Source of the DNA: Planctomycetales bacterium
GTDB taxonomy: Bacteria > Planctomycetota > JAKEIC01
DNA: 42,221 bases
Direction of reading: 5' to 3'
Assembly: GCA_022614695.1 (NCBI GenBank)
Contig: JAKEIC010000200.1
Location: 1 to 42,221 of the forward strand
Below the pieces are notes generated by a model. It ran no database searches and had not been told where the DNA came from. It saw only the letters and a list, made by a program, of their open reading frames with translations. How positions within the stretch are numbered: the first letter of the stretch is position 1; each line of letters opens with the position of its first letter. The translations under genes were made by a program, and so were the position numbers. This document shows, one piece after another, positions 1 to 42,221 of the stretch.

Positions 1-2
1 GC

Positions 3-164
3 GGGGACGGGAGATCGGGCAGGCAGCGCCCCCTTCAGGCCGCCGAACCGGGCGTACTCTACTCGGCCTTCCGAGCGTTCGTGGTCTCGCTACAGCCCCG
101 TCGGCAAGTCCTCCTCAAGGCGGGGCTCCACAACCGCTATTCAGGGCCGTATCCGTTCGTGTAG
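3..164 (+). CDS. C-terminal tail of an unidentified protein entering from the left edge (partial)
   Basis: Open frame from base 3 to TAG at 162-164, ...AAEPGVLYSAFRAFVVSLQPRRQVLLKAGLHNRYSGPYPFV*; composition looks protein-like but no family recognised. Confidence 0.3.
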   Translation, partial: GDGRSGRQRPLQAAEPGVLYSAFRAFVVSLQPRRQVLLKAGLHNRYSGPYPFV

Positions 165-385
165 ATGGCGGCCCGGCGCGGGAGCCCGTGCTTCGTCCTG
201 CCCGCGTCGGCGGATTCGATGGGCGTGATGCTGGCGTGGTCGGAGGCGTCCTCGATGAGCCCGAGCGGCCAGTGATGCCCGCCCGCGTCGAGGGGGGCGC
301 GTCGGGTGTCGAGGGGTAGGCGGTTTTGGGGGTGCGAGGTCAGGCGACCCGATCCGACCCTCGTACCTGGCCCGCCGCGCGATCG

Positions 386-1681
386 TCAGGGTTGTAGCGG
401 GCCCTGGGGGGAGGCGGGGCCCGCTGGGGGCGGATTGGGCCCCGAGGGTGATCCTTCGTCGTGGGAGGCCGCCGACGGCTTCCTCTCTTCGAGGGCTCTC
501 TTGAGGGCCTCGGGCACGACCCAGGCGTCCCCGGCCACCGACTTCCACCAGCGGAGAATGCTCCCGCTTACGATGTACTCGAAGACGTGGAGCAGCATGG
601 GCACGTCGGCCGTCACCCACACTCCTCCATCTATCGCGGAGGCGAGCCCGCCCGGCTTCTCGGCGTACCCGTCGCCGTCCTTCGCGGGCGCTTCGCACAT
701 GGGGAAAGGAAAGGCGATTCCCGCGTGAAGCGCCTCGGACCGCCACTCGTAGATCTTCTCGAAGGCCGGGCGTAGGTAGGCCGGCTCCCATGGGATCTGG
801 GCGTGCTTGGCCGGGCGCTGCCTCGGTGGCGCGGGCGCGAACGTGTCGAGGAAGTCCACGAACTTGCTCGTAGCACCCATGAAACTGGTGATCTCCTTGG
901 CCACCTGATTGAGAAGTTGAGAGCCTCCCGCTTTGAGAAGCCGCTTGGCGAGGCTCGGGCGCGAGGCGCTGAGCCGCGCCACGGGGGGATCCTTGCCTGC
1001 CCGCCACTCCTCGGCAACACGTTCGACGGCGGAGACCATGAAGATCCATGCGAGGCCCGGCTCCGAGTCGGCGATCCACACGGCCTCCTGGTAGAGTCGC
1101 GCGGCCTGGACAAGGGCCACCGCGGTCTGCGCGGGGAGTCTCGGGAGGGAGGACAAGGGGAAGGCGAGATTCAGGAGCTTCATGCCCCGGACAGAGGGGA
1201 GGACCGGCGATCTTCCGGGGCGCCCTGGCAGGGCGGGGACCGCGATTGCGCTTGCCCCCTTCGGCTGGCCGTGGGGCCCGTGTCTTCGGCCGAACTCGCG
1301 TGTCACCGCGCCCGCCACGGCCCTCATGCCCAGGCAGAGTGATAGGAGAGCTGCGATCTCGTCGCCGATGTCCCCACCGTGGTAACGGGATGCGTCCGTC
1401 TCGTCCATCTCGGGAACGTGGCTCCGGAGTTGGAGGTGATCGTGAAGCCGGATGAAGGCCGCGGACCGCAGGCCGGGCGGTCCGGGCCACGCAAGTCCGT
1501 TCATGAGCGTGTACGGCCCGTAGTCTGTCGAGAGGGCCCCCAGCAGCTCGGCGTCGGTGAAGATCGGGAACTCGATCGCCCCCGCCGAGGGCTTCTCGTC
1601 CTCGTAGGCCTTCCAGTTCTCGTAGATGAACGGGCCGGAGCTTCGTTGCTTCGGGGTTGGTTCGTCGTCGTGCCTGGTCAT
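386..1681 (-). CDS. Apea-like HEPN domain protein (putative RNase effector)
   Basis: ORF; best start MTRHDDEPTPKQ at 1681, overlapping the upstream stop by ATGA; C-terminal segment ARLYQEAVWIADSEPGLAWIFMVSAVERVAEEW ... IYEWRSEALHAGIAFP contains an RxxxxH HEPN motif (RSEALH). Confidence 0.7.
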   Translation of the reverse strand: MTRHDDEPTPKQRSSGPFIYENWKAYEDEKPSAGAIEFPIFTDAELLGALSTDYGPYTLMNGLAWPGPPGLRSAAFIRLHDHLQLRSHVPEMDETDASRYHGGDIGDEIAALLSLCLGMRAVAGAVTREFGRRHGPHGQPKGASAIAVPALPGRPGRSPVLPSVRGMKLLNLAFPLSSLPRLPAQTAVALVQAARLYQEAVWIADSEPGLAWIFMVSAVERVAEEWRAGKDPPVARLSASRPSLAKRLLKAGGSQLLNQVAKEITSFMGATSKFVDFLDTFAPAPPRQRPAKHAQIPWEPAYLRPAFEKIYEWRSEALHAGIAFPFPMCEAPAKDGDGYAEKPGGLASAIDGGVWVTADVPMLLHVFEYIVSGSILRWWKSVAGDAWVVPEALKRALEERKPSAASHDEGSPSGPNPPPAGPASPQGPLQP

Positions 1682-2442
1682 TCCCGTTGGCTCCGGGGTG
1701 TCACCTGGCCTGCGGCTATCCTGTCCCGCCGCGCCCGTGGAGCCGCTGACCAGGGGAAACGCAGAGCTTCCTCCCATCCGCGGGAGGGCTCGAAGAAGTC
1801 ATCTGCACACGACGCGCAATGCAGGAGCATCACGTACCTCCGCACGAGCTTCTTGAGTACCTCGATGGCGCGGTCTACCTGCCGCCAGTAGACCATCGGG
1901 GGTTGGGTCTTGAGGGTGTGCGCGATCCGGCGCGTCGCGTACTCCGCGATGGGTCGGCAGGTGCGGTCCAGGAGGCTGATGTCCCGCTGGAGGCGGCGCA
2001 CGCTCGCGACGTCGGGCTCCCCGGCGGTGGCGAAGAGCCGTCTGAACTCCCCCCGGACGTCGTGCTCGTGCTCCGGCGTGAATTCCCGGGGGGGGTCGCC
2101 GGGGATGGGGCGGCGAGCCTCAGCGACGTACCGGTCTGCCGTGAGGTGGCGGTTCCCTCGGCGAAGCTCGATCAGGAGGCGGTGGAGGGACTGGTCGTCG
2201 GGGTCGTGTTGGTAGTGCCGACGGATCGAGATGCCCATGTCCACGGCGTGGGCGGTGCCCATTGCTTCGGTCAGATCGCCCGCCGCCTCCCGAAGGCCCC
2301 GGCGGCGACGCAGGATCTTGAAGAGCGTCTTGAAGATCTTCCTCCGGGTGGCGAGTGCTCCGATGTCGAACAGCAGTCGGTGGACTTCCTCTCGCCAGGT
2401 GTCAGGGGTGGAGGCGGTCGGGGACGGCGTCGGTCTTCCCAT
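1678..2442 (-). CDS. AbiU2-like HEPN domain protein
   Basis: AMGTAHAVDMGISIRRHYQHDPDDQSLHRLLIELRRGNRHLTADRY ... CRPIAEYATRRIAHT matches the AbiU2 HEPN pattern (mgiRR..D.d..SL.rLL; y..kRIAH). Confidence 0.7.
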   Translation of the reverse strand: MGRPTPSPTASTPDTWREEVHRLLFDIGALATRRKIFKTLFKILRRRRGLREAAGDLTEAMGTAHAVDMGISIRRHYQHDPDDQSLHRLLIELRRGNRHLTADRYVAEARRPIPGDPPREFTPEHEHDVRGEFRRLFATAGEPDVASVRRLQRDISLLDRTCRPIAEYATRRIAHTLKTQPPMVYWRQVDRAIEVLKKLVRRYVMLLHCASCADDFFEPSRGWEEALRFPWSAAPRARRDRIAAGQVTPRSQRE

Positions 2443-2784
2443 CGCCCCGGAAGTCTACTGGGCTTCGACTCGGTGGATGCCAGGGGCGTCTCAGTCTCGG
2501 GCCTCCCGCAAGGCGGGCCCCCCCGAGCGTGAACGGGGCGAAGCCTCGGTTGGGGCCCCAAGACATACTCCTACCATGGTTTGTCAGGGCTTCTGCGAGG
2601 GTATGCAAGGCTTCCGCGGCGTGGGTGTCAGGGACGGCCGCGTCCAAGGACGTGCTGAACTATTGACTTCACGTGTGTCCGAGACAAGCGTCGTCCTTCT
2701 GGGGCTCATCCCGGCGGACGAGATCCAGAAGGGCAGCTCAAGACCACTTCTTCTCGCGGGGACGGCAAGGATCGCTCGAGGTCA

Positions 2785-2813
2785 CCCTGGTAGGGGTGTG
2801 CAGAGCACCAGGG
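2785..2813 (-). terminator. stem-loop just downstream of the kinase-TPR gene (possible terminator)
   Basis: CCCTGGT (2785-2791) / ACCAGGG (2807-2813), 15-nt loop, 23 nt past the stop; no U-tract. Confidence 0.25.
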
Positions 2814-2836
2814 AGAGGCGTCCGTGAGTCGCCCCC

Positions 2837-5122
2837 CTACTTCCGGTCGAGTGCAGTGCGGAGGCGAACGAGATCCTCCTCGACCTTGGCCCGCTGCGGC
2901 CAGCCGGGCGGGGCAACGTCCAGGGCCCTCTCGAAGTCGGCCACTGCCCCCGGGAGGTCACCGAGGGCCCGCTTGGCAGCCCCGCGGTTGAACCACGGGG
3001 TCACGCTTCGGGAGCGCAGCTCGAGTGCGCGGTCAAAGTCCGCCACCGCCCCTGTGAGATCTCCTAGGGTCTGCTTCGCGGCGCCGCGGTTGGTCCAGGC
3101 CGCGACCTCCCGCGGGTCTAGCTCGAGGGCGCGGTCCCAGTCCGTCATCGCCCCCGAGAGGTCCCCCAGATTCGACTTTGCGACACCGCGGTTGTACCAA
3201 GCTTTCGCGTAACGCGGATCCAGTTCGAGGGCGCGATCCAGGTCCGTGAACGCTCCTGCGAAGTCCCCGAGGGCTCCCTTCGCGGCCCCGCGGTTGGTCC
3301 AGGCCATCACCAGCCGCGGGTCCAACTCGATGGCGTGATCGAGGTCCGCCACTGCCCTCGCGAAGTTCCCGAGCTCCCGTATGGCGGCGCCGCGGTTGTT
3401 CCAGGCCAACGCGAGCCGAGGGTCCAGTTCGAGGGCTCGGTCGTAGTCCAATACTGCACCCGCGAGATCACCGAGGTCTCGCTTCGCCACGCCGCGGTTG
3501 TTCCAGGTCAACGCGAGCCGAGGGTCCAGTTCGAGGGCTCGGTCGTAGTCCAGTATCGCTCCCGCGGTATCTCCGAGGTCCCGCTTCGCCCTGCCTCGGT
3601 TGTTCCAGGCCCACGCCAACGAGATCCCGGAGTCCAGGGCGGCGCCGTACTCCCGCACCGCCGCAGCGTGATCGCCCGCCGCGTCCCAAGTCTCGATGTA
3701 GCCCCTGAGGAAGTCTGCCTCCCACCCCTCTACCCCCCCCAGGGACGCTCGTGCCCGCGACCAATCCTCGCTCAGCGCCAGGCTCGCTCCGCGGGCGAGG
3801 CTACCCACACGGCCCGGCGACTCCCGGAGGGCCATGAAGTGCGGTTTCGCGTCCTCCCGGGCTAGGCGGAAGAACGCCTCGAGCCCCACGAGAAGCCGCG
3901 CCCGTGGGCCCTCGGACGACCCGGGCGCAACCAGGCCCCATTCCTCACGAGCTCCTGCACTCTCCCCGACCGCCCAGAGGAGGAGGCCCCTCTCGATCCG
4001 GAGGTCGTCCCGGGCGGGCTCGAGTTCGAGCGCCTCTCGGAGCATCTCCGCCGCCCTGCGGGGGCCCGTCTGCCGCAGGGCGCGGGCCTTCGCCGCGAGC
4101 GCCTCGACGGCCGACGCGGCCGAGGCCGCCGGGACCGGCGCGGGCGCATCCGGTCGCGGCCAGGCGGCGACAGCGCCCCACGCCACCGCGGCGCCGCCGA
4201 GGGCCACGGCGACGAACTTCCGCCGCCGGCCCCCGGGGAGCCGGGCCTTCGGCCTCTCGTCGCGGAGCACCCGGTCGAGGTCGTCGCGCAGCCCTGCGGC
4301 GTCCCGGTACCGGTCCCGGGCGCGCTTGGCGAGGGACGCTCGCACGACGCGTTCGACACCCTCCGGTACGTCGCCTCGGAGGGTCCGCAGTCTCGGCGGC
4401 TCCGCGAGCAGGACCCTTCCGACGACGGCGGCGTCCGTCTCACCCTCGAACGGCCGCCGTCCCGCCAGCATCTCGTAGAGGACGCAGCCGAGGGACCAGA
4501 CGTCGGTCGCGGGGATGAGCGACGAGGCCTCGCCCCGCGCCTGCTCGGGGGACATGTAAGCCGGGGTCCCGAGAGCCTGGCCGGTCTTCGTGAGCTTGCT
4601 TCCCGTCGCCGTCAGCTTCGCCAGCCCGAAGTCCGCGACGTGCGGGTGCCCCTCCCGGTCGAGGAGGATGTTCGAGGGCTTCACGTCGCGGTGGAGGATC
4701 CCCTTCGCGTGGGCCGCCGCGAGCGCGTCGGCGGCGTCACGCGCGATCGTCACGGCCTCCCGCCACGGAAGCGGTTCCCGAGCGATCCGCGCGGCGAGGG
4801 ATTCTCCCTCGACGAGTTCCAGGGCCACCCATTCGACTCGCCCGCCGGGCTCGCCGGGCGGTTGCTTGCTCATGGCACGGCCATCGGCTCCGCTCCAATC
4901 GAGGACTTTCACGATCCCCGGGTGGTCCAGGGCCTGTGCCGCCTCGACCTCGCGGCGGAACCGGCGGATCTCGTCGGGACCGGGGCCGCCCTCCCCCGAG
5001 CGGAGGACCTTGAGCGCCACCTCGCGGCCGTCCCGCAAGTCCCGCGCGCGGTACACGGTCGCGAAGCCCCCGCGGCCGAGCTCGGAGAGGGTGGCGAAGG
5101 GCCCGAGGACTCGGGGATCCAC
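2837..5122 (-). CDS. Ser/Thr protein kinase with TM segment and C-terminal TPR array
   Basis: Gly loop ELGRGGFATVY, VALKVL, HRDVKPSNILLDREGHPHVADFGLAK, GTPAYMSPEQARGE, TM VAVALGGAAVAWGAVAAW, then about 7 TPR units of 34 aa. Confidence 0.95.
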   Translation of the reverse strand: MDPRVLGPFATLSELGRGGFATVYRARDLRDGREVALKVLRSGEGGPGPDEIRRFRREVEAAQALDHPGIVKVLDWSGADGRAMSKQPPGEPGGRVEWVALELVEGESLAARIAREPLPWREAVTIARDAADALAAAHAKGILHRDVKPSNILLDREGHPHVADFGLAKLTATGSKLTKTGQALGTPAYMSPEQARGEASSLIPATDVWSLGCVLYEMLAGRRPFEGETDAAVVGRVLLAEPPRLRTLRGDVPEGVERVVRASLAKRARDRYRDAAGLRDDLDRVLRDERPKARLPGGRRRKFVAVALGGAAVAWGAVAAWPRPDAPAPVPAASAASAVEALAAKARALRQTGPRRAAEMLREALELEPARDDLRIERGLLLWAVGESAGAREEWGLVAPGSSEGPRARLLVGLEAFFRLAREDAKPHFMALRESPGRVGSLARGASLALSEDWSRARASLGGVEGWEADFLRGYIETWDAAGDHAAAVREYGAALDSGISLAWAWNNRGRAKRDLGDTAGAILDYDRALELDPRLALTWNNRGVAKRDLGDLAGAVLDYDRALELDPRLALAWNNRGAAIRELGNFARAVADLDHAIELDPRLVMAWTNRGAAKGALGDFAGAFTDLDRALELDPRYAKAWYNRGVAKSNLGDLSGAMTDWDRALELDPREVAAWTNRGAAKQTLGDLTGAVADFDRALELRSRSVTPWFNRGAAKRALGDLPGAVADFERALDVAPPGWPQRAKVEEDLVRLRTALDRK
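3392..3595 (-). repeat. adjacent near-identical 102-bp TPR-encoding units
   Basis: GCGGTTGTTCCAGG(C/T)CAACGCGAGCCGAGGGTCCAGTTCGAGGGCTCGGTCGTAGTCCA at 3392 and again at 3494, exact 102-bp offset. Confidence 0.85.
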
Positions 5123-5218
5123 GTAGCGCCTCCCCGAGGACCAGCTTCCCGGGGATTGGAAACTCGGTCAAGCGCCGCGTCCGCCGGGCGGTCCCGGCGC
5201 TCCGGCCGCGTCGGGTCG

Positions 5219-7093
5219 CTAGCGCCCGTCGCCTCGCAGGTCCTTCAGGCGCTCCTGACAGGCCGCGATCGCCCGACGGTATTCCTCGACCCGCGCGTGA
5301 CCCGGGGCGAGGCGCACGAATTCGAGATAGGACTCGATGGCCCGGCGGAAGTCACGCCGGGAGTGGTAGGCGAGCCCCAGGTTGGCGTGAGCCTCCGGCC
5401 TCTCGGGCTGGAGGCGACGGGCGGCTTCGCCATCGGCGATGGCCCCCTCGTCATCCCCGACCGCGTGCCTCGCGGCGCACCGGTTGACGAGCGCGTCGAC
5501 GCAGTCGGGCCGCAGCCGGAGGGCGGCGTCGCAGTCCTCGATCGCTCCGGCGAAGTCCCCAAGGACTCGCCTCGCGTTCCCGCGGTTCGAGAGCGCCTCG
5601 AGGAAGTCCGGGCGAAGCCTCAACGCCGTCGTGAAATCCTCGAGCGCGCCGCGATCGTCCTGCAGGTCCTGCCTCGCCGCACCGCGGCTCACGAGCGCGT
5701 CCGCGTAGTCGGGCCTGAGTTTCAGCACGGTGTCGTAGTCCGCGATCGCGCCCCGTGCGTCTCCCAGCATCCGCAGCGCGATGCCGCGGTTGAAATACGC
5801 CTCGGGCAGCGTGGGCGGGAGCGCGAGCGCCGCGTCATAGTCCTCGAGGGCCGCCCCGATCTGCCCCCCGGCCCGTCTGGCGTTCCCGCGATTGACGAGT
5901 ATGTGCGGGACGCTCGGGCAAAGGCGCAGCGCCGCGTCGAAGTCCTCGATCGCGCCCGCGACGTTTCCGAGACCTCGCCTCAGGGCGCCACGGGTACAGA
6001 GGGCCCAGGCGAAAGGGATCCCGTCCGACAGCCCGCGGTCAAACTCCTGCGCGGCGGCGGCGCGGTCGCCGTCGGCGTCCGAAGTCTCGACGAAGCCCCG
6101 GAGGTAGGCGGCCTCCCACCCCGGCTGCCCTCGGAGCATGCCCCGGGCCTCCGACCAATTCCGGCGATGGGCCAGGAGCGCACCCTGGGCCAGCGTCGCC
6201 ACGAAGGGGTCGCCGCTCTGGGCGGCCGCCCGCAGCGCCGGCTCGGCCTCGTCGCCACGGAGGAATCCCGCTTCGAGCCGGAAGAACGCTTCCAGTCCCA
6301 CGTAGAGGGTCGCGAGCGCCGCCTGAGGCTCGGTCGGCGGGATCGCGGTCCATTCCGCGCGCGCCTCCGGTCCCCGCTCGGAGGCCCAGAGCAAGAGTCC
6401 TCGCTCCAGCCGCCAGTCCTGCCGGCCGGGCTCTGCTTCGAGCGCCTCGCCGAGCAACCGGGCGGCTTCCCTCGGATCCGAGTGTCGCAGCGCCCTCGCC
6501 TTCGTCTGCAGCGGCTCCGCGGGGGAAGGGAGTCGCTCGACCGCGGCTCTCTCGACGGCGGCGTCGTCCGGTGTCCGCCTCGCGACCGCGAGCCCGGCGC
6601 CCAGCGCCGCCGCGATTCCCACGGCCGCGCCCGCCCAGGAGCGCCGACGTCCGGGCCGCGCCGCGCGAGGCCTCTCCCCCCGGCGCACCCTCTCGAGGTC
6701 ATCCCGCAACGCACCCGCGTCCCGGTATCTCTCGCGGACCGCCTTCGCCAGGCAGACATGGATGATCCGCTCGACGCCCGCGGGTACGTCTCCCGCCAGC
6801 CGGCGGATGGGTGGCGCCCCCCCGAGCAACACCTTCCCGATGATCGCACCCGGGGAATCGCCGTCGAACGGAGGTCTCCCGGCCAACATCTCATGGAGGA
6901 CGCATCCGAGAGACCAGGCGTCGGTCGCGGGCGTGAGGGAGGAGACCTCGCCCCGCGCCTGCTCGGGGGACATGTAGGTCGGGGTGCCCAGCGCCTGGCC
7001 AGACTTCGTGAGCTTCGACCCCGTCGAGAGGGACTTCGCCAGCCCGAAGTCCGTGAGGTATGGCCTGCTGCCCCCGCCGAGGCTGGGATCCAT
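5219..7093 (-). CDS. truncated Ser/Thr kinase (C-lobe only) with TM and TPR array
   Basis: Likely start MDPSLGGGSRPYLTDFGLAK at 7093; has DFG, GTPTYMSPEQARGE and the rest of the C-lobe plus TPRs; no Gly loop, VAIK lysine or HRD motif in frame upstream. Confidence 0.8.
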   Translation of the reverse strand: MDPSLGGGSRPYLTDFGLAKSLSTGSKLTKSGQALGTPTYMSPEQARGEVSSLTPATDAWSLGCVLHEMLAGRPPFDGDSPGAIIGKVLLGGAPPIRRLAGDVPAGVERIIHVCLAKAVRERYRDAGALRDDLERVRRGERPRAARPGRRRSWAGAAVGIAAALGAGLAVARRTPDDAAVERAAVERLPSPAEPLQTKARALRHSDPREAARLLGEALEAEPGRQDWRLERGLLLWASERGPEARAEWTAIPPTEPQAALATLYVGLEAFFRLEAGFLRGDEAEPALRAAAQSGDPFVATLAQGALLAHRRNWSEARGMLRGQPGWEAAYLRGFVETSDADGDRAAAAQEFDRGLSDGIPFAWALCTRGALRRGLGNVAGAIEDFDAALRLCPSVPHILVNRGNARRAGGQIGAALEDYDAALALPPTLPEAYFNRGIALRMLGDARGAIADYDTVLKLRPDYADALVSRGAARQDLQDDRGALEDFTTALRLRPDFLEALSNRGNARRVLGDFAGAIEDCDAALRLRPDCVDALVNRCAARHAVGDDEGAIADGEAARRLQPERPEAHANLGLAYHSRRDFRRAIESYLEFVRLAPGHARVEEYRRAIAACQERLKDLRGDGR

Positions 7094-7452
7094 GCCGGCC
7101 CCCCGGAGTCCCAGCTTCCTGGGCGCGGCCGGGGCGGTCAAGTCGCCCCCACCCGTCAGGCGGTCCCCGCAACCTCGGCGACGAGCGTACGAAAAGCGCG
7201 GCTTCAGCTCGCGTCGGGGTCCCGCGCGGACGCGTCGGGTCGGCTCTGCGTGGAAGGCCTGCCCTGGCGGCCACTCGAGGTCGAGGTGGCCGCCGACGGC
7301 GCGCGGCACCGCCTGCAGCCACGGGATACCCCGTAGCTCACCCTCGGGGACCCGCGCCGCGCGGCGGATCCGCCCCGAGAGGGCGGAACGGCGGCGGCAG
7401 GTCTTCCCTCATTGGAGTGGCGGGCCAGGGATGCCGCCGTGGGAGGCAGCCG

Positions 7453-10400
7453 ATGATCTCGGACACCCTTCGATGCAAGGCGTGCGGCTGGGCCTGTCTC
7501 GCCATGCTCGCCGCCGCTGTGATCGGCTGCACCGAGAAGAAGACCATCATCCAGCAGGGGCCCGCGGCCACCGCGCCGCCCCCGGTCGTGACCGCGGTCG
7601 GGCCCGCCTTCGGGCCGACGGCCGGCGGGACGGCCGTGACGCTCACCGGCTCGGCCTTCCAGACCGGCGCGACGGTGACGATCGGCGGGAGCGCGGCCAC
7701 AAGCGTCGTCGTCATCTCCGCGACGCAACTGACCCCGGTGACCGTCGCCGGCACCGCCGGGGCTCGGACCGTAACCGTGACGAACCCGGACGGCCAATCG
7801 GGGGCGCTCGGATCCGGCTTCACCTACGGCACCCCGCCCGTAGGGCCGCCGGTCCTGACCAACGTCTCCCCCGCGTTCGGTCCGTTGGCCGGCGGGACGA
7901 CCGTCACGCTCACGGGAGCCGCCTTCGTGAGCGGCGCGACCGTCACGATCGGGGGGAGCGCGGCCACGAGCGTCGTCTTCGCTTCCGCAACCCAGCTCAC
8001 CGCCGTCAGCCCGGCGGGCACCGCCGGGGCGCAGACCGTCGTCGTCACCAACCCCGACACGCAGAGCGGGGCGCTGGGCGCGGGGTTCACGTACGGAACG
8101 GCCCCGGCGGGAGCGCCGGTGGTCACGAACGTCTCGCCCGCGTACGGTCCCCCGGCGGGCGGGACGGCAATCACGCTGTCGGGCACCAACTTCGCCACCG
8201 GGGCCACGGTGACGATCGGCGGGACGGCGGCGACCAGCGTCGTCCTCGTCTCGTCCACGCAGATCACCGCTGTCAGCCCGGCGGGCACCGCCGGGGCGCA
8301 GACGGTCGTCGTCACCGACCCGAGCGGGCTCGCGGGCTCGCTCGGGAACGGGTTCACCTACGGCCCCCCGCCGGCCCCCCCACCCGTCCTCACGGCCGTC
8401 GTCCCTTCCGCAGGCCCGGCCTCGGGCGGGACCGCCGTCACCTTGACCGGCTCCGCCTTCCAGAGTGGCGCGAGCGTCACGTTCGGGGGCGCGCCGGCGA
8501 CGAGCGTGGTGTTCGTCTCGGCGACCCAGCTCACGGCGGTCAGCCCCGCGGGGAGCCTGGGGACGGTCACGGTCGTGGTCACGAACCCGGACACGCAGTC
8601 GGGCGCGCTCGGGCTCGGGTTCGCCTATGTGCCGCCGCCCGTGGTCGGCGCGGTCACGCCGGGGGCGGGAGGGACCGGAGGCGGGACGCGGATCACGATC
8701 ACGGGCTCGGGCTTCCAGCCCGGCGCCGGGGTGACGATCGGCGGGGCGGCGGCGACGAGCGTCGTGACGATCTCGGCGACCCAACTGACCGCCGTCTCGC
8801 CGGCCGGCACCGTGGGGGCGCGGGCAGTGGTGGTCACGAATCCCGACACGCAATCCGGCACGCTCGCGGGCGGTTTCGCCTACACGAATCCTCCCGCGAT
8901 CACGACGAACCTCGCGCCGTACCGGACGGTGGCCATCGGGGAGACGGTGCAGTTCACCGTGACGGCGACGGACCCTGACGGGGACGCCGTCGCCCTGCGG
9001 CTCCTCAACCCGCCCCCGGGCTGCAGCTTCGATCCCCTGGCCGGCATCGCGTCCCCGGGCACGGTGACCGTCCGGTGGACCGTGCCACCGGAGTGCGGCG
9101 GGCTGCGCTGGCTCCTCTTCCAGGCGAACGACACGCTCGCGCCGGCGCTCCGGACGACCACGGCGGTCCCGATCCAGGTGGTCGGCCCCGCGAGCCGCTC
9201 GGCCCTCGTGGTCGCGGACGTGACCGGGGACGGCGTCCTCGACGTCGTGGGCGGAGCGCGGGAGGCCGATGTCGGCGGGACGTCGGACACGGGCGCGGTC
9301 TACGTCTGGGCGGGCCAGGCGACGCCGTCCGGGACGCCGACCGCGACCCTGCGCGTCGCCGGCGCGGCCGTTGGCGACAGGCTCGGGACCGCGTCCGGCC
9401 AGGGGATCCAGTGCGCGGACGTGACGGGGGACGGGACACTCGACGTCGTGGTCGGCTCGTACGCCGCCGATGTCGGTGGGACGGCGAACACGGGTGCGGT
9501 GTACGTGTGGGCGGGCGGGAGCAGCCTCACCGGGACCGTGTCCCCGACCGCGACCCTGCGCGTTGCCGGGGCGGCGGCGGGGGACCAGCTCGGCGGCGCT
9601 TCCGGCCAGGGGATCCAGTGCGCTGACGTCACCGGGGACGGGACCCTCGACGTCGTCGTCGGAGCCTCGGCCGCCGACGTCGGCGGGACGGCGAACACGG
9701 GCGCGGTGTACGTGTGGGCGGGCGGCAGCGGCCTCACGGGCACGGTCTCCCCGAGCGCGACGCTGAGTGTCAGCGGCGCCGTCGCGAGCGACGCGCTCGG
9801 CTCGGCGACCGGCCAAGGGATCCAGTGCGCGGACGTGACGGGGGACGGGACGCTCGACCTCGTCGTCGGGGCGCAATTCGCCGACGTGGGCGGCACCGTG
9901 GACACCGGCGCCGTCTACGTCTGGGCCGGCGGCAGCGGCCTCACCGGGACCGTGGCCCCAACCGCGACGCTCACCGTCTCGGGGGCGGCCGCGAGCGACC
10001 AACTCGGGAATTCGCTCGGCCGGGCGATCCAGTGCGCGGACGTGACGGGGGACGGGACCCTCGACATCGTGGTCGGGGCGCGGCTCGCCGACGTGGGCGG
10101 CACCGCGGACACGGGGGCGGTGTACGTGTGGGCGGGCGGCAGCGGGCTCACGGGGACCGTCTCCCCGACGGCGACGCTCACCGTGACGGGGGCTGTCGCG
10201 AGCGACGAGATGGGGAATGCGTACGGCCAGCCGATCCAGTGCGCCGATGTGACCGGCGACGGGACGCTCGACGTCGTCGTCGCGGCGCGGCTCGCCAACG
10301 TGGGCGGCACCGTGGACACCGGGGCGGTGTATGTGTGGGCGGGGGGCAGCGGCCTCACCGGCACGCTCGCGCCAAGCGCGACGCTGAGCGTCACCGGGGC

Positions 10401-11463
10401 GACCGCCAGCGACCGGCTGGCCGAGGCGTCCGGCGAAGCGATGCTGTGCGTGGACGTGACCGGGGACGGGACCCTCGACCTCGTCGTCGGGGCGAGCCTC
10501 GCCGACATCGGCGGGACGGTGGACACGGGGGCGGTGTACGTATGGGCGGGCGGGAGCGGCCTCACGGGGAGCGTGGCCCCGACCGCGGCGCTGAGCGTCA
10601 CCGGGGCCGTCGCGAGCGACCGGCTCGGCACGGCCGCCGGCCAGGGAATCCAGTGCGGGGACGTGACCGCGGACGGGATCTCGGACGTGGTCGTGGCAGC
10701 CCTGGTGGCGGACGTGGGCGGCACCGTGGACACGGGGGCGCTGTACGTGTGGGCGGGCGGGAGCGGCCTCACGGGGGCGCTCGCCCCGACCGCGACGCTG
10801 CGGGTCGCGGGGGCGGTCGCGGGCGACTCCCTCGGGCTCGCGTCGGGCCAAGGGTCCCAATTCGCCGAGGTGACCGGGGACGGGATCCTCGACGTCGTCG
10901 TCGGGGCGTACGCCGCCGACGTGGGCGGCGTGGCGGATGCGGGCGCCGTGTACGTCTGGGCGGGGGGGAGCAGCCTCACGGGCACGCCCTCCCCGAGCGC
11001 GACGCTGCTCGTTCCCGGAGCTGCCTCGGGCGACTTCCTCGGGCAGGCGGTCGGCCAGGCGATCCAGTGCGCGGACCTGACCGGGGACGGCATCCTCGAC
11101 TTCGTCGTCGGCGCGCAGCTCGCCAACGTCGGCGGTACGACCAACCCCGGCGCGGTCTACCTCTGGGCGGGCGGGAGCGGACTCTCGGGCACTCTCGCCC
11201 CCACCGCGACCTTGCGCGTCGTCGGCGCGGCCCTGGGCGACCAGCTCGGGAGTGCCGCCGGCCAGGCCGTCCAGTGCGCGGACGTGAACGGGGACGGGAC
11301 CCTCGACCTCGTCGTCGGCGCATCGAGCGCCAACGTCGGGGGGACGAACGACACTGGGGCCGTGTACGTCTGGACCGGGGGGGCCGGCCTCACGGCGACC
11401 GTGAGTCCGACGACCACCCTCGCCGTTCCCTCGGCGGTCGCGAGCGACGGCCTGGGAGGTTGA
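7453..11463 (+). CDS. lipoprotein with five IPT/TIG domains and about eleven FG-GAP/VCBS-like repeats
   Basis: Signal MISDTLRCKACGWACLAMLAAAVIGC (lipobox); repeated GP..GGT.VTLTG..F..GATVTIGG..AT; then repeated CADVTGDGTLDVVVGA..ADVGGT.DTGAVYVWAGG. Confidence 0.9.
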   Translation: MISDTLRCKACGWACLAMLAAAVIGCTEKKTIIQQGPAATAPPPVVTAVGPAFGPTAGGTAVTLTGSAFQTGATVTIGGSAATSVVVISATQLTPVTVAGTAGARTVTVTNPDGQSGALGSGFTYGTPPVGPPVLTNVSPAFGPLAGGTTVTLTGAAFVSGATVTIGGSAATSVVFASATQLTAVSPAGTAGAQTVVVTNPDTQSGALGAGFTYGTAPAGAPVVTNVSPAYGPPAGGTAITLSGTNFATGATVTIGGTAATSVVLVSSTQITAVSPAGTAGAQTVVVTDPSGLAGSLGNGFTYGPPPAPPPVLTAVVPSAGPASGGTAVTLTGSAFQSGASVTFGGAPATSVVFVSATQLTAVSPAGSLGTVTVVVTNPDTQSGALGLGFAYVPPPVVGAVTPGAGGTGGGTRITITGSGFQPGAGVTIGGAAATSVVTISATQLTAVSPAGTVGARAVVVTNPDTQSGTLAGGFAYTNPPAITTNLAPYRTVAIGETVQFTVTATDPDGDAVALRLLNPPPGCSFDPLAGIASPGTVTVRWTVPPECGGLRWLLFQANDTLAPALRTTTAVPIQVVGPASRSALVVADVTGDGVLDVVGGAREADVGGTSDTGAVYVWAGQATPSGTPTATLRVAGAAVGDRLGTASGQGIQCADVTGDGTLDVVVGSYAADVGGTANTGAVYVWAGGSSLTGTVSPTATLRVAGAAAGDQLGGASGQGIQCADVTGDGTLDVVVGASAADVGGTANTGAVYVWAGGSGLTGTVSPSATLSVSGAVASDALGSATGQGIQCADVTGDGTLDLVVGAQFADVGGTVDTGAVYVWAGGSGLTGTVAPTATLTVSGAAASDQLGNSLGRAIQCADVTGDGTLDIVVGARLADVGGTADTGAVYVWAGGSGLTGTVSPTATLTVTGAVASDEMGNAYGQPIQCADVTGDGTLDVVVAARLANVGGTVDTGAVYVWAGGSGLTGTLAPSATLSVTGATASDRLAEASGEAMLCVDVTGDGTLDLVVGASLADIGGTVDTGAVYVWAGGSGLTGSVAPTAALSVTGAVASDRLGTAAGQGIQCGDVTADGISDVVVAALVADVGGTVDTGALYVWAGGSGLTGALAPTATLRVAGAVAGDSLGLASGQGSQFAEVTGDGILDVVVGAYAADVGGVADAGAVYVWAGGSSLTGTPSPSATLLVPGAASGDFLGQAVGQAIQCADLTGDGILDFVVGAQLANVGGTTNPGAVYLWAGGSGLSGTLAPTATLRVVGAALGDQLGSAAGQAVQCADVNGDGTLDLVVGASSANVGGTNDTGAVYVWTGGAGLTATVSPTTTLAVPSAVASDGLGG
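9208..11463 (+). repeat. tandem coding repeats of about 207 bp (FG-GAP-like units)
   Basis: Eleven recurrences of (C)ADVTGDGxLDxVVGA...GAVYVWAGG...GTxSPTATLxVxGAxASDxLGxAxGQxIQ. Confidence 0.9.
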
Positions 11464-11520
11464 GGCGGGGACGGGTGCCGGTGGTCGGGTCGCGGCTCGG
11501 TAGCGAAGTAGCGCAGCTAG

Positions 11521-11682
11521 GCTCTGTCTGGAAATCCCATGCCTACTGCGGCGCGCGATCCCCGTCGCCCGGCTTCGTTACTCCTCCTTGGCGTACCTCT
11601 CCGTTGGTACGCCTTCGTCGTCGCGCCTCGCCGGGCTCGGGTCTCCCGCGCCTCGTGACGGCAGCGGATTACCAGACAGAGC
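11521..11682. mobile_element. palindromic MITE-like element (162 bp) with flanking CTAG duplication
   Basis: Terminal inverted repeats GCTCTGTCTGG (11521-11531) / CCAGACAGAGC (11672-11682); CTAG at 11517-11520 and 11683-11686; central hairpin GGCGTACC-8nt-GGTACGCC centred exactly at the element midpoint. Confidence 0.75.
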
Positions 11683-12498
11683 CTAGAAGAGAGGATCGCC
11701 GGGCAGCCCCGATGCCTGCCTAATCCAGCGCGCCACGAGCTTCTCGTCGAGCGGGTCGTCCTCGTGGATGTGGAGGTAGCGCGTGTTTGGGTCCTTGGAC
11801 TCGACGGGCGGGAGTGGACGCAGCGAGGTGCCGCGGAAGAAGGCCACCTTCACGTACTTCGTGAAGCAATGGAAGCTGAGGAACCAGCCCTGGCCCTCGA
11901 TGCCGTAGAAGGGCGAGTTCCACCTCACGGCCTTGCGGGCGTCGGGCACGGTGCGCACGATGAGCGCGTCGAGGCGGCGGCCGACGTCGCGTTTCCAGCC
12001 CGGCATGGCCGCGATATAGGCCTGCACGGGGGCGTCGCCGTCGGCCTTCGCGATCTGGGGGTTGCCGCCCGCGAGGAGGGCCGGCGTCGCGGCCGCCGGG
12101 CGACTGCGGCGCGCTGAGGATCCGTTCAGGGCAACGGCGGCGCGGACGAGGGCCTTCAGCGCCTCCTCGTCAATCCTCTCGCCCTCGTGGAGGTCGATGG
12201 CGCGCCGGGCGTTGCCATCGAGGCTGGAGTTGAAGAGGCGCGAGGGGTCCTTCAGCGAGGCGCCCTTGAGGAAGGTCATCTTCACGACGTTCTTGTAGGT
12301 CTCGCCGGTGCAGATCAGCCCGTCGTGAGACCACACCGGGACGCCTCTCCATCTCCACTCCTCGACCACCTCGGGGTCTGCCTGCCTGATCAGGACGCGT
12401 AGCCGAGAGAGCGTCTTGCCCCGCCAGTCGCCCAGCTCCTCGATCCTCGCGTCTATCCGCTCAGAGGGAGACTCGCCTCTCGAGGGGCGCTTCTTCAT
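11683..12498 (-). CDS. tandem DUF1801-like (YdhG/YdeI-type) protein
   Basis: Two similar halves: ...GVPVWSHDGLICTGETYKNVVKMTFLKGASLKDPSRLFNSSLDGN.RRAIDLHEG and ...WNSPFYGIEGQGWFLSFHCFTKYVKVAFFRGTSLRPLPPVESKDPNTRYLHIHEDD. Confidence 0.75.
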   Translation of the reverse strand: MKKRPSRGESPSERIDARIEELGDWRGKTLSRLRVLIRQADPEVVEEWRWRGVPVWSHDGLICTGETYKNVVKMTFLKGASLKDPSRLFNSSLDGNARRAIDLHEGERIDEEALKALVRAAVALNGSSARRSRPAAATPALLAGGNPQIAKADGDAPVQAYIAAMPGWKRDVGRRLDALIVRTVPDARKAVRWNSPFYGIEGQGWFLSFHCFTKYVKVAFFRGTSLRPLPPVESKDPNTRYLHIHEDDPLDEKLVARWIRQASGLPGDPLF

Positions 12499-12730
12499 GT
12501 CAACTCCACGTCTCGTGGGCGCCCTTCCGACTCAGCAAAGATGAGCCCATTGTAGCCACCCACGTCGAGAGTTGGAGAAAGACATGGACAGGGGACGTCC
12601 TCACGCCGGGTCCCGAGGCGGCTCGGGGGCGCCCGATCCCCGCCGAGGAGGCGGCCCGGCGCGGGCCTTCCGCGTTCGTCGGCCGCGCGGGTCACCGGCT
12701 CGCCGCCGGCAGAGCGCGGACCTCCGCGGG

Positions 12731-14698
12731 CTACTTTCCTCCCTCCGCGAGCCGCTTGAGGGCGTTGGCGAGGTTCTTCTCGACCGGGTCGCGGTGCGGC
12801 CAGGCGGGCGGGGCGACTTCGAGGGCCTTCTGGTAGTCCGGCAGGGCCCCGGCAATGTCGCCGAGGGCCCACTTCGAAGTGCCACGGTTGTTCCAGGCAT
12901 CCGCGTCGCGGGGGTCCAGCTCGAGGGCGCGGTCGTAGTCGGACACGGCCCCGGCGAGGTCCCCGCGCGTCTGCCTCAGCACGGCCCGGTTGTACCAGGC
13001 TTTCACGTAGCGGGGGTGGAGCTCCAGGGCGCGGTCGTAGTCCGCCCGCGCGCCGGCGAAGTCCCGGAGCTCGCGCCGCGCGTTCCCGCGGGTGTTCCAG
13101 GGCTTCGGGTCCCGCGGGTCCAGCTCGATGGCGCGGTCCAGGTCGGCAGCCGCCCCCGCAGCGTCCCCGCTCTCGAGTTTTGCGAGGCCGCGATTGGACC
13201 AGGCCCCGGCGTACCGCGGGTCCAGCTCCAGGGCGCGGTCCAGGTCGGCGACGGCCCCGGCGAGGTCCCCAAGCCCGCGCTTCAGGTTGCCGCGGTTGCT
13301 CCAGGCCACCGCGAGCCGAGGGGACATCTCGACGGCGCGGTCGAAGTCCGCCACGGCCCCCGCGATGTCCCCGAGCGCCTGCTTCGCGTTCCCGCGGTTG
13401 CTCCAGGACTTCCCGTCCCGTGGGTCCACCTCGAGCGCGCGGGTCAAGTCCGCCAGCGCCCCGGCCGGGTCCCCGAGCTCCCGTCTCGTTGCGGCGCGGT
13501 TGTTCCAGGCCTCGACGAGCCGCGGGGCCAGATCGAGGGCGCGGTCCAGGTCCGCCATCGAGCCCGCGAGGTCGCCGAGGTTCCGCCGGGCGGCTCCGCG
13601 GTTGTTCAGCGCCCACGCGAAGGGGATCCCGGACGCGAGCGCGATCCCGTACTCCCGCTCGGCCAAGGACGGGTGCACCGCCTCGTCGCGGTCCTCGACG
13701 TAGCCCCGGATGAGATGCGCCTCCCAGCCCTCGACGTCGCGCAGGGCCTCACGGGCCCCCGCCCAGTCCTCATCCATCGCCAGGACCGCCGCGCGGGCGA
13801 GGCTCCCCGCGCGGCCGGTCGCCCCGGGCACGGCCACGAGGTGCGGGCGCGCCCGCTTCGCGTCCAGGCGCCAGAGCGCCTCGAGCCCCAGGAACAGCCG
13901 CGCCCACGGGCCCTCGGTGGAAGTCGGCGCGACCCGGCCCCACTCCTCGCGGGCTTCGGCATTCTGCCCGACCGCCCAGAGCAAGAGGCCCCTCTCGACC
14001 CGGAGGGCGTCCCGGGCGGGCTCCCGCTCGAGCACCTCGCGGAGGATCTTCGCCGCCCGCTGGGGGTCCGACTGCCGCAGGGCCCGAGCCTTCGCTGCGA
14101 GTGCCTGGACGGCCGAGGGTGCCGCGTCCACGGGGACTCGCGCGGGCGAATCGGCCCGGGGCCAGCGGGCGACGATGACCACGGCCGCCGCGCCGCCCAA
14201 CAGCACGGGGATCACGGCCTTCCAGCGCGGTCCCCCCGGGAGTCGTGCCCGCGGCCTCTCGCCGCGCTGCACCCGGTCGAGGTCGTCGCGGAGCGTCGCG
14301 GCGTCCCGGTATCGGTCCGGGACCCGCTTCGCGAGGCAGACCGTCACGACCCGCTCGAGTCCTGCCGGGACGTCCCATCGCAGGGTCCGGAGTCTCGGCG
14401 GCTCCGCCAGGAGGGCGTTCCCGACCACTGCGGCGTCCGAGTCCGCCTCGAACGGCGACCGCCCCGTGAGCGTCTCGTAGAGGACGCAGCCCAGGCTCCA
14501 GACGTCCGCCGCGGATGTGAGCTTGGAGATCTCTCCGCGCGCCTGCTCCGGCGACATGTAGGCGGGGGTGCCGAGGGCCTGGCCGGTGCGGGTGAGACGG
14601 GACCCGGTCGCGACGGACTTGGCGAGACCGAAGTCCGCGAGGTGCGGCCTCCCCTCGCGGTCGAGCTCCGCATGGGTCTCGTAGGGCCCCGTCCGCAT
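12731..14698 (-). CDS. truncated Ser/Thr kinase (C-lobe only) with TM and TPR array
   Basis: Start MRTGPYETHAELDREGRPHLADFGLAK at 14698; lacks Gly loop to HRD; C-lobe, TM and TPR units (WNNRG..RR.LGD.AGA..D.DRALEL.PR) present. Confidence 0.8.
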   Translation of the reverse strand: MRTGPYETHAELDREGRPHLADFGLAKSVATGSRLTRTGQALGTPAYMSPEQARGEISKLTSAADVWSLGCVLYETLTGRSPFEADSDAAVVGNALLAEPPRLRTLRWDVPAGLERVVTVCLAKRVPDRYRDAATLRDDLDRVQRGERPRARLPGGPRWKAVIPVLLGGAAAVVIVARWPRADSPARVPVDAAPSAVQALAAKARALRQSDPQRAAKILREVLEREPARDALRVERGLLLWAVGQNAEAREEWGRVAPTSTEGPWARLFLGLEALWRLDAKRARPHLVAVPGATGRAGSLARAAVLAMDEDWAGAREALRDVEGWEAHLIRGYVEDRDEAVHPSLAEREYGIALASGIPFAWALNNRGAARRNLGDLAGSMADLDRALDLAPRLVEAWNNRAATRRELGDPAGALADLTRALEVDPRDGKSWSNRGNAKQALGDIAGAVADFDRAVEMSPRLAVAWSNRGNLKRGLGDLAGAVADLDRALELDPRYAGAWSNRGLAKLESGDAAGAAADLDRAIELDPRDPKPWNTRGNARRELRDFAGARADYDRALELHPRYVKAWYNRAVLRQTRGDLAGAVSDYDRALELDPRDADAWNNRGTSKWALGDIAGALPDYQKALEVAPPAWPHRDPVEKNLANALKRLAEGGK

Positions 14699-14749
14699 TG
14701 GCGCCCAGTCTACTTCCCGCCCCCCGCCGCGCGCCTGGCGCCGGCGGTC

Positions 14750-14766
14750 ACTTTGTGGTACAAAGT
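14750..14766. promoter_or_regulatory. perfect interrupted palindrome in a divergent intergenic region (candidate operator)
   Basis: ACTTTGT-GGT-ACAAAGT, AT-rich island in a roughly 70% GC region, 4 nt upstream of the GTG at 14771. Confidence 0.6.
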
Positions 14767-14770
14767 CACC

Positions 14771-15895
14771 GTGCTCGCCCCCGCCGACGTGGTCGTGGTC
14801 GGCGCCTCGTTCGCGGGGCTCGCGTGCGCCCGGGCCGCCGCGGCGCGCGGGCTGCGGGTCGTCGTCCTCGAGCGGAAGCCCGACCCGGGAGCGGCGCCGC
14901 GGACGACGGGGCTCCTCGTGAAGGAGGCGGCCGAGGAGATCTCGGTCCCGCCCTCTCTCACGCGGACGATCGGGGGGGTGCGGCTGTACTCGCCGTCGCT
15001 CGCGTCGGTGGACCTCGATCGGCCCGGCTACTACTTCCTCGCGACCGACGTGCCGGGCCTCCTCCGCCGCCTGGCGGCCGACGCCGCCGCGTGCGGGGCG
15101 GAGGTCCTCTGCGGGACCCCCTACGCAGGGGCGCGGCTCGACGGCGACGGGGTCCGGCTCGACCCGCCCGGGATCCGCGCGCGGTTCCTGGTCGGGGCCG
15201 ACGGCGCCCGGTCCCGGGTTGCCCGCGACTTCGGGCTCGGCGAGAACCGGGACTTCCTCGTCGGGGTCGAGGCGGAGTACGAGGGCGTGCGCGACCTCGC
15301 GGAGGACCGGCTGCACGTCTTCCTCGACTCGGAGCTGGCGCCGGGCTACATCGCTTGGGTGGTGCCGGGGGTCGGGATCACGCAGGTGGGGCTCGCCGCG
15401 CGAGTCCCCGCCCGCCCCCAGCTCGAGCCGCTCCTGCGGCGGGTCGGCCGGCTCTGCGACCTCTCGCGCGCCCGCCTCGTGGCGCGGCGCGGAGGGCCGA
15501 TCCCCGTGGGGGGCCCCGTCCGCCCGTCCGCCCACGGCCCGGTGCTCCTCGCCGGCGACGCGGCCGGATGGGCGTCGCCGCTCACCGCAGGCGGCATCCA
15601 CCACGCGCTGCGCCTCGGCCGGCGCGCGGGGCTCGCGATCGCCGACCATGCGCTGGCGCGGGGACCCGAACCGGCCGTCGCCCTCGCCGCGGAGCTGCCG
15701 CGATTCCGCTGGAAGCTCCTCCTGCGCCGGTCGCTCGACCTCCGGCCGCCGAACGCGGTGCTCGACGCGGCGCTCGGGAGCCGCGCCTTCCGCGCTTTCG
15801 CCCGGGCGGTGTTCTTCCACTCGCGGGGGCTCCTCTCCCCCGCGGCGTGGGGGAACATCGTGAGGGATCTCGCGGCCCGACGCGCTCCGGCTTAG
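14771..15895 (+). CDS. FAD-dependent oxidoreductase (geranylgeranyl-reductase-like)
   Basis: VVVVGASFAGLACARAAAARGLRVVVLERK (FAD Rossmann), FLVGADGARSRVARDFG, VLLAGDAAGWASPLTAGGIHHALRLGR. Confidence 0.85.
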   Translation: MLAPADVVVVGASFAGLACARAAAARGLRVVVLERKPDPGAAPRTTGLLVKEAAEEISVPPSLTRTIGGVRLYSPSLASVDLDRPGYYFLATDVPGLLRRLAADAAACGAEVLCGTPYAGARLDGDGVRLDPPGIRARFLVGADGARSRVARDFGLGENRDFLVGVEAEYEGVRDLAEDRLHVFLDSELAPGYIAWVVPGVGITQVGLAARVPARPQLEPLLRRVGRLCDLSRARLVARRGGPIPVGGPVRPSAHGPVLLAGDAAGWASPLTAGGIHHALRLGRRAGLAIADHALARGPEPAVALAAELPRFRWKLLLRRSLDLRPPNAVLDAALGSRAFRAFARAVFFHSRGLLSPAAWGNIVRDLAARRAPA

Positions 15896-15906
15896 ACTCC
15901 CGGGGG

Positions 15907-17088
15907 ATGAACCACGCCGTCGGCTGCTCGACCCGGGCCGACTCGACACAGGCCGTCTCCGAGGCGCTCGACCAGGCCCTCGCCGGCCTCGGGGCGGCCC
16001 CCGTCACGCTCGCGCTCCTCCTCGTCACGCACCAGCACCGGGACGCCTTCCCGCGGATCCTCGCCGAGATCCATCGGCGCGCGAGCCCGGCCGGTCTCGT
16101 CGGCTGCACCGGGGACGGGCTGATCTCGGGCGCCCGCGAGATCGAGGACGAGCCGGCGCTCACGCTCTGGCTCGCGAGCTGGCCGGGCGGAAGGGTCCGC
16201 ACGTTCCGGCTCGAGTTCGAGCCCGTGGAGGGTGCAGACGAGGGGGGACGGTTCACGGGCTGGCACGAGCCGATGCCCGAGGTCTCGGAGAAGCCGACGT
16301 TCCTCCTCTTCCCCGAGCCGTTCACGAGCCCCGCCCACCTCCTCCTCGAGTGGCTGAACCGCGAGTACCCGGGCAGCGCCGCCTTCGGCGGGGTCGCGTC
16401 GGGCGGCTTCGGCCCCGGGCAGAACCGGGTCTTCGTGGACGAGGAGATCCACGACTCGGGGATCGCGGGGGCGATCGTGACGGGCGTGCGCGTCGAGACG
16501 ATCGTCTCCCAGGGTTGCCGGCCGATCGGGAAGCCGTTCGTGATCACGAAGTCGGAGAAGAACGTCCTCCTCGGGCTCGGCGGGAAGCCGGCCTACGAGC
16601 AGCTCGTGGGGCTCTTCGAGTCGCTCGAGACCCACGACCGGGAACTCATGCAGCGCGCCCTGCACGTGGGCCAGGTCGTGGACGAGCGGCGCGAGACGTT
16701 CGCGCGCGGGGACCTGATCGTTCGGAACGTGATGGGGGTGGACCGCGAGTCGGGCGCTGTGGCCATCACGGAGGTGATCCGCCCTGGGCGGACGATTCAG
16801 TTCATGGTCCGCGACGCCGAGAGCGCGAAGGAGGACCTGCGCGCCCTCCTCAAGGCCCGGCGCGACCGGGGCGCCCTGCCCCCGGGCGCCGGCGCGATCC
16901 TCTGCTCCTGTAACGGCCGCGGCTCCCGGATGTTCGGCTCCCCCGACCAGGACTCGTCGGCCGTGGCCGAGACCTTCGCCGGGACCCCCCTGGCGGGCTT
17001 CTTCGCCGGCGGCGAGATCGGGCCCGTGGGGGGAAGGAACTTCCTCCACGGCTTCACGGCGAGCCTCGCGCTGTTCGTGCCGGAGTGA
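15907..17088 (+). CDS. FIST N/C-domain signal-transduction protein
   Basis: VGCTGDGLISGAREIEDEPALTLWLA; GSAAFGGVASGGFG; GAILCSCNGRGSRMFG; PLAGFFAGGEIGPVGGRNFLHGFTASLALF. Confidence 0.85.
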   Translation: MNHAVGCSTRADSTQAVSEALDQALAGLGAAPVTLALLLVTHQHRDAFPRILAEIHRRASPAGLVGCTGDGLISGAREIEDEPALTLWLASWPGGRVRTFRLEFEPVEGADEGGRFTGWHEPMPEVSEKPTFLLFPEPFTSPAHLLLEWLNREYPGSAAFGGVASGGFGPGQNRVFVDEEIHDSGIAGAIVTGVRVETIVSQGCRPIGKPFVITKSEKNVLLGLGGKPAYEQLVGLFESLETHDRELMQRALHVGQVVDERRETFARGDLIVRNVMGVDRESGAVAITEVIRPGRTIQFMVRDAESAKEDLRALLKARRDRGALPPGAGAILCSCNGRGSRMFGSPDQDSSAVAETFAGTPLAGFFAGGEIGPVGGRNFLHGFTASLALFVPE

Positions 17089-17104
17089 CTCGCGGCGCGC
17101 GGGA

Positions 17105-18724
17105 CTACCGCGGGCCCAGGCACTCGGCGTGGGGCTTGTACCCGGCCGCCTCGGCCTCCTCGCGCGTCGCGAACTCGACGCGGTTGTCCCGCCCGGGGAG
17201 ACGCCGGCACCCGGGCGCATGCAGGACCCGGCTCTCCCGATTACCGACGAAGGGGCCGGGGGCCGCCGGGCGCGGGGCGCTTCCCGACCACATCCCCCGC
17301 CGCGCCTCCCGCGCCTCGCGCTCGAGGGCGAGGTAGCCCTCGCGCCGGGAGAACTCCTCGGGGAGGAACACGCGGGCCCATCCCGCTCGGACGAGCCGCG
17401 CGCCCACGTCCTCTCCGTCCCGGTGGACGTAGGCGAGCACGCGGCCGTAACGGTCGCGCCGGGAGGGGTCGCCCACGATCTCGACCTCCCGGCCGGTCAG
17501 CAGCTCCCGCGCGAACCGGGCCGCCTCCTCGCCGAAGGGCTGCTCGGGCTTGTGGGGGTTCCGCTTCTCGGGCGCGTCTATCCCGAGGAGGCGGACGAGA
17601 CGGCGGCCCCCCGGCCCGTCGCGCGCATCGGGCCCGCCGAGGAACTCGGCCTCGATCGTGTCGGCGTCCACGACCGACGCGACGCGCGCGCGGGCCACGG
17701 GCTCGGCCTCCGCCGGGGAGGGCGGCGGGCGGGGCGCCGGCGCCGCGGGCCCCCGGAGCGCTACGGCTGCGGCGAGGACCAGCGCCCCGGCGACCGCCGC
17801 GCCCGCGAAGAGCTTCCGGCGGGGCCGGCCTCCGAGGGTCCGCGCGAGACGGCGGAGAGGCCCGGGCGCTCTCGCGAGGGGAGCCTTCCCGTCGAGCCAC
17901 AGGTCGAAGTCCCGGACCAACTCCTCGGCCCGCGCGTAACGGTCGGCGGGGTCCTTCTCGAGGAGCTTCCGGCAGACGGCCGCGAGCCCCCGGTCCACCG
18001 TCGAGGCGAGGCTCCTCACGTCGGGCGCCGGCTCGTACACGACCCGGAAGACGACCGCGCTCGGGTTCCCGCCGTCGAAGGGGCCGCGCCCCGCGAGGAG
18101 CCGGAAGAGGACCGACCCGAGCGAGAAGAGGTCGCTCCGCGCGTCGAGCCGGTCGAGCCGGCCCTCCGCCTGCTCCGGGGACATGTAGCCCGGGGTCCCG
18201 AGGATCTCGCCCTCGCGCGTGAGGCCCGTCCCCTCGGCCTCGACGGCCCGGGCGAGCCCGAAGTCGGTGACGTGGGGGACGCCGTTGCGGTCCACGAGGA
18301 CGTTCGTCGGCTTCAGGTCCCGGTGGACGATCCCGCAGGCGTGGGCGTGGGCGAGGGCCTCGGCGATGCGGCGGACCATCTGGACCGCGCGCCGCGGGGT
18401 GAGGTCCACCTCATCGGCCCACTCGTCGAGGGTGACGCCCTCGACGAAGTCGAGCGCGACCCAGGGCTCCGGGGCGGCGAGGTCCGAGTCCACCAGCCGG
18501 ACGAGCCCCGGGTGGTCGAACGTGCGCATCGCCGCCGCCTCGCGGGCGAACCGGGTGCGCGCGGCCTCCGACGCCTCGTATCCGCCGAGGAGCCTCTTCA
18601 GCGCGACGATCCGGCCCGTCTCCCGGTGACGCGCGCGCCAGACGCTGCCCATGCCGCCGCTCCCCACCTTCTCGAGCGGCTCGTACGGCCCCTGGGAGCC
18701 GGCGGGTGCGGGGGGAGGAACCAC
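17105..18724 (-). CDS. Ser/Thr protein kinase - TM - thermonuclease (SNase-like) - Ada-type metal-binding tail fusion
   Basis: VGSGGMGSVW, HRDLKPTNVLVDRNGVPHVTDFGLA, GTPGYMSPEQAEG; TM LFAGAAVAGALVLAAAVAL; VVDADTIEAEF...VRLLGIDAPEKRNPHKPEQPFGEEA...DRYGRVLAYVHRDGEDVGARLVRAGWA; ...VLHAPGCRRLPGRDNRVEFATREEAEAAGYKPHAECLG. Confidence 0.9.
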   Translation of the reverse strand: MVPPPAPAGSQGPYEPLEKVGSGGMGSVWRARHRETGRIVALKRLLGGYEASEAARTRFAREAAAMRTFDHPGLVRLVDSDLAAPEPWVALDFVEGVTLDEWADEVDLTPRRAVQMVRRIAEALAHAHACGIVHRDLKPTNVLVDRNGVPHVTDFGLARAVEAEGTGLTREGEILGTPGYMSPEQAEGRLDRLDARSDLFSLGSVLFRLLAGRGPFDGGNPSAVVFRVVYEPAPDVRSLASTVDRGLAAVCRKLLEKDPADRYARAEELVRDFDLWLDGKAPLARAPGPLRRLARTLGGRPRRKLFAGAAVAGALVLAAAVALRGPAAPAPRPPPSPAEAEPVARARVASVVDADTIEAEFLGGPDARDGPGGRRLVRLLGIDAPEKRNPHKPEQPFGEEAARFARELLTGREVEIVGDPSRRDRYGRVLAYVHRDGEDVGARLVRAGWARVFLPEEFSRREGYLALEREAREARRGMWSGSAPRPAAPGPFVGNRESRVLHAPGCRRLPGRDNRVEFATREEAEAAGYKPHAECLGPR

Positions 18725-18792
18725 GGCGCGCGAGGATAGCGCGGTTCGGGCGGCCTTCCAGGGGAGGGGGGAGCGGAGAAACGCGGGCGTTC

Positions 18793-18816
18793 ACGGCGGC
18801 CGCCCCCGGCCGCCGT
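18793..18816 (-). terminator. strong GC stem-loop downstream of the redoxin-monooxygenase gene
   Basis: ACGGCGGCCG-CCCC-CGGCCGCCGT, perfect 10-bp stem, 10 nt past the stop; no U-tract. Confidence 0.45.
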
Positions 18817-18826
18817 CCTCCGGCCC

Positions 18827-20653
18827 CTACCTCCCCTTGCCATCCTTCCCCGCCCCCGCCCCCTCAGCCGTCCGGTCCTCCGCATCCCGCGTGTAGGCGA
18901 CGTAGCCGAGGCACATCTCGTCGGTCGTCTGCTCGCCCCAGCGGACGTCCTTCGGAGGGCGGTTCGGGTTGTTGGGGTTCTTCTCCGAGTTGTCGTACCA
19001 CATGTCGAGGCGGATCCGCGTCCCCTCGGGGAGCTTCAGCGGATCGCGGAAGAGGTAGAAGTCCTGCCAGTTGAAGTCCCAGTCGGGGATGTGGACGAGG
19101 GTGCGCTTCTGGCCGTCCGGCAGCTCGGCCTCGATCCGGGCCTCGCGGCCGAGGAGGTGCATGTGAGGCATGACGAAGAGGGCCGTCGCGGCCTCGCGGA
19201 CCCTCGTCCGCGCGGTGACCTGGTGTCGCTCGGCCCCCGCCGGGATCCGGAAGGTCGGGTTCACGATCTCGAAGATCCGGAGGCGCTTCTTCACCGGCGC
19301 CTTCGCCAGGTGGAGCCCGATCGAGGTGTGGTCCTTCTCCGGGCGCCCGTTCTTGTGGTAGTGGACCTCGAGGACGATCCGCGCCCCCTTCGGCAGGAGC
19401 CGGCCTACGCCCTCCGGCAGGCGCACGGGCATCACCCCGGGCGCCCAGCCGCTCATCTCGCCCGAGGGCTGGAAGCCGGGGCCCGTCCCCTGCGAGCGAT
19501 AGCCCGGAGCCGGGTCGGCCCCGTCGCGGAGTGCCGAGATCCCCGACGTGTCCACGTAGGCGATCACGTGGTGGACCACGCGCAGGTTCCCGGGCCGCAC
19601 CTCGACGGCCGAGACCCACGCGTCCTCGGGAAGGCTCGTCTCGAGCGGGAAGCAGCGGTACTCGTCCGGCCCCCGCGCCGGGACGTCGTACTCGGGGGCC
19701 GTGAGGACCACGTCGGGCTCACCGATCATCCACCCCTCCGGGAACTTCCGGGGCGGCGGGACCGCGCCCGCGTCCCCGAGCGGCGCCCCGCCGGCGACCC
19801 AGCGCGCGATCGTCTCGATCTCTCCGTCCGGGAGGCGCCGCTCCCCGTGGAAGTCGCCGAGGTTTGCCGGCTTCCACGGCGGCATCGAGCGCGAGGCGGT
19901 GGCGCGCCGGATGTCGCGCGCGTGGCGCCGCGCGCTCTCGAACGAGTCGAGGGCGAACGGAGCGACCTGGCCCGGCCGGTGGCAGGCGACGCAGTGGGCG
20001 TCGAGGATGGCCGCGACCCGGCCCGCGTACGTGGGCGTCTCGCCGCTCTCCGCGCCGCCGGCCGCCGGGAGCGCGCGCTGGACGGCGCACCCGGCCACGG
20101 GGGTCTCGGCCGGCGCCGGCTCGCCTCCCGCGAGGACCGCCTCGATCGCGTCCCGGAGGAACGGGCGCCGCGAGAGCTCCTCCATCTTGTGGTCGTCCAC
20201 GGCGCCGCGGTAGCGGACGCGGCGGGAGGCGTCGAGCAGGATCGCGGTGGGCACCGACTCGACCCGGAGCCGATCGGCGAGCTTCTGGTCGCGATCCAGG
20301 AGGACCGGGAACGGGAGCGCGGACGCCTTCGCGTGCGCGGCGATCGCCTCGGGGCTCTCGAGCGCATGCGGGTTCACGCCGAAGAACGCGACTCCCTTCA
20401 CAGCGTAGGCTCCGTGCAGCGCGGCAACCCTACCGAGGTAGCGCGTCACCATCGGGCATTCCGTACCGAGGAAGAAGAGGACCGTCGCCCGGGTGCCCTC
20501 GGGGCCGGCGAGCCGGTGCGTCGCGCCCCCCGGGTCCGGCAGCGCGAGGTCGGGGACCGGTTCGCTCCCCGGAGTGTCCCCGGCCGACGCGACGCCCAGG
20601 AGCGAGGCGGCGAGCGCCGCCCCCACGACCGCCTTGCTCATGCCGTTCCCCAT
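18827..20653 (-). CDS. redoxin - cytochrome c - copper type II ascorbate-dependent monooxygenase-like fusion
   Basis: Signal peptide; FFLGTECPMVTRYLGR redoxin; CVACH haem motif; PHM-like VVHHVIAYVD, EVHYHKNG, MPHMHLLG. Confidence 0.8.
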   Translation of the reverse strand: MGNGMSKAVVGAALAASLLGVASAGDTPGSEPVPDLALPDPGGATHRLAGPEGTRATVLFFLGTECPMVTRYLGRVAALHGAYAVKGVAFFGVNPHALESPEAIAAHAKASALPFPVLLDRDQKLADRLRVESVPTAILLDASRRVRYRGAVDDHKMEELSRRPFLRDAIEAVLAGGEPAPAETPVAGCAVQRALPAAGGAESGETPTYAGRVAAILDAHCVACHRPGQVAPFALDSFESARRHARDIRRATASRSMPPWKPANLGDFHGERRLPDGEIETIARWVAGGAPLGDAGAVPPPRKFPEGWMIGEPDVVLTAPEYDVPARGPDEYRCFPLETSLPEDAWVSAVEVRPGNLRVVHHVIAYVDTSGISALRDGADPAPGYRSQGTGPGFQPSGEMSGWAPGVMPVRLPEGVGRLLPKGARIVLEVHYHKNGRPEKDHTSIGLHLAKAPVKKRLRIFEIVNPTFRIPAGAERHQVTARTRVREAATALFVMPHMHLLGREARIEAELPDGQKRTLVHIPDWDFNWQDFYLFRDPLKLPEGTRIRLDMWYDNSEKNPNNPNRPPKDVRWGEQTTDEMCLGYVAYTRDAEDRTAEGAGAGKDGKGR

Positions 20654-20674
20654 CGCCCCTCCTACCGGTCCTTG

Positions 20675-22261
20675 CTACTTCTTCTTCCCGAGCGTCTCGC
20701 GGACCTTCCTCGAGAGGGTCTCCGGCGCGAGCGGCTTCTCGACGAGCGGCACGCCCTTCCCGAGCACCCAGCGGCGCTGGCTCGCGCTCGGGGCGTAGCC
20801 CGACATGTAGACCACGCGGATCCCCGGCTTCTTCTCGGCGAGCCTCTGCGCGAGGTCGGGCCCCGACCCCCGCCGGGAGACCACGTCGGTGAGCACGAGG
20901 TGGATCGGGCCCTCGCGGCTGCCGCAGAGCGCCACCGCCTCGTCGGCCCCACCCGCCTCGAGGACCTCGTAGCCATTCAGCTCGAGGACGCGCCGGGCGA
21001 GCGCCCGCACCGAGGGCTCATCGTCCACGACGAGGACCGTCTCGCCGGGGCCGGACGGGGCGGCGGCCGAAGCCGCCGCCTCCGGCGCGCCGGGCGCCTC
21101 GGCCGGCGCGGCGGGTCTCACCACGTCGGACGCGGCCTCGACGTGCGGGAACCAGACCCGGAAGGTCGTCCCCTTCCCCGGCTCGCTCTCGACGCGGATG
21201 TCCCCCCCGCTCTGCTTCACGATCCCGAAGACGGCCGAGAGGCCGAGCCCGGCGGCCATCGCCGGGTCCTTCGTCGTGAAGAAGGGCTCGAAGGCCCGCT
21301 CGAGCACCTCGGGCGGCATCCCGACGCCCACGTCGGCGATCGTGAGGACGGCGTGGGGGCCGGCGGCGAGCCCGTCGTGGTCCGCCGCCCGCGCCTCGTC
21401 GAGGACCTCGACCCCCGTCGAGAGCGTGAGGGTTCCCCCGTCGGGCATCGCGTCGTTGGCGTTGGCGGAGAGGTTCAGCACGGCCTGCTCGAGCTGCCCC
21501 CGGTCGGCGCGGACCCGCGGGTTCCCGGGGTCCTTCTTCAGGACCAGGACCACTTCCTCGCCCAGCACGTGCCGGAGAGTCGCCTCCATCTCGTCGAGCG
21601 CCGCGTTCAGGTCGAGGACGCGCGGCTGGAGCACCTGCTTGCGGGTGAAGGCGAGGAGCTGGCGGACGAGCGCGGTCGCCCGCGCCCCCGCGCGGCGGAT
21701 CTCCTCGATCTCGACCCGCAGCGGGTCGCCCGCCGGGAGGCGGCGCAGGAGCAGCTCCCCGTACCCCGTGATGGCCGTGAGGAGGTTCCCGAAGTCGTGG
21801 ACGATCCCGCCCGCCAGCCGTCCGACCGCCTCCATCTTCTGGGTCCGGACGAGCTGGGCCTCGAGCCGCTTCTGCTGGGTGATGTCCCGGCCGACGGCGA
21901 CGATCGCCACGACCACTCCCTCGGGGTTCCGGACGGGGGAGAGCAGGCTCTCGAAGCGGGCCGGGCCCTGCGGCCCCTGGATCTCCCACTCGTAGAGGAC
22001 GGTCTCGCCGGCGAGGGCCCGGGCGTTCGCCTCCTCATGGACCATCGCGGCCTCGGGCTCGAAGATCTCGCGGGCGGTCCGGCCGATGAACTGCTCCGGG
22101 ACGTAGCCGAACCGGCCGACCCAGCGGCCGAGCAGCTTCACGTGGCGCTGCTCGCGGTCGAGGACGAAGACGGCGTCCTCCATCGAGTCGAGGATCCCCC
22201 GGAGGTGCTCAGGGGACAGCTCGACGCCGCTCCCGGGCTTCTTGGGCTTGTCCTCTCCCAT
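20675..22261 (-). CDS. PAS-domain hybrid histidine kinase with C-terminal receiver
   Basis: PAS ILDSMEDAVFVLDREQRHVKLLG; H-box GGIVHDFGNLLTAITGYGELL; N-box NLSANANDAMPDGGTL; receiver VLVVDDEPSVR...LVLTDVV...VYMSGY. Confidence 0.92.
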   Translation of the reverse strand: MGEDKPKKPGSGVELSPEHLRGILDSMEDAVFVLDREQRHVKLLGRWVGRFGYVPEQFIGRTAREIFEPEAAMVHEEANARALAGETVLYEWEIQGPQGPARFESLLSPVRNPEGVVVAIVAVGRDITQQKRLEAQLVRTQKMEAVGRLAGGIVHDFGNLLTAITGYGELLLRRLPAGDPLRVEIEEIRRAGARATALVRQLLAFTRKQVLQPRVLDLNAALDEMEATLRHVLGEEVVLVLKKDPGNPRVRADRGQLEQAVLNLSANANDAMPDGGTLTLSTGVEVLDEARAADHDGLAAGPHAVLTIADVGVGMPPEVLERAFEPFFTTKDPAMAAGLGLSAVFGIVKQSGGDIRVESEPGKGTTFRVWFPHVEAASDVVRPAAPAEAPGAPEAAASAAAPSGPGETVLVVDDEPSVRALARRVLELNGYEVLEAGGADEAVALCGSREGPIHLVLTDVVSRRGSGPDLAQRLAEKKPGIRVVYMSGYAPSASQRRWVLGKGVPLVEKPLAPETLSRKVRETLGKKK

Positions 22262-22324
22262 GGGGGCTCGCGCGGGCGCGCGGTTGCCCGGATTCTAGCG
22301 GGCCGGGCTCCGGACGGCACGGCT

Positions 22325-23458
22325 TTAAGGAGCCGCCGCATCGAGCGCGGCGCGGGACGCCCCGAGGACCGCGTCCGACCCGATCGCCTCCATGCAGAAG
22401 TGGCGCTCGCGGAAGCAGGCGGGCCGCTTGCATCCGTAGCAGTCGGGGTTGATGCCTTGGAGGACCGCGAGACCGGCCCCGGCCGGGGCCCAGATCCGCG
22501 GGTCCCCCGGGCCGAAGAGGGCGACGACGCTCGTGCCGACGGCCGCGGCGAGGTGCGTCGCCCCCGTGTCGAGCGACACGAGGAGGGCCGCGCGAGCGAG
22601 GATCGCCGCGTACTCGACGAGCGACGTCCGGCCGGAGAGGTCGAGGGCGCCGGGGACCGCCTGGAGGAGCGGCGCGACGTGGTGCCGGTCGGCGACGGCG
22701 CCGGCGACGGCGAGGCGGGTCGCCGGCGAGGCGGCGAGGGCCCTGGCGACCTCCCGCCAGCGCGCGGGGTCCCAGAGCTTCGCCGACTCGGCGCCGGGGT
22801 GGAGGACCACCAGCCGGTCGCCCTCCCGGAGGCCGGCCTCGCGCAGGAGCGCTTCGGCCCGGGCCCGGGCCGCCTCGGGCAGCCGGAGCCGGGGGACGGC
22901 ATCGGCGGGGACCGGGAGTCCCGCCCCCGCCAGCAGGTCGAGCCAGAAGCGCGCCTGCGGCCGGGGCTCGAGGCCCCGGTACTCCCAGACGGGCCGGTTC
23001 ACCCAGGCGGGGGCGGGGACCGTATCCGTGAGGAGGAAGCCGCGCCCGCCGTCGTCGTAGCCGAGCGTGCGGCCGGCTCCCGTGCGCCGGGCGGCCCACG
23101 TCGTCCCGAACCGGAACCCGAAGACGACGGCGAGGTCGGGGCGCGCCGGGAGCGCGGCGCGCAGCTCCCGGGCCGACGACGCCGCGACGGTCCGGTCGGG
23201 AGCCTCGAAGGCCGCGCCCAGCTCCGCCACCGCGGGACGGAGCGCGAGCGTGAGCCGGGCATCGGGGTAGGCCGCCTTGAGCGCCCGGAGCGCCGGCTCG
23301 GTCGCGACGGCGTCGCCGATCCGGAGCGGCGAGAAGGCGAGCACCTCGCGGGGGCGAAGGTCCCGGAGCGGCGGGAGTCCGCCGCGCGGCCGGAGGGTCC
23401 TGTAGACCCGTCCCAACGCCCGCAACGCCGCGCTCCCGACGGTGCGGCGCCAGCCCAT
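22325..23458 (-). CDS. glycosyltransferase family 9 (heptosyltransferase-like)
   Basis: VLAFSPLRIGDAVATEPALRALKAAYPDARL; VVLHPGAESAKLWDPARW; LVSLDTGATHLAAAVGTSVVALFGPGDPRIWAP. Confidence 0.9.
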   Translation of the reverse strand: MGWRRTVGSAALRALGRVYRTLRPRGGLPPLRDLRPREVLAFSPLRIGDAVATEPALRALKAAYPDARLTLALRPAVAELGAAFEAPDRTVAASSARELRAALPARPDLAVVFGFRFGTTWAARRTGAGRTLGYDDGGRGFLLTDTVPAPAWVNRPVWEYRGLEPRPQARFWLDLLAGAGLPVPADAVPRLRLPEAARARAEALLREAGLREGDRLVVLHPGAESAKLWDPARWREVARALAASPATRLAVAGAVADRHHVAPLLQAVPGALDLSGRTSLVEYAAILARAALLVSLDTGATHLAAAVGTSVVALFGPGDPRIWAPAGAGLAVLQGINPDCYGCKRPACFRERHFCMEAIGSDAVLGASRAALDAAAP

Positions 23459-23519
23459 GGCCCAGGATCATAGGTCCGACGCGGCGACACGGCGACGCGG
23501 CGACTAGAATCCCCCTCCC

Positions 23520-24086
23520 ATGTCCGGCGACTCGCCGAGGAAGAAGGTGCGCATGAATGCGTGGGGACTCCTCGCGCCCGGGGCGATCCTGCTCGCGCTC
23601 GTGATCGTCGCGGCGGCGCGCGAGGGCGGCCGCGGGATCGCGGGCGGGTTCGGCGAGGCGGGGGGGCTCTTCCTCCGGGTCCTCCCGAACCTCGCGATCG
23701 GGTTCACGCTGGCGGGCTTCCTCACCTACCTCCTGCCCCAGTCGCTCGTCGCCGGCTGGATGGGAGAGGGCTCGGGGGGGCGCGGGCTCCTCGTCGGGAC
23801 CGTGGCCGGTGCCCTCACGCCCGGCGGGCCGTTCACGCACTTTCCCATCCTCGCGTCGCTGATCGTGAAGGGCGCCGCGGTCGGGCCCGTCTGCGCCTAC
23901 ATCGCCGCCTGGGCGCTCATCGGGGTCCACCGGATCCTGATCTGGGAGGCGCCGATCCTCGGCTGGCAGTTCGTGCTGGTGCGGGTCGCGGCGTGCGCGG
24001 TCTTCCCGCCGCTCGCGGGGCTGCTCGCGCAGGCGATCGCCGCCGTGGCGCAGTTCCGTCCGAACGGACCGGTGGGCGGGGCGTGA
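23520..24086 (+). CDS. small permease (UPF0718/ArsP-like membrane protein)
   Basis: Multiple TM segments; LPNLAIGFTLAGFLTYLLP...GTVAGALTPGGPFTHFPILASLIVKGAAVGPVCAYIAAWAL. Confidence 0.6.
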   Translation: MSGDSPRKKVRMNAWGLLAPGAILLALVIVAAAREGGRGIAGGFGEAGGLFLRVLPNLAIGFTLAGFLTYLLPQSLVAGWMGEGSGGRGLLVGTVAGALTPGGPFTHFPILASLIVKGAAVGPVCAYIAAWALIGVHRILIWEAPILGWQFVLVRVAACAVFPPLAGLLAQAIAAVAQFRPNGPVGGA

Positions 24087-25012
24087 CGGGGGGCCACCTC
24101 CCCGTCCTCCTCCACGAAGTCCTGCGCGTCCTCGGGCCGCAGGCCGGCGAGGTCGCCGTGGACGCGACGGTGGGGCTCGGGGGGCATGCAGCCGAGATCG
24201 CGCGACGGATCGCGCCGGGGGGGACCCTCCTCGGGACGGACCTCGATCCGGGGAACCTCGCGTCGGCCGGGCGGCGGATCGGGAGCCCGGCCGGGGTCCG
24301 CCTGGTCCTCGTCCACGAGAACTTCGCCGCTCTCCCGCGGGCGCTCGCCGAGGCAGGGCTCGACGCCGCGGACGTGGTCCTCGCCGACCTCGGCGTCGCG
24401 AGCCCGCACTTGGACGACCCGGCGCGCGGGTTCTCGTACCGGAAACCGGGGCCGCTCGACATGCGGCTGGACCCGACCCGCGGGAGGACGGCGGCCGAGC
24501 TGCTCGCGACGATCCCGGAGCCCGAGCTGGCGCGCGCCCTGCAGGACCTGGGGGACGAGGAGGACGCCGATGCCGTCGCCCGCGAGATCGTCGCGCGACG
24601 CGCCCGCGCCCCGATCGAGACGACCGAGGATCTCGTCCTGGCCGTGTGCCGGGCCCGGGAATTCACGCTGGTCCGGGCCGCCGGGGCGAAGCTCCACCCG
24701 GCGGCGCGGACGTTCCAGGCCCTCCGGATGCTCGTGAACCGCGAGATACCGAACCTCGAGCGGCTCCTCGCCGCGCTCCCGCACGTCCTCCGCCCCGGCG
24801 GGCGAGCCGCCGTCCTCTCGTTCCACAGCGGCGAGGACCGACTCGTGAAGCGCGCGTTCAGGGAAGGACTCGAGACGGGCCTCTACTCCGGCGGAAGCGA
24901 CGAACCGATCCGGCCCTCGGCCGAGGAGTCCCGCCGCAATCCCCGCGCGCGCGCCGCGAAGCTCCGCTGGGTCCGGCGGGCCCCGATGGCCGGGGCGGCG
25001 GAGGCGGGGTAG
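24083..25012 (+). CDS. rsmH: 16S rRNA (cytosine(1402)-N(4))-methyltransferase
   Basis: HLPVLLHEVL, VDATVGLGGHAAEI, GTDLDP, VLADLGVASPHLDDPARGFSYRKPGPLDMRLD, LSFHSGEDRLVKRAF; GTGA overlap with preceding stop. Confidence 0.95.
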   Translation: MTGGHLPVLLHEVLRVLGPQAGEVAVDATVGLGGHAAEIARRIAPGGTLLGTDLDPGNLASAGRRIGSPAGVRLVLVHENFAALPRALAEAGLDAADVVLADLGVASPHLDDPARGFSYRKPGPLDMRLDPTRGRTAAELLATIPEPELARALQDLGDEEDADAVAREIVARRARAPIETTEDLVLAVCRAREFTLVRAAGAKLHPAARTFQALRMLVNREIPNLERLLAALPHVLRPGGRAAVLSFHSGEDRLVKRAFREGLETGLYSGGSDEPIRPSAEESRRNPRARAAKLRWVRRAPMAGAAEAG

Positions 25013-25024
25013 ACTCGGCGGCCC

Positions 25025-27460
25025 ATGGCCGCGGCGAGACGGGTCGGGGTCCTCGCGCTGGTCGCGGCGCTCGCGGGGGGCACCGCGGCGGCGGGCTGCC
25101 GCAAGAGGGACCGCTCCTCGGAGGCGGCCCCGCCCGCGCCGCCGCCCCCGACCGTCGCCCTCACTTCGGTCTCGCCATCGTCGGGCCCGATCGCGGGCGG
25201 GACCCTGGTCACGCTCGCGGGGACGGGCTTCCAGGCCGGGGCGACCGTCTCGTTCGGCGGCTCTCCCGCCACGTCGTTGACGGTCGTCTCGTCCACCCAG
25301 ATCACGTGCGTGACCCCGCCCGGCCCGGTCGGCCCCGCGAGCGTCACCGTCGTGAATCCCGACGCGACATCGGCGACCCTCGCGAACGGGTTCACCTACG
25401 TCGGCCCGGCGCCGACGCTCGCGTTCGTCGCGCCGACCGCCGGGCCCGCCGCCGGCGGGGCGACCGTGTACCTCACCGGGACGAACTTCGCGGCGGGCGC
25501 GACGGTCTCGATCGGAGGCGCAGCGGCCACGGTCGTGTCGGTCACGCCCACCACGATCCGGGCCGTGACGGGAGCGGGCTCGCTGGGGACCCAGTCCGTC
25601 ACCGTGACGAACCCCGACTCCCAGGCCGCGACTCTCGCCTCGGCCTACACCTACTGGGGCGCCGGGCTCTCGGTCTCGTCGCTCTCCCCGACCTCGGGCC
25701 CGAACACGGGCGGGACGACGATCACGGTCACGGGGAGCGGCTTCGTCTCCGGGGCGATCCTCGAGGTCGGGGGAGTCGCCGCGACCGCCGTCACCGTCCT
25801 CTCCTCGACGCAGATCCGCGGGACGACCGCCGCGCTCAACCCCTTCGGCCCCTACCTCGTGGGGCCCGTGAACGTGGGGGTCCGCAACCCCGACGCGCAG
25901 GGCGCCGTCCTCGTGAACGGGTTCAACGCCCTCGGGACGGCGCCGAGCCTCTCGTCGCTCGCTCCGACCTCGGGGTCCACGGGCGGCGGAACCCTCGTGA
26001 CGCTCACCGGGACGGGGTTCGACCCGGTCGAGGACGGGGGCTTCTCCACCTCGTCGGTCTCGTTCGGGAGCAACGCGGCGACCTTCGTGAACGTCGCCTC
26101 GACCACGACGATCACCTGCTGGACCCCGGCCGGCGCGGCCGGCGCGGTGAACGTGACCGTCACGAACGCCGACGGGCAGGCCTCGACGGTCGCGAGCGGG
26201 TACACCTACGTCGCGGGGCCCGGGATCTCGTCGGTCTCGCCGGCCGGCGGCCCGGGCTCGGGCGGGACGACGATCACGATCTCGGGGACGGGCTTCGCGG
26301 CCGGGGCGACCGTGACCGTCGGGGGAGCGATCGCGACCTCGGTCGCGATCGCTAGTTCCAGCTCGATCACGTGCGTCACGCCCGCGGGGACGCCCGGCAC
26401 GGTCCATGTCACGGTGACGAACCCGGGGCCCGTCTCGACGACCCTCCCCTTCGGGTTCGCCTACGCGAACGGCGTGAACGCGCAGACGGCGCCTTACGTC
26501 TTCGACACCTCGGCCGGTATGGACTGCCGCCGACGCTGGTACGTGAACATGAACCTCGCGAGCTTCCTCAAGGACCTCCAGAACCGCGGGCTCCAGTCGT
26601 GGGGGAGCCCGGGCGACACGACGGCCCCCCCGGCCCCGCTCCCGCTCGTGGACCAGTACGCCCTCGACTGGATGCGGGCCTACGTCCTGCGCACGATCTC
26701 GGTCGTCTACGGGCGGAACCCCGACGGGAGCCGGGTCTCCGGCGCGAGCATCCAGATCTCGTTCGTCGGGCTGCCCCCGGCGACGGGCTCGCGCGGCTGC
26801 GGGACGCCGTCCACCGGCTGGAGCGAGATCTGCTGCGGCGGCTGCAACCCGCAGGGGAGCGGGGGCCCCCACCCCTCCGCGAGCCAGGCCTCGTGCGGCG
26901 GCGGGGCGATCGGGCGCGCCCACTTCGACAACTCCGACACGCTCCCGTGCAACTCCTACGGCGAGTGGACCTGCAACGGGGTCTACCAGGGCTGCTCCGG
27001 GTGCTCCGTGGACATGGGCGTCTTCACGGCGAACATCGGGAACGGCTGGGCGTCCTCCCTCTCGCCCGCCCTCTCCTCGACCGACCAGCAGTACCTCGAC
27101 GGGACGACGACCTCGGGCGCGCGCTACAACGCGGTCCACTCCTTCCTGCAGCAGTTCGCCCGCCGGATCGCGTTCGTCACGGCCCACGAGATCGGCCACG
27201 ACGTGGGACTCTCGGCCAGCGCCGCGCGGGGTCCCTGCACGATCAACCTGACCTCGGGCCAGTGCGGGGCGACGGCGGGCCACAACTCGTGCTGCTCGAC
27301 GAACCTGATGGCCCCCGGGCTCCCGCTCTCGGGGACGTTCACCGACTTCACGCGCGCCCTCGACGGGAACCCGGCCGGTCCGAGCGCGGGCGCCGGCTGC
27401 TCGGCGACGGGCGCCTCGGCGTGGGCGGTCCTGCAGGCGTATTTGGGCGTCTCGCCGTAG
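25025..27460 (+). CDS. lipoprotein with five IPT/TIG domains and a C-terminal zinc metalloprotease-like region
   Basis: Lipobox GGTAAAGC; five IPT/TIG units; FVTAHEIGHDVG (HExxHxxG) and downstream NLMAPGLPL Met-turn-like motif; Cys-rich insert. Confidence 0.85.
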   Translation: MAAARRVGVLALVAALAGGTAAAGCRKRDRSSEAAPPAPPPPTVALTSVSPSSGPIAGGTLVTLAGTGFQAGATVSFGGSPATSLTVVSSTQITCVTPPGPVGPASVTVVNPDATSATLANGFTYVGPAPTLAFVAPTAGPAAGGATVYLTGTNFAAGATVSIGGAAATVVSVTPTTIRAVTGAGSLGTQSVTVTNPDSQAATLASAYTYWGAGLSVSSLSPTSGPNTGGTTITVTGSGFVSGAILEVGGVAATAVTVLSSTQIRGTTAALNPFGPYLVGPVNVGVRNPDAQGAVLVNGFNALGTAPSLSSLAPTSGSTGGGTLVTLTGTGFDPVEDGGFSTSSVSFGSNAATFVNVASTTTITCWTPAGAAGAVNVTVTNADGQASTVASGYTYVAGPGISSVSPAGGPGSGGTTITISGTGFAAGATVTVGGAIATSVAIASSSSITCVTPAGTPGTVHVTVTNPGPVSTTLPFGFAYANGVNAQTAPYVFDTSAGMDCRRRWYVNMNLASFLKDLQNRGLQSWGSPGDTTAPPAPLPLVDQYALDWMRAYVLRTISVVYGRNPDGSRVSGASIQISFVGLPPATGSRGCGTPSTGWSEICCGGCNPQGSGGPHPSASQASCGGGAIGRAHFDNSDTLPCNSYGEWTCNGVYQGCSGCSVDMGVFTANIGNGWASSLSPALSSTDQQYLDGTTTSGARYNAVHSFLQQFARRIAFVTAHEIGHDVGLSASAARGPCTINLTSGQCGATAGHNSCCSTNLMAPGLPLSGTFTDFTRALDGNPAGPSAGAGCSATGASAWAVLQAYLGVSP

Positions 27461-27473
27461 GGCCGGATCACGC

Positions 27474-28091
27474 TCACGGCGCGAGGCTCTCTCGTCCCCC
27501 CGGGATCGTGAAGCCTTGCCCGGGAAGCCGCTCGAGTAGCTCTCTCCTCGCCCGATCCGAGAGGGCGAGCCCCGGGGGATTGCCCGGGAGTATCCGGACG
27601 ATCCCCATCTCCGCGAGAGGCCCGGCGATCCGCGGGGCGTCGAGATCGGGACGCTCGGCCTCGAGCTCGGCGAAGGAGACGCGTCGCGGACGGACGAGGA
27701 GCAGGCGCAGGAGCTCGGGAGCCCCGCACTCGTCGAGGGGGGGCGGGCGGACCCCGCGGCGGAGCATCCCCCAGCCGTCGCACACCCAGTCGGGCCCGCC
27801 CAGGAGGAGCCCCGTGATCATCTTCAGGAGCGAGCGGAGGGTCTCCGGGGCGAGCGGGTTGATGTTGCTCGCAGCCCCTGTCCCGAGCCAGCCTACCGGG
27901 AGCCCTCCCGCGAGCCCGGCGGCGGCCGCCCCGGGAGCTTCGAGCGTGACGATCTCGTCCGAAACTCCGGCGGTCGTGAACTCGTAGCGTTCGAGCTCGC
28001 GTCGATCCGCCCCCCTCCGCGCCAGCCAGAGCGCGGCGAGGAGTGCGGCCGCGCCCCCGCACGAGGCCCAGAACGGCACGGAGCTGCGCAC
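27474..28091 (-). CDS. hypothetical membrane-anchored protein (start uncertain)
   Basis: GTG at 28091: VRSSVPFWASCGGAAALLAALWLARRGADRRELERYEF...GLALSDRARRELLERLPGQGF. Confidence 0.5.
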   Translation of the reverse strand: MRSSVPFWASCGGAAALLAALWLARRGADRRELERYEFTTAGVSDEIVTLEAPGAAAAGLAGGLPVGWLGTGAASNINPLAPETLRSLLKMITGLLLGGPDWVCDGWGMLRRGVRPPPLDECGAPELLRLLLVRPRRVSFAELEAERPDLDAPRIAGPLAEMGIVRILPGNPPGLALSDRARRELLERLPGQGFTIPGGRESLAP

Positions 28092-28352
28092 CCCGCGGGA
28101 ATGGCAAGGGCGACCGACGTGAAACCCCAGAAGAGGATCCCTCCGGCCATCGTGGCCGCGCCCTCCACGATCGCCTCTGAGGCCGAGGATCGCCGTTCCT
28201 TGCCAAGCCAGTCCCGGATCGCGTCCACCCTCGGCGGGATCGCAACGCCTATGCCGGCCGGCGGCCGCCGGGACCCGACCGCCAGGCGGGCCGTAGTGGC
28301 GGCAGGCGCCCCCAGTAGGCGATCCCCGCCGTCTCCGTGCGATAATGCGTCC

Positions 28353-29069
28353 GTGGCCGGGGTCCATCCGTTCGACACCTACTTGCTCGACCGCGACGAG
28401 GATTCGGACATCCGCGTCGCCGAGGCGGCGCTCCTCTTCGCCCGCGACCGGTACCCGGGGCTCGAGCCGGCGCCCTACCTCCGGCGTCTCGATGCGCTCG
28501 CCGAGCGGGTCGGCCGCCTCGGCGCCAGCTCCCCGGAGGACCGGGCGGCCGCGCTCCGGCAGGTCCTGGTCGAGGAGGAGGGCTTCGAGGGGAACCGGCG
28601 GCGCTACTACGACCCGGCGAACAGCTACTTGAACGCGGTCCTCGACCGCAAGCTCGGGATCCCAATCTCGCTCTCCGCCGTCTGGCTCGACGTCGCGCAC
28701 CAGATCGGGTGGCCCTTCGCCGGCGTCGGGCTCCCCGGCCACTTCGTGATCGGGGTCTCCGACGGCTCGGCCGACCTCTGGGTGGACCCCTTCGGCGGCG
28801 GGAGGGCCCTCGGCCGGGCCGCCTGCGAGAAGCTCGTGGCCCGGGCCATCGGCCGGTCCCGCAAGCTCCCCGACGAGGCCTTCGAGACCGTCCCGAACCG
28901 GCTCGTCCTCACCCGGATGCTGAACAACCTGCGGCTCCTCTACCTCGAGCGCGGACACTGGCACGACGCCGCGTGCGCGATCGAAGGGCTGCTCGCGATC
29001 CACCCCGACTCCGATGAGCTGCGCCAGGATCTGCGGACGGCTCGCGTGCGGCACGCGGGGCTGAACTAG
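28353..29069 (+). CDS. SirB1/transglutaminase-like protein
   Basis: GFEGNRRRYYDPANSYLNAVLDRKLGIPISLSAVWLDVAHQIGWPFAGVGLPGHFVIGV...DPFGGGR. Confidence 0.85.
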   Translation: MAGVHPFDTYLLDRDEDSDIRVAEAALLFARDRYPGLEPAPYLRRLDALAERVGRLGASSPEDRAAALRQVLVEEEGFEGNRRRYYDPANSYLNAVLDRKLGIPISLSAVWLDVAHQIGWPFAGVGLPGHFVIGVSDGSADLWVDPFGGGRALGRAACEKLVARAIGRSRKLPDEAFETVPNRLVLTRMLNNLRLLYLERGHWHDAACAIEGLLAIHPDSDELRQDLRTARVRHAGLN

Positions 29070-29084
29070 GCACGGGGGGCACGG

Positions 29085-29900
29085 GTGAGGCACCTCCTCC
29101 TCGCGCTCCTGCTCGCGCCCGCGGCGGCCGCCGGCTGCCGGAGGCCGCTCCCGCCGCCCCCGCTGCCGCCTGCGCCAACGCCGGCGCCCTCGCCCGGGGC
29201 GGACTGGCTCGAGACCTCGCCGCTTCGCGCGGCGATGCGCTCGATGTGGCTCGACTGCGGGGCCGTCCTCTCGGCCGCGGCGGACCCGGACGGCACCTCG
29301 GCCGACGAGATCGAGTGCGCGGCCCGGGACGTCGCCCGCAAGGCGGGCCGGGCCGAGGCGCTCTGGAGGGCCGTCGAGTCGGAGGCGGGACGGCTCGCCC
29401 TCGCCGCCCGATGGGAGCCGCGGGAGCGCACGGCCGACCGGCGCGAGCGGCTCTCCACGGCCTGCTGCGACTGCCACGTCGAGTACTGGCCCGGGCGTCT
29501 GCGCGGGATGACGCCCGGGGTCCTCCGGGCCTGGGCGCGCGGCACCGTGTCCGCGGCGGACGGCGAGGAGAGCCCCCCGCTCGCCCCCGATCCGAACCCC
29601 GTCCAGGAAGCGATGCGGGAGCTCCTGGCGGCGCTCTCCGACTTCGACTCGAGGCTCGGGGCCGGCGACGCGGACGGGGCGGCGTCGGTCGCCGCCTCGG
29701 TCGAGCGCCGGTCCCGGGAGCAGGCGGAGGCTTGGGCCGGGCTCCGGGCCTCGGCCGAGGCGCTCACCGAGCGGGCCCGGACCGAGCCGACCGGGGACTT
29801 CCGCGGACCCTACGAGACGATGGCCGGGCACTGCCGGTCCTGCCACGCCTCCTCGGTCCGCGACCTCCGCGAGCCGCTCAATCCGCCCCGCTGGAGGTAG
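29085..29900 (+). CDS. putative diheme c-type cytochrome lipoprotein
   Basis: Lipobox APAAAAGC; two CxxCH motifs (CCDCH, CRSCH). Confidence 0.6.
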   Translation: MRHLLLALLLAPAAAAGCRRPLPPPPLPPAPTPAPSPGADWLETSPLRAAMRSMWLDCGAVLSAAADPDGTSADEIECAARDVARKAGRAEALWRAVESEAGRLALAARWEPRERTADRRERLSTACCDCHVEYWPGRLRGMTPGVLRAWARGTVSAADGEESPPLAPDPNPVQEAMRELLAALSDFDSRLGAGDADGAASVAASVERRSREQAEAWAGLRASAEALTERARTEPTGDFRGPYETMAGHCRSCHASSVRDLREPLNPPRWR

Positions 29901-29925
29901 CCGGGACCTCCCGGCGACCGGACGC

Positions 29926-31824
29926 ATGCCGCTTGCCCAACTCGAGAGCGTCGCCAAGGCCTTCGGGGCCCAGAGAGTCCTCGAGGGAGCCTCGATGGAG
30001 GTGGACGAGGACGAGCGCGTGGGTCTGATCGGCGCGAACGGGTCGGGAAAAACCTCGATCCTGCGGCTGCTCGCCGGGGAGATCGAGCCCGAGGCGGGGA
30101 ACGTCGTCCGGCGGAAGGGCCTCCGCGTGGGCTACCTCCCGCAGGTGCCCGACTTCGCGCCGGGGAACGACGTCCTCTCGGAGGCGCTCCGCGTCTTCGA
30201 CGAGGTCCGCCGGATCGAGACGAGGCTCCGGGCGCTCGAGCACGAGATGGCCGCGCCGCGGGACGACGCGCACTTGAGGTCCCTCCTCTCCGAGCACGGG
30301 AGGCTGCAGGAGGACTACGACCGCCGGGAGGGCTGGCGGACCGAAGGGCTCGCCGAGGCGGCCCTCATGGGCCTCGGGCTCGGCGCCGCCGACCTCGGGA
30401 AGGACGTGGGCGCCCTCTCGGGCGGCGAGAAGAACCGGCTGGCGCTCGCGAAGGTCCTGCTCGCCCGGCCCGACCTCCTCCTCCTCGACGAGCCGACGAA
30501 CTTCCTCGACCTCGCCGCGACCGAGTGGCTCGAGGAGTTCCTGCTCGGGGCCCGGGAAGCGCTCCTCCTCGTCACCCACGACCGGCGCCTCCTCGACCGC
30601 GTCGCGACGCGCATCGTCGAGGTCGAGCGCGGCCGCTGCGCGAGCTACCCCGGGAACTTCTCCGCCTACGCCGTGCAGAAGGCCGAGCGGACGCTGGCCG
30701 CGCGGCGGGCCTACGAGAAGCAGAAGGCCTGGCTCGACCACCAGGAGGAGTACATCCGCCGGAGCATCGGCGGCCAGGACGGTTACGTCGCCTACGGCCG
30801 GCGCAAGCGCCTCGAGCGGGTCGAGCGGCTCGAGGCGCCCCGCGAGGAGCGCGAGGTGTCGCTCTCGCTCGGCCAGGGGGCGACCCAGTCCGGGTTCCTG
30901 GTCCTCGAGACCACCGACTTCGCGAAGTCGCTCGGGGGGCGAGAGCTCTTCTCGGGGCTCTCCCTCCGGCTCGAGCGCAGCGAGAGGCTCGGCATCGTCG
31001 GCCCGAACGGCTCCGGGAAGACGACCCTCCTCCGGATCCTGCGGGGCGACCTCGCTCCCGACGCGGGCTCGTTCCGGTTCGGCGCGAACGTGGCGATGGC
31101 GGTCTACGACCAGGAGCACCGGGACCTCGACCTCGGGGCCACGGGGATCGAGAACATCCGCGCCGTCGCCCCCCGCTGGGCGGAGGAGCAGGTGCGCTCC
31201 TGGCTCGGGCGGTTCCTCCTCGGCGAGGACCTCGCCGAGAAGGCGGCCTCGGCTCTCTCCGGCGGCGAGCGGAGCCGCCTCGCGCTCGCGCGGATGATCG
31301 TGTCGCCCGCGAACCTCCTCCTGCTCGACGAGCCCACGAACCACCTCGACGTCTCGGCGCGGGGCGCGCTCGAGGAAGCGCTCGAGGACTGGCCCGGGAC
31401 GCTGGTCGTCGTCTCGCACGACCGGTTCCTCCTGGACCGGCTCGCCACGAGGCTCCTCCTCCTCGGGCCGGGCGGCCCGCGCCTCTTCCCGGGGAACTGG
31501 TCGGAGTGGGTGGAGAAGAGGCGGGCGGAGGAGAGGGCCAAGGCACCGAAGGCCCCGGCCCCGCCGGCGGCGAGGTCCGCGCGAGCCCCGAAGTCCCCCC
31601 CGAAGCCACCGCCCGGGAAGCCCGCGCGGAAGCGCCGCCCCGTCGAGGCGATCGAGAAGGAGATCATCGCCCGCGAGGAGGCGATCGCGCGCCTCCACGC
31701 CGAGATGGCGCTCGAGGAGAATTGCCGGGACGGGGAGAAGATGCGGGCCCTCAAGTCGGAGCTGGACGCGGCCCAGGCGGCTCTCCGTAACCTCGAGTGG
31801 GAGTGGGGGGAGCAGGCGAGGTAG
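29926..31824 (+). CDS. ABC-F family ATPase (Uup-like)
   Basis: Two ABC domains: GANGSGKTS, LSGGEKNRLALAKVLLARPDLLLLDEPTNFLD; GPNGSGKTT, LSGGERSRLALARMIVSPANLLLLDEPTNHLD; C-terminal coiled coil. Confidence 0.95.
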   Translation: MPLAQLESVAKAFGAQRVLEGASMEVDEDERVGLIGANGSGKTSILRLLAGEIEPEAGNVVRRKGLRVGYLPQVPDFAPGNDVLSEALRVFDEVRRIETRLRALEHEMAAPRDDAHLRSLLSEHGRLQEDYDRREGWRTEGLAEAALMGLGLGAADLGKDVGALSGGEKNRLALAKVLLARPDLLLLDEPTNFLDLAATEWLEEFLLGAREALLLVTHDRRLLDRVATRIVEVERGRCASYPGNFSAYAVQKAERTLAARRAYEKQKAWLDHQEEYIRRSIGGQDGYVAYGRRKRLERVERLEAPREEREVSLSLGQGATQSGFLVLETTDFAKSLGGRELFSGLSLRLERSERLGIVGPNGSGKTTLLRILRGDLAPDAGSFRFGANVAMAVYDQEHRDLDLGATGIENIRAVAPRWAEEQVRSWLGRFLLGEDLAEKAASALSGGERSRLALARMIVSPANLLLLDEPTNHLDVSARGALEEALEDWPGTLVVVSHDRFLLDRLATRLLLLGPGGPRLFPGNWSEWVEKRRAEERAKAPKAPAPPAARSARAPKSPPKPPPGKPARKRRPVEAIEKEIIAREEAIARLHAEMALEENCRDGEKMRALKSELDAAQAALRNLEWEWGEQAR

Positions 31825-31891
31825 CAGCACCCGACACGGCGATCTGCAAGATCGGATGGGGCTCCGTGACATGTGGAGGAAGGGAAGGAGC

Positions 31892-32176
31892 ATGAACAGG
31901 TTCGCTACCGCCGCGCTCGCCGCTGCGCTCGGCGCGGGGACGGGCTGCCGGCTCGCGGAGCGGAAGTACTGGAACTTCCCGGTCACGAGCCAGTTCCTCG
32001 CCGAGGAGGACGTGGGGGGCGGGAACGCGATCGGGGTCGCCGCGATCCTCGCGCTCGGCGGGATCGTGGACGTGGTGATCCTGCCGGTCACCGCGGTCCA
32101 CGACCTGATCGCGCTGCTCTTCCTCGAGGACCAGGGGCCGCTCCGGCGGCGCCCGCCCGAAGGGAGGATCCGATGA
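31892..32176 (+). CDS. small YceK-like lipoprotein
   Basis: AAGGAG upstream of ATG; lipobox GAGTGC; GIVDVVILPVTAVHDLIALLF. Confidence 0.55.
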   Translation: MNRFATAALAAALGAGTGCRLAERKYWNFPVTSQFLAEEDVGGGNAIGVAAILALGGIVDVVILPVTAVHDLIALLFLEDQGPLRRRPPEGRIR

Positions 32177-33132
32177 GCGTCCTCAAGTCGTTCTCCGCCG
32201 AGGTGGCGGTGCTCGTCGAGCGCGTGGGCCCGGCCGTGCTGCACGTCCGCACCGCCGTGGACCCCGACGACCCGGAACGCGGAGGGAGGGGTTCGGGGGT
32301 CGCCACCGGTTCGGGGGTCCTCATCGCCCCGGACGGGTACGCGCTCACGAACAGCCATGTCGTCCGGGGCGCCGTCGGAGTCGAGGCGGCCCTCGCCGAC
32401 GGGCGCGTCGTGGTCGCCGACGTGGTCGGGGACGACCCGGCGACCGACCTGGCGCTCCTCCGGCTCTCGACCGAGGAGAAGACCCCCCACGTCGCCCTCG
32501 GCGACTCGAACGCCCTCCGGGTCGGCGACTTCGTGATCGCGGTGGGATCGCCGTTCGGCCTCACGCGGACCGTCACGAGCGGGATCGTCTCGGCGCTCGG
32601 CCGGACCCTCCGGAGCGAGACGGGCCGGATGATCGAGGGGGTGATCCAGACCGACGCGCCGCTCAACCCCGGGAACTCGGGCGGACCCCTCCTCGACGCC
32701 GAGGGGCGCGTGATCGGTGTGAACACGGCGATCTTCTTCCCCGCGCAGGGCCTCTGCTTCGCGGTGCCGTCCAATACGGCCTCGTTCGTGGTCGAGGAGC
32801 TGCTCCGCCACGGCCGCGTCCGCCGCGCCTGGCTCGGGATCGCGGCCGCCGAGGTGCTGCTCCCGGCGCTCCTCGCGCGCGCCGCGGGCCTCGCCGCGCC
32901 CCGCGGCGTGGCGGTGGAGCACGTCGAGCGCGGGAGCCCGGCGGCGGCCGCCGGCCTTCGACGCGGGGACGTGATCGTCGGTCTCGCCGGGAAGCCGGTC
33001 GCGACGATCACCGACCTCCACCGTCTCCTCGACCGGGATGCGATCGCCGCCGCCCTCGGGCTCGAGGTCCTCCGCGGCGGCCGGAAGGTCGCCCTGCCGA
33101 TCCGCCCCGCCGAGGCGCCGACCCTGGGGTAA
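32173..33132 (+). CDS. trypsin-like serine protease with PDZ domain (HtrA/S1C-like), no obvious signal peptide
   Basis: Triad TNSHVV, TDLALLRL, GNSGGPLLD; PDZ GSPAAAAGLRRGDVIVGLAGKPV; ATGA overlap with preceding gene. Confidence 0.92.
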   Translation: MSVLKSFSAEVAVLVERVGPAVLHVRTAVDPDDPERGGRGSGVATGSGVLIAPDGYALTNSHVVRGAVGVEAALADGRVVVADVVGDDPATDLALLRLSTEEKTPHVALGDSNALRVGDFVIAVGSPFGLTRTVTSGIVSALGRTLRSETGRMIEGVIQTDAPLNPGNSGGPLLDAEGRVIGVNTAIFFPAQGLCFAVPSNTASFVVEELLRHGRVRRAWLGIAAAEVLLPALLARAAGLAAPRGVAVEHVERGSPAAAAGLRRGDVIVGLAGKPVATITDLHRLLDRDAIAAALGLEVLRGGRKVALPIRPAEAPTLG

Positions 33133-33190
33133 TCCCTCCCTGCTTCGGAGGAGGCCGGCGCGTCGTGGCGCTCGGCGTGCTGCGGCCGGG

Positions 33191-33256
33191 CGATTCTCCC
33201 GGGCGCGGGACAATCGGCCGCCTCGCGGCCTCCGCGGCTCGGGCGGGATCGCCCGA
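33191..33256 (+). other. three consecutive stem-loops in the intergenic region upstream of the CarF/TMEM189-like gene
   Basis: CGATT-C-TCCCG-GGCG-CGGGA-C-AATCG (33191-33216); GGCCGC-CTC-GCGGCC (33216-33230); TCGGGCG-GGAT-CGCCCGA (33239-33256). Confidence 0.4.
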
Positions 33257-33334
33257 AGCCGAGCGGCGCCGAGCTGTTGCGGAGGCGATGTCCCGGGAGA
33301 CGTCCCGGCACGGGCCCTGCTTGGTCCGGGGGTA

Positions 33335-34006
33335 ATGTCCAACGCCCGGCTGCACAGGACCGCCGACCTCTTGGCAGCCGGCGCCGCGGCGGGGCTTCTG
33401 GCAGCCTGCGGGGCCCGCACGATCACGGCCATCGCCCCCGGCGCCGGCGGATGGCTCCTCGCGCCGGCCGCCGCCCTGGGCGTCGCCGCCGCCGATCTTG
33501 CCTCGGGTCTCCTGCACTGGGCGTGCGACTCGTTCGGCTCCGAGCGGACGCCGGTCCTCGGCCGCACCCTGATCCGGCCGTTCCGGGAGCACCACCGCGA
33601 TCCAGAGGCGATCCTCCGTCAGGGCACCCTGAAGCTCTCGCGCAATTCCTGCCTGGCGGCCCTCCCCGTCCTCTCGGTCACCCTCGCGGCGCCAGGCCCC
33701 TCGCCCGGGGCGTCCGCGGCGCTCTTCATCCACGCGACGCTCCTCGTCTTCGTGGCCGCCTCGCTCGCGACCAACCTCTTCCACCGGTGGGCCCATGCCG
33801 CGCGCGTTCCTCCGGCGGTCGGCTGGCTCCAGTCCGTCGGGCTGATACTCTCCCGGGAGGCGCACCACCCTCACCACGCCGGGGGGCGGCGCGCCTACTG
33901 CGTGACGACCGGCTGGATGAACGGCTGGCTCGACCGGGCTCGCGTACTGCCCCGGGCGGCCGCCTGGCTGCGCGCGACCTGGAGGCGATCCCCCCATGCC
34001 CGATGA
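33335..34006 (+). CDS. plasmanylethanolamine desaturase-like protein (CarF/TMEM189/Kua family)
   Basis: ADLASGLLHWACDSFG, RPFREHHRDP, NLFHRWAHA, LSREAHHPHHAGGRRAYCVTTGWMNGWLD. Confidence 0.88.
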   Translation: MSNARLHRTADLLAAGAAAGLLAACGARTITAIAPGAGGWLLAPAAALGVAAADLASGLLHWACDSFGSERTPVLGRTLIRPFREHHRDPEAILRQGTLKLSRNSCLAALPVLSVTLAAPGPSPGASAALFIHATLLVFVAASLATNLFHRWAHAARVPPAVGWLQSVGLILSREAHHPHHAGGRRAYCVTTGWMNGWLDRARVLPRAAAWLRATWRRSPHAR

Positions 34007-35120
34007 GCCGCCGATGCCCTCCGCACGGGAGTTCCGGTTCGGGGAGGGCCGGATCAGCGCGGTCCTCGGGCTCTTCCTCGGCAGCCTCGGGTTCGGCGGC
34101 GTGCTCTGCCTTCTCTTCCCCTCGCTCCTCTCGACGCCCGACATGCGGGTCCACTACCCGATGGGGCTGCTCCGAGGGCTCATCCTGGCGACCCTCGCGG
34201 GAGGCTTCGGGTTCGGCGTCCTGAGCCTCCTCCTCCGCCGGGGGCCGACGGTCGGGCTCGCGGGGATGGCCCTCTCCATCGCCGGAACGCTGCTTGGAGG
34301 CGCCGGCGCCCGACCGGCGGCGCCCTCCGGCGAAGCCCCGGTCTATCTCGGTCTCGACTGGTTCCTCCTCTCGCTCTTCCTGCTCGCTCTCGTCTTCGTC
34401 CCTCTCGAGCGGATCTTCGGGCGCCTCCGGGACCAGAGGATCTTCCGCGAGGGATGGACGACCGACCTCGCGCACTTCGCCGCGAGCCATCTGCTCGTGC
34501 AGGTCTCGGTGCTCCTCACGATGCTTCCCGCCGCCGTCTTCTTCGGGTGGATCGTCCTCCCCGGGGTCCAGGCCGCCGTCTCATCGCAGCCGGTCGCCCT
34601 CCAGTTCGTCGAGGTGGTCGTCCTTGCCGACCTCACGGGCTACCTCGTGCACCGGCTCTTCCACGCCGTTCCCTTCCTCTGGCGCATCCACCAGGTCCAT
34701 CACTCGAGCCGGGTGCTCGACAGGCTGGCCGCGTCGCGCCTCCACCTCTTCGACATCCTCGTGATGCGGGCGGCGGTGTTCGTGCCGCTCTACGTCCTCG
34801 GCTTCTCGAGCGGCGCGATCTACGGGTACCTCGTCCTGGTCTCCTTCCACGCGATCCTGATCCACGCGAACCTCCGCTTCGACTCCGGTTGGCTCTCCCG
34901 GCTCGTCGCGACCCCCCGGTTCCACCACTGGCACCACAGCTCGCAGCGCGTGGCATGGGACAAGAACTTCGCGATCCACTTCCCGTGGATAGACCGGCTT
35001 TTCGGGACGCTCCACCTCCCCCCGGGCGAGTGGCCGTCGGCGTACGGGATCCAGGGGGACCCCGTGCCCGAGGGCTACGGCCCTCAACTCGGGTACCCGT
35101 TCCGGTCCGTCGCGAGGTAG
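33996..35120 (+). CDS. fatty acid hydroxylase/sterol desaturase superfamily membrane di-iron enzyme
   Basis: His boxes HRLFH, HQVHHSS, HHWHHSSQ with multiple TM segments; overlaps the preceding stop by 11 nt. Confidence 0.9.
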   Translation: MPDEPPMPSAREFRFGEGRISAVLGLFLGSLGFGGVLCLLFPSLLSTPDMRVHYPMGLLRGLILATLAGGFGFGVLSLLLRRGPTVGLAGMALSIAGTLLGGAGARPAAPSGEAPVYLGLDWFLLSLFLLALVFVPLERIFGRLRDQRIFREGWTTDLAHFAASHLLVQVSVLLTMLPAAVFFGWIVLPGVQAAVSSQPVALQFVEVVVLADLTGYLVHRLFHAVPFLWRIHQVHHSSRVLDRLAASRLHLFDILVMRAAVFVPLYVLGFSSGAIYGYLVLVSFHAILIHANLRFDSGWLSRLVATPRFHHWHHSSQRVAWDKNFAIHFPWIDRLFGTLHLPPGEWPSAYGIQGDPVPEGYGPQLGYPFRSVAR

Positions 35121-35140
35121 CGTTTGCAGGGGGCGGGCCC

Positions 35141-35159
35141 GGCGGGGAAACTCCCCGCC
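35141..35159 (+). promoter_or_regulatory. stem-loop abutting the start codon of the methyltransferase-glycosyltransferase gene
   Basis: GGCGGGG-AAACT-CCCCGCC, perfect 7-bp stem; A then ATG at 35161. Confidence 0.5.
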
Positions 35160-35160
35160 A

Positions 35161-37038
35161 ATGTCCCGCCTCACGCGGCTCTTCCGGCGAGGCGTCGAGG
35201 GCGTCGCCGGTTGGCCCGGGAGCGACGCCGTGCGTCCGGCGATCCTGGCGGCCGTCGGCGCGATGAAGCTCCTCTCGGGGAGTCCGCGCCGGGCGCTCGG
35301 CTACTTGCGGCTCGCCGGGCTCGCCCCGCGGCTCTCCGAGGAGGCCGCGAGGCGCCACTTCGACGATCCGCGGTACTTCGACGGGCTGCGCGACGAGGCC
35401 TACCCCGAGTACCTACGCTCCGCGGTCCGGCTCGTCTCGTACGCGCCGGTCGCCCTCGACGCGCCGATCCTCGACGTGGGGTGCGGGACGGGGGACCTGG
35501 TGCGTGCCCTCCGCGAGGCGGGCTACTCGAACGTCGCGGGTGTCGAGACGTCGTCGGCAGCCGTCGCGCGCGCGGTCGCTCCGGGGATCCGGAGGATCGG
35601 GGACCTCGCGGAGCTCGCCGAGCCGGTCGAGGTGCTGATCCTCCTCTCGGTCCTCGAGCACCTCCCGCGCGAGGCGCTCCCGGGGTTCCTCGCGCAGGTC
35701 GCGCGGCTCGCGCGGGGCTTCGTCGTCGCCTGCACGCCGACGTATCCCGAGAACCTCTTCGACTTCTTCGGGGACGACCCGACGCACCGGACTCTCGAGC
35801 GCCGCTCGGAGTGGGACGCGCGGTTCGCGGGGATCGGGTTCGAGCCGTGGGGGCTCCCGTTCGAGAGGCTCGAGGGAATCCAGCCGTTCTTGTTTCGGCG
35901 TCGCAGGGCGGCGCCGAAGCAAAGTGGGATACCGACGCTCGCGCCTCGGGCGTCCGCATCAAGAGGCGTGCGGGTCCACGCCGACCTCTCGGCCCGGAGC
36001 GCCTTCACCACCGTGCTCGTGGAGCTGGCCCGCGCCCTCCGGAGCCGCGGGGTCCCGGTGGGGCTCCCGGCGAGTAATGGGGCAGGCCCCGCGTGGGAAG
36101 GGGAGCCTCTCCCCCCCGGCCCGGTCCCCGCCCCGGGGGCCGCGCGACTCTCCTGGTGCCACTACGATCGCCAGTTCCGGCTCCGCGACGAGGGGCCGGC
36201 CCGCGACCTCCGGCTCTATGCCGTGAACTACCGCCTCCCGTCGGATCCCGCGGCGCAGGACGCCTGGACCCGCGAGGCGGTCCGCGCCGGCTACAGGCTG
36301 CTCGCGATCAGCCGCTTCTGCCGGGACTCGATCGTGGCCGCCGGGGCCGATCCAGCGCGCGTCGTCCACTTCCCGCTGGGCCACACGCCCGGGTTCGAGG
36401 AGCCGGTCGAGCCCGCCGCCCTCCCGACGCGCGCCCCCGTCCGGTTCCTCGCGGTCACGAACTTCCGCGACGCGCACCGCTACGGGCTGGACGTGCTCCT
36501 CGACGCGTACCGGGCGTCGTTCCGGGGGCGCCGCGACGTCTGCCTCGTCGTGAAGGACTACGGCCGCTCGCGCCGGCGGGCCGAGGAGGTGGTGGGCCCC
36601 CTCGACGACCCGCCCATCCTCTACCTCGCCAACCACGTCCCGCCCCGCGACCTCGCGGCGCTCTACCGCGCGTGCACGGCGCTCGTCGCGCCCGCGCGGG
36701 GCGAGGGCTTCGGGATCAAGGTCCTCGACGCGATGGTCGCGGGCCTCCCGGTGCTCGTCCCGCTCTATGGGGGCGTGACCGACTACGCGACGCCCGAGAC
36801 CGTCCTCCCGCTCCCCTTCCGCGAGGTCCCCGTCGCGGGAGGCCTCGACCACGCCCACCTCCCGCTCGGGCCGGGCTCCGTCTGGGCCGAGCCCGACCGG
36901 GACGGGCTCGTCGGGGCGCTGAGGCGAGTGGCGGCGGACCCCCAGGCCCTCGCCGCACTCGCCGCCAGCGCCCGGGAGGCGGCCCGCCGGTTCACATGGG
37001 GCGCCGCGGCGGAGCGGCTGGAAGGGCTACTCGCTTGA
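35161..37038 (+). CDS. fusion: class I SAM methyltransferase + GT4-like glycosyltransferase
   Basis: LDVGCGTGDLVRALREAGY...; C-terminal half RFLAVTNFRDAHRYGLDVLLDAYRASFRGRRDVCLVVKD...LYRACTALVAPARGEGFGIKVLDAMVAGLPVLVP. Confidence 0.88.
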   Translation: MSRLTRLFRRGVEGVAGWPGSDAVRPAILAAVGAMKLLSGSPRRALGYLRLAGLAPRLSEEAARRHFDDPRYFDGLRDEAYPEYLRSAVRLVSYAPVALDAPILDVGCGTGDLVRALREAGYSNVAGVETSSAAVARAVAPGIRRIGDLAELAEPVEVLILLSVLEHLPREALPGFLAQVARLARGFVVACTPTYPENLFDFFGDDPTHRTLERRSEWDARFAGIGFEPWGLPFERLEGIQPFLFRRRRAAPKQSGIPTLAPRASASRGVRVHADLSARSAFTTVLVELARALRSRGVPVGLPASNGAGPAWEGEPLPPGPVPAPGAARLSWCHYDRQFRLRDEGPARDLRLYAVNYRLPSDPAAQDAWTREAVRAGYRLLAISRFCRDSIVAAGADPARVVHFPLGHTPGFEEPVEPAALPTRAPVRFLAVTNFRDAHRYGLDVLLDAYRASFRGRRDVCLVVKDYGRSRRRAEEVVGPLDDPPILYLANHVPPRDLAALYRACTALVAPARGEGFGIKVLDAMVAGLPVLVPLYGGVTDYATPETVLPLPFREVPVAGGLDHAHLPLGPGSVWAEPDRDGLVGALRRVAADPQALAALAASAREAARRFTWGAAAERLEGLLA

Positions 37039-37478
37039 GCGGAAACCTGATCACCTTCGGACTCGCCTATGCGGGCTACCTCCTCCTCTGCGGGGACGTC
37101 CTCCTGCGGACCCGCCGCACGCCGCGGCGCGCCCTCACGGTCCTGATGTTCGCCGTCGTCGCGACTCACGTCCTCCTCGTGTGGGCGCTCCGCTTCGGGT
37201 GGTCGCTCGACTCGGCGCTCGCGAAGGGACCGGCCGGATTCGTCGTGTTCCACGGGGCTCTCGCGATGCTCGCGGGGGCGGCGGCGCTCCGAGAGCCCTG
37301 GTCGGGGCGGCTCGTCCTCGCCGCGTTCCCGGTCGTGACCGCGGGCGCCCTCGGGGCCGCGTTCAAGTACGACTTCGTCTCGGCGCTGCGCGTCCCGCTC
37401 CTCGCGGCGCTGGGGCTGACCGTGGCCCTCGGGATCGGGGCGCTACGGGCCCGGGGGCGCCGGGCCGTCACGGGGTAG
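37035..37478 (+). CDS. small integral membrane protein
   Basis: TTG start overlapping the upstream TGA (TTGA); several TM segments. Confidence 0.6.
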   Translation: MSGNLITFGLAYAGYLLLCGDVLLRTRRTPRRALTVLMFAVVATHVLLVWALRFGWSLDSALAKGPAGFVVFHGALAMLAGAAALREPWSGRLVLAAFPVVTAGALGAAFKYDFVSALRVPLLAALGLTVALGIGALRARGRRAVTG

Positions 37479-37486
37479 GAGGACGC

Positions 37487-38404
37487 GTGGCGACACTCCC
37501 GAAGCGCACGCTCGGCCGCACGGGCCTCGAGGTCACGCTCCTCGGCTACGGCACGATGGAGCTGCGCGGCCCGCCCCGCGGGCGGGACGTGAGCCCCGAG
37601 CAGACGGGCCGGATCCTGAACGCGGTCCTCGATGCCGGGATCAACTTCGTGGACACCTCCATTGATTACGGCCAGAGCGAGGAGTGCATCGGCCGGTTCC
37701 TCTCGCATCGCCGCTCGGAGTACTTCCTCGCGAGCAAGTGCGGGTGCGCCGTCGGCGAGTCCTCGCAACCGCTCGGCGCGCTCCCCCACGTCTACACGCG
37801 CGAGAACATCGTCGCCGGGGTCGAGCAGAGCCTCCGGCGGATGCGGACGGACCGCCTCGACCTGGTCCAGGTCCACGGGAGCCCGACGCGGCGTATCCTC
37901 GAGGAGAACGGCGCAGTCGAGACGCTCCTCGATCTCAAGCGGCGCGGGAAGGTCCGGTTCATCGGGATGTCGTCCACCCTCCCGGACCTCCGGGACCACG
38001 TGGCGATGGGGGTCTTCGACACATTCCAGGTGCCGTACTCGGCTCTCGACCGCTCGCACGAGGAGGCGATCCGGGAGGCCTCGACGGCCGGCGCGGGGAT
38101 CATCGTCCGGGGCGGGGCGGCGAGGGGCGCCCCCGTCCTGGAGTCCCCGTCGGGACGCCACGGGGAGGCGTGGCAGCGGGCGAGGCTCGACGAGATCCTC
38201 CCGCTCTGGATGAGCCGTATGGAGTTCATCGTCCGGTTCACGATCTCGCACCCCGACCTCGACACGGCGATCGTCGGGACGATCTCACCCGATCACCTCC
38301 AGCAGAACCTCGAGGCGATCGCCCGCGGAGCCCTCCCGGCCGACCTCCACGCGGAGGCCTGCCGCCGGCTCAGGGAGGCCGGTTCGGCCCCCGCGCCTGG
38401 GTAG
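37487..38404 (+). CDS. aldo/keto reductase
   Basis: RTLGRTGLEVTLLGYGTMEL, AGINFVDTSIDYGQSEECIGRFL, LDLVQVHG, GKVRFIGMSS. Confidence 0.92.
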   Translation: MATLPKRTLGRTGLEVTLLGYGTMELRGPPRGRDVSPEQTGRILNAVLDAGINFVDTSIDYGQSEECIGRFLSHRRSEYFLASKCGCAVGESSQPLGALPHVYTRENIVAGVEQSLRRMRTDRLDLVQVHGSPTRRILEENGAVETLLDLKRRGKVRFIGMSSTLPDLRDHVAMGVFDTFQVPYSALDRSHEEAIREASTAGAGIIVRGGAARGAPVLESPSGRHGEAWQRARLDEILPLWMSRMEFIVRFTISHPDLDTAIVGTISPDHLQQNLEAIARGALPADLHAEACRRLREAGSAPAPG

Positions 38405-38424
38405 GCGCCGTTGCGGTCGGCGTC

Positions 38425-39522
38425 TCAGCGCCCCGACTCTCCCGGGCCGGGGACCTCCTCCACCCGGAACCGGAGCGGCCGCGTGACGACGTGGTTCCCG
38501 AAGATGTTCTCGGCGCGGACCTCGAGGGCGTGGTCTCCCGCGGGGAGGTCGGCCCCGGGCGTCGCGGTCACGTCGCCGGTCTTCGGGTCGTAGGCGAACG
38601 GGACGGGCGCGCCGTCGAGTCGAGCGGTGACCGAGGAGGGAACGATCCGCACGATCTCGCCCCCCCAGCCGCCGCGGTGGCCGACGCCGTCCTCGATCCG
38701 GGCCCGGAGCTCCGGCCGGGGCCCGGCCGGCTCGCCCGCCTTCGGGGAGACGAGCCGCACGCGCGGGAGGCCCCCCGCCGCGTAGCGGGCGAGCGCGAGG
38801 AAGTAGCCCCACGCCTCGCGGCGGTTGTAGGCCGGGTCCCGGAGCCGCCTCTCCTCCCCGGGGTTCGTGTGGTAGGAGGCTTCGCCGAGGCAGCCGGGGA
38901 TCTCGAGCCGTCGGAGGACCGCGAAGCCGGTCTTGTACATGAGCGTGTCGGTGAGGAGCGGGCACACGATCCAGCGCGGGGTCCCGAGCGCCTCGCCCAC
39001 GCCGAACTGGACGTGGCGCGCGAGATCGAGCGAGGCGGGCGAGTGGTCGGGGTCGCCGTGGTACCACGTCGTCGTCCCGTTCACCTCGGGCTTCTCCGAG
39101 GCGTTGTGGTGGAGCGAGAGGAAGACGTCCGCCCCGCAGGCGTTCGCGATCTCGGACCGGCGCGCGAGCGACACGTCCTCGTCCCCCTCGCGTGTGAGGG
39201 TGACCTTCGCGCCGGCCCCCGCGAGGAGGTCCCGGAGCGCGCGGGCGACGCGGAGGTTCGCGTCGGCCTCGCGGAGCCCGGTGGGCCCCCGCTTGTAGTT
39301 CGGGATGTGGGCGTCGCCCCCGTGCCCCGGGTCGAGGCAGACGTGCAGCTCGGCGAGGAACCGGGCATACGCGGGGAGCGGCGGGTCCGCGGGAGGGTCC
39401 TCGGGTCCGCGGGACGGCGGGACGGCAGCGCCCGGGGACGTCCCCGCCGGCGCGGGCCCGAGGAAGAGCTGGCACCCCGCGGCGATCGGCACGAGCGCGG
39501 CGAGGAGACGAGCCGCGCTCAC
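38425..39522 (-). CDS. N-acetylmuramoyl-L-alanine amidase (Amidase_3) lipoprotein
   Basis: GTG at 39522; lipobox PIAAGC; HVCLDPGHGGDAHIPNYKRGPTGLREADANLRVARALRDLL, FLSLHHNAS, GCLGEASYHTNPGEERRL. Confidence 0.88.
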   Translation of the reverse strand: MSAARLLAALVPIAAGCQLFLGPAPAGTSPGAAVPPSRGPEDPPADPPLPAYARFLAELHVCLDPGHGGDAHIPNYKRGPTGLREADANLRVARALRDLLAGAGAKVTLTREGDEDVSLARRSEIANACGADVFLSLHHNASEKPEVNGTTTWYHGDPDHSPASLDLARHVQFGVGEALGTPRWIVCPLLTDTLMYKTGFAVLRRLEIPGCLGEASYHTNPGEERRLRDPAYNRREAWGYFLALARYAAGGLPRVRLVSPKAGEPAGPRPELRARIEDGVGHRGGWGGEIVRIVPSSVTARLDGAPVPFAYDPKTGDVTATPGADLPAGDHALEVRAENIFGNHVVTRPLRFRVEEVPGPGESGR

Positions 39523-41300
39523 CGCATCTTCCTCTCGTCCTTCTTGGCGTCCCCGGCGCCGGGCCGGTCCCGCTCGGCCTGCACGAGGACGAAGTCGTCG
39601 CCCTCGAGCACGAGGCGCCAGTTCACCTCCCGCGTCCGTGGCTTCTCCTCGCCGGAGGGGACGAAACGGAAGCGGATCCTCGCGTGGAGGCCGCGGCCGC
39701 GCTCGGCCGCCGCCTCGAGCACCTCGCCCTCGACCCGCGACGCCCGCCCCATCTCGGCGAGGACCGGGATGCTCGCGAGCAGCGCGAGGCCGAGCCCCTT
39801 CCGCTCCTCGCTGCCGATGGCCGACCGGATCCGCGGCTGGTCCCGCGACGTGAGCGCGGCGGCGAGCCGGTCCACCCAGAGCTGCGCCATCTCGCGGACG
39901 AGCCGGTCCTTCCCCCCCCGCCCGTCGAGCTTGGGCCACCACTCGCCCTCGGCCCTCACGAACGGAACTTCCAGACGCACCTCGGCCGCCCCCGGGCGGA
40001 AGCGGTTCCGCGCCCGGATCGAGAGCGTCGCCCGCGCTTCCCCCGTGTCGCCTTTCTCGATGGGCTCGACCGGGGAGAGGGCGTGGTCGAGGATCTCGTA
40101 GCTCTCGTGGGCGAGCCGGACGAACGCCCGGGCCATCCCGAGCTCCTCGAGGCGGGTGCTCGGCGGGGCGAGGGTGTGGACCCGGCCGGCGTCCCCCGTC
40201 CGGAGCACCGAGACGAAGGCCTCGGCGCGGGCGCGGAGAGAAGCCTCGAGGGTCGCGGGGTCTGCGGCCCGGGCGGGCGCCGCTGCCGGGGACGGGGGCC
40301 CGGGAGGCGCCGGGGCCGCCGGGGGCGCGGTCGGGTCCGGGGCATGGGCTCCCCCGGCCAGGGTCGCGAGCGTCCCCACGCCGATCGCGGCCGTCGCGAC
40401 GGCGGCCGCCACGCCGGCCACGAGAGGCTTCGGCAACCGTCGCCTCGGGCGCGGCGTGTCGAAACCGCCCCGCGCCAGCCGGTCCACCTCGGCGAGCGCC
40501 TCCGTGGCCGTCGCGGGCCGCCCTCCGGGCGCCTTCGCCATCCAGCGGCCGATCAGCTCCTCGAGGGCCCAGGGGACCGTGGAGACGCGCTCCGAGGGTG
40601 GGATCGGGTCCTCGAGGATGTGCTTCAAGGCCGTCCCGAGCGCCGACTCGGCCTCGAAGGGGGGAGAGCCCGTCACGAGGAAGTAGAGCGTCGCCCCGAG
40701 GGAGTAGAGGTCGCTGCGGGCGTCCACGCTCTCGCCGCGCGCCTGCTCGGGGCTCATGTAGGCGGGAGTCCCGAGGATCTGGCCGCTCGCGGAGAGCTGG
40801 GAGCCTGAGGCGAGGTCGCGCGCGAGCCCGAAGTCGGCGAGCAGCGGCTCGTCCGACTCGTCGAGGAGGACGTTCTCGGGCTTCACGTCCCGGTGGACGA
40901 TCCCGCGCCGGTGCGCCGCGTCGAGCGCCTCGGCGACCCCCCGGACGATCCGGAGCGCCTCGCGGGGCGCCAGCGGGCCCGTGCGCTCGACGCGGCGCCC
41001 GGCCGACTCGCCCGCGACGTAGCGCATGGTGATGAAGTAGAGGTCGGCTTCCTCGCCGGTGTCGTAGACGGGCACGATGCGCGGGTGCTCGAGCTTCGCC
41101 GCCGCCCGCGCCTCGCGGAGGAACCTCTGCGCCCGCCCGGGCTCCAACGCGAGCGCCTTCGGGAGGACCTTCACGGCGACCGGCTTCTCGAGCCGGAGGT
41201 GGTCGCCCTCGTAGACGGCCCCCATCCCGCCGCGGCCGACCAGGCGCCGGACCCGGCACCCGCCGATCACGCGCCCGAGAAAGGGATCCGTCTCCGTCAC
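39519..41300 (-). CDS. Ser/Thr protein kinase with TM and extracytoplasmic NTF2-like region
   Basis: LVGRGGMGAVYEGDH, VAVKVLPK, HRDVKPENVLLDESDEPLLADFGLA, GTPAYMSPEQARGE; TM; tail LRARAEAFVSVLRTGDAGRVHTLAP... Confidence 0.95.
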   Translation of the reverse strand: MTETDPFLGRVIGGCRVRRLVGRGGMGAVYEGDHLRLEKPVAVKVLPKALALEPGRAQRFLREARAAAKLEHPRIVPVYDTGEEADLYFITMRYVAGESAGRRVERTGPLAPREALRIVRGVAEALDAAHRRGIVHRDVKPENVLLDESDEPLLADFGLARDLASGSQLSASGQILGTPAYMSPEQARGESVDARSDLYSLGATLYFLVTGSPPFEAESALGTALKHILEDPIPPSERVSTVPWALEELIGRWMAKAPGGRPATATEALAEVDRLARGGFDTPRPRRRLPKPLVAGVAAAVATAAIGVGTLATLAGGAHAPDPTAPPAAPAPPGPPSPAAAPARAADPATLEASLRARAEAFVSVLRTGDAGRVHTLAPPSTRLEELGMARAFVRLAHESYEILDHALSPVEPIEKGDTGEARATLSIRARNRFRPGAAEVRLEVPFVRAEGEWWPKLDGRGGKDRLVREMAQLWVDRLAAALTSRDQPRIRSAIGSEERKGLGLALLASIPVLAEMGRASRVEGEVLEAAAERGRGLHARIRFRFVPSGEEKPRTREVNWRLVLEGDDFVLVQAERDRPGAGDAKKDERKMR

Positions 41301-41310
41301 GGGCGCGTGG

Positions 41311-41520
41311 TCAGTCCTTCGCCAGCAGCACGTTCACGGCCTTCACGATCACCGTGACCGTGTCGCCCTTCTTGAGCTGCAGCTCCTTCGCCGACTCGCG
41401 GGTGAGGACCGACGAGAGGAGGAAATCCCCCTTCGCCCTCACCTTGGCGAGCGCCATGATCCCGCCCTCCTCGATGGTCTCGACGGTCCCACGGATCTGG
41501 TTCCGCGCGCCGTGCTTCAT
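41311..41520 (-). CDS. TOBE/Mop (molbindin-like) protein
   Basis: MKHGARNQIRGTVETIEEGGIMALAKVRAKGDFLLSSVLTRESAKELQLKKGDTVTVIVKAVNVLLAKD. Confidence 0.88.
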   Translation of the reverse strand: MKHGARNQIRGTVETIEEGGIMALAKVRAKGDFLLSSVLTRESAKELQLKKGDTVTVIVKAVNVLLAKD

Positions 41521-41574
41521 GGGATCCTCCCCCGCCGTGCGGGAGGCGCATTATAGGGGCGTTATCATCCTCCC

Positions 41575-42221
41575 GTGCTCCCGCCTCCCGAACCTCCTCC
41601 GGGGACCCGCGCCCTCCGCTCGGGCCCGACGACCGCGTGGGTCCGCGAGGGCTACGAGTCCCTCTTCACCGATGGAACCCTCCTCGGACCGGGCGGGTTC
41701 TCGGCCGCCCGGGCGCTCTCGGGGGCCCTCCCCGGGGGCCGCGGCGGCGTCGTCGCGCTCGCGGTGCCGGGGCGGCAGAGCGAGCGCGCCGTCTGGCGCC
41801 ACTACCGGCGCGGGGGCTGGCTCGGGCCGTGGCTCGGGGACCTCTTCCGAGATCCGTGGCGGCCGTTCCGGGAGTACGCCCTCGCCGAGAGGCTCCGGGC
41901 GGGGGGCGTCGGCACGCCGGCTCCGCTCGCCGCCCTCTCCCACCGTGCGGGACTCGGCTGGCACCGTGGGGACTTCCTGACCCGCGAGGAGCCCGGGACC
42001 GAGGATCTCGCCGCCTTCTGCCGGCGGACCGCGGCCCTCGCGCCGCGCGACCGCGCCCGGGAGCGCCGCGCGGCCGCCCGGGCGCTGGCCTCGGCGCTCG
42101 CGCGGCTGCACGAGGCCGGGCTCTACCATCGCGACCTGCACCTCGGGAACCTCCTCCTCCGCTCCTCGCCCGGCGGGCCCTCGGGCCTGGAGGCGCTCGT
42201 CCTCGACCTCGACAAGTCCCC
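41575..42221 (+). CDS. partial lipopolysaccharide kinase (KdkA/WaaP family), runs off the right edge
   Basis: GTG at 41575; SERAVWRHYRRGGWLGPWLGDLF...FREYALAERLRAGGVGTPAPLAAL...LARLHEAGLYHRDLHLGNLLL; absent from the supplied ORF track because no stop is reached. Confidence 0.8.
   Translation, partial: MLPPPEPPPGTRALRSGPTTAWVREGYESLFTDGTLLGPGGFSAARALSGALPGGRGGVVALAVPGRQSERAVWRHYRRGGWLGPWLGDLFRDPWRPFREYALAERLRAGGVGTPAPLAALSHRAGLGWHRGDFLTREEPGTEDLAAFCRRTAALAPRDRARERRAAARALASALARLHEAGLYHRDLHLGNLLLRSSPGGPSGLEALVLDLDKS

Follow-up and report, generated by a model that had tools for sequence, protein, structure and literature searches.

What do two overlapping genes for putative membrane di-iron enzymes do together in a planctomycete genome? 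Because the first resembles CarF and the second belongs to the superfamily of alkylglycerol monooxygenase (AGMO), the original prediction was that the pair forms and turns over ether lipids. The genes lie in a window of 42,221 nucleotides, the whole of one contig from a 5.0-Mb MAG of the Planctomycetota (88% complete). We find that the pair recurs as a unit in about eight phyla. We consider it reasonably likely that it forms an O2-dependent lipid-tailoring operon, in which a desaturase and a hydroxylase act on one membrane lipid.

Both reading frames proved to be real. Their codon-position G+C is typical for coding DNA (0.73/0.63/0.90 in gene 1 and 0.71/0.45/0.93 in gene 2), and each is the only homologue of its family in the genome at the thresholds applied. 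The AlphaFold model of gene 1 has a helical membrane fold (pLDDT 91), while that of gene 2 reached a pLDDT of 87.6. A sequence search of the PDB returned no match for either protein. A Foldseek search of the PDB with both models gave nothing significant, the best hit of gene 1 being the yeast hydroxylase Scs7p (E 0.8). The overlap between the genes that had been described also holds, given the first ATG of gene 2; an alternative ATG at 34014 leaves no overlap. Upstream, the pair is flanked by an HtrA-like protease gene, a short ORF without matches and the gene of an ABC-F ATPase; downstream of it lie genes for a methyltransferase/glycosyltransferase and for an aldo-keto reductase. Elsewhere in the window, positions 25025-27460 encode a protein of 811 aa that has five TIG/IPT domains and, close to the C terminus, a metalloprotease-like motif, HEIGHD.

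Table 1. Features of the gene pair in the window, and named loci at which the pair recurs
Feature	Position	Strand	Basis
Possible ribosome-binding site GGGGG, closely spaced to the gene 1 ATG	33328..33332	+	sequence; inference
Gene 1, Kua/CarF-type membrane desaturase (PF10520 Lipid_desat), 223 aa	33335..34006	+	147.5 bits, cut-off 26.4
HWACD, His61..Asp65: first iron ligand and Asp matching mouse PEDS1 D100	33515..33529	+	alignment; roles from PMC8960569
FREHH, Phe83-Arg-Glu-His86-His87: equivalents of mouse F118, H121, H122	33581..33595	+	alignment
Gln96 codon, site of the ninth histidine (mouse PEDS1 H131, CarF H113)	33620..33622	+	alignment
HRWAH, His150..His154, ligands	33782..33796	+	alignment
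HHPHH, His177..His180-His181, ligands	33863..33877	+	alignment
Overlap between genes 1 and 2, 11 nt	33996..34006	+	sequence, first ATG of gene 2
Gene 2, N-terminally extended fatty-acid-hydroxylase-superfamily membrane protein, 374 aa	33996..35120	+	PF04116 FA_hydroxylase
N-terminal membrane extension of gene 2, ~120 residues	33996..34355	+	alignment A3; predicted helices 19-40, 56-80, 85-99
HRLFH...HQVHH (His219, 223, 232, 235, 236), invariant in the gene 2 subfamily	34650..34703	+	alignment A3
HHWHH, residues 310-314, third His box of gene 2	34923..34937	+	alignment A3
Pair loci: Gemmatimonadota L103, L110; Deltaproteobacteria L108; Thermoanaerobaculia L115; SAR86 L117; Acidimicrobiia L138			
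Pair loci: Terriglobia L141; Pedosphaera L161; Rokubacteria L163; Planctomycetota L167, L177; Verrucomicrobia L124, L139			

The assignment of gene 1 to the Kua/TMEM189 family was borne out by its PF10520 match, and the HWACD, FREHH, AHHPHH and YCVTTGWMN motifs on which it had been based are all present. The eight catalytic histidines are kept (H61, H86, H87, H150, H154, H177, H180 and H181), as are D65 and F83; in PEDS1 (TMEM189) the eight histidines, Asp100 and Phe118 (mouse numbering) are essential (PMC8960569). A ninth histidine (H131 in mouse, H113 in CarF) is found in the animal, myxobacterial and Leptospira enzymes and is required in CarF, and the plant and alphaproteobacterial homologues without it fail to replace CarF (PMC8960569, PMC9131029). 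Gene 1 carries a glutamine at this site, where every plasmalogen-forming enzyme tested and most unpaired bacterial homologues have His. PEDS1 activity is therefore less likely for gene 1. Gln96 still leaves room for it, since roughly 7% of the activity remained when mouse H131 was mutated to Ala (PMC8960569). The ninth histidine is also absent from 10 of 15 intact Kua proteins of the pair (named and planctomycete pair loci, with the window counted), but present in nearly all unpaired ones. Gene 1 scored 141.6 bits against the NCBIfam CarF equivalog model (cut-off 500). This cut-off was dropped as a test, since homologues from Myxococcaceae (320-350 bits) and Leptospiraceae (219-223 bits, a range shared with Nannocystis) also fall short. 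Gene 1 thus shares its family and essential residues with CarF and PEDS1, but differs in Gln96, in its CarF-model score (142 bits) and in its linkage to a hydroxylase.

These features bear on two specific readings of the pair. In the first, gene 1 is a plasmanyl desaturase that converts alkyl-ether into vinyl-ether lipid, and gene 2 modifies the same ether lipids. Motifs of the REHH and TTGW-N type support this reading, as does the presence of all PEDS1-essential residues but one, whereas the loss of the ninth histidine speaks against it. In the second, gene 1 desaturates an ester-linked acyl chain of a phospholipid near the carboxyl end of the chain, as plant FAD4 would suggest, and gene 2 hydroxylates the same chain. 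Loss of the ninth histidine is what gene 1 has in common with the FAD4-type and alphaproteobacterial PF10520 proteins, whose own loss is known from the literature (PMC9131029). Conversely, where other planctomycete PF10520 proteins have an NxxHH-type motif, gene 1 has REHH, as on the CarF side, and its FREHH and YCVTTGWMN motifs set it apart from FAD4 in a comparison made by motif rather than by tree.

We next considered gene 2, which had been placed in the di-iron hydroxylase superfamily. This was confirmed by a PF04116 match of 98.6 bits over residues 206-338 (cut-off 31). Its N-terminal extension is common to all relatives in alignment A3 except two distant outgroup rows, and a search of viral contigs for gene 2 found no match. 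The further proposal that gene 2 is an AGMO that cleaves ether lipids draws on the shared superfamily and the same eight-His pattern. However, tetrahydrobiopterin (BH4) binding by AGMO depends on a Glu adjacent to the second motif His, Glu137, which other family members are said to lack; the enzyme also needs Asp233, Asn235, Tyr236, Trp243 and Asp244 (PMC3617469). In gene 2 the position of Glu137 is Ala224, and it is never Glu in 29 relatives. The remaining five AGMO residues correspond to D322, N324, F325, I332 and D333, so that Phe replaces the essential Tyr and Ile the Trp. No Pfam AGMP_C domain was seen in gene 2, and none was matched in the window genome by a search that had no positive control. 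A pterin-4a-carbinolamine dehydratase gene is present in the window genome, and pterin recycling would thus be possible; as a BH4 marker this gene does not discriminate, being found in 12 of 15 genomes. With its BH4 glutamate and essential Tyr replaced, gene 2 is very unlikely to be an AGMO. The only curated NCBIfam model that it matched was the ornithine-lipid hydroxylase OlsE (NF052566; residues 148-371), at 104 bits against a cut-off of 475. OlsE is thus the nearest curated relative of gene 2, which falls far below the cut-off and carries about 120 extra N-terminal membrane residues.

To what extent are the two genes kept together? A scan of the genome collection with a Kua alignment gave 80 named Kua loci, and in 13 of these an orthologue of gene 2 adjoins the Kua gene. 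These loci span eight phyla by MAG record title, although some of these labels may be wrong. None of the pair loci that we found belongs to a named isolate. Ten of the 13 are arranged as in the window, and three (L124, L139 and L177) are divergent. Two Gemmatimonadota genomes (G660 and G686) have the reversed order, hydroxylase then Kua, still adjacent. The pair therefore occurs in three gene orders, and additional genomes of Planctomycetota and Gemmatimonadota carry it as well. The downstream start overlaps the upstream stop in each of the 11 other pairs that have both genes on one strand with Kua first (the ten tandem loci and planctomycete G086), usually by -4/-1 nt (sizes of -1, -4, -17 and -14/-20 nt). 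We found no papers on this gene pair in the literature collection searched.

Co-occurrence across genomes points the same way, with the qualification that the Fisher p-values ignore the relatedness of the genomes. In the Planctomycetota sample, Kua was present in 8 of 16 genomes with a full-length hydroxylase and in 25 of 376 others (p 9e-6, window genome excluded), and in the Gemmatimonadota sample in 4 of 6 hydroxylase genomes and 9 of 292 others (p 3e-5). The distances of the two families correlate (Mantel r 0.58, p 0.0002), and on both trees the linked state requires 6-7 changes, with at least three gains or losses forced by well-supported branches. Conservation of the pair is thus strong, and its adjacency, recurring in many genomes, is not due to chance. 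The alternative that the two genes are mere neighbors, for instance in a longer housekeeping operon, could draw on the shared direction of most surrounding genes. However, none of the genes flanking the pair in the window recurs beside pair loci elsewhere, and no third gene was found to be common to the pair loci, while the pair itself recurs in three orders across phyla. We therefore regard a lack of joint function as extremely unlikely; the strongest indication that the genes work together is their repeated linkage in more than one order. At the same time, many Kua genes have no such partner beside them, including the nearest relatives of the window gene (L102 and L104), and no Kua was detectable in about half of the planctomycete genomes with the hydroxylase, so the two enzymes could also act separately.

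Several loci deserve separate mention. In genome G114, a 169-aa ORF (L081:7538-8047, minus strand) fuses the N-terminal part of Kua, up to FREHHRDPLS, in frame to a gene 2-type C-terminal part (TPRFHHWHH...); this ORF seems to stem from either a deletion inside what was once a pair or an assembly error. A hydroxylase gene on a 4.7-Mb contig (L248, G482:C1) is interrupted by a TAG stop codon; its genome has no detected Kua, and the stop possibly reflects decay after loss of the partner. The record CAMBZJ010000035.1 (L105) is titled Klebsiella pneumoniae, and its Kua groups with a Deltaproteobacteria MAG sequence; it is probably a mislabelled MAG.

We then asked whether pair-bearing genomes could supply ether lipids. 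A genuine alkyl-DHAP synthase (AGPS) homologue is encoded in the SAR86 genome: its FAD enzyme scores 247 bits to 2uuu and 75 bits to D-lactate dehydrogenase in the PDB. With this enzyme as query, AGPS proteins score above 100 bits and D-lactate-dehydrogenase-like proteins at most 82 bits. By this measure the window genome, 88% complete, has no AGPS: its best FAD-oxidase match reached 78 bits, in the D-lactate-dehydrogenase range. ElbD was likewise not found there; ElbD-sized PF07993 proteins were present in the Myxococcaceae controls and in G400. Together with Gln96, these absences weaken the identification of gene 1 as CarF/PEDS1. On the other hand, the window genome encodes a protein (G000:C332, L240:2820-7685) with two BcrAD_BadFG domains and DUF2229, an architecture that has been linked to alkyl-ether formation by glycerol ester reductase (Ger); Ger and PlsA are not yet separable by sequence (PMC13274423). 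This PlsA/Ger-like protein suggests, from its domains, vinyl- or alkyl-ether lipids made by an oxygen-independent route. With this protein, the window organism may have an ether lipid, and its presence favors the plasmalogen reading.

Among the 15 pair genomes, four have AGPS (the SAR86 genome G397, G393, G400 and G401), three others have a DUF2229 protein (the window genome, G395 and G396), and eight have no AGPS, ElbD or PlsA/Ger-like protein. The last group includes G086, which is 99% complete. AGPS is rarer in pair genomes (4/15) than in genomes with an unpaired Kua (30/48; p 0.02), and within pair genomes the state of the ninth histidine showed no clear relation to AGPS presence. The true AGPS in four pair genomes supports the plasmalogen reading, and its rarity compared with unpaired-Kua genomes and its absence, like that of ElbD, from the window genome count against it; overall we judge this reading rather unlikely. 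The same data favor the FAD4-like reading, as aerobic ether-lipid genes are missing from most pair genomes and every known route tested is missing from eight of the 15. Set against its CarF-side motif, this leaves the FAD4-like reading doubtful, if somewhat less so. The broader proposal that the pair forms and turns over ether lipids finds no support in the eight pair genomes in which none of the three proteins was found, although the window genome does have the PlsA/Ger-like one. In G397, a streamlined marine SAR86 MAG of 1.2 Mb, the pair (L117) and the AGPS homologue (L211) lie on different contigs. Three Candidatus Uhrbacteria loci of the CPR (L122, L144 and L149; genomes of ~0.9 Mb) carry a CarF-type Kua with the ninth histidine, and no AGPS was found there.

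Our preferred explanation remains the two-enzyme lipid-tailoring operon. Both genes are intact, have complete metal-ligand sets, and are linked and co-retained across phyla. Considering that they are kept side by side in about eight phyla, they very probably modify one lipid together. The two known branches of PF10520 use O2 and an electron donor and work on lipid chains close to the glycerol. By analogy with PEDS1/CarF and plant FAD4, gene 1 would probably introduce a double bond into a chain of an intact polar lipid, at a position close to the glycerol. The second di-iron enzyme would then oxidize the same lipid, either at the carbon that the desaturase has activated or, as its nearest curated relative OlsE would suggest, on the head group. 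That the two share a substrate and act in sequence is what we infer, the shared substrate from their linkage. Tight co-translation would keep the two membrane enzymes in balance, and the lipid class may differ between lineages. Because the plasmalogen and FAD4-like readings are specific forms of this same module, our confidence in them overlaps with our confidence in the module as a whole.

According to PMC9131029, CarF homologues occur only in myxobacteria, Leptospira and a few alphaproteobacteria. Here, REHH-type PF10520 proteins were found in many more bacterial phyla. The pair is thus of more general interest than first stated; the plasmalogen reading is not established, and the AGMO reading is disfavored. 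We tentatively propose that the product of the pair may be a so far undescribed bacterial membrane lipid, a glycerolipid both desaturated and oxygenated by two coupled di-iron enzymes in about eight phyla, including a streamlined SAR86 genome. These results also warn that not every CarF-like gene in a metagenome is a plasmalogen marker. A recurrent partner with overlaps of the translational-coupling type gives a concrete handle on the role of the non-plasmalogen members of this family.
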